Below are positions 1-46,257 of a DNA stretch of 46,257 nucleotides, in pieces. Where the stretch lies: the NCBI GenBank assembly GCA_947458405.1, contig CANGZW010000014.1:1-46257 (forward strand). The letters run 5' to 3'. Source of the stretch: Leptospiraceae bacterium (GTDB lineage Bacteria; Spirochaetota; Leptospiria; Leptospirales; Leptospiraceae). Position 1 is the stretch's first letter; every line of letters begins with the position of its first letter. Position numbers and translations under genes: made by a program. Below the pieces are notes generated by a model that did no database searches, was not told where the DNA came from, and saw only the letters and a list, made by a program, of their open reading frames with translations.

Positions 1-112
1 AGCTAATCTTCTCAGGACAGAAAATCTCCCTCCCACAAAAATAAATAGATTTTCACGAATTTTGACATTTTGATTTGTATATAATTCTATTAAAGATAGA
101 CTGTCAGTTGAG

Positions 113-979
113 ATGCAAAGATACTATACAACTCCCGTTAATAGACTCTATCCCCAAGATTTTACCTCCCTCTTAAAACTAGCTATGGAGGAGGATTGCC
201 CCGAGGATGATATTACTTCTTATGCAATATTTTCACCCGGGGATAGAGGTATTGCCCTTCTAACGACCCGAGAAGATGGGATTCTATGTGGCTCCCAAAT
301 TCTAGAATCCATCCATGAAATATTCGGGAATGATTTTATAGTAAAGATGGAAACTCAGGAGGGATCAAAAATCCAAAAGGGATCAAAAATTGCCGAAATC
401 AGTGGCAGTCTCAGGGTTATTTTGCGAATGGAAAGAATTTTCTTAAACTTTCTTCAATACCTCTCCGGAATCTCCAGTACAGTCAATAAAATAGTGAATG
501 AATTTCCCGATCTCTTAATCCTAGATACTAGAAAAACTCTTCCTGGCTATAGAAAACTAGCCAAGTATGCAGTCTATACAGGAGGAGGAGCGAATCATCG
601 TATAAATTTAAGTGAAATGGCTCTTATTAAAGACAACCATATTGCTCTTTGTGGTAGTATTACAAATGCAGTGCATAAAATTCGAGAAAATTATCCTGAT
701 AAAAAAATTGAGTTAGAAATAGATTCATTAGAAGAACTCGAAGAAGCATTAAACTCTTCTCCTGAAATAATCATGCTGGATAATTTTAATGAAGAAAATA
801 CAAAAATTGCCATCGAAAATATTCGCAGAAAAAGCAGTACAATAAGAATAGAATGTTCAGGTGGTATTACACCGAATAAATTAAAATTTTTGGCAGGCTT
901 TGGTGGCATAGGAGTAAGTATGGGGTACATTACACATACAACTAGATTTATGGATTTAGGTTTAGATATTGAATATTAA
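113..979 (+). CDS. nadC: Quinolinate phosphoribosyltransferase (nicotinate-nucleotide pyrophosphorylase)
   Basis: Converts quinolinate and PRPP to nicotinate mononucleotide in cytosolic de novo NAD synthesis. At 288 aa it has the normal family length. Visible family motifs are the early acidic EEDCPEDDITS stretch, the core DTRKTLPGYRKLAKYAV, the TGGGANHR segment with active-site basic residues, KDNHI, and the C-terminal ECSGGI phosphate-binding stretch of the barrel. The ATG at 113 gives full length; only a weak purine stretch (GTTGAG) lies before it. A TTGACA at 62-67 and TATAAT at 80-85 are present upstream, but only 12 bases apart, so the promoter is not settled. The stop at 977-979 is one base before the likely ATG of the next gene, so nadC opens an operon. 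Confidence 0.95.
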   Translation: MQRYYTTPVNRLYPQDFTSLLKLAMEEDCPEDDITSYAIFSPGDRGIALLTTREDGILCGSQILESIHEIFGNDFIVKMETQEGSKIQKGSKIAEISGSLRVILRMERIFLNFLQYLSGISSTVNKIVNEFPDLLILDTRKTLPGYRKLAKYAVYTGGGANHRINLSEMALIKDNHIALCGSITNAVHKIRENYPDKKIELEIDSLEELEEALNSSPEIIMLDNFNEENTKIAIENIRRKSSTIRIECSGGITPNKLKFLAGFGGIGVSMGYITHTTRFMDLGLDIEY

Positions 980-980
980 T

Positions 981-3008
981 ATGTCTAATTTAGAAGTAAG
1001 TATTGAAGAATTTTTAAGCTCTGCTGAAGAAATTTTACCAGACTCTTCCTATGATTTAGTAAAAAGAGCTTTTGATGTTTCCAATCAAAACCACAAAGAT
1101 CAAAAGAGACTTTCCGGGCAACCCTATATCATTCACCCTGTAAATGTAGCCCACATAATAATGAAAGACCTAGGTGGTCAGGATAAGATTATAGCCGCGG
1201 CACTCCTTCATGATGTTGTAGAAGATACCCATTATTCTCATGATATGATGATTAAAGATTTTGGGTTAGAAATAGCTACAATGGTTAAAGGGGTTACAAA
1301 AGTTTCACAAATTAAAAACAAAACCAAAGATATACTCCTGATTGAAAATGTCAAAAGAATGTTGATTGCCACCATTCAAGACCCCCGTGTAATTATCATA
1401 AAATTAGCTGATAAAACTCACAATATGAGAACTCTAACATTTCAACCACCTGAAAAACAAGTTCGTATTGCAAATGAAGTTTTAAATATATATGCTCCCA
1501 TAGCGGGTAGATTAGGTATTTATAAATTAAAATCCGAATTAGAAGATTTGGCTTTTCAAGCCTTAGATAGCGAGAGCTACAAAAAAGTAAAAGATCTCGT
1601 TGCATCTAAAAAAACCGAAAGAGATTTACATATAGAGCATGTAATACTAAGACTGGAAAAATGGCTGGGAGAATCAAAAATTCCCGCAATTCTTGAGGGC
1701 AGATCCAAACATTTTTATTCGATTCATAAAAAAATATCTACCAAAGAAAAAAAATTAGATGAAATTTATGATCTGAGGGCTATCAGAATTATCACCAATG
1801 AGGTTCAGGACTGCTATGCTATTTTGGGGATAATTCACACTAATTTTACCCCGGTTCCGGGCAGATTTAAAGATTATATTGCTACACCCAAGTCCAATCT
1901 ATACCAGTCCCTTCATACTACGATTATCAGTACGGATGGAAAACCGATAGAATTTCAAATCCGAACGGAAGAGATGAATAATTATGCTGAATCAGGAATC
2001 GCCGCTCATTGGGGCTACAAGGAAGGAAAATACAACCAACTAGAGCAAAGATTTATTGATCGTTGGAAAGAACAAATGCGTTTTTTCACTGAAAACCCCA
2101 CTGCCAATATCCAAGATTTTTTCAGTGATTTTTCTAAAGAACTCCATGAAGACGAAATCGTTGCCTTTACCCCAAGAGGAGACATGTATGAATTTCCAAA
2201 GGGAGCAACTGTTTTGGATTTTGCGTTTCGAGTTCATACAGATATAGGTCTTCATACCAAAGCAGCAAAGGTGAATGGGAAAATTGTCCCGATTCGAACG
2301 GAGCTATCTACGGGGGATCAAGTTGAAATTCTAATCGAAAAAAATGCCAAACCATCCCCTATATGGGAACGAATACTAAAAACCCCCCATGCAAGACAAA
2401 AACTCCGACAGTATTTCAGAAAATTACAGGATGAGCTAAAAAAACAGGGAGGTGTCGAGTTCGTCAAACCCGCTCCTTCCGGAAATATTGCCATCAGTGA
2501 CCGCGACATTGTACAAATACACAGGTCCAAGAAAAAATCAGAGAGGGAATCCAAACCCAAAAAGCCTGTCAATATCCTGGTGGGAGGATACAAAGATATT
2601 TTAGTACGATTGGCAAATTGTTGCTCCCCTATTCCCGGAGATGAGATCATCGGATTTATCACAAGGGGAAGCGGAGTGAGTGTGCACAAAAAGACCTGCG
2701 AAGTAGCGGGGGGATTTTCTGATTTAAAACGCCTTGTAAATGTAAGATGGGATGGTATTCATAAACCAGTTCCCGTTAGTATTGAAGTGAAGGCTTATGA
2801 TCGTCCAAAGATATTTTTAGAAATAGTGGATTCCATTTCCAAAACAGATACAAATATATTAGAAGCCGGGGCAAGCTCAGCTGGAGAAGGAACAATGATA
2901 GCTAGATTTTTAATTGAAATAGAACACTTAGATCAGTTGGAAGAGATTCTCGAGTATATAAAATCTATTAAAAATATTATTTCAGTGGAAAGAATTAAGA
3001 ATTCATGA
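981..3008 (+). CDS. rel: RelA/SpoT-family (p)ppGpp synthetase/hydrolase
   Basis: Long RSH enzyme that makes and degrades the stringent-response alarmones (p)ppGpp. In order it shows an N-terminal HD hydrolase domain with an intact HDVVED motif (about residue 77), the RelA synthetase domain (GRSKHFYSIHKK, then DYIATPKSNLYQSLHTT), a TGS domain (FTPRGDMYEFPKGATVLDFAF), a conserved-cysteine segment (LANCCSPIPGDEIIGF) and a C-terminal ACT domain. The intact HD box suggests a bifunctional Rel rather than a synthetase-only RelA; this is inferred from motifs. The frame is open from a TTG at 969 inside nadC, but the ATG at 981, directly after the nadC stop, is the better start. Its stop overlaps the next gene by 4 bases, indicating translational coupling. 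Confidence 0.95.
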   Translation: MSNLEVSIEEFLSSAEEILPDSSYDLVKRAFDVSNQNHKDQKRLSGQPYIIHPVNVAHIIMKDLGGQDKIIAAALLHDVVEDTHYSHDMMIKDFGLEIATMVKGVTKVSQIKNKTKDILLIENVKRMLIATIQDPRVIIIKLADKTHNMRTLTFQPPEKQVRIANEVLNIYAPIAGRLGIYKLKSELEDLAFQALDSESYKKVKDLVASKKTERDLHIEHVILRLEKWLGESKIPAILEGRSKHFYSIHKKISTKEKKLDEIYDLRAIRIITNEVQDCYAILGIIHTNFTPVPGRFKDYIATPKSNLYQSLHTTIISTDGKPIEFQIRTEEMNNYAESGIAAHWGYKEGKYNQLEQRFIDRWKEQMRFFTENPTANIQDFFSDFSKELHEDEIVAFTPRGDMYEFPKGATVLDFAFRVHTDIGLHTKAAKVNGKIVPIRTELSTGDQVEILIEKNAKPSPIWERILKTPHARQKLRQYFRKLQDELKKQGGVEFVKPAPSGNIAISDRDIVQIHRSKKKSERESKPKKPVNILVGGYKDILVRLANCCSPIPGDEIIGFITRGSGVSVHKKTCEVAGGFSDLKRLVNVRWDGIHKPVPVSIEVKAYDRPKIFLEIVDSISKTDTNILEAGASSAGEGTMIARFLIEIEHLDQLEEILEYIKSIKNIISVERIKNS

Positions 3009-3505
3009 TACTAGTGGTAGATGGGTTTAATTTGATATATAAATTCCCGGAGATGGAAATTTTAATGTATGAAAATAAATTAAACAATGCTAGAAATGCT
3101 TTATTAAAGACATTAAATCTCTACAGCAAAAAAAGAAAACAGAACAAGTTTCACATTTTCTTTGACGGAAAGAAAGAAATAGGTAGCATGGTTGTCGAAG
3201 ATGAGTTGGAAGGAATGAGGTTATACTATAGCCATGATATAAAGGCAGATGACCAAATAAAACTATTCATCAGAAAGTCTATCAATCCCTCGGATATATA
3301 TTTAGTTAGTTCCGATAAAGATTTACAATTTTTTGGAAAAAAGTATGGATGTAAGTTATACAAGTCAGAAGAATTTGCAAAGATTATCACAGATACTCTT
3401 AAAAAGCATTCTTTAGAGGATGAAAAAGATTCAAATGTAATGTTATCAAAAGAGGAAGTTAGCTATTGGTACGCTCTCTTTAAAGGAAAAAAAAATGCAG
3501 GATAA
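3005..3505 (+). CDS. NYN-domain (YacP-like) putative ribonuclease
   Basis: A 166-aa protein that begins with ILVVDGFNLIYKFP, the first acidic strand of NYN/PIN-fold nucleases of the YacP type. Further acidic strands follow (IFFDGKKE, then a DDQIK segment and LVSSDKDLQFFGKKYGC), as expected for a metal-dependent RNase fold. YacP-like proteins are thought to act in RNA turnover; the substrate here is unknown. The ATG at 3005 overlaps the rel stop by 4 bases and the 3' end overlaps the DHH gene by 11 bases, so this is an internal operon gene. Coupling to a DHH nuclease suggests a joint role in RNA or nanoRNA degradation, which is an inference from position. Confidence 0.82.
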   Translation: MILVVDGFNLIYKFPEMEILMYENKLNNARNALLKTLNLYSKKRKQNKFHIFFDGKKEIGSMVVEDELEGMRLYYSHDIKADDQIKLFIRKSINPSDIYLVSSDKDLQFFGKKYGCKLYKSEEFAKIITDTLKKHSLEDEKDSNVMLSKEEVSYWYALFKGKKNAG

Positions 3506-4505
3506 ATTTCAAATTGATAGAACAGAGATGTATGCTACCCTACTTTCTCAAATAAAACAAAATGATAATTTTATAATTACCACTCATAAGAGTTGTGATC
3601 CAGATGGAATGGGTTCCGAGCTGGGTTTGGATTTTCTTTTAGAGAAATTAAACAAAAAACACACTATTCTCAATCCGGACAAGACTCCGGATAGATATAT
3701 GTTTTTAGACCCATTAAACCGTATTCATAGTTACGAAAATAGAATACTGCAATCAACCCAAAGAGAAAGTTTTCTTATCATGGTGGATAACTCAGACATT
3801 GGAAGAATATTGGATATTTCTAATTACTTAAATGCTGAAAAAACCAATATTATAGCCATTGATCATCATGACAAAGTATCACCTTTTCATGGATTGTTTT
3901 GCTTTCCTGAAATCGGTTCGAGTTCAGAAATAATTTATGAACTAATGGAACTGGCAGGTTTTGAGCCAGACTATAATACTGCAGTTGCGTTATACATGGG
4001 AATAGTTATGGATACAGGCCAATTCAAATATAACAAAACAAGACCGAGAACCCATGAAATTGCCGGGAAATTATTAAAACATAAATTTCCAACTGAAGAG
4101 TTAATCCGAAAAATTTTTGAAGATTACTCATATACTGTATTACTCTTAAAAAAAGATATATACTCTACTCTCGATATATACCCTGAATCAAAATTAGCAA
4201 CCATTGATGTAACTAAAACTATTTTATCCAAATATAATTTTACTACTAACCCAGCTGAGGGGATGATTAGTGAATTATTGGCTCCTGCCGACATTCAAAT
4301 TGCCGCATCTTTTTCAGAACTCGAAAACGATGCAGTGAAAATTAGTCTCCGCTCTAAGGGAAAATATGATGTATGCAGTGTAGCCAAAGAGTACAACGGA
4401 GGCGGACACAAGAATGCTAGTGGTGCTACTATTAAGGGAGAATATAAAAAAATAAAAATTGATGTTATTGAAAAGTTAATGGAGTTATCTAAAATAACAC
4501 ACTAA
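3495..4505 (+). CDS. DHH/DHHA1 phosphoesterase (NrnA-like oligoribonuclease/pAp phosphatase family)
   Basis: A 336-aa DHH-family phosphoesterase. Metal-binding motifs are HKSCDPDGMGS (H31, D35, D37), VDNSDIGR (about 98-104), DHHD (123-126) and the DHHA1 substrate-binding GGGHKNASGA near the C-terminus. Bacterial members of this length usually act as NrnA-type 3'-5' exonucleases on short RNA or pAp, or on cyclic-dinucleotide breakdown products. The substrate cannot be told from motifs. No CBS or membrane domains are present, so it is the short soluble class. It overlaps the NYN gene by 11 bases and is followed one base later by the MBOAT gene. Placement behind rel suggests nucleotide-stress housekeeping, which is an inference. 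Confidence 0.9.
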   Translation: MQDKFQIDRTEMYATLLSQIKQNDNFIITTHKSCDPDGMGSELGLDFLLEKLNKKHTILNPDKTPDRYMFLDPLNRIHSYENRILQSTQRESFLIMVDNSDIGRILDISNYLNAEKTNIIAIDHHDKVSPFHGLFCFPEIGSSSEIIYELMELAGFEPDYNTAVALYMGIVMDTGQFKYNKTRPRTHEIAGKLLKHKFPTEELIRKIFEDYSYTVLLLKKDIYSTLDIYPESKLATIDVTKTILSKYNFTTNPAEGMISELLAPADIQIAASFSELENDAVKISLRSKGKYDVCSVAKEYNGGGHKNASGATIKGEYKKIKIDVIEKLMELSKITH

Positions 4506-4506
4506 A

Positions 4507-5982
4507 ATGCTTTTTAATTCAGTAATCTTTTTTCTTTTTTTTACTATTGTATTTTCGATATATTGGAATATCCAACATTTCTATCGAAAATATCTACTGA
4601 TATTTGCAGGGATGGTATTTTATGGGTACGCATCCTTACCATTCCTCTTACATTTTTTAATTGTAATACTGATCAATTTTTTATTTCACAAAAATATCCA
4701 TTTAACAAAAAAGAAATCCTTTTTGGGAATAATCATTGCACTAAATGTACTAAACTTAGGATTTTTCAAATATTTTTATTTCTTTTGTAATGTTTTATTA
4801 GGACTTACAGGTAGTACATACTTTAAGGAATTACCTCAAAATTTACATATAGCTTTTCCCTTAGCTATTAGTTTTTATACCTTTCAAATCATTGCATTAC
4901 AAATTGATTCGTATAGGGGCAAATTGGAAAAATCTCTCAGTTTGACGGATTTTTTAGTTTTTATACTTTTTTTCCCTGTATTAATTGCTGGACCAATCAT
5001 GAGGTGGGCGGACTTCTTTCCTAATCTAGAGAAAAAAGAGCCACTAAGAGAAGATATTATTAATGCTACTTATTTAATGATAAGCGGAATTATTAAAAAA
5101 GTACTACTAGCAGACTCCCTTTCCCAAACCGTAAGTCCTGTATTCAATGCTCCACTGGAATATCATTCAACACAGATAATTTTAGTAGCGTTTATATATG
5201 TTATACAAATATTTTTTGATTTTTCAGGACTTACCGATATGGCGAGAGCAGTAGCCCTTTATCTCGGTTTTAATATTCCTGAGAATTTTAGAGCACCATT
5301 CTTTTCTCGTTCTTTAAGTGAGTTTTGGACAAGGTGGCATATTACATTATCCACATGGCTTAGAGATTATTTATACTTTTCAATGGGTGGTTCTAGGGTA
5401 CCCAGACTCCAAATTTATTTTAATGTAATAGTAACTATGACCATCGGTGGTTTTTGGCATGGTCCCGATTTTACCTTTATGGCTTGGGGGTTATATTGGG
5501 GAATTTGTCTGGGAATAGAAAGATTTATTACAGAAGATTTAAAAATAGATCTTTATCCAAAAAAGATATACTCCTCTATTTTAAGTGCACTTTTCGTTAC
5601 AACAATTGGTGCTATTAGTGTTCTAATGTTTAGATCTAATAGTACGTCATACATGATAGATATATTCAAATCAATGTTTATTAATTATAAAGAAAATGTA
5701 CAGATCTCACTAAATTCTAATGGAGGAGAATGGCTAATAAATGGATTGCAATTGATACAATCAGAAGAGCCATTTCAATTAAAGGAAATGACAAATTTAG
5801 ATTCTGTCTTTTTGCATTTTGTATTGTTTTTATTGGCTCATCTTGTGCAGTACAAAGAAGGAATTCTAGATAGATTTAGAAAATTTGAGCCCTATTTAGT
5901 TATTATTTTCGGAGTAATTACTGTATTTCTTTTAACAACATTATCTCAGGATGGAAATGATTTTATCTACTATAAATTCTAA
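4507..5982 (+). CDS. MBOAT-family membrane O-acyltransferase (AlgI/DltB-like)
   Basis: A 491-aa polytopic membrane protein. Diagnostic segments are the early LLIFAGMVFYGYAS, the AGPIMRWADFFP loop, the SLSEFWTRWHITLSTWLRDYLY stretch and the catalytic-histidine motif GGFWHGPDFTF (His at about residue 318). MBOAT proteins of this type move acyl groups, usually acetyl, across the membrane onto extracellular or periplasmic glycans together with an SGNH-fold partner. Exactly such a partner is encoded 11 bases downstream. The gene starts two bases after the DHH stop. The likely target is surface polysaccharide, LPS or peptidoglycan; nothing in the sequence decides which. Confidence 0.9.
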   Translation: MLFNSVIFFLFFTIVFSIYWNIQHFYRKYLLIFAGMVFYGYASLPFLLHFLIVILINFLFHKNIHLTKKKSFLGIIIALNVLNLGFFKYFYFFCNVLLGLTGSTYFKELPQNLHIAFPLAISFYTFQIIALQIDSYRGKLEKSLSLTDFLVFILFFPVLIAGPIMRWADFFPNLEKKEPLREDIINATYLMISGIIKKVLLADSLSQTVSPVFNAPLEYHSTQIILVAFIYVIQIFFDFSGLTDMARAVALYLGFNIPENFRAPFFSRSLSEFWTRWHITLSTWLRDYLYFSMGGSRVPRLQIYFNVIVTMTIGGFWHGPDFTFMAWGLYWGICLGIERFITEDLKIDLYPKKIYSSILSALFVTTIGAISVLMFRSNSTSYMIDIFKSMFINYKENVQISLNSNGGEWLINGLQLIQSEEPFQLKEMTNLDSVFLHFVLFLLAHLVQYKEGILDRFRKFEPYLVIIFGVITVFLLTTLSQDGNDFIYYKF

Positions 5983-5993
5983 AAAGGTGATAC

Positions 5994-7088
5994 ATGTTAA
6001 AAAATAAATTTTTATTTATACCTTTTATAATATTTTTTATAGCACTGGGGATTGATAGAATTCTCATGCTTGAAAATATCCAAACGTACTTCACCAAAAC
6101 TGTTTCAGAAATAAATTTTTTTCATAAACCATATCTATTTGAAGAATTAAAAAATTACTTAGCCCTAAAAGAAAGAAAAAAAGTATTAGTTATGTTTGGA
6201 AACTCAAGAGCTTTACTTTTTAATAACAAATATATTGAAGAAAAGTATCCCGATTGGATACTATTTAATTTTTCAGTTCCCGGAGGTGGGCCCGATTATT
6301 TTCTTTTTTGGTTGGAAAAATTTCAAGCAGAAAATGTAAAACCTGATTTCATTTTAGTAGACTCTTCTCTAGAGCTATTTAATTTAACTCCGATGATTAA
6401 ACTCGATGAATCGCTAGCAAATGGATTAGATGTAAATTTTGTACTCCGCTTTGCGAATAGATACTCCAGAAGTGAAATTTCTAGTTTTTTATCGAAAAGA
6501 CTTTTTCGAACCTATCAGTATAGACCCAAATTAAATACTGTAATACAGAGATCAAAAAATAATTTCGAAGTACTTATCGGTTATAGAGCCTGGAGAATGC
6601 AAGTATTTGAGAAGTTAAAAGAAGAAAGAGGTAGTGCATCGAGTGAATTTTACAAAAATAAGACTCAAGCAGAAGAAACCATCTTAAAATATGCAAAAGG
6701 TGATGCTAATTCCTATCTCACTCCCTACAATTTTAATGAGGATGTTCTTTCTTTTCAAGTGGATAATCTCAAAATTATAAAGGATTTAGATATTCCTTCC
6801 GCAATAATCATGGTACGAGTGGCTCCCTCATTCTTCGAACAATATAAAAAATTAACAGCAAAAGACTCCAGTGGAAAATCTGTATCTCCCTACTCTATTT
6901 ACCTTCCAAAAATGCTTGAGATTTCTTTGAAGTATCAGATTTCTTTTCTGAATATGAATGATGACCCATCTTATAACTGTAATGCATTTACAGATGCAAG
7001 CCATATGGCAACAGAATGTTTTGGTGACTATACAGACTATATTTTTAAGAATTTAGACCTAATAGTAAAATCTAAATCTTCAAAATAA
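5994..7088 (+). CDS. SGNH-like periplasmic acyltransferase partner of the MBOAT protein
   Basis: A 364-aa protein with one N-terminal membrane anchor (about residues 5-23) and a probable periplasmic body. A nucleophile-type motif MFGNSRAL (Ser71) follows a beta strand, and a C-terminal TDASHMA carries the spacing of an SGNH catalytic Asp/His pair (D334, H337). This is the organisation of AlgJ/AlgX/DltD-like partners that pass acetyl groups received from an MBOAT protein to a glycan. It also resembles hypothetical families common in Leptospira (possibly DUF1574, from memory, unverified). It is spaced 11 bases from the MBOAT gene with a GGTGAT-type ribosome site, so co-translation is likely. 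Function is inferred from the motif pair and the neighbour. Confidence 0.72.
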   Translation: MLKNKFLFIPFIIFFIALGIDRILMLENIQTYFTKTVSEINFFHKPYLFEELKNYLALKERKKVLVMFGNSRALLFNNKYIEEKYPDWILFNFSVPGGGPDYFLFWLEKFQAENVKPDFILVDSSLELFNLTPMIKLDESLANGLDVNFVLRFANRYSRSEISSFLSKRLFRTYQYRPKLNTVIQRSKNNFEVLIGYRAWRMQVFEKLKEERGSASSEFYKNKTQAEETILKYAKGDANSYLTPYNFNEDVLSFQVDNLKIIKDLDIPSAIIMVRVAPSFFEQYKKLTAKDSSGKSVSPYSIYLPKMLEISLKYQISFLNMNDDPSYNCNAFTDASHMATECFGDYTDYIFKNLDLIVKSKSSK

Positions 7089-7091
7089 ATC

Positions 7092-7112
7092 TTTACTTAT
7101 TTACTTATTTAC
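7092..7112 (+). repeat. 8-bp tandem repeat (TTTACTTA, about 2.6 copies)
   Basis: Two full copies of TTTACTTA at 7092-7099 and 7100-7107 and a partial TTTAC at 7108-7112. They fill the 40-base gap between the SGNH-like gene and the quinone reductase gene, about 17 bases before its ATG. Such a short array could vary in copy number by slippage, but no promoter boxes were recognised around it. Confidence 0.6.
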
Positions 7113-7128
7113 AAATCAATTTAAGAAT

Positions 7129-7707
7129 ATGAAAAAAATTCTCGTCATTAATGGTCATCCCAATAAGGAAAGCTATAACTATGCCTTAAAAGAGTCATAC
7201 ATAAAAGGTGCAAAATCCTCTGGTTTTGAGGTGGAAGATATTCAAATTGGTGATTTAAAATTTGAACCCAATCTTTTCCACGGATACACAAAAAGAATCG
7301 AACTCGAACCTGATTTAGAAGAAGCATGGCAAAAAATACTGAGAGCAGAGCATATTGTATGGATTCATCCACTATGGTGGGGAGGAATTCCTGCAATTAT
7401 GAAAGGATTTATAGATAGAATTTTTTTACCAGGAAGAGCTTTTGCATATAGACCTAATTCTATTTGGTGGGATAGGCTTTTAAAAGGAAGATCAGCAAGA
7501 ATTATATGTACTTCTGATCAGCCCTATTTGTACTACTGGCTTATAAATGGTAAACCTGCTATAAATCAACTAAAAAGAATGACCTTAGAGTTTAGTGGTA
7601 TCACACCTGTAAAAGTTAGCTTTATATCCCCTATAAAACGGTCCTCAATTGAATATCGAAAAAAATGGTTGGAAAAAGTTGAAAAACTCGGAAAGTTTGG
7701 ATTATAA
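7129..7707 (+). CDS. Flavodoxin-fold NAD(P)H:quinone oxidoreductase (MdaB/KefF-like)
   Basis: A 192-aa cytosolic flavoprotein of the flavodoxin_2 family. The start MKKILVINGHPNKESYN is the FMN/FAD phosphate-binding loop. The central WIHPLWWGGIPAIMKGFIDR and FLPGRAFAY are the classic motif of NQO/KefF/MdaB two-electron quinone reductases. Family members reduce quinones to quinols with NAD(P)H, protecting against redox cycling, or regulate Kef potassium efflux; no kef gene is nearby, so the former is more likely. Length agrees with the family. It lies 40 bases after the SGNH-like gene and may have its own promoter. No clear Shine-Dalgarno sequence precedes the ATG. Confidence 0.88.
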   Translation: MKKILVINGHPNKESYNYALKESYIKGAKSSGFEVEDIQIGDLKFEPNLFHGYTKRIELEPDLEEAWQKILRAEHIVWIHPLWWGGIPAIMKGFIDRIFLPGRAFAYRPNSIWWDRLLKGRSARIICTSDQPYLYYWLINGKPAINQLKRMTLEFSGITPVKVSFISPIKRSSIEYRKKWLEKVEKLGKFGL

Positions 7708-7748
7708 TTTAAATCCTTCTGAGTCTAAGTCGTAAGGGAGAATTTAAG

Positions 7749-8666
7749 ATGATTGAATTGCATCATACGCACGAAGGCCATAATCACTTTATTCAAAAAG
7801 AAAATATTACAAGAGCTTTTATTATTGGAATAGCTTTCAATTTTATATTCGTTTTAATAGAGTCTATTTTGGGTATATATTATAACTCATTAGCCCTTAT
7901 TAGCGATGCCGGTCATAATTTAAGTGATGTAGCAAGTCTGATTTTGGCTTTAATTGCGATAAAAATATCAGAAAAAGAAGCAAATGATAAATTTACTTAT
8001 GGATATCGTAAGACAACAATCATAGTTGCTCTACTAAATGCTATGATTTTGTTTGGAGCACTCTGTTTAATCGTCTATGAATCCATTCTTAGGTTGCACT
8101 CTCCCAAAACAATTGAAGCTTCTGGAATGGTAATAGTAGCTATAATAGGAATTTTTATAAATGGTATAACTGCAATACTATTTAAAAAAGAAAAAGAGAA
8201 AGATATAAATATTAAAAGTGCCTATTTACATCTAGTAGCAGATGCTTTTATTTCTATGGGAGTTGTCATTGCAGGTATAATAATTATTTTTACTGATTGG
8301 TATTGGATGGATAGTATTATCAGTATAATCATTTCGATTATAATTTTGATAGGAACCTGGCAAATACTAGCTGAAAGTTTGCTACTCGTACTAGATGGTG
8401 TTCCATAAAATATTGATATAAATAAAGTTAAAAATGAAATAATAAACGTTCAAGGCGTACAAGATGTTCATCATTTGCATGTTTGGGCATTGAGTACTAC
8501 AACAACGGCGTTGACTGTTCATGTGGTTGTGAATTTAGATGATCTAACTATAATTGAGACGATAAAAGCAGAGATAAAACATAGATTAGAGCATCTAAAT
8601 ATACATCATACAACAATAGAAATAGAAACACCTTCACATCAATGCGAATCAAATGAATGTGAATAG
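7749..8666 (+). pseudogene. CDF-family Zn2+/cation efflux protein interrupted by one in-frame TAA
   Basis: Reads as a complete cation diffusion facilitator (about 305 codons) if the TAA at 8406-8408 is ignored. The N-terminal part (7749-8405) has a His-rich start, the metal site SDAGHNLSD in TM2, the second site HLVADAFIS in TM5, and six membrane helices ending LLLVLDGVP. After the stop the same frame continues without any shift as NIDINKVKNEI, then DVHHLHVWAL, the standard CDF cytoplasmic domain, to a TAG at 8664-8666. Family alignment by eye shows the stop replaces one residue in the linker between membrane and cytoplasmic domains. The product is either truncated to the membrane part, produced as two pieces (an internal ATG lies within the C-part), or made by readthrough. 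A good ribosome site (AAGGGAG) precedes 7749. Confidence 0.85.
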
Positions 8667-8675
8667 TTTAAATTA

Positions 8676-9050
8676 CTATGTATTCCATTTTTGCCAATAC
8701 AATAGAAGTAAATTGGAAGTACCTACAATGCAAGTACCTAAAAACTCTCTCATTTGCTCGATATAGGGCTTCTCTTCACCCATAGGAGTGGTCAATATAT
8801 TTTCCATTCCACTCTGCAACCAACTATAAGCACCATCCACAACAATTAAAAGTTGTAGTACAACTGCACCTAAGGAAAAAAAGATATAGGCTTTATTAAC
8901 TTTTTTAAAAATTCCAAAAGCACATAAAAATGCTGAAAATCCATAGAGGAACATCCAGTGTAATGGATCAGGATCATTGTATTGAACAATAGCCGAAAAA
9001 AAGAGAAGTAGAGAAAATAGTCCCAAAAGAATCTGAATTACAAGTTTCAT
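8676..9050 (-). CDS. TMEM220-like small membrane protein
   Basis: A 124-aa protein with about four hydrophobic segments. The motif VQYNDPDPLHWMFLYG after the first helix is characteristic of the TMEM220 family (small membrane proteins of unknown function found in bacteria and animals). It starts 8 bases from the end of the vapC toxin gene upstream on the same strand, so it may be read through from that operon, and it converges with the CDF gene with only 9 bases between stops. No function can be assigned beyond membrane location. Confidence 0.72.
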   Translation of the reverse strand: MKLVIQILLGLFSLLLFFSAIVQYNDPDPLHWMFLYGFSAFLCAFGIFKKVNKAYIFFSLGAVVLQLLIVVDGAYSWLQSGMENILTTPMGEEKPYIEQMREFLGTCIVGTSNLLLLYWQKWNT

Positions 9051-9058
9051 AGATAGTT

Positions 9059-9469
9059 TTAACTGCTAATAAGCAAACGACTGAGTTTATATCTGGCTAT
9101 TTTTTTATGAGCTTCTTTATCATAGGTAATCCAAACACCATTGATATACTCTGCAAGAGCAACATAAGCAGAATCATATCCTGATAAACCCAATCCCTGG
9201 AATTTATGAGTAATCTTTAAAATATCAGGTGTCAATGAAAAACGCTTCCAACCTAAATTCATTAAAAGATCGATTTGCTTTTTTTGTACGAAAGTTATCT
9301 TTCCCTGGATTCTAAATAAGACATGATTCAATTCATAAAAGAAAAGTTCGGGTACTACATAATTTTCAGGAGAATCTAAAATAGACTCCAATATCGTCAA
9401 TGCCTCCTCTGAATCTTTTTCATCGAGGAACCATTTAATGGCAAGTGATGCATCAGGAATCTCAATCAT
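9059..9469 (-). CDS. vapC: VapC-type PIN-domain toxin ribonuclease
   Basis: A 136-aa PIN-domain protein with the acidic metal-binding residues in place: D6 (IPDASLAIKWF), E46 (FFYELNHV), D99 (LSGYDSAYVALA) and D117 (TYDKEAH). VapC toxins are Mg-dependent RNases that cut tRNA or rRNA when not held by their antitoxin. The ATG lies within the last codons of the upstream antitoxin gene (8-base overlap), the usual layout of type II modules in which translation of toxin depends on antitoxin. All four acidic residues are present, so the toxin is probably active. Confidence 0.88.
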   Translation of the reverse strand: MIEIPDASLAIKWFLDEKDSEEALTILESILDSPENYVVPELFFYELNHVLFRIQGKITFVQKKQIDLLMNLGWKRFSLTPDILKITHKFQGLGLSGYDSAYVALAEYINGVWITYDKEAHKKIARYKLSRLLISS

Positions 9470-9719
9470 ACCGCAGTTTTCTGATTTCTTTCAGAGAATT
9501 TTTTTTTGACTTCACCAGATTTTTCCGAAACAAAGAGATGATTTCTTTTTTCTTCTCCCTCTCTCTATAGTCAATAAACCTATTTTGAAAGTCTTCGAGA
9601 GAAATGAGAACAGCTACGGGAGTTCTATTTTTTTCAATGATGATAGGTTCCCCTGATTCTTTTAAGGACTCCAGGACTCTCCCAAATTCATTTCGAATTT
9701 TTAATGCATTTACATTCAT
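9462..9719 (-). CDS. Phd/YefM-family antitoxin of the VapC module
   Basis: An 85-aa protein with the Phd/YefM fold signature: an N-terminal NALKIRNEFGRVLESLKESG helix-rich part, then EPIIIEKNRTPVAVLISLEDF. This region dimerises and binds DNA; the basic C-terminal tail (KKEIISLFRKNLVKSKKNS) would wrap and inhibit the toxin. It is paired with the overlapping VapC gene. Family precedent says the complex represses its own promoter; a TTGACA/TACACT promoter lies directly in front of the start codon. Confidence 0.87.
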   Translation of the reverse strand: MNVNALKIRNEFGRVLESLKESGEPIIIEKNRTPVAVLISLEDFQNRFIDYREREKKKEIISLFRKNLVKSKKNSLKEIRKLRYD

Positions 9720-9725
9720 TCTTTA

Positions 9726-9755
9726 AGTGTAGAGGGATGTGTAGAGTATTGTCAA
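9726..9755 (-). promoter_or_regulatory. Putative promoter of the phd-vapC module
   Basis: On the minus strand a perfect -35 TTGACA (9755-9750) and a -10 TACACT (9731-9726) are separated by 18 bases. The expected transcription start, 6-7 bases past the -10 box, falls at about 9719-9720, on the antitoxin ATG itself. The message would then have almost no leader. No conventional Shine-Dalgarno sequence can fit between. Confidence 0.5.
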
Positions 9756-9848
9756 TAGAATTTCATACCGTTTTAAAACTTCACATCCGAAATTTTAAGG
9801 TGAGGGGGATTTAGAGAGCCTAAGGCCAACAAAATTTTCTATAAAAAA

Positions 9849-11369
9849 TCACTCCACTTTATATAAATCATACCCCGATGAATCTATCAGTTTAATTTTA
9901 CCATTTAGTTTTTGAATATAATTCCCCATAAAGTTTTTATCCCAGGGCTTTGCTACTAATAGGTACTGCAGTCCAAATCTTTCAATGATGTTTGTAAGAT
10001 CTCTTTTTTCATTTGGAATACATTTTCCAAATTCATCTGTGTATAGGTTGCGTACTTCAGGATTTCCAAGCCCTACCAAATCGATTATTTTTCTTTCGGA
10101 TATATAGGCTAGTATTCCTAAATCAGTGGATGAAATTATATCATTTTTATTTGTAATACTTTTTATGAATAATGCTTGTTTGTACAATCTCTCGTGGTGT
10201 AAGGAGGCTTCTCTATGAAAATTCTTCAATCTCTTTTTTTCATGAATCATAGAGTACATTACAAATAAAATTAAAATAACTAGACTCCCAATTATGATGG
10301 AGTTATTAAACTTAAGCTTTGATAGTATTATACCTATATTTATTAATCCTGAGGATGCAAAAAATATTAATCCTAAATATACCAGAATAAAATACCTTCC
10401 TTGGTAAGCTATTGAACCATCGGGTATAAACAGTAAGGAAGAAATAGAATGTAAAATTATATAAATTAAAAATACAAATAAAACCTCTCTACTATTTTTA
10501 TTGAATTTAAGTCCAATGATAGCAAGGAAAAACAATCCACTCATTGATTTTAAATAATGAAAATATCCTTCAAAAAAAATAAAGGAGCGCTCTTTTAAAT
10601 TCATACATGAATATAAAAAATAATTATACTTTGCACTCGCTGTATTTGGAATCGGATGACCTGTCATTTTATAAAACATCAAAGCGTATAAGATTATTCC
10701 AAAAGTGATGACTATAAAATATAAAATTAAATCTTTAATTGAAACTTTTCGGATTACAAACATTGATAAAATAAATATTGGTATGATCAAGAGACTATCT
10801 GGACGAATGAAAAGCATTACTATATTAAAGATTGCTAAATATATTATATTAATTTTATAAATATATATAAATAAATTAAGTATAAATATGAAAATATAAA
10901 GATTCGTTTCCATCCCAGAATTTGTTATAAAAGAAGTTTGAGCATGAAAAGAAAAAAATAAAGATCCCCCTAAAGCGATAAATTTATTATACATTTCATT
11001 TGTACCAAACTTCAATAGAATAAGATAAATCATAGTAATACATCCTATTCCAAAAATAATATTTATTAACCTTATTGACTCTTCAAATATCTCCAAATTA
11101 GTATTATGAATTAAAAATAATATTATCATATACAATGGAGAAGTAATACCATACAAATTTTCATGAAATATACTTACAGATGGCTTACCATATAAATATA
11201 AAGTTTTTGCACTACTCATTAAAATATATGCATCATCCCATGTGAATCTTTTTAGATTATCATTATGCCATGATGAACTTATTAAATATATTAGTATTGG
11301 AAGTATTACAATTGAATATTTGTGAATGAAATTAGTAATATGTAAATATTTTAATTTTTTTAAAATCAC
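9849..11369 (-). CDS. Polytopic membrane protein, GT-C glycosyltransferase-like
   Basis: A 506-aa protein with about ten hydrophobic helices and a soluble C-terminal domain from about residue 400. The first periplasmic loop carries WDDAYILMSSAKTLYLYG; a pair of Asp residues in the first loop is typical of GT-C enzymes that use lipid-linked sugars, and the later loop GRYFILVYLGLIFF also fits. The C-terminal part (LGILAYISERKIIDLVGLGNPEVRN) resembles bacterial dolichyl-phosphate-mannosyltransferase-like proteins of surface glycan assembly. The start is a GTG with a GGAGAT ribosome site 7-8 bases upstream. No glycan cluster surrounds it, so the acceptor is unknown. GT-C identity is by topology and motif only. 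Confidence 0.62.
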   Translation of the reverse strand: MILKKLKYLHITNFIHKYSIVILPILIYLISSSWHNDNLKRFTWDDAYILMSSAKTLYLYGKPSVSIFHENLYGITSPLYMIILFLIHNTNLEIFEESIRLINIIFGIGCITMIYLILLKFGTNEMYNKFIALGGSLFFSFHAQTSFITNSGMETNLYIFIFILNLFIYIYKINIIYLAIFNIVMLFIRPDSLLIIPIFILSMFVIRKVSIKDLILYFIVITFGIILYALMFYKMTGHPIPNTASAKYNYFLYSCMNLKERSFIFFEGYFHYLKSMSGLFFLAIIGLKFNKNSREVLFVFLIYIILHSISSLLFIPDGSIAYQGRYFILVYLGLIFFASSGLINIGIILSKLKFNNSIIIGSLVILILFVMYSMIHEKKRLKNFHREASLHHERLYKQALFIKSITNKNDIISSTDLGILAYISERKIIDLVGLGNPEVRNLYTDEFGKCIPNEKRDLTNIIERFGLQYLLVAKPWDKNFMGNYIQKLNGKIKLIDSSGYDLYKVE

Positions 11370-11644
11370 AGTTAGATCTCCAGTAGCACATAGCTTTAAT
11401 CTGCAGATCTACCCATAGTTCAAAGAAAATTCCTTGAATCTTTTAGACTACTATCCTAACTCTATAGTAAATAATTTTTTTAGTAAATTTATTATATTCC
11501 ATAATTTATTTCCTTATATTAATTCAAAGTAATAAAATTTGAGGAATTACTAAAGTAGACTAAATCACCCCTTCTTTGTTAAAATTTTATCTCTAAAATC
11601 TAAAGAATTTCTCTTTTTTCTTATAATACTGAAAGAAGGGAAAA

Positions 11645-11877
11645 ATGAATAAAGATTTATTACTAGAAATGTTATCTTATAAAAGTCCGGAAATTCTGAA
11701 GAAGTGGAAAACTGGTCAAAAAATTTTATAGTCAGTAAAATTGATAAATCCAAAAACATTCTTTTTATTGATGAATATAAAAATCGGTTTTACACTAAAC
11801 TCACTTCTTTGCAAAACTTAGAAAAGGGAAGTATGCGGATATTTCCCTCAACTAAAGCATCTTTTTTCCCTAGATGA
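11645..11877 (+). pseudogene. Small ORF apparently broken by a one-base frameshift
   Basis: An ATG at 11645 with a good AAGGG ribosome site opens 28 codons that end at a TAG (11729-11731). From about 11695 the next frame is open to a TGA at 11875-11877 and reads in coding style (SEEVENWSKNF, then KNILFIDEYKNRFYTKL). One extra A in the GGAAATTC run at about 11689-11696 would join both parts into one protein of about 77 aa. The product is not recognised. The 3' end overlaps the last codons of the DUF4143 ATPase gene on the other strand. It could be a chance pattern in AT-rich DNA. Confidence 0.35.
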
Positions 11878-12920
11878 ATTTGGTAAAATTTGGGGATATT
11901 GGTTCTGTCTCGAAAGTATTTTATATGGGGGGAAATTCCCTTTTCTCCTGTTTTACATTCAACTGCAAAAACTGGTTTCTTATTTTTTAATACTACAAAG
12001 TCTATCTCCCGTTTATCAGTATCTCGAATAAATCTAAGTTCCATTGAATCCCCTTCTGTATCTTCCAAATAATGGCAGTACTTCAGCAAATGACCAGCCA
12101 CAAAATTTTCAAATTTTGATCCCTCTGTACTACATGAACTCCAATCCCAAAGGTAGAGTTTTTTTTCTTTTTTAACAGCCCGAATTTTTGGAGCCCCGAA
12201 AGGCAAGATTCTAAAACAATAGTAAACTCTTTCTAAAATTGATATCCAGTTTTCAGCCGTTCTAAAGTTGACTTCCAAATCTTCAGATAGGGATTTTATG
12301 GATAAGGGTGATCCGATTCTTTCAGGTAGGGATTCTGCTAACAATTCAATAGAGGAATATTCTCTTAGATTTTCTATATCTCGAATGTCATCATTGATAA
12401 CTCGATAAAGCCTTTCTCTCGACCAAAGTTTCCATTCTTTTTCTGTACCATTCAAAAATGGTTCAGGAAAGCCTCCCAATTTTAATAAACTGCGAACATC
12501 CTCTAGGGAATGAATCTTTAGTTCCGGGATAGTAAGGGGATGAAGTCGAAGATAACGATATCTTCCAAGTAGGGAATCGCCACCCCTCCTATAATGATCC
12601 AATCTAGCTGATCCCGTGATGATATAGTTTTGCGAACCCTTATTGGTATCGTAATACCCTTTTAACAGAGATCTCCAGTTTTTAAATTTATGGATTTCAT
12701 CAAATAGAATTACTTTTTCATCGGGAAGTTCTCCTGATTTAATTATTTTTTTTGATTTCAGATTATCCCAATTCAAATAAGCTTTACTTTTATTATGAGG
12801 ATCTTTTAAAAAAGAGAGACAAAGTGTTGTCTTACCAACCTGCCTGGGTCCTCCCACAAAAACCATTCGTTTTTGTAAAAAATCAGATAAATCCTGTTTT
12901 AAGTATCGATCAATTGGCAT
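11790..12920 (-). CDS. AAA ATPase with C-terminal DUF4143 nuclease-like domain
   Basis: A 376-aa protein of the AAA_14/DUF4143 family. It has a Walker A FVGGPRQVGKTT (about 21-32), Walker B ILFDEIHKFKNW (71-82, D74 E75) and a sensor-like IITGSARLD. The C-terminal domain has the family's restriction-endonuclease-like core: EIDFVVLKNKKPVFAVECKTG contains a D-x(n)-ExK pattern. Members are common in bacteria and archaea, often in accessory regions; their role is not settled. The ATG at 12920 is needed to retain the N-terminal helix before Walker A. No ribosome site precedes it. Its putative promoter is overlaid by operator-like repeats (12939-13010), suggesting autoregulation or repression. Confidence 0.88.
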   Translation of the reverse strand: MPIDRYLKQDLSDFLQKRMVFVGGPRQVGKTTLCLSFLKDPHNKSKAYLNWDNLKSKKIIKSGELPDEKVILFDEIHKFKNWRSLLKGYYDTNKGSQNYIITGSARLDHYRRGGDSLLGRYRYLRLHPLTIPELKIHSLEDVRSLLKLGGFPEPFLNGTEKEWKLWSRERLYRVINDDIRDIENLREYSSIELLAESLPERIGSPLSIKSLSEDLEVNFRTAENWISILERVYYCFRILPFGAPKIRAVKKEKKLYLWDWSSCSTEGSKFENFVAGHLLKYCHYLEDTEGDSMELRFIRDTDKREIDFVVLKNKKPVFAVECKTGEKGISPHIKYFRDRTNIPKFYQIHLGKKDALVEGNIRILPFSKFCKEVSLV

Positions 12921-12929
12921 ATTAATTAA

Positions 12930-12957
12930 ATATTATCTATGAGTGTTTTGTAGTCAA
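12930..12957 (-). promoter_or_regulatory. Putative promoter of the DUF4143 ATPase gene
   Basis: On the minus strand TTGACT (12957-12952) and TAATAT (12935-12930) are spaced by 16 bases. The expected start of transcription at about 12923 is only three or four bases before the ATG, so the message would be nearly leaderless, in line with the absence of any Shine-Dalgarno sequence. The -35 box lies inside the inverted repeat at 12949-12962. Confidence 0.45.
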
Positions 12958-13010
12958 CTGCAATTTACTCATGAGTTTCTTGTAGTTGACTACATTTTAC
13001 TAATGAGTTG
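12939..13010. repeat. 32-bp direct repeat with embedded inverted repeats (operator-like)
   Basis: Units beginning ATGAGT start at 12939, 12971 and 13003 (the last partial), so the period is exactly 32 bases, about three helical turns. Each full unit holds a near-palindrome: TGTAGTCAACTGCA at 12949-12962 and TGTAGTTGACTACA at 12981-12994 (arms TGTAGT/ACTACA). The proximal copy covers the putative -35 box of the ATPase gene. This is the expected look of two dimer-binding operator sites placed on the same face of the helix. Confidence 0.7.
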
Positions 13011-13043
13011 TCCCGTCCTCTATTACTTGTGAAGAAACAACTC

Positions 13044-13078
13044 ATCTTCTTAGTAAATTTTATTTTTTCTAAGAAGAT
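13044..13078. terminator. Long-stem hairpin at the 3' end of the frameshifted membrane protein gene
   Basis: Perfect 10-base arms ATCTTCTTAG (13044-13053) and CTAAGAAGAT (13069-13078) enclose a 15-base AT loop. The stop codon of the minus-strand gene lies inside the stem. There is no clean T-tract after the stem on either strand, so it may be an mRNA end-protecting hairpin rather than a classical terminator. Confidence 0.45.
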
Positions 13079-13759
13079 TTAACATCTCTGAGCATTACCC
13101 TAACGGATTGGATAGCTTTTTCAGCTTTTGTTTTAGGTATAGAACCTCCACCCATTTTTTCAATTAACTGTGGGTCAGAAAGTAAGATAGATATAGATGT
13201 ACCTCCTGATGTTGTCAAAACAAAAGTTTCAGCTGAATTCAACTGCATGTAACCAATTTTACTATCTGTACTTTCAGTTTTAGTTGAAACAGAAACTACA
13301 TCTTTATAAAAATATTCATCTGTGTTTTCATTAATACAATTACCAGTTAATACATCATAACAGCAGCTATAAATCAACAGCTGATTTTGAGTAAAATTGA
13401 TAACTGTTACATTCATTGGAGTAAAACGAAGTACTCCATCTTCACCTGGTTTATATAGAATTTCACAATTAGCTGTATCCCATAGTCTTGGGCCTGTTAT
13501 AACTACTTCTTCACTTACAAATTCTGAAATATCTGTTCCTAACTTGCTTATTGCCCTGGCCTTGATACTATTAGAGAGCTCTTTATCTACTATTAAATCA
13601 TATTCTTGATCTGAAACTCTTCCCTTAAAAAATAAGTATATTATCCATCCACCAATTCCCAAACAATAAGAAAAAACCTATACCAACCATCCCTACTGCA
13701 ACCTGATTTGGATATTTTTCAAAATATTTTCTTACTTTAGCATGATCTAAACTTTCCAT
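13069..13759 (-). pseudogene. Small membrane-anchored protein gene with a single frameshift
   Basis: The longest open frame (13662-13069, TTG start, 197 aa) lacks a proper beginning. In another frame an ATG at 13759 with a strong GGGAG ribosome site, 9-10 bases upstream, reads MESLDHAKVRKYFEKYPNQV and enters a hydrophobic helix (GMVGIGFFLLF). Removing one G from the GGG at 13657-13660 fuses this to the main frame (GIGGWIIYLFFKGRVSD), giving one protein of about 229 aa with a single membrane helix and a soluble C-terminal domain. The soluble part is not recognised. Either the gene is inactivated or the base is a sequencing error. Confidence 0.7.
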
Positions 13760-13854
13760 GAATATTATCTCCCTTATTTTTTAAAATTTTTTGTAACTAC
13801 TCACATGGAAAAAAAGTGATTGTACAAATTTTCAGAATAATCTAAAATCTAAAA

Positions 13855-14265
13855 ATGAGCTTTCTAAGACGAGAAGAGTTCAAACTTTTAGCGAATGCAG
13901 ATCTAGATAAGCTCTAGATATATTTAACAGATAAGTTTAATGCTCTAGAATTAAAAATTGAGCAACAAACTCAGTTCATTCAAGTTCAAGAATCTAGAAT
14001 CAAAGAACTCGAAGCCCGACTAAATTAAAACAGTAAGAATAGCCACAAGCCGCCTTCCAGTGATATTTTTAAGAAGGAAAGAGACCGTAAGACATCCCGT
14101 AGGAAAAGTGGCGGTCAGACGGGTCATGAAGGAAGTAATCTGCAGATGGTATCCAATCCAACAGATACTAAGAAATATCCAGTTCCCTAGAATTGTGAAA
14201 AATGTAATCAATCCTTACTCGAGATTCAAGCTAAGTCCAAAGTTGAACAGGAATATATCCTTCAT
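13855..14265 (+). mobile_element. IS66-family transposase (TnpC) remnant, N-terminal part only
   Basis: One frame from the ATG at 13855 shows the N-terminal half of an IS66 transposase: a REEFKLLANADLDKL start, a leucine-zipper-like coiled coil (ALELKIEQQTQFIQVQES, IKELEARLN), the hallmark NSKNSHKPPSSD, RKSGGQTGHEG and a zinc-type CEKCNQ. Stops interrupt it at 13915-13917 (TAG), after ELEARLN (TAA, about 14026-14028) and before NCEKCNQ (TAG, about 14188-14190). The catalytic DDE part is absent. Beyond about 14265 similarity fades and HigB-like coding follows in the same frame. No terminal inverted repeats or target duplications were recognised. Confidence 0.8.
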
Positions 14266-14325
14266 TTCAGTTTTCATAATAAGAGAGGATTTGATGGTAT
14301 TATTACAGGTGGAATCCTTGATTTT

Positions 14326-14472
14326 ATGATCCTTTCTTTTTCCCATAAGGGATTAAAACTTTTTTATGAGACTGGAGATAAAAAAGGAATCATAACGGTG
14401 CATTCGGATAAATTGGCTAGGATTTTAGATAGGTTAGATGCAAGCAACATTAACTATATCGATTATCACTAG
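14326..14472 (+). pseudogene. higB: HigB (RelE-superfamily) toxin with internal deletion
   Basis: 48 codons from the ATG at 14326. The first 40 match the HigB start by eye (ILSFSHKGLKLFYETGDKKG, then HSDKLARILDRLDAS). They then jump directly to INYIDYH, which is the normal HigB carboxy-terminus. About 40-45 residues that hold the central strands and catalytic positions are missing, without loss of frame. The product should be inactive as an mRNA interferase. The HigA gene follows 8 bases later, as in intact higBA modules where the toxin comes first. Confidence 0.75.
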
Positions 14473-14480
14473 GAGCAGTT

Positions 14481-14753
14481 ATGAAAAAATCTAGAAAACC
14501 CACTCATCCAGGGGAAGTCTTTTACTATGATGTATTAGAGCCTTTGGGAATCTCGATTACAAATGCCTCCAAGCATCTGAGAGTCTCCAGAAAAACAGTT
14601 TCAGAACTTGTATCGGGTAAAATTTCTTTATCTCCACTCCTTGCGATTCGAATTGCAATGGTAACTAATACAACCTTCTCAAAAAAATATCCAAAACCTG
14701 AAATATTTCTCCTTACCCCCAAGTATATTCTCATAGAGAAAAATAACTTATGA
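14481..14753 (+). CDS. higA: HigA-type antitoxin (XRE helix-turn-helix), C-terminus possibly frameshifted
   Basis: A 90-aa protein that begins KKSRKPTHPGEVFYYDVLEPLGIS, the HigA signature, followed by an HTH (NASKHLRVSRKTVSELVSGK) and SPLLAIRIAMVTNTT. The usual HigA ending, of the TPEFWLNLQxxYDLW type, is absent. After NTT the frame reads FSKKYPKPEIF, whereas the +1 frame reads PSQKNIQNLKYF, closer to the family. A one-base deletion near 14676 is therefore likely. The DNA-binding half should still fold, so it could remain a repressor without a functional toxin. A GGAGCAG ribosome site precedes the ATG. Confidence 0.78.
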   Translation: MKKSRKPTHPGEVFYYDVLEPLGISITNASKHLRVSRKTVSELVSGKISLSPLLAIRIAMVTNTTFSKKYPKPEIFLLTPKYILIEKNNL

Positions 14754-15061
14754 TGAATAAAATTAGAGAGTATTTTTTGAATAAATTTTTAAGACAGCCA
14801 TTTCTTTTGGGATCAATTTATCTTTTATTCTTTGGTTTCGGGGGAATATACAATTGCTCTTCGGAAGAGGTAAAATCCAGTAATCCTGCCACAATTACTC
14901 AAAAGAGCATAGTGGAAACAGAAGAAGAAATTAAGCAGAAAGAATTTGAAAGATTAGAAAAAGAAAAACTAGAAAATGAAGAAAAGGAAAAAATAGCAAA
15001 GAAATTAGAAAAGGATTCTATAGAGTATAAAAAGCCTATCCAAATTATATGGATAGGCTAA
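14750..15061 (+). CDS. Small putative lipoprotein with charged coiled-coil tail
   Basis: A 103-aa protein with an N-terminal basic region, a hydrophobic helix and a cysteine at FGFGGIYNCSSEE, a plausible spirochaetal lipobox, followed by a Lys/Glu-rich coiled coil (about residues 58-92). It begins with a double ATG overlapping the higA stop by 4 bases. The last codons (PIQIIWIG) are encoded by the hairpin of a terminator, so the C-terminus may be an accidental extension. No family recognised. It could be a remnant joined to the higA transcript. Confidence 0.5.
   Translation: MMNKIREYFLNKFLRQPFLLGSIYLLFFGFGGIYNCSSEEVKSSNPATITQKSIVETEEEIKQKEFERLEKEKLENEEKEKIAKKLEKDSIEYKKPIQIIWIG
15033..15059. 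terminator. Bidirectional intrinsic terminator
   Basis: Perfect 9-base arms AGCCTATCC (15033-15041) and GGATAGGCT (15051-15059) around a 9-base loop. On the minus strand the stem is followed by TTTTTA, a good terminator for the PH/SHOCT gene that ends at 15066. On the plus strand a weaker AATCTTTTA follows the small lipoprotein gene. The stem is also coding sequence of that lipoprotein. Confidence 0.75.
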
Positions 15062-15065
15062 TCTT

Positions 15066-15746
15066 TTATAAACCCAAAAGCTCTCTTTTTTTCTTATCAA
15101 ACTCTTCTTGTGTTACAATTCCTTTCTTAAGAAGCTCTGATAATTTCTCTATTTCATCGTATTTGTTTTCATTACTCACGGCTGATGGTGGATTTATTTT
15201 TGAGTTTAAATCAGCACCCATTGTCTCGTTTTTCTCTTTAAATTGAGTGTACGCGTAATACGTTTTTTTGACCGATTCTATATCATCTCTATTCGTAAAA
15301 ATAGAATATGCATTCGATTTACTCATAACTTTCAATTGGAGTCCTGCATCATAAACTAGGTTATCTATATTTCTGAGTGGAATTATTAATTTAATAACAT
15401 TTAAACTATTCGCCTCAGCTACCGAAGCGATCAACCGTTCATTAGTAATCAATATATATGTTTGGAGCATGATTATTAGATAAACTAATCCGGCTATTCC
15501 AAACGTTAGCACACTGAAGAATTGGAAACCTGTTTCATTGTTGTTATTTTTATAAATTTTAATACACCATATAAAACTTCCTATCACCAGTATTAGCAAG
15601 AAGTAAAAGAAAATTCTATTAAAAGTAGCCTTTGCTAGTACGATCTCATTTTCTTCCAAATCTTTTACCAATATATCATTAATACCCTTATTTTTACTTA
15701 ATTTATTTCTATCTAAAACTGGTAATCCGTCATACCATTTATCCAT
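15066..15746 (-). CDS. Membrane protein with PH-like and SHOCT domains
   Basis: A 226-aa protein with two adjacent membrane helices (about residues 42-65 and 75-98), a bacterial PH-like domain (ILITNERLIA, then IIPLRNIDNLVYDAG, about 98-160) and a C-terminal SHOCT motif (DEIEKLSELLKKGIVTQEEF, about 196-224). SHOCT segments are short oligomerisation modules found at the ends of many unrelated bacterial membrane proteins. The molecular role is unknown. It appears to be a single-gene unit, with a terminator immediately downstream and a 160-base gap upstream. Confidence 0.75.
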   Translation of the reverse strand: MDKWYDGLPVLDRNKLSKNKGINDILVKDLEENEIVLAKATFNRIFFYFLLILVIGSFIWCIKIYKNNNNETGFQFFSVLTFGIAGLVYLIIMLQTYILITNERLIASVAEANSLNVIKLIIPLRNIDNLVYDAGLQLKVMSKSNAYSIFTNRDDIESVKKTYYAYTQFKEKNETMGADLNSKINPPSAVSNENKYDEIEKLSELLKKGIVTQEEFDKKKRELLGL

Positions 15747-15850
15747 AATCTCTCCTTTTATAAATAATACTCAAATGTAAAAAATGAGTTTATCTAAATA
15801 TTTATTAATTTTTAAAGTAAGTATCTTTATTAATCACTGAAGGTTTTTAA

Positions 15851-15884
15851 ATAGGACTGTAATTATTATTTTAAACAGTCCTAT
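15851..15884 (-). terminator. Intrinsic terminator after the 240-aa membrane protein gene
   Basis: Perfect 10-base arms ATAGGACTGT (15851-15860) and ACAGTCCTAT (15875-15884) around a 14-base loop. Read on the minus strand, the stem is followed by TTTAAAAACC and lies 24 bases past the end of the gene at 15908. Confidence 0.6.
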
Positions 15885-15907
15885 CACTTTAGATTCTTTT
15901 ACTTATA

Positions 15908-16630
15908 TTATTTTAATTTAATATTAGCAAATCTTACTACAAATTCAGGACTTGTAATATTTGATTGCTCAACTAAATTAGACTGCTTAAATCCTTTTTT
16001 TGAATCGGTAATAAAACTTGCTGAAAATATTACCTTATCCCCTTCCTTCAGGTTTTCTAGTTGTTTGTAAACGGTAGAATTAAGAGGAATCATAGTATTG
16101 TCCCCATAATCACTTAGATCATTATTGTATGTTTTAAACTCTATTTCAAAATCTTCAATCTCACTTTCTATTGTAATATAAACTTTAGAACCTCCCTCAT
16201 TAGTTCCGAGTTTTTTTAGTTTACCCTCCCAGTTTTCAATTTTTTTATTTGGAATATAACTAAGAACATAAGCTGCCATCTCTCTATAAACTGCCGATTT
16301 CTTTATTTCATTCTCTCCCTTTCGATATTTGTCTTTTAATTCTATAAACTTTTTATGAAAAGGAATTTGATCTGGTGAGCCTATTTTCTCTAGTTTTTGA
16401 CTTTCTGATGGTGTATCCGATCCCGAAGTAGTTTCCGTAGAGGATGACGAAGAGGAAGCACTCTCAGACCTTTCCTTTTTCTTATCATTAAACAAGCTAA
16501 CAAAAATCAGAGTAACCAGTATACTGACCACCCACCATTTTCCTTTTCCCGGAGTTTCTGATTTGTACGTTGCGTATATTCCATAAAAAGGAATAAAGTA
16601 TTTCCATTTTGGAGTTTCGTTTGTTTCCAT
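15908..16630 (-). CDS. Unrecognised membrane-anchored protein with possible OB-like C-terminal domain
   Basis: A 240-aa protein. The N-terminus WKYFIPFYGIYATYKSETPGKGKWW is followed by one membrane helix (about 32-46), a low-complexity Ser/Glu/Thr linker (about 50-80) and a soluble domain. In the soluble domain the stretch ENWEGKLKKLGTNEGGSKVYI and the later NLKEGDKVIFSASFI resemble the strand pattern of OB-fold tRNA_anti-like domains, but this is weak. The gene sits alone between a terminator and an AT-rich spacer. A perfect-armed inverted repeat (AGGAGAAA/TTTCTCCT, 16657-16674) lies upstream and could be an operator. Confidence 0.6.
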   Translation of the reverse strand: METNETPKWKYFIPFYGIYATYKSETPGKGKWWVVSILVTLIFVSLFNDKKKERSESASSSSSSTETTSGSDTPSESQKLEKIGSPDQIPFHKKFIELKDKYRKGENEIKKSAVYREMAAYVLSYIPNKKIENWEGKLKKLGTNEGGSKVYITIESEIEDFEIEFKTYNNDLSDYGDNTMIPLNSTVYKQLENLKEGDKVIFSASFITDSKKGFKQSNLVEQSNITSPEFVVRFANIKLK

Positions 16631-16656
16631 GTGTAGTTTTACCTCAATAAAATTTC

Positions 16657-16674
16657 AGGAGAAAAGTTTCTCCT
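16657..16674. promoter_or_regulatory. Inverted repeat upstream of the 240-aa membrane protein gene
   Basis: Arms AGGAGAAA (16657-16664) and TTTCTCCT (16667-16674) with a two-base centre lie 27 bases before the minus-strand start codon at 16630. The very short centre favours a protein-binding dyad over an RNA hairpin. No promoter boxes could be fixed. Confidence 0.35.
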
Positions 16675-16806
16675 TACCTGTAAATTCCACTTGGAGCAAA
16701 AATTATTTCATGGATTTGCTATTTTTTTCTGCCTCCCTTACTTCTTCACGAATACCTAAGCTAAAATAAAAATTGACATCCCAAGTGACCAAAAAATCCT
16801 TCCCTC

Positions 16807-17229
16807 ATGTCGACACCTACTACGAAACTAACAGTCCAAATTATCGTATCTGCGGATCTTAAAAAAACTTGGGATTCTTACACCCTGCCTGAGCATATAG
16901 TACACTGGAACTTTGCTTCCGATGATTGGCATTGTCCCAAGGCTACCAATGATTTTCGAATAGGCGGAAAGTATATAGCCAGAATGGAAGCCAAGGACGG
17001 GAGTTTTGGTTTTGATTTTGAGACCACTTACACAGAAATAACTGAGGGTAAGCACTTTTCCTATGAGTTTGGGGGACGACATGCTACCATCAAGTTTGAA
17101 GAAATAGAAGCGGGCACTAGTGTTATAGTTACGTTTGATCCCGAAACAGAAAATCCTCTAGAGCTTCAGAAAAATGGGTGGCAATCCATATTAGACAACT
17201 TCAAAAAATACACAGAATCCAGAAAATAA
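16807..17229 (+). CDS. AHSA1/SRPBCC-family protein
   Basis: A 140-aa START-like fold protein. Family features are TKLTVQIIVSADLKKTWDSYTLPEHIVHWNFASDDWHCP at the start, FRIGGKYIARMEAKDG in the middle, and ENPLELQKNGWQSILDNFKKY at the end, the usual last helix. Members bind hydrophobic ligands in a cavity; bacterial ones often lack a known role. The conserved WNFASDDWHCP stretch is typical of the AHSA1 subgroup. A TTGACA at 16773-16778 precedes it but lacks a good -10 at normal spacing. It stands alone and converges with the TPR gene across a shared terminator. Confidence 0.88.
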   Translation: MSTPTTKLTVQIIVSADLKKTWDSYTLPEHIVHWNFASDDWHCPKATNDFRIGGKYIARMEAKDGSFGFDFETTYTEITEGKHFSYEFGGRHATIKFEEIEAGTSVIVTFDPETENPLELQKNGWQSILDNFKKYTESRK

Positions 17230-17250
17230 AAACAGATTTTTTTACTACAA

Positions 17251-17278
17251 ACTGCACCTCACCACTGGTGGGTGCAGT
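17251..17278. terminator. Shared terminator between AHSA1 and TPR genes
   Basis: A GC-rich hairpin with arms ACTGCACC (17251-17258) and GGTGCAGT (17271-17278) and an inner CACC/GGTG pair. It lies between two converging genes that end at 17229 and 17287. On the minus strand it is followed by TTTGTAGTAAAAAAA, on the plus strand by CTTAAATTTTAT, so it may work in both directions. Confidence 0.65.
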
Positions 17279-17286
17279 CTTAAATT

Positions 17287-20200
17287 TTATAAGAAATTAT
17301 ACTTTCGTTTGGATTTCTGAAGGTCTTTGATAGTATCAATAGTTGGACTCAACCAATCATCTATCAAAGGCATATCATCTCTTCCTTTAAAGAGCATATC
17401 TTTGTTGTAATTGGCAATTTCTGTGACTGTATTTATTTTTCTGGCTGTCTCAATTGATTTCCAATAGTTTTTGAGAGCTTGGGCAGTATTTCCTTTTCTC
17501 TCGTATATTGCACCAATATTGTTATACACAGCAATCAGAGTTTGGTAAATTTCTTGGTGTGTTGATTCTTCCGGTACTACAACTTGAATCTTAGCTTCCC
17601 TTTCTTCAAAATCATCCCTTAGCTTGAGATAATTCCCGAGACTTGCATTGATTTGGTCTGTGTAGTAATACGAGGAAGCTCTTCCCATCATAACATTAGG
17701 ATTCTCATAGCTATCTTCTTCTCCGAGGTTAGAAAAATCGGAAAGTGTTGCCTCATAGTCAGAATTCATATAATTGATCCAACCGGTATAGTAGTACAGC
17801 TCTCTGATTTTTTGGTCATCCTGAAGATTGTTTTTCACGGCTTTGTTAAAGAATGCTAAAGAATTGTTGAGATTATTTTTTCTCTCAATTTCCAATTCTG
17901 TGAGTTGCTTTGGATCATGCATAGGATACACTTTTCTTGCGGGAAACTCATCGACTCTATCATCCAAATTTACAAGTGCAGCACCCAGATAGATAATTTT
18001 ACCCATATTAAAGTAAATTCTGCCAATATCTCCCCGTAATAGGGTTTCGTCTTCTTCTCTGTTTCCAAAATTTTTATGAAATGCTTGGTATCTCTTTTCT
18101 GCGTTTTCTAATAGTTTCCAGGCTTCTTGGTTATTCTCCTGGCGAATATAATGCTCTGCCATTTCCATAACAGCTATATAGTGTGCGGGATCATAGTTTG
18201 CCGCAAGCTCGAACTGTTTGAGGGCCCGCATAGATTCATTTTTACCTATGTAGTACCTACCCCTCTGGTAGTACTGCTCTGCATACTCATCCCCGGAGAC
18301 TTCCATTCCATCCTGTTTTTCACTTCGATTGAATGCCAAATTCAAGATATGTATGATATTGTCATCTATATCCATATTGGTTACCTGATCCTCAGGAGTT
18401 ACATTGTATTTTATCCGGAGCTCGGTTGGATCGAGATCGATATAAAATGCCGCTAACTTTGACAATACAAAGAGAGAAAGATCGGACTCAATTTCCAAAG
18501 AATTTCTTACCTGTCTGTGGTGGTTTAACACAAACTGGGGATTCTTGTCCCTTCTCCACATTTCAATATATGTACTCAGTAATCCGCCATGTCCCTGAGG
18601 GTCTTTGGGATGAACTTCGATTATTTTATTGTAGTAGGAAGCCGCTTTTCCAAAACTTTCCTGGTTATAATAAATTTTGGCAAGACCTGCATTCGCCTCG
18701 GTGTTGGTGGGATCTCCTCCATCTGTGAACACCTGTCTATAATAGTTGATGGCTAATTGGTCATTTTTGTAAATCTGCCCATCTTCTCCACCTATAAACT
18801 TTTGGGCGATATTGGAGTGAAATCTACCTAAATTTATGAAAGTGTCATTATCATGAATTTTTTTGCCTAATTCGGCAACTATATAGGCACCTGCACGAAC
18901 AATTCTTCTCTCTACCTTATCCTGAGAAATCAATCGTAAATAGGTTCTTGGATCGGGATCATTGGTAGCCCCGTGTTGCAATTTTTCTTCATCCCAGGTC
19001 TGTCCGGGAGCAAGGGTTATGATGGGAACATCCACCCGATTGGACCAAAACCGAGAATGTTGGGGATCCGAAGATTCCATTCCATAGTCGGGTTCTACCT
19101 GTCCGAATAGCTTGATAAAAGACTGTTTGTACTCTCCTACCCTCATATAAGCCATTCCGTATTTATTCAGGTAATCCATATCATTTGGATTTATTTTTTC
19201 GCCCTGGTTAAAATTTCTTTCTGCGTTGGATAAAAGATCCCTTCTTCTATCCTGATTGGTTTCCACGCCCGCTTTTTTGATATCTTCCAATCCATCATTG
19301 TAGTAAGCTGCCGCACGCAATGGTTTGAAAATATATTTGTATCCCGAAACCAGACTGGTGATAAGTAGTATTGCGGCTGCGGCTCCGAATAGAGCTCTCT
19401 TTATTGTTTGTCTTCGCTCAAATTCCCCTTTTTTGGTATAAATTGGGTTTGAGGAAATGATTGGGATACCTTTATCAGAATAAAGTCCTGTGCTATCTTC
19501 TAATTCAACGGGGTATCCTAAGTGTTCTGTTAAATATGCCGCAATGTCTTCTGGCTTGGTAGATGCCTTGATTAACTCAATTAACTCCCTTTGCTCTTTG
19601 GGAGAAAGTTTATCCTTGGTAATGGAATCAATGACTGTTCGCTTGAGTTTGGGCGGATAGTGAATAATTTCTTGCTGAATGATAGCCAGTTCTTCGTCAG
19701 TTAATTCGGGGACGGTTTCATCCTCTTCCTCTTCCTCCCCTTCAAAACCAGCTAGGTCATCTTCATCAACATCTCCGAGACCTCCAATTCCGTCATCCTC
19801 GTCTGCAACCTCGGATACTTCCTCCTCATTGTCCGAAAATAAGTCATCGGAAGACTGGGCATCTTCTTGGGGAGAGCCAGCATCAGAATCGCCGAAAATA
19901 TCATCGGAATCAGAAAGGGAAGATGACTCTTCATCAAGGGCAGGTGGTTCGTATTCTTCTCCCCCTAGATCAGGAACGGATTCTTCCATATCCAGATCAT
20001 CCATTTCAGCCAATGGGTCAGCTACCTCAGATTCGGTTTCTGTATCTAAATCATCCATTCCCGCTAATGGATCGGGCTCTTCTTCTTCCCCAAAATCAGG
20101 TTGTATAGGAGGAGCTTGTGCGAATGGATCCTCTCCTCCAAAATCAGTCGCTCCGGATTTCGATGAGCCAAGATCGGCAAAGGGATCTTCCTCTTCTTCT

Positions 20201-20832
20201 GGATCTGTTCCCAAATCAGGAGTTACATTGGCAAATGGGTCTTCTTCTGCTACAGGTTCTTCGTCGAAGGAAGGTATTTCTTCTTCATCAAAATTGGGAG
20301 TCTCTATTTCTTCAGAAACAGGTTCTTCGTCGAAGGAAGGTATTTCTTCTTCATCAAAATTGGGAGTCTCTATTTCTTCAGAAACAGGTTCTTCATCGAA
20401 GGAAGGAATCTCTTCTTCATCAAAATTGGGAGTCTCTATTTCTTCAGAAACAGGTTCTTCGTCAAAAGAAGGAATCTCATCTTCATCAACAGGCGGTTCT
20501 ACTTCTAAGTCTAGGGAATCTTCATCTTCTTCTCCGGGCTCTTTTTCTTTCCCGAGGGAATCTATATCTACATCTAAAAGATCATCTATGGAGTCATCAT
20601 CTTCGTCAAAGTTTTTAAACTCAGGCGGTTCCTCTCCTGGTGGATTATCCTCAAAATTAATTCCACCATCTCCTTCTTCAACGGGAGGTGCCTCTTCAGG
20701 CTCAGGTTCACCCTTAATTTTACGTAATACCTTCCCCATTGGGTTTAAGCTTTCTGTTACAATGGGATTTTCATTGAGGGGATTGAGAATTTCTCTAATT
20801 CTGCCTAATTCTTCGTCGCTGTACTTTGCCAT
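17287..20832 (-). CDS. Large acidic TPR membrane protein (possible periplasmic flagellar collar component)
   Basis: A 1181-aa protein. The first 370 residues or so are extremely acidic and repetitive, including 22-residue units around EEIPSFDEEPVSEEIETPNF. A single membrane helix (ALFGAAAAILLITSLVSGY, about 480-498) follows, and the rest is alpha-helical with many TPR-type repeats, for example GLAKIYYNQESFGKAASYYN, MRALKQFELAANYDPAHY and YNNIGAIYERKGNTAQALK. Topology suggests an acidic cytoplasmic part and a periplasmic TPR part. TPR membrane proteins in Borrelia (the FlcA-type collar proteins) surround the periplasmic flagellar motor. Position near motAB-fliL and overall design make a similar role possible but unproven. 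It is monocistronic by layout. Confidence 0.85.
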   Translation of the reverse strand: MAKYSDEELGRIREILNPLNENPIVTESLNPMGKVLRKIKGEPEPEEAPPVEEGDGGINFEDNPPGEEPPEFKNFDEDDDSIDDLLDVDIDSLGKEKEPGEEDEDSLDLEVEPPVDEDEIPSFDEEPVSEEIETPNFDEEEIPSFDEEPVSEEIETPNFDEEEIPSFDEEPVSEEIETPNFDEEEIPSFDEEPVAEEDPFANVTPDLGTDPEEEEDPFADLGSSKSGATDFGGEDPFAQAPPIQPDFGEEEEPDPLAGMDDLDTETESEVADPLAEMDDLDMEESVPDLGGEEYEPPALDEESSSLSDSDDIFGDSDAGSPQEDAQSSDDLFSDNEEEVSEVADEDDGIGGLGDVDEDDLAGFEGEEEEEDETVPELTDEELAIIQQEIIHYPPKLKRTVIDSITKDKLSPKEQRELIELIKASTKPEDIAAYLTEHLGYPVELEDSTGLYSDKGIPIISSNPIYTKKGEFERRQTIKRALFGAAAAILLITSLVSGYKYIFKPLRAAAYYNDGLEDIKKAGVETNQDRRRDLLSNAERNFNQGEKINPNDMDYLNKYGMAYMRVGEYKQSFIKLFGQVEPDYGMESSDPQHSRFWSNRVDVPIITLAPGQTWDEEKLQHGATNDPDPRTYLRLISQDKVERRIVRAGAYIVAELGKKIHDNDTFINLGRFHSNIAQKFIGGEDGQIYKNDQLAINYYRQVFTDGGDPTNTEANAGLAKIYYNQESFGKAASYYNKIIEVHPKDPQGHGGLLSTYIEMWRRDKNPQFVLNHHRQVRNSLEIESDLSLFVLSKLAAFYIDLDPTELRIKYNVTPEDQVTNMDIDDNIIHILNLAFNRSEKQDGMEVSGDEYAEQYYQRGRYYIGKNESMRALKQFELAANYDPAHYIAVMEMAEHYIRQENNQEAWKLLENAEKRYQAFHKNFGNREEDETLLRGDIGRIYFNMGKIIYLGAALVNLDDRVDEFPARKVYPMHDPKQLTELEIERKNNLNNSLAFFNKAVKNNLQDDQKIRELYYYTGWINYMNSDYEATLSDFSNLGEEDSYENPNVMMGRASSYYYTDQINASLGNYLKLRDDFEEREAKIQVVVPEESTHQEIYQTLIAVYNNIGAIYERKGNTAQALKNYWKSIETARKINTVTEIANYNKDMLFKGRDDMPLIDDWLSPTIDTIKDLQKSKRKYNFL
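20252..20490 (-). repeat. 66-bp in-gene tandem repeat, about 3.6 copies
   Basis: Units beginning ACAGGTTCTTC (plus strand) start at 20252, 20318, 20384 and 20450. The period is exactly 66 bases, or 22 codons, with only a few silent changes between copies, so copy number can change without frame loss. They encode the acidic Pro/Glu/Ser-rich repeats of the TPR protein. Near identity at the DNA level points to recent duplication. Confidence 0.9.
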
Positions 20833-21212
20833 ATGAGTCTCTTTTCGAGTATCGGTTAAAGTTATAATTAGTTCAATAGATTTTTCTTATGTCATATTTA
20901 CTTCATATGCTTTTTAATTGATTTACTTTTAGTTGTAAATACTCTGCGGCTCGCCTCGATCTTACTAAAAAATTGACAGGGCAGCCAGTTGGCAACTTGG
21001 GTTAAAGCCCAAACCCGATTATTCATAATCATCTTACGCTAAGTAGATTCTTTTACTCTGTTGAAAATAAAAAGTATCACTAAAAAAAAACAGATTTATA
21101 GGAAAAACGTTACATAATTTTATTATTCCGTTCGAAATTAGGCGTAGATGCCGATAGTATAAAAAGGGTTGTTTTTACTCTGTCCAATCAAATTAAGGGT
21201 TCATTTCTAGAT
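20833..21212. other. 380-base intergenic region with a chain of small hairpins
   Basis: This divergent spacer between the TPR gene and the E-set gene has no ORF of note. A locally GC-richer part holds successive perfect inverted repeats: GCCA/TGGC (20984-20993), TTGGG/CCCAA (20997-21012), which competes with an overlapping GGGTT/AACCC pairing, GATTAT/ATAATC (21017-21030) and CTTA/TAAG (21033-21043). A GCCGATAG at 21150-21157 looks like a sigma-28 -10 box but the matching -35 is poor. The chain could be a small RNA or a protein-binding region. Confidence 0.4.
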
Positions 21213-22112
21213 ATGACCGAACATAAAAAAATAAATAAATTCAAATACACAATTATCATATTAATCTCTCTGTTTTCTCTCGGAAGTTTATTTAGCGAAG
21301 AGGCAATGGACTGGTTAGGGTCCTATTCCTCTCGAGAATTAGAAGGTGCAATAGACAGGGATAATACTTTAAATAAAATATACTATTATTGGCAAATACA
21401 GAGTTTAAAAAGAGCCGTTTCTCCTAGATATATAAGACTGATAGATATAGACAATTACGTTGTTAATTACACTTTATTAAACAAAGGTATTTTTTTCACC
21501 TACAATGGACTGCGAAATGAACAGGTGGAAGTCTGTGGAAATTTTTCCAATTGGCACTGTACTCCAATGCAGAGAAATCGATATGGAATTTATTATGCAG
21601 TAATTCCTCCCGTGTTCAAAGACAAGGATGATAAAGAGAGAAATGTTTTTGAATATAAATTTAGGGTAGATGGTATTTTTGAATACGATCCAGCAAATCC
21701 AGAAAAGACAGAAGATGGAGAAGGCTCTTTCTATTCCATTTATACTCTGCCCGGCAAAGACTTTGAAAAGCAACTTACTTACAGAATAATAGATAGCGAA
21801 TTAGACAATGACCTGGATTTCAAGATGGTGGAATTTAGAATTTATGTACCCGAAGCCAATACTATTGCCCTAGTAGGGGATTTTAATCAGTGGAATCCCG
21901 AACACGACTACCTCGTCAAAGAGCCTACAGGATTGTTCGTATTGAAGAAAAAATTAAAACCCGGGGAATATCTTTATAATTTCATTATTGATGGACAAAC
22001 CTCTCTTGATACCTTCAATTCTGAGACTAGATACCGGGTTGAAACAGATGATTTATGTTCTTACCTTAGAATATCCTATGGTAGAGAAAATAGAATTGTA
22101 GCTGATAAATAA
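21213..22112 (+). CDS. Exported protein with two CBM48/AMPK-type E-set domains
   Basis: A 299-aa protein with an N-terminal signal segment (IIILISLFSLGSLFSEEAM). Two copies of the glycogen-binding-type E-set fold follow: the first around EQVEVCGNFSNWHCTPMQRN with FEYKFRVDG and DPANP (about 105-180), the second around NTIALVGDFNQWNPEHDYLV with GEYLYNFIIDG (about 220-290). The NxW and YxF...DG landmarks are those of CBM48 and AMPK-beta modules that bind alpha-glucans or serve as interaction modules. No catalytic domain is present. The exported location makes glycogen an unlikely partner, so surface glycan or protein binding is more plausible. The role is inferred. Confidence 0.75.
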   Translation: MTEHKKINKFKYTIIILISLFSLGSLFSEEAMDWLGSYSSRELEGAIDRDNTLNKIYYYWQIQSLKRAVSPRYIRLIDIDNYVVNYTLLNKGIFFTYNGLRNEQVEVCGNFSNWHCTPMQRNRYGIYYAVIPPVFKDKDDKERNVFEYKFRVDGIFEYDPANPEKTEDGEGSFYSIYTLPGKDFEKQLTYRIIDSELDNDLDFKMVEFRIYVPEANTIALVGDFNQWNPEHDYLVKEPTGLFVLKKKLKPGEYLYNFIIDGQTSLDTFNSETRYRVETDDLCSYLRISYGRENRIVADK

Positions 22113-22166
22113 ATTTTTGTTGCATTTTAAAAAGACATAGATACTGTCTTGCAGAGGCTTTCCGAT

Positions 22167-22355
22167 ATGAATGACACTGAGAACAAACCTAAAATAAAAA
22201 TTCAACAAGAGACTATTATTCGTCTTTTAAGAGAACATGCAGAAATGGTTCGATTATTGGAATCCTTCCCCACTGAAATTGAAGGTTTACATTTTTGGCT
22301 GCAAAAGAAAAATACAATTATGGAAAAGGTTACAAAGAAGATTGTCCCGAGTTAG
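22167..22355 (+). CDS. Small helical protein of unknown function, coupled to the sulfatase-like gene
   Basis: From the ATG at 22167, with a GAGG ribosome site 9 bases upstream, 62 codons encode a charged helical peptide (PKIKIQQETIIRLLREHAEM). The stop at 22353-22355 overlaps the likely TTG start of the downstream lipoprotein gene at 22342, suggesting translational coupling. A longer version from a TTG at 22149 is possible. No family recognised and no membrane segment. Reality is supported by the ribosome site and sequence style only. Confidence 0.5.
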   Translation: MNDTENKPKIKIQQETIIRLLREHAEMVRLLESFPTEIEGLHFWLQKKNTIMEKVTKKIVPS

Positions 22356-24618
22356 TTTATTCGGATACCTTTTTGTATTTTTATTTACTTTCTCCAACTG
22401 TAACCCCCCTGCCCCTACCCTAAATCCCGTTGAATCTATCGGGTATTTTGATCTCAGTAGACAACTCACAAATTCTAATTATCAGGGTTTTCATTTTGAT
22501 GAAACAATAGACCTTTCCTATCATTGGAAAAAAAATGCAGGTAGATACTCTTTACTTCCGAGAGATAAACGCTGGCAAAATACACAAATGACTTTTTTGA
22601 AAGATTCAAGTGTATTACATAATCACTCATTGGATTCGATCATGTTGACACCCAACTCAAAATTAGAAATTCCTATTAAAAAGTGCAAAGGAATATTAAA
22701 ATTTAGATACGGAGCCTTGGGAAAAAATTCCGGTGAAATATCGGGAACTTTGCATTTAAGCTCGGGAGAAAAGAAAATTGGAGATATCTCTATCAATAAT
22801 GAAGATCGTGAAAAGTGGAAAGAGTTTAATATTAAAGCTGATTTTGATGATAAAATTACTTATACATGGGATTCTAATAGTACATTTTTATTTTTAGGAA
22901 CTCCCGAATTTAAAAGAGAGGACTATTCTCAAGTTGGTTACAATGTAATACTAATTGTTATTGATTCTTTAAGAAGAGACGCACTCGGTTGCAATGGACA
23001 AAAAATATCGACATCTCCTAATATTGATCTCCTCTGCAAAGAGGGAATCTCTTTTAAAAATCATTTCTCCAATGCAAATTGGACTAAACCATCTATGATC
23101 TCTATGTTGACGGGGGAATATACTTCAAACCTAGGTATCACAAATACAGGTTTTCCAATTTACCCAAGAGAAAAAGAAGTATATTATAATGGAAAAATTA
23201 AAAGTCTTCCCGAGATTTTACGCTCTACGGGGTACTACACTGCAAGTATCATGAATAATGTATTTTTATTAGACTATACAGGTGTTGGTGTAGATATGGG
23301 ATTTCATGAACTACACCAAATTGGTAAAGATATTGAAGATACAGAAGCCATCACCAAAGAAGCCTTAACTTTTTTAAAAAATCCACCCCTTCAGCCTTTT
23401 TTTCTGCATTTGAATTATAATACACCCCATGGTTCCTATTCTCCACCAGAACATTCCATTTGGGAAATCAAAAAAGAATCAAACAATAAAGATTTATCTA
23501 CCATTCATCCTATCATTTTGAGATACTTGGGAGAAGTACGCTATACAGATGAACAGATCGGTATATTAATCGCTCAGTTAAAGAAAAATGATTTGTATGA
23601 CAAAAGTATGATTATTATTACTTCAGATCATGGTGATTTATTTGATGAACGTCATACATTTTCCCAAAACGGAATTTACGGTAGCAGATGGGGACACGGG
23701 GAAACCCACTATGACGAAGAGATTGCAATACCTCTTGTAATAAAGCTACCCAGAACTATAAAAAACTATTTAGAGAAAAAATCTTTTTACTCTTCTAGTT
23801 CTTCGATTTCCTTAGTTCCTACAATTTTGGGATTTTTAGGATTAGAAGAAAAAATACATTCTAATCTTAAAGGAACAGACTATTCCAACATTATTCTTGA
23901 AAATAAAGAACCACTCACAGAAACAAGTGTTTACACGGAAGGAAGACTTTCCGAATCCATTCGAAATGCTAAATTCAAATATATACGTCATTACCCGGGT
24001 TTTACAAATTATTTACTAAATGGTGCTATACCTCCCGCAGAAAAATTAGAAGAATTGTATGACTTAAAAAAAGATCCTAACGAATACGATAATGTATTTG
24101 GAAAAGACGAAGCTCTAAGAAAAGAAGCATTACTGGAGAGAAAAAATTTCGTACTACGAAAAAATTCTTTTTTTGTATATTTACCGGCAGGTCATAATTA
24201 TGAGGGCTCTTTTCAGTTTCAAGGGGGAATTTATGACTATTCTCCCAGAGAGGATAAAGATATATCTATCCGAATAGGAAACAGATTTAACCTAAATTTT
24301 AGCGGGAAAGTGAATACCAATACAACCCTACAATTTATGGTCAATGAGCCCGAATTCAAGTATGATTTTTCAATCCGAAGGGACGGTTTACCCGTAAATT
24401 ATCGCGTAGGTGCTTGGGGATTACTCCAAAAAGGTGAAGTGGGAAAAGAACCGGGGTTTTTATTCTCTCGAGAGGCTCCAGAAAGTATGAAAAACTCAAA
24501 ACTGCCTTATTTATATTCCGATGAAGCCCTTTCAGGAAGAAACGAAAAATCAAGCAATGGGATTTTAGCAGAAGAGGTAAAAAGTATTCTCAAAAGCTGG
24601 GGATACATTCACGAATAA
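22342..24618 (+). CDS. Lipoprotein of the alkaline phosphatase/sulfatase superfamily, threonine nucleophile type
   Basis: Starting at the TTG at 22342 (AAAGAAG ribosome site) gives a 758-aa protein with a compact lipoprotein signal peptide ending FLFTFSNC. The open frame from 22237 adds an unlikely 35-residue leader. The superfamily metal sites are visible: VIDSLRRDALG, ITSDHGDLFDERH and HGETHYDEEIAIPLVIK. At the nucleophile position the motif is NWTKPSMISMLTG. A Thr stands where true sulfatases have Cys or Ser in CxPxR, so formylglycine formation is not expected. This suggests a phosphodiesterase or phosphotransferase acting in the periplasm or at the surface. An extra N-terminal beta domain (about 25-190) and a C-terminal domain flank the catalytic core. 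Confidence 0.85.
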   Translation: MSRVSLFGYLFVFLFTFSNCNPPAPTLNPVESIGYFDLSRQLTNSNYQGFHFDETIDLSYHWKKNAGRYSLLPRDKRWQNTQMTFLKDSSVLHNHSLDSIMLTPNSKLEIPIKKCKGILKFRYGALGKNSGEISGTLHLSSGEKKIGDISINNEDREKWKEFNIKADFDDKITYTWDSNSTFLFLGTPEFKREDYSQVGYNVILIVIDSLRRDALGCNGQKISTSPNIDLLCKEGISFKNHFSNANWTKPSMISMLTGEYTSNLGITNTGFPIYPREKEVYYNGKIKSLPEILRSTGYYTASIMNNVFLLDYTGVGVDMGFHELHQIGKDIEDTEAITKEALTFLKNPPLQPFFLHLNYNTPHGSYSPPEHSIWEIKKESNNKDLSTIHPIILRYLGEVRYTDEQIGILIAQLKKNDLYDKSMIIITSDHGDLFDERHTFSQNGIYGSRWGHGETHYDEEIAIPLVIKLPRTIKNYLEKKSFYSSSSSISLVPTILGFLGLEEKIHSNLKGTDYSNIILENKEPLTETSVYTEGRLSESIRNAKFKYIRHYPGFTNYLLNGAIPPAEKLEELYDLKKDPNEYDNVFGKDEALRKEALLERKNFVLRKNSFFVYLPAGHNYEGSFQFQGGIYDYSPREDKDISIRIGNRFNLNFSGKVNTNTTLQFMVNEPEFKYDFSIRRDGLPVNYRVGAWGLLQKGEVGKEPGFLFSREAPESMKNSKLPYLYSDEALSGRNEKSSNGILAEEVKSILKSWGYIHE

Positions 24619-24620
24619 AT

Positions 24621-24650
24621 AATGTAATACATATAAGTATGCATTACATT
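24621..24650. terminator. AT-rich hairpin between convergent genes
   Basis: Arms AATGTAAT and ATTACATT (24621-24628, 24643-24650) extend past one mismatch with CATA/TATG around a short loop. It lies just after the sulfatase-like stop (24618) and 16 bases from the end of the aldo/keto reductase gene on the other strand. It lacks a GC-rich stem and a long T-run, so termination strength is doubtful. Confidence 0.4.
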
Positions 24651-24665
24651 AAAAATCATACTGGA

Positions 24666-25685
24666 TTATATTGCTCTATCTCTACCCTGAAACTCTACCA
24701 TCCAACCGGGGTACTCTGCTGGAAGTGTGCTTATCTCGTCTAATACCTTTACTTCTTCAGGAGCTAGTATCACTTTTGTAGAAGCTAGATTGTCTATAAG
24801 CTGTTCATCCGTTTTTGCTCCAATAATAACGCTGGTAACGAATTGTTTTTGGAGTAAGTAAGCAAGAGCAATTTGTGAAATAGAGACTGCCTTTTTATTG
24901 GCGAGGGGTCTCATGGCATCTACACAGGCGAACACCCTATCTTTGTTTACTGGTGGAAAGTCAAACTGTGTTCTTCTTGCATCCGCAGGACCTTCTCCCG
25001 CTTTATTGAATTTTCCAGTCAAAAGTCCTCCCGCTAGAGGTGACCAGGGGAGTATTCCCAAACCCTCTTCTAGCGCCAAAGGAGCAATTTCTCTCTCTAT
25101 ATCCCTACCTGCTATTGTGTAATACATTTGTGCAGAAACAAAAGATGCATAACCTTTCTTTTCTGAAATTGATAATGCCTTCATTACCCTCCAAGCGGGT
25201 AGATTGCAAAATCCAATATATCGAACTTTACCAGAACGTACTACATCATTTAATGCTTCCAGTGTTTCTTCCATAGGTGTGAGTGGATCCACACCATGAA
25301 TTTGGTACAAATCAACATAATCCATATTTAATCTTTTCAAACTTTCATCTATAGAATTCAAAATATGTTTTCTAGAAAGCCCTACTTCATTCGGGTTAGC
25401 ACCCATCCTACCCCTGACTTTTGTAGCTAAAATTAAGTTGTGCCGATTTAATCCTAAGTTTTTAATAGCCTGCCCTGTTAACTTTTCAGACTCTCCTTCG
25501 TGATACACATCAGCAGTATCTATAAAATTAACACCCTCATCAGTAGCAATTTTTAATTGTGAGTCAACCGAGGATTGCCCTAATTTTCCAATGACCTCCC
25601 AAAATCCTTTGCCACCATAGGTCATTGTGCCTAAACAAATTTCTGAAACTAATAGTCCGGTTTTTCCTAATTTTTTGTACTTCAT
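24666..25685 (-). CDS. Aldo/keto reductase
   Basis: A 339-aa cytosolic NADPH-dependent oxidoreductase of the AKR superfamily. The catalytic tetrad is visible as Asp and Tyr in FIDTADVYHEGESE (about 50-63), Lys in LILATKVRG and His in VDLYQIHGVDP. The C-terminal SVIIGAKTDEQLIDNL binds the cofactor phosphate. It resembles the Tas/YajO/YghZ group acting on broad aldehydes. Length fits. It follows kdsB by 19 bases and is probably co-transcribed with it, though no functional link is obvious. Substrate unknown. Confidence 0.93.
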   Translation of the reverse strand: MKYKKLGKTGLLVSEICLGTMTYGGKGFWEVIGKLGQSSVDSQLKIATDEGVNFIDTADVYHEGESEKLTGQAIKNLGLNRHNLILATKVRGRMGANPNEVGLSRKHILNSIDESLKRLNMDYVDLYQIHGVDPLTPMEETLEALNDVVRSGKVRYIGFCNLPAWRVMKALSISEKKGYASFVSAQMYYTIAGRDIEREIAPLALEEGLGILPWSPLAGGLLTGKFNKAGEGPADARRTQFDFPPVNKDRVFACVDAMRPLANKKAVSISQIALAYLLQKQFVTSVIIGAKTDEQLIDNLASTKVILAPEEVKVLDEISTLPAEYPGWMVEFQGRDRAI

Positions 25686-25704
25686 AGTTTTTCCCTCTAT
25701 TGAA

Positions 25705-26433
25705 TTATTTTTTGGAGAGTGTGTCTTCTACAAGTGAAATATCTTCGGGAACATCCACACTTAAAGAAGGCTTTCGCGTAACATATACCCCGATACTCAA
25801 ACCTGCTTCTAAGGCTCTGAGTTGCTCCAAGGATTCTGATATTTCTAGATCACTTTCTGGTAATGTATTATAAGAAAGTAATACATTTCTCTCATAGCAG
25901 TATATACCTAAGTGTTTATATACAGTAATTTCTTTTTTAAATAATGAGGGAATGAGGGAGCGTGAAAAATAGAGGGCTTTATAGTCTTTTGTGAAAACAA
26001 CTTTTACTCGATTGGGATCATTTCTTTCGGAAATTTCGTAAATCGGACAGGCTCCCGTTGTCATTTCCCAGTCTCTATGGTCTAGTTTAAGCTGTATTAC
26101 ACCATCAATTAAATCAGGATCAATGTCGGGTTCATCCCCCTGAATATTCACAATGATTGAGTTTGCCTCTAAAACGGAAGCTACTTCAATCAATCTATCT
26201 GTTCCTGTGGGGTGGTTTGAGGAAGTCATGACACACCTGCCCCCAAATGATTTTACAGTGTCAAAAATTCTGGAGTCATCAGTGGCAACGATTAAATCAT
26301 TTAATAATTTAGACTTCGAGGCACTTTCATAGGTATGCTGAATCATTGGCTTTCCTAAAATCAGAGCAAGTGGTTTGCCGGGGAATCTCGTACTACCAAA
26401 TCTAGCGGGAATGATACCGATTATTTTACTCAT
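25705..26433 (-). CDS. kdsB: 3-deoxy-manno-octulosonate cytidylyltransferase (CMP-Kdo synthetase)
   Basis: A 242-aa nucleotidyltransferase that activates Kdo with CTP for LPS inner-core synthesis. Family motifs are IPARFGSTRFPGKPLALILGK at the start, IVATDDSRIF, TGTDRLIEV, VNIQGDEPDI and the late KHLGIYCYERNVLL and SESLEQLRALE. This implies a Kdo-containing LPS and so favours a Leptospiraceae host among spirochaetes. The start codon is only 11 bases from a strong terminator hairpin that closes the flagellar operon, so kdsB expression may depend on readthrough or on a promoter within the hairpin leader. Confidence 0.96.
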   Translation of the reverse strand: MSKIIGIIPARFGSTRFPGKPLALILGKPMIQHTYESASKSKLLNDLIVATDDSRIFDTVKSFGGRCVMTSSNHPTGTDRLIEVASVLEANSIIVNIQGDEPDIDPDLIDGVIQLKLDHRDWEMTTGACPIYEISERNDPNRVKVVFTKDYKALYFSRSLIPSLFKKEITVYKHLGIYCYERNVLLSYNTLPESDLEISESLEQLRALEAGLSIGVYVTRKPSLSVDVPEDISLVEDTLSKK

Positions 26434-26438
26434 CTACA

Positions 26439-26464
26439 GACAAAAAATCCCCTTTCGGGGATTT
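26439..26464 (-). terminator. Strong intrinsic terminator after fliL
   Basis: On the minus strand, AAATCCCC (26464-26457), a GAAA tetraloop and GGGGATTT (26452-26445) are followed by TTTTG. The stem is perfect, with a stable GNRA loop and a U-run, 30 bases beyond the fliL stop. It is the best terminator in the window and separates fliL from kdsB. Confidence 0.88.
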
Positions 26465-26494
26465 CAATAAACCTTAAAAATTTACCGATTAGGA

Positions 26495-27025
26495 TTAGTT
26501 TACAATAAATTCTCGGAAGTAAACTTCCTTCACTTTTCCATTGGTAAGAATATGATTGATATGGGCTTTGATTTCTTCTCGCAAATCAAGTTGATCAGCA
26601 ATAGTCTTCAATTCTTCTTTATTCTTTTTGGAAATAATTAAGTTTATAATGTTTTGCATTTGTGGTAGTCTTTCCGCCAACTCAGCAGTCAAAGCAGGTT
26701 GCCCTTTTTCCACACCAAAAGAAAGCTTTAACTTAATAAAGTGAGCTTCTCCCACATCCGAAGTGTTGATACGAAACTCATCCTGAAAGTTAAAAACATC
26801 TAGGGGAGGAGGAGCTTTTACCAGAGCAATATTTTTTTGTTGCTTATAAACACTTGTTGCGGCCTTTTGTGCTACGAAAGTAGACACCACTGCTACTATT
26901 ATAATACCAAGTATACCTGCGGCTACATAGATAAGGTATTTGATGATCGGAGAGGCTTTTTTCGGTTCCTCCGACGCTTTCCCTTCTTCTTCTTGCTCGT
27001 CTACTTTTTCTGCTGCATCACCCAT
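26495..27025 (-). CDS. fliL: Flagellar basal body-associated protein FliL
   Basis: A 176-aa single-span membrane protein. The N-terminus is charged and cytoplasmic (EEEGKASEEPKKASP), the helix is IIKYLIYVAAGILGIIIVAVVSTFVAQ (about 27-53), and the periplasmic domain holds the FliL/stomatin-like core (FINTSDVGEAHFIKLKLSFG-like stretch, LPQMQNIINLIISKKNKEEL, then VYFREFIVN at the end). FliL stabilises the stator units and, in spirochaetes, affects periplasmic flagellar orientation. It is the last gene of the flbD-motA-motB-fliL run and starts 15 bases after motB. Confidence 0.93.
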   Translation of the reverse strand: MGDAAEKVDEQEEEGKASEEPKKASPIIKYLIYVAAGILGIIIVAVVSTFVAQKAATSVYKQQKNIALVKAPPPLDVFNFQDEFRINTSDVGEAHFIKLKLSFGVEKGQPALTAELAERLPQMQNIINLIISKKNKEELKTIADQLDLREEIKAHINHILTNGKVKEVYFREFIVN

Positions 27026-27040
27026 ATTTTCCTCCTGAGA

Positions 27041-27868
27041 TTATTCCTCTCCCTCTACAGAATTTTCTGTATTGGGTAATTTTGTGTCGGGAAGTTTATA
27101 CCCGCTCTGGTGTGGAGATCGCTTCATACTTTTTTCAGCTACCACCACGAGATCAATTCTTCTGTTGAATGCACGGGATTCGGGACTTCCTTCCATTTCT
27201 ATAGCCAATGGTCTAGAAGAACCATAACTGATAGCTGTGAGCATTCCCGGCTCCATCTTACCTGCATTTATTAAAAATACCGTTGCATTGACCGCTCTTG
27301 CCGCGGCCAAATCCCAATTATTTATGTATTCCCTTTCTTCTCTCGCTAAATTAGACCCCGGCAAAACTGCCTGGTCATCACTATGTCCTTCCACTTTGAC
27401 GAATCTATCCAATTCGCGTAGGAATCCACCCGCTTTTTTTAAGGTATCCCGAATGGGAGGAAGAAGCATTGCTGAGGCTGGGTTAAAATAATCTGCACCC
27501 ACTAGAGAAATCACAAGACCACGCTCATCTTCGGATACCCGAACTTTTCCCTGTTGGATTTCTGATTTGAATACCTGAGTGGCATCTTTTTTTGCCTTGG
27601 AAATCCTTTTCCCTTTGGTGGGAGAAGGCAAACTCTCTATATTCATTCCCATTTGTTCGAGAGATCCCTTAGAAAGTGTATTTCCTCCATCAAAGAAACC
27701 TGTGGAAGACTTGAAAACGGAGAGGATGATCTGCATTTCTTGCTGATTCGTCTTACCTGTGGAATACAGGAGTACGAAAAAGCACATGAGCAGAGTCACC
27801 ATGTCCCCGTAGGTAAGCATGTACTCGGGAACTTTCTGAACGCAATCGGGACACTTTTGTTTTGCCAT
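27041..27868 (-). CDS. motB: Flagellar stator protein MotB
   Basis: A 275-aa stator subunit. The N-terminus PDCVQKVPEYMLTYGDMVTLLMCFFVLLYST contains the membrane helix with the proton-carrying Asp22. The plug region follows, and the C-terminal OmpA-like peptidoglycan-binding domain is seen in KVEGHSDDQAV, NWDLAAARAVNATVFLI and SPESRAFNRRIDLVVV. It couples ion flow to flagellar rotation and anchors the stator to the cell wall. It starts 9 bases after motA, in the usual motAB order. Confidence 0.96.
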   Translation of the reverse strand: MAKQKCPDCVQKVPEYMLTYGDMVTLLMCFFVLLYSTGKTNQQEMQIILSVFKSSTGFFDGGNTLSKGSLEQMGMNIESLPSPTKGKRISKAKKDATQVFKSEIQQGKVRVSEDERGLVISLVGADYFNPASAMLLPPIRDTLKKAGGFLRELDRFVKVEGHSDDQAVLPGSNLAREEREYINNWDLAAARAVNATVFLINAGKMEPGMLTAISYGSSRPLAIEMEGSPESRAFNRRIDLVVVAEKSMKRSPHQSGYKLPDTKLPNTENSVEGEE

Positions 27869-27877
27869 TTTGGTTTC

Positions 27878-28663
27878 CTACTCTTTCGCGTCTTCTTTGA
27901 GAGCTGCTCTTTCCAAAGGAGATAGATAACTGGATAGTTTTTCTTTTACAATACGGGGGTTATCTCCAGACTGAATGGAGAGCGTTCCCTCAATCATGAC
28001 CTGTTGCATTGCCAATTCATCTTCACTTCTTCTGGAGAGTTTTTTAACAAAAGGAATAGCAAACATATTCGCGAGAAGAGACCCGTACAGAGTTGTAATC
28101 AAAGCCGCCGCCATCCCCGAACCGATCGCCGAAGAGTCCCCACTACCTAAGTTTTGAAGCATCGCCACAAGTCCGATCAAGGTTCCCAACATCCCGAACC
28201 CAGGAGCGAGTGAACCGAGAGCATCCCACCAGTTAATACCAATTTTATGACGTCCACCCATGTTCCCCATTTCGGTTTCCATGATATTACGAACTAATTC
28301 TGGATCTGTTCCATCCACAACCAACTGGATTCCTTTCTTTAAAAATTCAAACGGAAGCTCATTAACATCATCTTCCAGAGCCAAAAGACCCTCTCTACGG
28401 GCTTTTTCAGAGAATGACACAAGAGTTGTAATTAAACCCTGCATATCAAATTTATCCGGGAAGAATACTTTACGGGATACTTTTCCTATCCCTAGGGTTG
28501 TTTCCCATGGATGGGCAATAATGGTACCAGCCACTCCCCCTCCGACCGTAATCAGAAGTGATGGAACGTCAAAAAGACTTCCGAGCCCCACCCCGGCGGT
28601 AATAACCCCCAAACCAAGTACCCCAAAACCTAAACCTAAGCCAATAAGTGTCCCCAGATCCAT
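27878..28663 (-). CDS. motA: Flagellar stator protein MotA
   Basis: A 261-aa four-helix stator subunit. Visible landmarks are LGLGFGVLGLGVITAGV (helix 1), DVPSLLITVGGGVAGTIIAHPW (helix 2), the cytoplasmic loop with SEKARREGLLALEDDVNELP, and helices 3-4 with WWDALGSLAPGFGMLGTLIGLVAMLQNL and GMAAALITTLYGSLLAN. The conserved Pro before helix 3 is present. The ATG follows the flbD stop immediately. Co-transcribed with motB and fliL. Confidence 0.97.
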   Translation of the reverse strand: MDLGTLIGLGLGFGVLGLGVITAGVGLGSLFDVPSLLITVGGGVAGTIIAHPWETTLGIGKVSRKVFFPDKFDMQGLITTLVSFSEKARREGLLALEDDVNELPFEFLKKGIQLVVDGTDPELVRNIMETEMGNMGGRHKIGINWWDALGSLAPGFGMLGTLIGLVAMLQNLGSGDSSAIGSGMAAALITTLYGSLLANMFAIPFVKKLSRRSEDELAMQQVMIEGTLSIQSGDNPRIVKEKLSSYLSPLERAALKEDAKE

Positions 28664-28882
28664 CTACTGTTCTCCCTCTTTCCAATACCCGTTCCAAGCT
28701 GTTGTAAATACCTGACGATGGTAAGCTATAACCATGTCCCGTATTTGCATTGCGGATTCCTTGACTATCAGCTTTCTCTCATTGACCAGAGTTATCACCG
28801 TATCGGGTGTAGCTTCTATGATTTCGATCTGATTTGCATTTATAATAAATTCCGAATTATTCAGCCGATGTACAGTAATCAA
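28664..28882 (-). CDS. flbD: Flagellar protein FlbD
   Basis: A 72-aa protein with the FlbD pattern: ITVHRLNNSEFIINANQIEIIEATPDTVITLVNERKLIVKES as beta-rich core, of small SpoVT-like size. FlbD is routinely found directly before motA in spirochaetes and some Firmicutes; its biochemical role is not known. The start is a TTG with AGGA seven bases upstream. It lies 30 bases after the glycosyltransferase gene and abuts motA, so it is part of the same run. Confidence 0.9.
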   Translation of the reverse strand: MITVHRLNNSEFIINANQIEIIEATPDTVITLVNERKLIVKESAMQIRDMVIAYHRQVFTTAWNGYWKEGEQ

Positions 28883-28912
28883 AGTATTATCCTATGGGAA
28901 GACGGGCTTCTC

Positions 28913-29989
28913 TTATAACCTATCGACTGACTTTAAAATTTCATTTATGAATTTTTCTTCCGTGAAGCGGTTAATCGAGGCTTGGAAGTCTTCTTTTTTA
29001 TACTCCATGGTCTCTGATTTTTGTATTGCTAAATTTAAACTTTCGGGAGTCTGTTCAGGAAAAAACACTCCAGTCTTTCCTCCGACGACAGTTTCAAGGG
29101 CTCCTCCCTCTCCAAAAGCTATGACAGGAGTGCAGAACCCTTGGGATTCCACGGGAGTAATTCCAAAATCTTCCAATCCGGGAAAAAGAAAGGCTTTTGC
29201 TTTCTGGTAATAGGCTCGAATTTCCGAGTGTGGTAGCCCTCCCAAAAACTCAATATTGGAGGGAATATTTTTTTTAAGTTTTGTTTCGTCCTGACCTCCG
29301 CCAATGATCACCAATCGTTTTCCATTCTGGCGAAAGGCTTCAACAGCAATATCAATTCGTTTGTAGGGAGCAAAAGCGGAGACAATCAAATAAAAATCAT
29401 CTTTTGTGTGGGATTCCACCTGAAATCCTTCTGGCAAACAGGGAGGATAGATGACTGTGGATTCTCTTCGATAGTATTTTTTGATTCTTTTGGCGATAAA
29501 TTCGGAATTGCAGGTAAATGCATCCACCCTCGCACTCGAAGCGACATCCCAGGTGCGAAGATAATTAGAAATCAGTTGTATTACGAAAAATTTCAATCCA
29601 CTCTTGTTGGGGAAATAATCGTAGTACAAATCCCAAACATACCGCATAGGAGAATGCACGTATGTCAAATGCTTAGTGTTGGGATGCGGTATCACGCCTT
29701 TTGCAACACAGTGAGACGAAGAAATCACAAGATCAAACCCTTTGAGATCGAGAGTTTCGATTGCGGTGGGAAACAGAGGCAAATAGGATCTATATTTTGT
29801 TTCTTTGAAGGGCAATCTATCTGTAAAGGCAGTGTGTATTTTACGGGATTCAATTCTTTCATTTAATTTACCTTTATTGTAAATGAGAGTAAAGAGCTCC
29901 GCCTGTGGATATATTTTCAAAAGGGAGTCTAGCACCAACTCCCCTCCCCGCATACCCGTCAGCCAATCATGAATAATTGCAACTTTCAT
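28913..29989 (-). CDS. Family 4 glycosyltransferase (GT-B, WbaZ/mannosyltransferase-like)
   Basis: A 358-aa GT-B glycosyltransferase. The N-terminal domain begins VAIIHDWLTGMRGGELVLDSL, typical of the WbaZ-like group, with HSPMRYVWDLYYDYFP in the acceptor domain. The C-terminal donor domain shows FYLIVSAFAPYKRIDIAVEAF, LVIIGGGQDETKLK and the nucleotide-sugar motif KAFLFPGLEDFGITPVESQ with E-x7-E spacing. It probably adds mannose or a related sugar to a lipid-linked glycan or LPS. It lies between sthA and flbD with 19- and 30-base gaps, so it seems co-transcribed with the motor genes, an unusual partner. Confidence 0.9.
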   Translation of the reverse strand: MKVAIIHDWLTGMRGGELVLDSLLKIYPQAELFTLIYNKGKLNERIESRKIHTAFTDRLPFKETKYRSYLPLFPTAIETLDLKGFDLVISSSHCVAKGVIPHPNTKHLTYVHSPMRYVWDLYYDYFPNKSGLKFFVIQLISNYLRTWDVASSARVDAFTCNSEFIAKRIKKYYRRESTVIYPPCLPEGFQVESHTKDDFYLIVSAFAPYKRIDIAVEAFRQNGKRLVIIGGGQDETKLKKNIPSNIEFLGGLPHSEIRAYYQKAKAFLFPGLEDFGITPVESQGFCTPVIAFGEGGALETVVGGKTGVFFPEQTPESLNLAIQKSETMEYKKEDFQASINRFTEEKFINEILKSVDRL

Positions 29990-30008
29990 TTGATTCTATC
30001 AATTTATA

Positions 30009-31436
30009 TTAAGATGATACAACTCGATTGATCCCATTCAATGCCGCTACGCGATAAGCTTCTGCCATTGTTGGATAATTAAAAGTAGTGTTGATAAAGT
30101 ACTTCAAATTATTGGCTTCGCCCTTCTGGCTCATGATAGCCTGCCCAATGTGGACAATTTCTGAAGCCTCACTCCCAAAACAATGGATTCCAAGAATTTC
30201 TAATGTTTCTCTATGAAATAGGATTTTTAACATACCTGTAGTACGACCTGTAATTTGAGCACGGGCAAGGCTTTTAAACATGGAATGCCCCACTTCATAG
30301 GGAACTTTTTCTTCGGTCAATTCTCTTTCATTTTTTCCGATGGAGCTAATTTCGGGACTGGTATAAATTCCATTGGGGATATCATGAACCAAACGATTTT
30401 CACATTGTCCCGTTACCAAATGAGTTGCCGCAAATCGACCCTGATCATAAGCCGCACTTGCCAAACTGGGCGATCCGATTATATCTCCCACAGCATAGAT
30501 ATGGGGTATAGAAGTCTGGTAGTATTCATTGATTTCAATCTGACCCCGACTATTAAGTTCGAGGCCGATTTTTTGAAGACCCATCCCAGCTGAATTACCC
30601 GTCCTTCCATTAGCAAATAAAATAAGGTCTGTTTTTAACATCTTACCCGAATTGAGATGAAGTACCACGCCATCATCAGTGCCTTCAACTTTACTGTATG
30701 TTTCATTGTGACGTATTAAAATTCCCTGCTCTCGTAAGTGATACGCAAGCGCATCTATGATTTCATCATCTAAAAAGGAGAGAAGTTTATCTCTGGTATT
30801 GACGAGATTTACTTTTATTCCAAGATTTCTAAATATTGAAGCATATTCGCATCCGATCACACCCGCCCCATAAACTGTAATAGATTGAGGAGTTTTTTTG
30901 AGATTTAAGATTGTATCACTATCTAAAATATGGGGATGTTGAAAATCAATGTCAGAAGGTCGATAGGGTCTCGATCCAGTGGCAATCACAAATTGTGAAG
31001 CTGTATATTCTCCATCAATATTGCCCTTTTCATCTAAAACATGAATTGTATTCTTATCTATAAACTCAGCATGTCCCTGGATGATGTCAATTCCGCATCT
31101 TTCATAAAAACCCTGACGCATTTTAACTTGTTTGTTGATAACGCTATCTGCCGCTTTTAGGAGGTCGGGAAACTTGATATTGATATGAAATTTTTCAAAG
31201 AGTGGATTGGACTTAAAATCAACATATTGTTGAACTGCCTGACGGAGAGATTTACTGGGAATGGTTCCCCATCGGGTGCAGTTACCTCCAACCCTATCAC
31301 TTTTATCAATCACAGCCACATGCTTTCCTGCCTTAGCCGCACCAATCGAAGAACCTTCCCCTCCGGGACCTGTTCCGATCACAATCACATCATATTTTCT
31401 AGATTCCATACAGTTTTCCGAGCCCATCCTTATCAA
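30009..31436 (-). CDS. sthA: Soluble Si-specific NAD(P)+ transhydrogenase
   Basis: A 475-aa FAD flavoprotein of the pyridine nucleotide-disulfide reductase fold. It has [22 protein letters not shown] for FAD, then [19 protein letters not shown]: the second cysteine of disulfide reductases is absent, as in SthA and unlike lipoamide dehydrogenase. The NAD(P) motif [18 protein letters not shown], the ATG-type [20 protein letters not shown] and the C-terminal [18 protein letters not shown] complete it. It exchanges hydride between NADPH and NAD. The frame opens with a TTG at 31436; ATGs at 31427 and 31409 are alternative starts that still keep the FAD motif. Confidence 0.92.
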
Positions 31437-31608
31437 AAGGAATTTTGTACTAATTTAAGGTATATTAGATGTTCGTCTATTTTTATTCATGGGGCGAGCG
31501 AGAACTTAGATAAGAAATGAGAGAGAGAAATAAAGGGTGAACTCAAAAAAAGACTCGAAACTGCCCGAAATATGAAAACTTGTGACTATCGATACAAAAT
31601 CGTATTAC

Positions 31609-31649
31609 AAAAAAACCAACGCGGGTTGAGTTAAAAAACATCTCCCCGC
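31609..31649 (-). terminator. Intrinsic terminator after the symporter-decarboxylase gene
   Basis: On the minus strand GCGGG (31649-31645) pairs with CCCGC (31625-31621) across a loop of about 19 bases that includes further AG/CT pairing. It is followed by GTTGG and seven T residues (31615-31609). It lies directly behind the gene ending at 31656. Confidence 0.6.
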
Positions 31650-31655
31650 CCTTGA

Positions 31656-33854
31656 TTACTTCTTTTTCAAATTACCAATCACTGCTCCAAATTGAATTCT
31701 ATCTTCTTTAGTAAAAGGACTTAAATCTATCATATCCTTTTCAAAAATTAGTATTACTGTTGAGCCCATCTCAAATCTACCCAACTCAGAGCCTTTATCT
31801 ATAGAAATATTTACATTTATATATTCATGTTCTCTGGGTATTCTAATCCATGTATTCGTCACAATATTATCATCATAAGTTACTCTAATTTTTCCTACAT
31901 TAGAGGCACCCACTTTGACAACTGCAATCTTACCGAAATCTGTTTGCAAAAATGTAATTAGTCTTTCATTTTTTGGAAACAAACTTCTAATTCCCCCCAC
32001 TGCGGCATCATTTACTGGAAATAATTTTCCAGGTTCATAGTAATATCCTAATATTTTTCCACCAAAGGGAGAATGAATTCTATGATAATCCTGAGGAGAT
32101 AAGTAAAAAGTGATAAATCTTCCACTTTCAAAATCTTTCCAATATTTTTCTGATCCAATTAATTCCCTCAAACTAAAATCAAATCCTTTAGCCTGAATCA
32201 ATGTAGATTCATTTATTTCACCAAAATTTGTAATACGGGCATCGACTGGTGATACAGCGGCATTTTCTCCGCTATCTATAATTCTTGCACCTGCCTTTAA
32301 TGCTCTAGTAAAAAACTGATTCAAAGAATTATATTCTGTTATATTTAATTCTGCTTCACTTAAATTAATTTTATACATTTTAGCGAATGCTTTCAATATA
32401 GGAATCATCATAAATCTAGGAAGTCTTACATAAGTAAATAATCCAAATAACTTAGAAATCAAATTTTTAGGTAGGATGGTAAGTAGTAAAATATAGAAAT
32501 CTTTAAAAACTTCATACTTTACTCCCGTTTCAGAGAAATATTTATTTTTTTCAAATGTAGCTATTTTCACTAATATAACAAGTGATACTAACACCGGTAT
32601 TGAAGTCAAAATAGCTAGTGTATATCCTACATTAAATATATATAGTAATATATCATTTCCTAACTTTATATATAAATAAGAAATAGTAAGAATAAATCCT
32701 AAAAATAAAATTCTGTATATATTTGCAAACTTCTCACCATATATATAAAATGCATTTTGTTGTCCCACATGAAACCAAGAGGACATGGAAACCATCCCTA
32801 AAATAATAAATGATGATACAAATAATATCCCCGGAATAGTATTTTTAAACCCAAATATAAATGATAAAAGATAGAGCTGATCTTCTAAAGCAACTGCATT
32901 GTATGAAAACAATAGATAAACTGTCAATGTAGCAATAATTGTTGCTTCAAAAATAGGCGGTAGCATTGCTACCAAGCCCTGCTTAAAAGGATAATCTGTT
33001 CTCACCGCTCCGGATACTCCAGCACTTTTCCCAATCCCCATCTCAATTGTAATACAAAATGCTCCGATTGATTGTCCCATTATAGAGAGAAATGCTAAGA
33101 AACCTCCTGTTGCAAGAGAATCAATTTTAAATGCATTATCAAAAACAGAAGATAAAAATTTACCAAAGGGCATAAGATTAAAGAGCCTAAAGTAAAATAA
33201 AAAGAATAAAAATATACCTAAAGGAACAAAAACCCCTGCAAATCGACCCAATCTTCTGACACCACCTAAATTCACATAGATTAAAATTGCCAGTGCCAAA
33301 ATAGGGATAATCAAACCCTTTGAACCAAATGCATTGTGGGCTATGTATGTCATACTAAGTATGGGAACTCCTCCTCCCAATGTAAAAACAGTTCCAATGC
33401 TCAAAAGAGCAAATGCACTGGCTAACCAATTAGCCTTTAATGCTTTCTCAATGAAATACATTGGTCCTGCAAGGTATCTACCATTGGGTGTCTTTGTTCT
33501 AAACTTAATTGCTAATGTAGAGCTTACAATTCTTAGAGGTGCTACTAAAATTCCGATCACCCAAATCCAAAATAATATTCCCACTCCACCTAAACTGAGG
33601 GCGATTGCAGAGCCTAGCACAGCTCCAAATAAAATAGAAGATGCTGACCCCGCATAAAAACTTTGGCTTTGGATGATTTGTCCTTTGGAGCCTTTATCAT
33701 CCATTGCACCAGTTAATATTTTTAAACCGAGAAATAAGTATTTAAATTGAGGAAAACCTAATTTAAAAGAAACATACAATCCTGAAATAACAATCAGGAA
33801 TGCGTATGACCCCAGTATCTCATTCTCTAAAGGAATTAAAAACTCTGTATTCAT
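31656..33854 (-). CDS. Fusion of AGCS-family amino acid:cation symporter and phosphatidylserine decarboxylase
   Basis: A 732-aa open frame with two complete domains. Residues 1 to about 445 form a polytopic AGCS (alanine/glycine:cation symporter) domain: LGGVGILFWIWVIG, then NGRYLAGPMYFIEKAL and MGIGKSAGVSGAVRTDYP are family landmarks. Residues from about 450 form a full-length Psd: ILPKNLISKLFG, EYNSLNQFFTRALKAGARIID, SPVDARITNFG (D538), LSPQDYHRIHSPFGG (H591, H594) and the self-cleavage motif EMGST (G697/S698). Cleavage would leave the transporter on the long beta chain and a 35-residue pyruvoyl alpha chain. Psd makes phosphatidylethanolamine. In the AGCS part the usual GNIAG reads GAVLG in my hand alignment, losing the conserved Asn. 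The ATG overlaps the pepA stop (TAATG). Confidence 0.88.
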   Translation of the reverse strand: MNTEFLIPLENEILGSYAFLIVISGLYVSFKLGFPQFKYLFLGLKILTGAMDDKGSKGQIIQSQSFYAGSASSILFGAVLGSAIALSLGGVGILFWIWVIGILVAPLRIVSSTLAIKFRTKTPNGRYLAGPMYFIEKALKANWLASAFALLSIGTVFTLGGGVPILSMTYIAHNAFGSKGLIIPILALAILIYVNLGGVRRLGRFAGVFVPLGIFLFFLFYFRLFNLMPFGKFLSSVFDNAFKIDSLATGGFLAFLSIMGQSIGAFCITIEMGIGKSAGVSGAVRTDYPFKQGLVAMLPPIFEATIIATLTVYLLFSYNAVALEDQLYLLSFIFGFKNTIPGILFVSSFIILGMVSMSSWFHVGQQNAFYIYGEKFANIYRILFLGFILTISYLYIKLGNDILLYIFNVGYTLAILTSIPVLVSLVILVKIATFEKNKYFSETGVKYEVFKDFYILLLTILPKNLISKLFGLFTYVRLPRFMMIPILKAFAKMYKINLSEAELNITEYNSLNQFFTRALKAGARIIDSGENAAVSPVDARITNFGEINESTLIQAKGFDFSLRELIGSEKYWKDFESGRFITFYLSPQDYHRIHSPFGGKILGYYYEPGKLFPVNDAAVGGIRSLFPKNERLITFLQTDFGKIAVVKVGASNVGKIRVTYDDNIVTNTWIRIPREHEYINVNISIDKGSELGRFEMGSTVILIFEKDMIDLSPFTKEDRIQFGAVIGNLKKK

Positions 33855-35353
33855 TAATTTTTGCCAGATTTTTTATGCTCTAATTCTTCCACTAAATCAA
33901 CCAAAAGTCTTACACCATAACCTGTTGGTCCCGAGCATTGTGCCCCTGAAGGTTTAGATCTCCAAGCAGTTCCTGCAATATCAATATGAGCCCACTTGAC
34001 ATCCCCTTCCACAAACTTCTGTAAATATTGAGCGGCGGATAAAGTACCTGCACCTCTACCAACGCCTGCAATATTTCTGATGTCAGCTATATCACTCTTT
34101 AGGTCTTCGCCATATTCTTCCCAAAGTGGAAGTTCCCAAACTCTGTCTTCAGATGTTTCAGATGCACTTTTTATATATGCAGTGAGCTCAGCTGAATTAC
34201 TCATCACTCCTGCCGCTTCATGCCCCAAAGCTATAATAACAGCACCAGTGAGTGTAGCTAGATCCACCATGTATTCGGGCTTATATTTTTTAGTAACATA
34301 GGCCATTACATCACCTAAGACCAACCTTCCTTCAGCATCTGTATTTTGAACTTCAACCGTGATACCATTATACGCTGTATATACATCACCAGGCTTAATT
34401 GCATTTGATGAAGGCATATTTTCAGCAACACCAATCGCGGCAATCACTGGAACTCTAAGACCTAATTTGGCAATAGCACCAATTGCATGTATTGCAGCTG
34501 CCGCTCCACACATATCGTATTTCATTTCATGCATATCCGCAGAAGGCTTTATACTAATACCACCTGAATCAAATGTAAGACCCTTGCCAATAATAGCTAA
34601 TTTTTCTTTAGAAATAGGATTCTTAGGGGTATACTCAATAATTATCATCTTAGGTTTTTTATCACTACCCTGACATACAGATAGAATTCCATTCAATTTT
34701 TCACGTTTCAGTTGAGGCTCATCAAAAACAGTAATTTTAAGCTTATTTTCTTTAGCTATCTCTTTTGAACGAGATACAAATTCCTCAGGAGTAAAATGAT
34801 TAGCGGGCAAATGCTCCACATACCTAGCGGCATTTAGGTACCTACTGACAACTTTTGATTTTTCTATCCCCTTTGCTCCCTCTTTTTCTTCGTGGGATGT
34901 TTCAAAGACAATTCCAATTTTCCCTGGATTTATTTGTTTTTCTCTGTATGACTTAGAAAGAGAATCCACTGGGAAAGCACCAATTTCGAGAGAATTTGCT
35001 AATTGATAAGAAATTAGCTCTGGTTTGAATTTTGTTGTGAGTTCACCCACATATATCTCTAAACCAAGATCCTTCCATTTTATTAACTGCTCTCCTAATT
35101 TAATATAGATACCTGCAATTTTTCTTAAACTTATTTTTTTCTCATCACCAATGCCGATATATAAAATTTTGTTATGGTGATCGATATACTGTTGACCTAA
35201 ATCACCAGTAAATATCGCAGAATCAATTGCACCCGAAAGTTTCTTTTTCAAATCCTCTGAAAATTTATCTTTAAAAACATGATAAACTTTATAAAAAAAT
35301 CCTGCCTTAATTTTACCTATCGAAATGTTTAGTTTTGATGTATGTAGTTTCAT
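33854..35353 (-). CDS. pepA: Leucyl aminopeptidase (M17 family)
   Basis: A 499-aa cytosolic metallo-aminopeptidase that removes N-terminal residues from peptides. The C-terminal catalytic domain has the two-metal site: [18 protein letters not shown] with the catalytic Lys and Asp, [13 protein letters not shown], and the family signature [12 protein letters not shown]. The later HIDIAGTAW and [13 protein letters not shown] complete the fold. Length agrees with E. coli PepA. It starts 15 bases after the bcp gene, and its stop shares bases with the ATG of the symporter-decarboxylase gene, so tight co-expression is expected. Confidence 0.96.
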
Positions 35354-35368
35354 TGTATTTCCTATGTT

Positions 35369-35854
35369 TTATTTTAAGCCTTTAATATCTTGTATTATTT
35401 GTTCCACATGACCTTTGACTTTTACGCTGGGATAAATTTTAATTAATTTCAAACTAGAATCCATTACAAAAGTACTTCTTACAATTCCCATTGCTTTTCT
35501 TCCCATAAATTGTTTTTCCTGCCATACACCATATTTCTCACAAATTTCACCAGTTTCATCACTTATTAAATCAAAATTCAAGGATTGCTTTTCAGTAAAC
35601 TTCTGATGGGATTTTGTATTATCTTTTGAAATACCTACTACGTTGAATCCTAATTTCTTCAATTCTGCATTGTGATCACGAAAATCACAGGCTTCTGTAG
35701 TGCAACCAGGAGTGCTATCTTTAGGATAAAAGTATAGGACAAGTCCATTTTCCCCTACAAGATCTGATAATTTTACTTTTTTACCTTCTGTATTTAAAGA
35801 TGAAAATGTAGGTGCCTTTTTTCCTTCCGTTAATTCCGACATAAAATCTCCCAT
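35369..35854 (-). CDS. bcp: Peroxiredoxin (Bcp/PrxQ type)
   Basis: A 161-aa thiol peroxidase that reduces peroxides in the cytoplasm. The motif [19 protein letters not shown] carries the peroxidatic Cys and, five residues later, the resolving Cys of the PrxQ class. [17 protein letters not shown] and [18 protein letters not shown] complete the thioredoxin fold. The more usual start is the second Met ([11 protein letters not shown], 35842), which keeps the whole domain. The gene sits between an exported-protein gene and pepA with gaps of 15-19 bases. Confidence 0.95.
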
Positions 35855-35873
35855 GTATTTTATTTTATTATTT

Positions 35874-36884
35874 TTAGAATGAGTATGAAAATTTCAATTC
35901 AATATTTGTTCCAATTCCATTGCTATAAATTGGAATAATACTCTTAGATTCAGGTTGATTTTTATAAATAGACATTTCTAGGGTATTAAACCCCGGTATT
36001 TTACCAGTTCGATAATCTTTAAATATCTGATAACTATGGACTAAGTAAAGAGCTCCCAATCCCCCTATGGCAGTATAATAATTTCTCTTGTGCTGATTAA
36101 ACGAAGGATCGGAGTCGATTCCGGATACAATAATATAGCTATTTCCATAGGGAATGATATCGACATTTTTAGCAGCGGCTATTCGTGCGGATTGGTACTC
36201 ATAAGGAATTGCCAATGCCAATATCGTAAATAATCCGGTCATTGTCATTCCAAGAGCTCGATTGGACTGAATTTGGTGAGTTCCCGGAATGAGATAGTCC
36301 AGGGCTAATTTTGAGTATTGTAAAATTCCCGGCTTTTTTTTCCAGACAATTGATAAAATCTCACTCTCCGGGATTTCAAATTTTTCTCCATCCCGTTCAA
36401 AAAATACCTTTTTGTCCAATAAATTATAATCCGTTATTCTCCCCTTTTCTTTGATTCCCTCTCTAAAAATTTCAACTTCCATTCCTTTTTCAAAAATTCC
36501 TAATAAATTTTGATTTTTATTCGATTTACTTACCTGGATTTGAATAATCTGACTCATCGAAATAGTTTCTTTTTTTATGGAACCACGACCAATCCCAAAA
36601 ATAATATTTTTTTCATTTACAGAATGCAAAATTCCCTCACATTTTTGAACTTTGTTTTTGAGGGTATAACAAAAAGAAGAGCCAGAATATCCGATTTCTA
36701 ATTTAATAATATTTATACGTGGGAATGTATTCATACCTAGTGGAGACTCAAATTGAATTGTTTTATTGTCCCCCCCCAAGTACTGACCTTCAATTTCTTC
36801 TCCCGTTTTGAGAGTTAAAATATCCGCTACTAAACCTGTGGCTAAAAATAGACTTAAAATGAATGTCGGTAGATACATTTTCAT
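35874..36884 (-). CDS. Unrecognised exported/membrane protein, first gene of the pepA operon
   Basis: A 336-aa protein with an N-terminal signal peptide ([19 protein letters not shown]) and a series of short beta-rich, SH3- or Sm-like repeats ([41 protein letters not shown]). Two hydrophobic segments follow ([18 protein letters not shown] and [20 protein letters not shown], about 212-290). The pattern of LKTGEEIEG repeats is common in exported spirochaete proteins of unknown role. It is followed by bcp with 19 bases. No catalytic residues can be named. It might be an envelope stress or surface protein. Confidence 0.75.
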
Positions 36885-37028
36885 TTTGATTATCGGTCGC
36901 TCTTAACTCTTAAGAATGTCAAATTAAAGAGGAAAAAAATAGAAAGTTTTTATTTTTTAAATAGGAAAAAATTGAGCCAAATATCATTTATTTACTCGAA
37001 ATTTAAGGAAGAGACTTCTCCATTTTAA

Positions 37029-38555
37029 ATGAATACTATCTTAGAAAAAATTAGATCATCTAGATCCCTACAAGTAAAGATAGGAATTCTATATGTTATT
37101 TTAGCCTTAATAAATCTCTTATTTTTTTCAGTACTAATTTATGAAAATCAAACTGAATTACTTGTCAAAAATTTCAATTTTCAATCTGTCAATTTCGTAT
37201 TACAAGTAATGGATGATTTGAAAGATATAACTATTTCTAAAGATAATCCCGAAATTTATAAAAAAGTAGCAGATTCCTTATCTTTCAATGAAATTAATAC
37301 TTACATAGTTTTTAGATCAAATGGAGAAGTTTTATTTGAAAAAAATGATTCTAAAAGTCTCACTCTGGGTGTAGATATTATTGAGAAATCTAAACAAATG
37401 AGTGATACGAATTCTATTTTTACTTCAAAATATAACTTAGAACTTGTAAAAAGTGATTTTTCAATTAAAATTATTATACCCCTTCCTTCAGATTTTACAA
37501 ATGAAAATGTTTTCCTTTTTAGCCAATTAAGTTTAAAAACAATCAAAGAGAGATTAAATAAATTATATATACAAATTGGAATAGCAATGATTTGGGGGGT
37601 ATTCACTCATCTAGGTTTTGGAGTAATAGTCTATAAATTTATATTCTCCAGACTTTCCAATTTGCAATCTGCCACAGTTTCCATGGGACAGGGAGATTAC
37701 ACAACTAGGGTGAACTGGAAGTTTGAGAAGAATGATGAAATTGATGCTTTGGGCTACTCTTTTAACTCGATGGCAAATAAAATTCAGGATACGATTACTA
37801 CAATTTCCAAATTAAATGAAGAAATAAATAAAGAGTTAAAAATTGGTAAAGAAGTCCAAGAGCTATTTCTTCCATTGGATTATATGTTTGAAGATATTAA
37901 AGTAGTTTCCTATTATCATCCTATGAGAGAAGTTTCTGGTGATATATATCATTATTATAGATTAACTCACAAAAAAAATAGTAATAAAAATTATATTGGA
38001 TTATTTTTCGCTGATGCTTCGGGACATGGAGTTTCTGCGGCTTTAGTTACAACAGTTACACTGTTATCAGTTGAATCCATAGTCTCAAAAAGTTTCAAGC
38101 CAAACTATGTATTACAACAATTAAGTAATATAGTTGGAAATCGTTTTCAGTCTTCATTTTTTGCTACTGCGGTATTTTTTCTTATTACTGAAAATAAAAA
38201 AATCATCTGCTCAAATGCAGGACACAATGCCCCATTTTGTTTTAGGCCATCTACTTTAGAATTTTTTTATTTTGAAACATGTGGTCCACCCCTCGGTATG
38301 ATTGATGACTGTGATTATAGATTATTAAAATTTCATGCTAAGACAGGTGATAAGCTATTTATTTATTCGGATGGTGTTACAGAAGCACCAGACGAGAATA
38401 GTGAATTATTTTCAGAAGAAAGACTAATTGAATTAATAAAAGATAATATGAGTTTGAGTAATGAAGATTTAATAGACTTATTGAAAACAGAGTTACGAGC
38501 TTTTTCTAAAGAATATCGCGATGATGTTTCAATGATAATTTTGGAAATTCCATAG
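37029..38555 (+). CDS. Membrane PP2C/SpoIIE-type serine phosphatase with HAMP domain (RsbU-like)
   Basis: A 508-aa sensor phosphatase. TM1 is at about 15-37, a periplasmic sensing domain at 40-175, and TM2 at about 182-206. The HAMP domain follows (LQSATVSMGQGDYTTRV, KNDEIDALGYSFNSMANKI), then a SpoIIE/PPM domain: MREVSGDIYHYY, LFFADASGHGVSAALVT, CSNAGHNAPF, FIYSDGVTEAPDENSELF. Such enzymes dephosphorylate STAS anti-anti-sigma proteins. A STAS gene lies 1.6 kb downstream on the opposite strand, and the next gene, 6 bases on, is a likely co-transcribed accessory. The signal it senses is unknown. Confidence 0.92.
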   Translation: MNTILEKIRSSRSLQVKIGILYVILALINLLFFSVLIYENQTELLVKNFNFQSVNFVLQVMDDLKDITISKDNPEIYKKVADSLSFNEINTYIVFRSNGEVLFEKNDSKSLTLGVDIIEKSKQMSDTNSIFTSKYNLELVKSDFSIKIIIPLPSDFTNENVFLFSQLSLKTIKERLNKLYIQIGIAMIWGVFTHLGFGVIVYKFIFSRLSNLQSATVSMGQGDYTTRVNWKFEKNDEIDALGYSFNSMANKIQDTITTISKLNEEINKELKIGKEVQELFLPLDYMFEDIKVVSYYHPMREVSGDIYHYYRLTHKKNSNKNYIGLFFADASGHGVSAALVTTVTLLSVESIVSKSFKPNYVLQQLSNIVGNRFQSSFFATAVFFLITENKKIICSNAGHNAPFCFRPSTLEFFYFETCGPPLGMIDDCDYRLLKFHAKTGDKLFIYSDGVTEAPDENSELFSEERLIELIKDNMSLSNEDLIDLLKTELRAFSKEYRDDVSMIILEIP

Positions 38556-38561
38556 GTTAAA

Positions 38562-40130
38562 ATGCTTCCCACTGAAATCAAAAAAGAGATGAAAGGTAAT
38601 CCCAATCAAGATAATTCCTTATTTTTAAAGGCATTATTTTTTATCATAACTATAGTTTTTATATTTTATATACTTTCTAATAGTATAGTAGAAATAAAAT
38701 TACTAGAGCTAAAATTTTATGTAAATAAAGAACAATTATTTAATTATGAATTATCCTCTAAAGTACTTAGAGAAAAAATAAAAAATATTTTAATTAGTAA
38801 AGATGACTATATATCAGAATTGAAAAATAACATACTTGAATCAAATGTAATGAATTCACTCATAGAAGAAGATTTGTCCATATCACTTCATGAAAGAGTT
38901 GGATTAATGGTCGTGAATTTAGTTAGAATCATTACTTTTAATGAAACTCTAAATTTTATTGAAGATAGAAAATATATTTATCAAATTCAGTTTGCATTTT
39001 ACATGGAAAGAACTAAAAAATTCCCAATAGCTATTAAAAAATATGAAGAACTGACTACTATTTATAAACGCTCGAATACATTCGAAAATGGATTTGTATT
39101 ACTCCATTTAGGGTATTGCTATGCTATGATTGGTAACACAAATTTAGCACTTCAAAAATTATACATTACAGAAGATATTTTTAAGGGAACCCAATTTGCT
39201 GAATATGCTAGAATTTTAATAAATGTATTACTAGAAAATGATAGAAGAGGTAAAGAAATAGATAATCTTGCAATTTCATTATCAGAAAAAGCAGATTTAT
39301 TCTATGAAACAGGAAGATATTCCGATTCCCTTGCGGCACTCGATAAAATAGAAAATAGAAATAGCAAAGAAAATTTTGTAAGAGCGAGAAGCTTAGAAGA
39401 ATTAGGTAGTATCAATGAAGCTACTGGAGAGTATATCAAACTCATTGAAAAAAAAGATGATAAGTCTATTGCAATTAAAGCAAATCGACGTGTTTTAATG
39501 ATTGGAACAATTTATGAAGATAACAAAGTCCTAACTGAATATGCAAAACAAAATGCAAACTCCCTCGGTGATAAAGAATTTATAAAAACAGTAGAAAATG
39601 CTAGTACCCTAGTTCAAAGTAATAAAATTTTAGAAAAAATAAACAAGAATGCATCAGATCCTATAACTGAAAACAAAGATGAAGCCTTACAATTTGCTGA
39701 ACTAAAACAAGAATTCGAAGCAGTAAAAATAGAGAAAAATAAAGAAAATGAAGCACTAAAAACAATTATAAATAATATTATAAATGAAAGACGAATGACT
39801 TATCCCCCAATATTAGTAATCAGATTTATAGATGGAAGGATAATCTCAGGAGAAAAATTAGAATTTTCTGCCGGTAACTTAATTATTTCAGATGAAAATT
39901 TCCCAATAATATTACCAAACTCTAATATAGAGGAAATAACCATTGAAAGTAAACAAAACAACAAAGATTATAGAATTAAAATTATTAAAGATTACGAAAA
40001 TATCTCTGGAATTAAAAAAATTATAAATAATTCAGAGGGAATGCTGGCTATTTCAGAAACAGGAAATACTAAAATAAATGATAATTCCAGTTTTTATATA
40101 ATTATTGAAGAATTTAATCCAAACGAGTGA
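38562..40130 (+). CDS. Membrane-anchored TPR-like protein, accessory to the phosphatase
   Basis: A 522-aa protein with one N-terminal membrane helix (ALFFIITIVFIFYILSNSIV, about 23-43). The middle part has helical pairs with TPR or SEL1-like pattern (AIKKYEELTTIYKR, GFVLLHLGYCYAMIGNTNLALQKL, YSDSLAALDKIENRN). A coiled coil (about 385-415) and a C-terminal beta-rich domain (PPILVIRFIDGRIISGEKLE) follow. It has an AGG ribosome site and begins 6 bases after the phosphatase stop, so the two are co-transcribed. Its 3' end converges with the STAS gene with 3 bases between. Likely an envelope scaffold or sensor partner; not recognised as a named family. Confidence 0.75.
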   Translation: MLPTEIKKEMKGNPNQDNSLFLKALFFIITIVFIFYILSNSIVEIKLLELKFYVNKEQLFNYELSSKVLREKIKNILISKDDYISELKNNILESNVMNSLIEEDLSISLHERVGLMVVNLVRIITFNETLNFIEDRKYIYQIQFAFYMERTKKFPIAIKKYEELTTIYKRSNTFENGFVLLHLGYCYAMIGNTNLALQKLYITEDIFKGTQFAEYARILINVLLENDRRGKEIDNLAISLSEKADLFYETGRYSDSLAALDKIENRNSKENFVRARSLEELGSINEATGEYIKLIEKKDDKSIAIKANRRVLMIGTIYEDNKVLTEYAKQNANSLGDKEFIKTVENASTLVQSNKILEKINKNASDPITENKDEALQFAELKQEFEAVKIEKNKENEALKTIINNIINERRMTYPPILVIRFIDGRIISGEKLEFSAGNLIISDENFPIILPNSNIEEITIESKQNNKDYRIKIIKDYENISGIKKIINNSEGMLAISETGNTKINDNSSFYIIIEEFNPNE

Positions 40131-40133
40131 TTA

Positions 40134-40460
40134 TTATTTTATCTCATCCTCAGAAGAGTATATCGTAAAAAATGTATCTAATGAAGACAATCTTAATATA
40201 GCCATGATATCATTTGTTACGCTTAAAAGTCCAAATGTATTACCAGTTGATTTCATCTTTTTATGTAAATTAGCTAAAAGAGCAATTCCACTAGAATCCA
40301 TATGTGATACGCTTGACATATCTAGTGTAACAGATTTGAGCCTATCTTTATCAATCGACATAGTTATATCTTTTTTTACTTTAGGGGCTGAATATATATC
40401 CAGATTTCCCTTTAATTCATAAATTGTATGATCCCCTTTTGAACGTCTCTTGTATTCCAT
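40134..40460 (-). CDS. STAS-domain anti-sigma factor antagonist (SpoIIAA/RsbV-like)
   Basis: A 108-aa STAS protein. VTLDMSSVSHMDSSGIALLANLHKKM is the canonical segment containing the phosphorylatable Ser (MDSSG), and IYELKGNLDIYSAPKVKKDI forms the first strands. In partner switching, the dephosphorylated form binds an anti-sigma kinase and frees a sigma factor. The phosphatase that could activate it is encoded nearby on the other strand. No anti-sigma kinase is visible in this window. It converges with the TPR-like gene, so antisense transcription could link the units. Confidence 0.92.
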   Translation of the reverse strand: MEYKRRSKGDHTIYELKGNLDIYSAPKVKKDITMSIDKDRLKSVTLDMSSVSHMDSSGIALLANLHKKMKSTGNTFGLLSVTNDIMAILRLSSLDTFFTIYSSEDEIK

Positions 40461-40535
40461 TCTACTTCCTCAATAAATTTAACTGCTTCAACTTGCTTTA
40501 TACTTACAAAATATATTATTTATTCAAGCAATTTT

Positions 40536-40928
40536 CTATATCACTCCACCATTCTGAATCAACATATCTACCATTATATTAACTTTTTCTTTTATTACTT
40601 CTTTGGAAAAAGGGATTTCTACTGCAGCTCCATCCTCCCATCTATACTTTCCCGCATATTTTCCAACACTCAAATAGAAAATGGGGGGAGGATTTCGTCG
40701 ATATCTCTCACTTTTAGCAATTCTGAGGGTAACCGAGCCCATGGCTGAAAATACCCACTCAAATTCTCCATTTTTGTAATTCATTCGATAACGGAGAGGC
40801 CAGGAGTTATCGATTTGGGTTACTTCAAATGATTCAAGAATTAAATCCTTCATTTTTAAACTCATTGCCTCGAGTATAGGAAAATCTCTTTCTTCTAATG
40901 ATTGTCTATTTTCTTTGATTTCTGCCAT
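40536..40928 (-). CDS. Conserved-looking small protein of unknown function
   Basis: A 130-aa soluble protein without signal or membrane segments. It shows alternating beta-like stretches (LRYRMNYKNGEFEWVFSAMG and PPPIFYLSVGKYAGKYRWED) and a C-terminal helix. The start overlaps the mazG 3' end by 34 bases, and the gene is probably translated from the same message. A ligand-binding or structural role is possible; I do not recognise the family. Confidence 0.72.
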   Translation of the reverse strand: MAEIKENRQSLEERDFPILEAMSLKMKDLILESFEVTQIDNSWPLRYRMNYKNGEFEWVFSAMGSVTLRIAKSERYRRNPPPIFYLSVGKYAGKYRWEDGAAVEIPFSKEVIKEKVNIMVDMLIQNGGVI

Positions 40929-41677
40929 AATATTTCCATCTCTTCCTTACTCATGTTTTTTATATTTTTATCTTCTAAATTTGCCATTTTTTCTACAAAC
41001 TGAAATCTATTTTCAAACTTCTGATTGGCCTTACGAAGGGCAGTTTCTGGATTAATTTTTAAAAAACGGGAAAGGTTAACCATTGAAAACATTAAGTCAC
41101 CAAATTCTTCCTCTATTCTCTGATTATTTTTGGAATATTGGTTGATTTCTTCCTTTAACTCATTCAATTCTTCCTCTACTTTATCCAAAACTCCCTGGGT
41201 ATCTTCCCAATCAAACCCCACTGAGGACACTTTCTCCTGAATTTTATTTGCCCTCTGCAGAGCGGGAAAAGAGATCGGGATATCTTCTAATAAGTTTTTT
41301 TTCTTACTAGACTTTTCTTTTTCTTTTATCTTTTCCCAATTGGATATAACTTCATCAGGGTGAAGATCCTCTTTTTCCTTAAATACATGGGGATGACGTC
41401 GAATTAATTTTTCGGTTATTCCCAGTGCAACATCCTTCATCTCAAATTCTTTTTTTTCACTGGCTATTTTAGAATGAAATACAATTTGAAATAGTAGATC
41501 TCCCAATTCTTCTTTAAGATTTTCTTTGTCTCTTTTTTCGAGGGCATCCACTACCTCGTATGACTCTTCTAATAAGTAAGGTATTAATGTATCATGGGTT
41601 TGCTTTTTATCCCAATTACACCCATTCTCTCCTCTGAGTGTATCCATTACCTTAAGAAGTTCATCTATTTCTTTCAT
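40895..41677 (-). CDS. mazG: Nucleoside triphosphate pyrophosphohydrolase MazG
   Basis: A 260-aa all-alpha NTP pyrophosphatase that removes non-canonical or excess (d)NTPs and can moderate ppGpp levels. Two MazG domains are seen. The first has GCNWDKKQTHDTLIPYLLEESYEVVDALE and EELGDLLFQIVFHSKIA; the second has VEEELNELKEEINQ and EEFGDLMFSMVNLSRFL. The EExxE and ExxD metal-binding clusters are intact, and length matches E. coli MazG (263 aa). It starts one base after the preceding gene's stop region and overlaps the next gene by 34 bases. Confidence 0.95.
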   Translation of the reverse strand: MKEIDELLKVMDTLRGENGCNWDKKQTHDTLIPYLLEESYEVVDALEKRDKENLKEELGDLLFQIVFHSKIASEKKEFEMKDVALGITEKLIRRHPHVFKEKEDLHPDEVISNWEKIKEKEKSSKKKNLLEDIPISFPALQRANKIQEKVSSVGFDWEDTQGVLDKVEEELNELKEEINQYSKNNQRIEEEFGDLMFSMVNLSRFLKINPETALRKANQKFENRFQFVEKMANLEDKNIKNMSKEEMEILWQKSKKIDNH

Positions 41678-41678
41678 T

Positions 41679-42452
41679 TTAATACCTGATAACGTATGAC
41701 AACTCTAAAGATGTCTTTTGATTTAAAAACTCATTGTATCTATTATTGGAAGAAGTTTCAGCATATGCATCAATAGCTCTAATAACTCTGGGTATTGCAA
41801 GAAAAGTAAACATTAAACCAGAATAATCTCCAGTCAATAAATCTAACTTATTAGGTCCTTCTCTTAAAAAAATTCGATCAGCCACACTTTTAGTTCGAAC
41901 TGTATTTTCAGCATAAATAGCAAATAGACTTACTATGACAGCATCAATTAAAAAATAAAGTCCCATTTTTGTGATTACTTCACTTCTATTATAGAGGGGC
42001 GATTTATAACCGAGATAAAAAATCCCTAAGGGAGGAGAAACAAAATTCAAGGATTGTGTTACAATATGATTTTTCTTTAAAATTACCAAATCAGTTTCTT
42101 TGGTTTCATCGCGATTTAGATTTAACTCTTTAGCAAAAAGACTTCTTAAAATCTTTTCTTCTCCTTTTCGGGTGGATTCAATCCTAATGATGGATCCTTG
42201 AGCTTTTTTTACAAATTTTCCAATATAAACATCAAATTTAAATGGGGAATACCAAAGAGGTGAGTACCTATAATTGAATCCTCTTGTTTTATCTAATAAA
42301 TCTACACGATCCTCAGTTAAATTATTTAGTAGCTTAATTACTTTTAAGTTTGTATCTTCGACGGTGTCCTGGGTTTCGATTACTTCAAATGATAAAATCG
42401 GTATTGAATAAAGGATTATAAAAAATAGTACGATTTTTAAAATATATATCAT
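41679..42452 (-). CDS. Unrecognised exported/membrane protein upstream of mazG
   Basis: A 257-aa protein with an N-terminal signal-type helix (IYILKIVLFFIILYSIPIL), a soluble part (about 25-140) and hydrophobic segments SLNFVSPPLGIFYLGY and MGLYFLIDAVIVSLFAIYAE (about 133-185). It is placed between the CPBP protease gene (4-base gap) and mazG (1-base gap). The composition and helix layout resemble hypothetical envelope proteins of Leptospira. No functional motif was found. Confidence 0.72.
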   Translation of the reverse strand: MIYILKIVLFFIILYSIPILSFEVIETQDTVEDTNLKVIKLLNNLTEDRVDLLDKTRGFNYRYSPLWYSPFKFDVYIGKFVKKAQGSIIRIESTRKGEEKILRSLFAKELNLNRDETKETDLVILKKNHIVTQSLNFVSPPLGIFYLGYKSPLYNRSEVITKMGLYFLIDAVIVSLFAIYAENTVRTKSVADRIFLREGPNKLDLLTGDYSGLMFTFLAIPRVIRAIDAYAETSSNNRYNEFLNQKTSLELSYVIRY

Positions 42453-42456
42453 ACCC

Positions 42457-43323
42457 TTATAATTTATCTCCTACCATAAAAGCTGTTATTAATCCCATAG
42501 AATTATATACAGCATGACCGATCATCGAAATCCATATATTCCCTGTGACAAGATATGCCCTACCTAAAATATAACCCACTATCGTTATAAAAACAGGTAC
42601 TAGAGGTGACGCATCTGCCGAATAATGTAATACTCCAAAAAGTATAGAAGTAAATAGAAGACCAAAGTTTCCTGCATTTATTTTTATATATTGATTTAGC
42701 AAAAAACCTCTAAAATATAATTCTTCCAAGATTCCAGTCACAATTCCAATAGTATAAATTGACCAGCTTAAAAGATATGCATTTCCTTTTAGATTTGAAA
42801 AAAGTAATTTTTGAAACTCATTGACTGCTGGCTTATAATCAATGAAATAAAATACCAATGACATCAAAGTAATTACACTGAAAATTATAACTCCCAATAA
42901 AAGACCCTTATTTATTTCATTGGATCCCAGACTGACTTCAAAATCTGGAAGTGGATCAATACCCTTCCAAGTGAATAAAATATACCCTGTCATGACAAAA
43001 CCAAAGAACCACAAAAAATTATTCATCAGAAATAAAGAGGGACTCTTTTTTATAAGAGCAGAATAATAACTTTGTGTAATCATCTCGGGTTTTTCTTTTG
43101 CCTGTTTCTGTACACTCTCTATAATTTCTTTTTGTACTTCTTCCCGAGAGGTTTCGCTCATTTCCCAAAACTCTTCTGGCAATTTATCAAAAACTACTAC
43201 TGGAGCAATTGTAAGTTGAAGCAATATAAAGAGTACAACTTGACAAATGACAGTTACAAATATTTGGTAGAGACCTAGGTATAATAAATCTTTGTGGGTC
43301 GGAACTTGAGTTTTATCTGTCAT
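42457..43323 (-). CDS. CPBP-family intramembrane glutamic protease
   Basis: A 288-aa polytopic membrane protein. The C-terminal half carries the CPBP (CAAX protease/bacteriocin-processing) motifs: EELYFRGFLLNQYI with the EExxxR catalytic pair, FGVLHYS with the second-motif His, and GHAVYNSMG with HxxxN. The first 130 residues hold two helices and a periplasmic or cytoplasmic charged loop rich in Glu and Lys. Members process or degrade membrane peptides. It is the first gene of a four-gene run down to 40536, and its start is 30 bases from the divergent DUF4384 gene. Confidence 0.9.
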   Translation of the reverse strand: MTDKTQVPTHKDLLYLGLYQIFVTVICQVVLFILLQLTIAPVVVFDKLPEEFWEMSETSREEVQKEIIESVQKQAKEKPEMITQSYYSALIKKSPSLFLMNNFLWFFGFVMTGYILFTWKGIDPLPDFEVSLGSNEINKGLLLGVIIFSVITLMSLVFYFIDYKPAVNEFQKLLFSNLKGNAYLLSWSIYTIGIVTGILEELYFRGFLLNQYIKINAGNFGLLFTSILFGVLHYSADASPLVPVFITIVGYILGRAYLVTGNIWISMIGHAVYNSMGLITAFMVGDKL

Positions 43324-43353
43324 AAATATAAATACATAAAGAAAAGGATAGAA

Positions 43354-43842
43354 TTGTTGTCATTGTTTTTTTTAGGCAAAGTTTTTCTTACCATCCTCTT
43401 CTTTTTCCTATCCACACCCATTCGTAGCGAGGAACCAAAATCACTACATATACAGTCTAACAAAAAATTGTATTCAACGGGAGATCTGATTTTTTTTAAG
43501 ATTTATCTTCCGAAAAATGGCTATGCTTATTTACTCAATCAAAAAGCTGATGGTACACTTCATCTTATTTTTCCGAATGATGAAGATGAAAGCAATAAAC
43601 TTAATTTTGGATATTCCCGCCTTCCCTCAAAAAACGTCGATTATGAATGGGTCATAGATTCCGCTTATGGTGAAGAACTATTTTTTTTAATTTTAAGTGA
43701 TAAAATGATTAAATTTTTTCATAAGAAGTCTGTATTAAAAGACCAAACACTTTCTACTGATAACTGGTTACGTCGTCATACATCTGATTTATTGCCATGG
43801 GAATGGAAAATTACAGAGACTAAAATTCGTGTAAAACAGTAA
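43354..43842 (+). CDS. Exported DUF4384-domain protein
   Basis: A protein of about 162 aa from the TTG at 43354 (AAAAGGA ribosome site). The longer frame from a GTG at 43294 would overlap the divergent protease gene and is less likely. The N-terminus is a signal peptide (FLTILFFFLSTPIRS, cut before EEPKS). The rest is a DUF4384 domain: KKLYSTGDLIFFKIYLPKNG, YAYLLNQKADGTLHLIFPND and EELFFLILSDKM. DUF4384 modules occur in exported or kinase-linked bacterial proteins, with unknown function. It stands alone with a divergent promoter region of at most 30 bases. Confidence 0.82.
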   Translation: MLSLFFLGKVFLTILFFFLSTPIRSEEPKSLHIQSNKKLYSTGDLIFFKIYLPKNGYAYLLNQKADGTLHLIFPNDEDESNKLNFGYSRLPSKNVDYEWVIDSAYGEELFFLILSDKMIKFFHKKSVLKDQTLSTDNWLRRHTSDLLPWEWKITETKIRVKQ

Positions 43843-44144
43843 AATAATTACTTTTGGATAATTCCCATTCTTTATAAAAAGACCCAAAATTTTCCCCTGA
43901 AATTCAATGGGAATCCAAAATTAGATTCAAATCTAATTTCTAATTTTAATACCAAAAAACAGAGAACTCACCCTAGAATTTTAAGATAAAAAATGATGAA
44001 ATTTTTGTAGTAAAAAAATAGGTATGTCAGAATATATTCTGTATAAAAAATAGGTCATTGGATATTATAGAAATCTAAGAATTTGAATTAATCAAATTCA
44101 GAAAACAATACTAAAATTAATAAATACAAATAGAGGGAACTAAC
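43843..44144. other. 302-base spacer rich in inverted repeats upstream of the SUFU pair
   Basis: No ORF. Structures seen are ATTCCCATT/AATGGGAAT (43861-43869, 43906-43914), extendable with GGAT and a 2-base bulge; ATTAGATT/AATCTAAT (43920-43937); a perfect 14-base palindrome CAGAATATATTCTG (44028-44041), flanked by direct repeats AAAAAATAGGT (44013-44023, 44045-44055) 32 bases apart; and GAATTTGA/TCAAATTC (44079-44099). The first may be the terminator of the DUF4384 gene; the palindrome with its flanking repeats resembles an operator. GAGGGA near 44134 is the ribosome site of the next gene. Confidence 0.55.
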
Positions 44145-44399
44145 ATGGGTATGAAATCCTACATGACTCCAGAGTCTGCCGTTGAAACATTTATAAAATG
44201 CAAAAAAGAAAATATAGCTGTACCTGAATCTGTTTATGAATCATTTAAAAACTACAAAAAATGGTCTGAAAACTCTTTGAAAGGCTTAATAAATGCATCC
44301 GCCTACTATCCGGATATAATCGATGCTACAATGGAAGAAGGTATCAATAATCAAATAGCTGAATTCAAAAAAAGAGTCGTACCTTCTCGAATCTTTTAA
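44145..44399 (+). CDS. Small protein of unknown function, first gene of the SUFU pair
   Basis: An 84-aa soluble helical protein (SYMTPESAVETFIKCKKENI, ESFKNYKKWSENSLKGLINAS, INNQIAEFKKRVVPSRIF). No recognised motif. The GAGGGA ribosome site lies 5-10 bases before the ATG. Its TAA shares one base with the ATG of the SUFU gene (TAATG), so the two are translationally coupled and likely act together. Candidate roles are a partner, chaperone or regulator of the SUFU protein; this is inference from layout only. Confidence 0.7.
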   Translation: MGMKSYMTPESAVETFIKCKKENIAVPESVYESFKNYKKWSENSLKGLINASAYYPDIIDATMEEGINNQIAEFKKRVVPSRIF

Positions 44400-45529
44400 T
44401 GGAAGACAATGTAATTTATCAGGAAACCAATCCCTATGGCTCATTTGGGGCGTTTGTAGAAGATGACGGGAGAACGATTTATCTCTACCTTCAATCTATC
44501 TTTAATCCAGAAAAAGAGATGAGAGCCCTTTGGGTTCAAAATCGAATCCCAGCTCCTTTAATCAGAAACTCTGAAGATTCTAAAAAAGGACTCGCACCCT
44601 ATTTATGTAAAGATGAGATCATGGAAAACTCACCTATTGAGCCTCTGGATAAAGAGAAGATTCATTTTATCTGGACAGAGGAAGGCGATGGTGTAGCCCT
44701 ATTTTACCAAGAAAAGCTCATCGCCTTTGTTCCCCCCTGGTCGGGTATAAAAAATATCTCCGGGTATTCTAAATATGCTAAACTGGAGACAATTACAGCC
44801 CATCCCTTAGGAGATTCCGAACACGGTGTTTTAGTGGATAGAATTGAAAAATCCAAAAAGTTTTGGGAGTTTAGAGCTGAGCCGAATTCATGGAAAAATA
44901 TCCAAGCCCATAGACTCCAATTTTTAGAAAACAAGATGAGCACTCATAGTAAATACTGGTCAGCTGATGGAGGCAAATTTCCTCACCTAGCAATCTTAAA
45001 ATTTATTCCCCCTTCCACAACTGACATCGTTTTGTATTGCACACTGGGGATGAGTGCTCAAAATTTGCCTACAGTAGAATTGTATTTAAAAGAATATGAA
45101 AATCATGCTAGAATTGAAATTATTTTTGCCCTTAAACTGGTTGATGGTGTAGATAACACAGATACATGGGTTCCGAATTGTATCGGTGAGTTCATAAAAT
45201 ACCCCTGGAATATGGGAAAATGGTTCGGGGAAGGACATACAATCACATTGCCCCGCAGAGATCCTGAGGCACTCTATTTGAATTTTTCTCATCTTTTTTT
45301 AACGGCAAATCCCCCATACGGATTTATCAATGAAAAACAGATTGACAGACCAATTCAATCGGGGTTAGTAAGCGAGGAAGGACAGAATATAAATTTCTTA
45401 TATGCCATTCCTATTACCGAAGAAGAAGTCCACTACATAAGGACGCAGGGGGCTAAGTCTTTTTTAACTCTAATGGAGTCCAAACAATTAGGATGGTTTC
45501 ATAACTCCGAAAGAGAGAGTTTGTTTTAA
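44399..45529 (+). CDS. Suppressor-of-fused (SUFU) domain protein
   Basis: A 376-aa protein. The C-terminal half (about 170-376) shows bacterial SUFU landmarks: IVLYCTLGMSAQNLP, EIIFALKL, IKYPWNMGKWFGEGHTITLPRRD, FSHLFLTANPP and YAIPITEEEVHYIRTQGAKS. The N-terminal half (NPYGSFGAFVEDDGRTIYLYL, PPWSGIKNISGYSKYAK) is a beta-rich domain I cannot name. Bacterial SUFU proteins are often immunity or toxin-neutralising proteins of polymorphic toxin systems, though many have no known partner. No toxin is seen in the window. No signal peptide, so it is cytoplasmic. Confidence 0.78.
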   Translation: MEDNVIYQETNPYGSFGAFVEDDGRTIYLYLQSIFNPEKEMRALWVQNRIPAPLIRNSEDSKKGLAPYLCKDEIMENSPIEPLDKEKIHFIWTEEGDGVALFYQEKLIAFVPPWSGIKNISGYSKYAKLETITAHPLGDSEHGVLVDRIEKSKKFWEFRAEPNSWKNIQAHRLQFLENKMSTHSKYWSADGGKFPHLAILKFIPPSTTDIVLYCTLGMSAQNLPTVELYLKEYENHARIEIIFALKLVDGVDNTDTWVPNCIGEFIKYPWNMGKWFGEGHTITLPRRDPEALYLNFSHLFLTANPPYGFINEKQIDRPIQSGLVSEEGQNINFLYAIPITEEEVHYIRTQGAKSFLTLMESKQLGWFHNSERESLF

Positions 45530-45609
45530 AAAATACTTACTTTTAAATCGAAAATATAGCTTTATAATTAAAAAAAATCCCGTAGTATACGAGAGAGGGT
45601 TCTCACTTC

Positions 45610-46257
45610 ATGAAAAAATATATCCTTACTGACCAAAAGACCTTAACAACGATTTTGGGTCGTATTATTAATAAGCCTATCAATTCAGTAACAGAGGATA
45701 AAAAATACATAATAACCAAAGTAATGGCTGAAAAAGACTTAAATAACACAACAAACGTTATTTTAGAAGCCGTTGAGGGAGAAATTGAAAAACCCCAGGC
45801 TCTAGTTTCCATTATGAAGGAAAATAAAGTAGAAATCAGACTAAAACAGGATAACCCCTACCGTAATGACCTTTATATTATTTTAGAGATAATAATTGAG
45901 CCCCTAGAAAGATCAGCCGCTCGAGCAACTATTAAAAACATTAAACTATTAAATCTACACTACGCCCCCCAGTTAGATTTAACTTCTGTACTATCTCTCT
46001 ATGGAAAAACATCAATAATTACGCAAACTATCCAGCAATTTCAGGTAATGCTGGAGAGCTCCCTCAATCAATTCGGTTATTTTATCACAAAAGTACAGGT
46101 GGGCTTTTACTATTCAGCAGATACCCCTCTTTTAAATGCCTTAGCAGATGCAAAATCAGCATATTTTATGAGAGATGCCTACAAAAAACAGTTTTATACA
46201 GAACGAGGCTTCTTCAATCCACCTACCCGATTTAAACCCCAAGTCATAGATTCAATG
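45610..46257 (+). CDS. Unrecognised protein, truncated by the right edge of the window
   Basis: From the ATG at 45610, with a GAGAGAGGG ribosome site about 9 bases upstream, the frame stays open for 216 codons to the last base. The visible part is soluble and mixed alpha/beta: KKYILTDQKTLTTILGRI, KPQALVSIMKENKVEIRLKQ, YIILEIIIEPLERSAARATI and FYYSADTPLLNALADAKSAYF. It could be one of the Leptospira-specific families with PilZ-like beta parts (possibly DUF1577, from memory), but this is unverified. It is 80 bases after the SUFU gene and may be a separate unit. Confidence 0.72.
   Translation, partial: MKKYILTDQKTLTTILGRIINKPINSVTEDKKYIITKVMAEKDLNNTTNVILEAVEGEIEKPQALVSIMKENKVEIRLKQDNPYRNDLYIILEIIIEPLERSAARATIKNIKLLNLHYAPQLDLTSVLSLYGKTSIITQTIQQFQVMLESSLNQFGYFITKVQVGFYYSADTPLLNALADAKSAYFMRDAYKKQFYTERGFFNPPTRFKPQVIDSM

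Follow-up and report, generated by a model that had tools for sequence, protein, structure and literature searches.

The closest described system is the flagellar collar protein FlcA of Borrelia. According to the available text of PMC11750108, fitting placed the FlcA TPR domain in 16 S-shaped densities along the edge of the collar, FliL and MotB are interaction partners of FlcA, and one class of motors loses its stators when flcA is mutated. Large collar densities are left unassigned in the same text. A length of 931 residues for the Borrelia burgdorferi protein BB0326 is implied by the wording 'aa 360 to 931' in the accessible part of PMC8609358. In Leptospira interrogans, LIC11990 was termed 'TPR-repeat-containing proteins/cytoplasmic membrane protein' in the available text of PMC2387172. 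The PDB entry 8ebf is titled 'C-terminal (TPR) domain of LIC11990 from Leptospira interrogans', and its molecule name is 'Cytoplasmic membrane protein'; FlcA is not named there.

The window analysed here is the whole stretch of 46,257 nucleotides from a Leptospiraceae bacterium (assembly GCA_947458405.1, contig CANGZW010000014.1). An uninterrupted ATG open reading frame on the minus strand occupies exactly 17287-20832, and encodes 1181 amino acids (Table 1). This gene is very probably the flcA orthologue of the Leptospiraceae bacterium, i.e. the Leptospira-group version of the known collar protein FlcA. FlcA itself was known already; the Leptospiraceae orthologue extends the known protein to the Leptospira class. 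An earlier, sequence-only reading of this DNA had described an acidic tail, one helix, and a TPR array, and this layout was confirmed by the charge counts, the hydropathy scan, and the Pfam domains. The region N-terminal of the TM helix contains 34% D+E and 5.6% K+R. Within it, the linker (341 residues) has 144 acidic versus 4 basic residues, and residues 382-479 have a net charge of +1. The 19-residue Kyte-Doolittle scan (cut 1.6) gave one hydrophobic segment above the cut, residues 480-498. Pfam TPR_19, TPR_16, and TPR_14 scored above their cut-offs C-terminal of this helix, where about 680 residues form TPR-type helices. Since the C-terminal TPR domain is periplasmic in Borrelia, the acidic arm should be cytoplasmic. 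A 385-aa open reading frame on the plus strand (19679-20836) was rejected as a real gene; it mirrors the acidic repeat of flcA on the reverse strand.

Structure prediction, which the same reading had proposed as a check, gave an AlphaFold model of residues 382-1181 with a mean pLDDT of 88.2. The model superimposes on 8ebf with a Z score of 48.7 and an rmsd of 4.5 (645 aligned residues, 52% identity), and phmmer matched residues 480-1172 to the same entry with an E-value of 5.3e-220. The fold search otherwise identified other TPR proteins (Z 19.9 and lower), as expected for this fold; apart from 8ebf, none of the fold matches listed was recognisable as FlcA or another collar protein.

Table 1. 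Features of the flcA locus and related genes in the window.
Feature	Position	Strand	Description
flcA orthologue (very probable), whole gene	17287..20832	-	1181 aa; NCBIfam profile, nearest-genome matches, profile-profile comparison with FlcA
N-terminal tip, residues 1-40	20713..20832	-	net charge +1; short helix-like motif EELxxIxxxLxPL, a form common to relatives
Acidic low-complexity linker, residues 41-381	19690..20712	-	net charge -140
66-bp tandem repeat, 3.6 copies, within the acidic linker	20252..20489	-	
Cytoplasmic helical domain, residues 382-479	19396..19689	-	conserved to BB0326
Single transmembrane helix, residues 480-498	19339..19395	-	hydropathy and structure model
Periplasmic TPR superhelix, residues 499-1181	17290..19338	-	matches PDB 8ebf
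Divergent CBM48-type neighbour	21213..22112	+	299-aa product with a predicted signal helix and domains of the CBM48/AMPK1_CBM type; candidate for association with the collar
Gap between the two divergent start codons	20833..21212	.	380 bp; promoter scan
fliL	26495..27025	-	probable binding partner, as judged from Borrelia; nearness to flcA not conserved
motB	27041..27868	-	above NCBIfam cut-off; probable binding partner, as for fliL; nearness to flcA not conserved
motA	27878..28663	-	linkage to flcA not conserved

The best family for the 1181-aa protein is NCBIfam NF047371 (FlcA_CTERM), with an E-value of 3.2e-41 and 141.5 bits, and both parts of the model match colinearly. The score is below the curated naming cut-off of 300 bits, so the protein is not filed under this model and counts as a homologue only. 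In the other genomes of the class within the phylum sample, the E-values were no better than 7.9e-31. The gene is single copy in its own genome, where the next best NF047371 locus was found at 1.8e-9. At E 0.001 the model also gave matches in 11 of 14 control genomes; at 1e-20 it gave none. Because NF047371 also responds to TPRs, homology was tested apart from the TPRs. For alignment A1, 24 of the 41 nearest genomes supplied homologues within the window's class; alignment A3 consists of 13 FlcA sequences from families other than the window's; L078 was excluded from alignment A2 due to a stop within its translation. One member of A3 (L130) was authenticated as BB0326 by its 931-aa frame and an exact match of the published BB0326 primer. 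Profile-profile comparison of A1 with A3 gave a probability of 100 and an E-value of 4.6e-44 over 607 columns, with 17% identity. The cytoplasmic domain and TM helix alone, with the TPRs excluded, matched the BB0326-type FlcA with a probability of 99.1 and an E-value of 7.5e-19 over 129 columns. As a control, an unrelated TPR protein encoded in this genome matched A1 in TPR stretches only (E 6.7e-7), and A3 at 3.9e-13, again within the TPRs. The 1181-aa protein and BB0326/FlcA are homologous over the full length. The suggestion of a candidate collar component was therefore upheld by profile similarity to FlcA that includes the non-TPR cytoplasmic and membrane part. In plain A1 profile searches, the flcA locus was the best match in four genomes (G155, G066, G162, and G087); the flcA loci of the BB0326 genome (G195) and of G075 were missed at E 0.01, with generic TPR loci only.

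A match is encoded in all 41 of the nearest genomes, mostly with 30-65% identity, so the open reading frame is no product of chance. The phylum sample comprised 294 Spirochaetota genomes, with a requested completeness of at least 90. NF047371 at 1e-20 identified 237 of these genomes (178 of them above the cut-off), A1 at 1e-10 identified 133, and FliG (TIGR00207) was found in 267. Combining the lists by hand, with seven of the FliG-negative genomes deduced by elimination, the FlcA family is present in 259 of 267 FliG-positive and in 0 of 27 FliG-negative genomes. Homologues in non-flagellated bacteria, which would have spoken against the collar assignment, were thus looked for in these 27 Spirochaetota genomes and none was found. 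The eight FliG-positive genomes in which the family was not found are G037, G050, G059, G084, G140, G213, G253, and G264. Three of them (G140, G213, and G264; f38, g75) belong to one genus and have weaker FliG scores; they are possibly mid-way through flagellar loss. In the genome collection, the named long matches are from Spirochaetota or unclassified MAGs, and matches from other phyla are short and TPR-sized. As far as sampled, the FlcA family is restricted to flagellated spirochetes.

The acidic N-terminal part was compared among relatives. One TM helix above the cut was found in 39/39 and 48/50 homologue frames of two sets. The linker comparison used 62 of 90 sequences, with the 5'-open frames and a duplicate of the window protein left out; two of the rows kept are unreliable (L030 with masked residues, and L031 truncated). 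By a fixed cut, the linkers of these 62 full-length frames have 130-435 residues and net charges of -20 to -159, and the window linker is the most acid-rich (D+E 0.42). These acidic linkers of variable length indicate that FlcA proteins generally have such an N-terminal part, as does BB0326. The description of the protein as giant and unusually large did not hold: 12 of the 62 full-length homologues are larger, the window protein ranks thirteenth, and open frames of homologues reach 1595 codons. The idea of an expandable acidic part fits the 66-bp tandem repeat. The N-terminal tips of the relatives are helix-like, and occur in two recurring forms; the tip may serve for docking, with the charged linker as its tether. 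The idea that acidic-hydrophobic motifs are enriched in the linkers was rejected, as 175 were observed versus 277 in shuffles, i.e. the motifs are depleted.

The location of flcA within 6 kb of motAB-fliL had also been put forward for a collar role. The distance is correct here (flcA start at 20832 and fliL end at 26495, with unrelated genes between), but it carries no weight as support. A tblastn search with MotA, MotB, and FliL of the window found none of them in the 37 retrieved loci, many of which have 10-kb flanks; the nearness to flcA is therefore local. Other genes in the window include a PIN-domain protein preceded by a Phd/YefM-type antitoxin (9059-9719), together a type II toxin-antitoxin pair; a small HTH_3 protein (14481-14753), which lacks an evident toxin partner next to it and which we take to resemble a HigA-type antitoxin; and an AAA_14 + DUF4143 ATPase (11790-12920). 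ATPases of the latter type are often found in variable regions.

The gene divergent to flcA encodes a protein with an N-terminal hydrophobic helix. Pfam AMPK1_CBM and CBM_48 were matched above the gathering scores (57.6 vs 26.8 and 49.2 vs 22.4 bits), no catalytic domain was found by Pfam, and the fold matches are CBM48 and AMPK glycogen-binding domains, with Z scores up to 14.6. The gene is single copy in its own genome. A sigma-70-type shared promoter in the gap was rejected, as the scan found no sigma-70-like site. A CBM48-type gene lies upstream of flcA in 27 of the 37 retrieved loci, i.e. in all 27 loci with room; in the other 10, the retrieved DNA starts at most 1032 bases before the match and leaves no room for a neighbour. 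Outside the class, 81 FlcA-bearing genomes with a known place of flcA were chosen by hand, mostly one per genus, and are a non-random set. A CBM48-type match was found in all 81 (25/25 at E 0.01 and 56/56 at 1e-6), and in 61 of them the gene is adjacent and divergent to flcA. Adjacency was defined as opposite strands, 5' ends facing, and match edges less than 3.5 kb apart, a span that also takes in the N-terminal part of flcA (0.9-2 kb); a paralogue may account for the top CBM48 match in the 20 genomes lacking adjacency. The match is absent from 9 of 10 FliG-negative genomes, and the other one (G208) has a partial match of 75 residues. In two Borrelia-type genomes, the CBM48-type gene lies 10-11 kb from flcA on the same strand. 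Its flanking frames in G195 are taken to be oppF and enolase, which makes it probably BB0336/P26. Searches for BB0336, or for the flagellar collar together with a carbohydrate-binding module, gave no match in the main texts of the literature searched. In two CBM48-type proteins encoded far from flcA (L161 and L162, from genomes G066 and G058, presumably Brachyspira-like), the signal helix is followed by a lipobox-like cysteine, which suggests membrane anchoring. The neighbour was also considered as FlcC. This was rejected, since the authentic FlcC (L183, exact primer) has no CBM48 domain, and the CBM48-type gene of that genome is located elsewhere. Eight candidate genes were screened according to the accessible part of PMC8609358, and the CBM48-type gene may have been one of them.

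The conserved adjacency, in 27 of 27 loci with room and 61 of 81 genomes, makes the CBM48-type protein a candidate additional collar protein, and it may be an unrecognised part of the collar. The evidence is evenly balanced with another explanation, in which the neighbour is tied to flcA by the shared promoter region only and serves an unrelated purpose, e.g. the binding of glucans. Known CBM48 domains include binders of alpha-glucans, and the 20 genomes without adjacency agree with this explanation; the match in every FlcA-bearing genome of the set, the single partial match among FliG-negative genomes, and the lack of a catalytic domain argue against it. A broader collar-pair model is possible but somewhat doubtful. 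In this model, flcA and the divergent CBM48-type gene would be an ancient, spirochete-wide collar pair, the exported two-domain protein would fill part of the unassigned density, and FlcA, by way of its negative cytoplasmic arm and conserved tip, would connect the periplasmic collar across the membrane with a motor partner in the cytoplasm.

By homology, the window protein should act as Borrelia FlcA does, with a collar location and stator binding. As in the Borrelia experiments of others, the FlcA copies would form a ring along the outer rim of the periplasmic collar, and their TPR arms would contact FliL and MotB and hold the stator units in position. On our own proposal, the acidic linker would be a flexible cytoplasmic arm, repelled by the membrane, by which the conserved tip reaches a partner; the product of the divergent CBM48-type gene would act together with FlcA in the periplasm. 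Other collar proteins were searched for. FlbB was found in the same genome (178.2 bits vs a cut-off of 110), as was a homologue of FlcD (BB0236) on another contig (C53; 2.0e-29). FlcC was undetected with the primer-authenticated query (L183) in the same genome and in the genomes of the class tested, and none of FlbB, FlcD, and FlcC was found in the FliG-negative G228. In a relative (G001), about 3 kb separate the FlcD homologue (C2:550950-552959) from flcA (C2:555836-558220), a possible second linkage of collar genes.

A FlcA descendant with a changed role in the Leptospira class, e.g. with the collar anchored to another partner and the stator contact lost, appears unlikely. The failure to find FlcC in the tested genomes of the class, the score below the naming cut-off, and the low identity to the BB0326-type sequences are in line with such a change; however, MotB and FliL are present, as are FlbB and FlcD, the architecture is unchanged, and the pairing of flcA with the CBM48-type gene persists across classes. 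Far less probable still is a generic TPR membrane scaffold, FlcA-like through its repeats only and serving another envelope process: weak matches to TPR families of other systems (PilW 2.2e-7, PrsT 7.5e-7, and MamA 8.3e-6) and the NF047371 matches in control genomes at the loose threshold would fit it, but the non-TPR part alone matches the BB0326-type FlcA, the controls are empty at the strict threshold, and the family tracks FliG.

The assignment as a flcA orthologue has two consequences. With FlcA extended to the Leptospira class, the solved TPR structure of LIC11990 can be interpreted as that of a collar component and located within motor maps. The divergent CBM48-type protein is a named, single-copy candidate for the large collar densities that are unassigned in the available text of PMC11750108.

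In comparison with known systems, the window protein and the FlcA of Borrelia burgdorferi share the same organization: an acidic N-terminal part, a cytoplasmic helical domain, one TM helix, and a periplasmic TPR domain. The window protein is longer (1181 vs 931 residues), and by one fixed cut its linker has 334 residues and a net charge of -136, versus 193 residues and -43 in BB0326. The CBM48-type gene adjoins flcA divergently here, whereas it is about 11 kb away on the same strand in the BB0326 genome. FlcB (BB0058) is, according to the accessible part of PMC8609358, also a collar protein with TPRs, but has an N-terminal signal peptide. The window protein instead has an internal TM helix after 479 residues as its sole hydrophobic segment, and identity with FlcB was rejected. 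LIC11990 of Leptospira interrogans, a species other than that of the window, provides the solved C-terminal TPR domain (8ebf).
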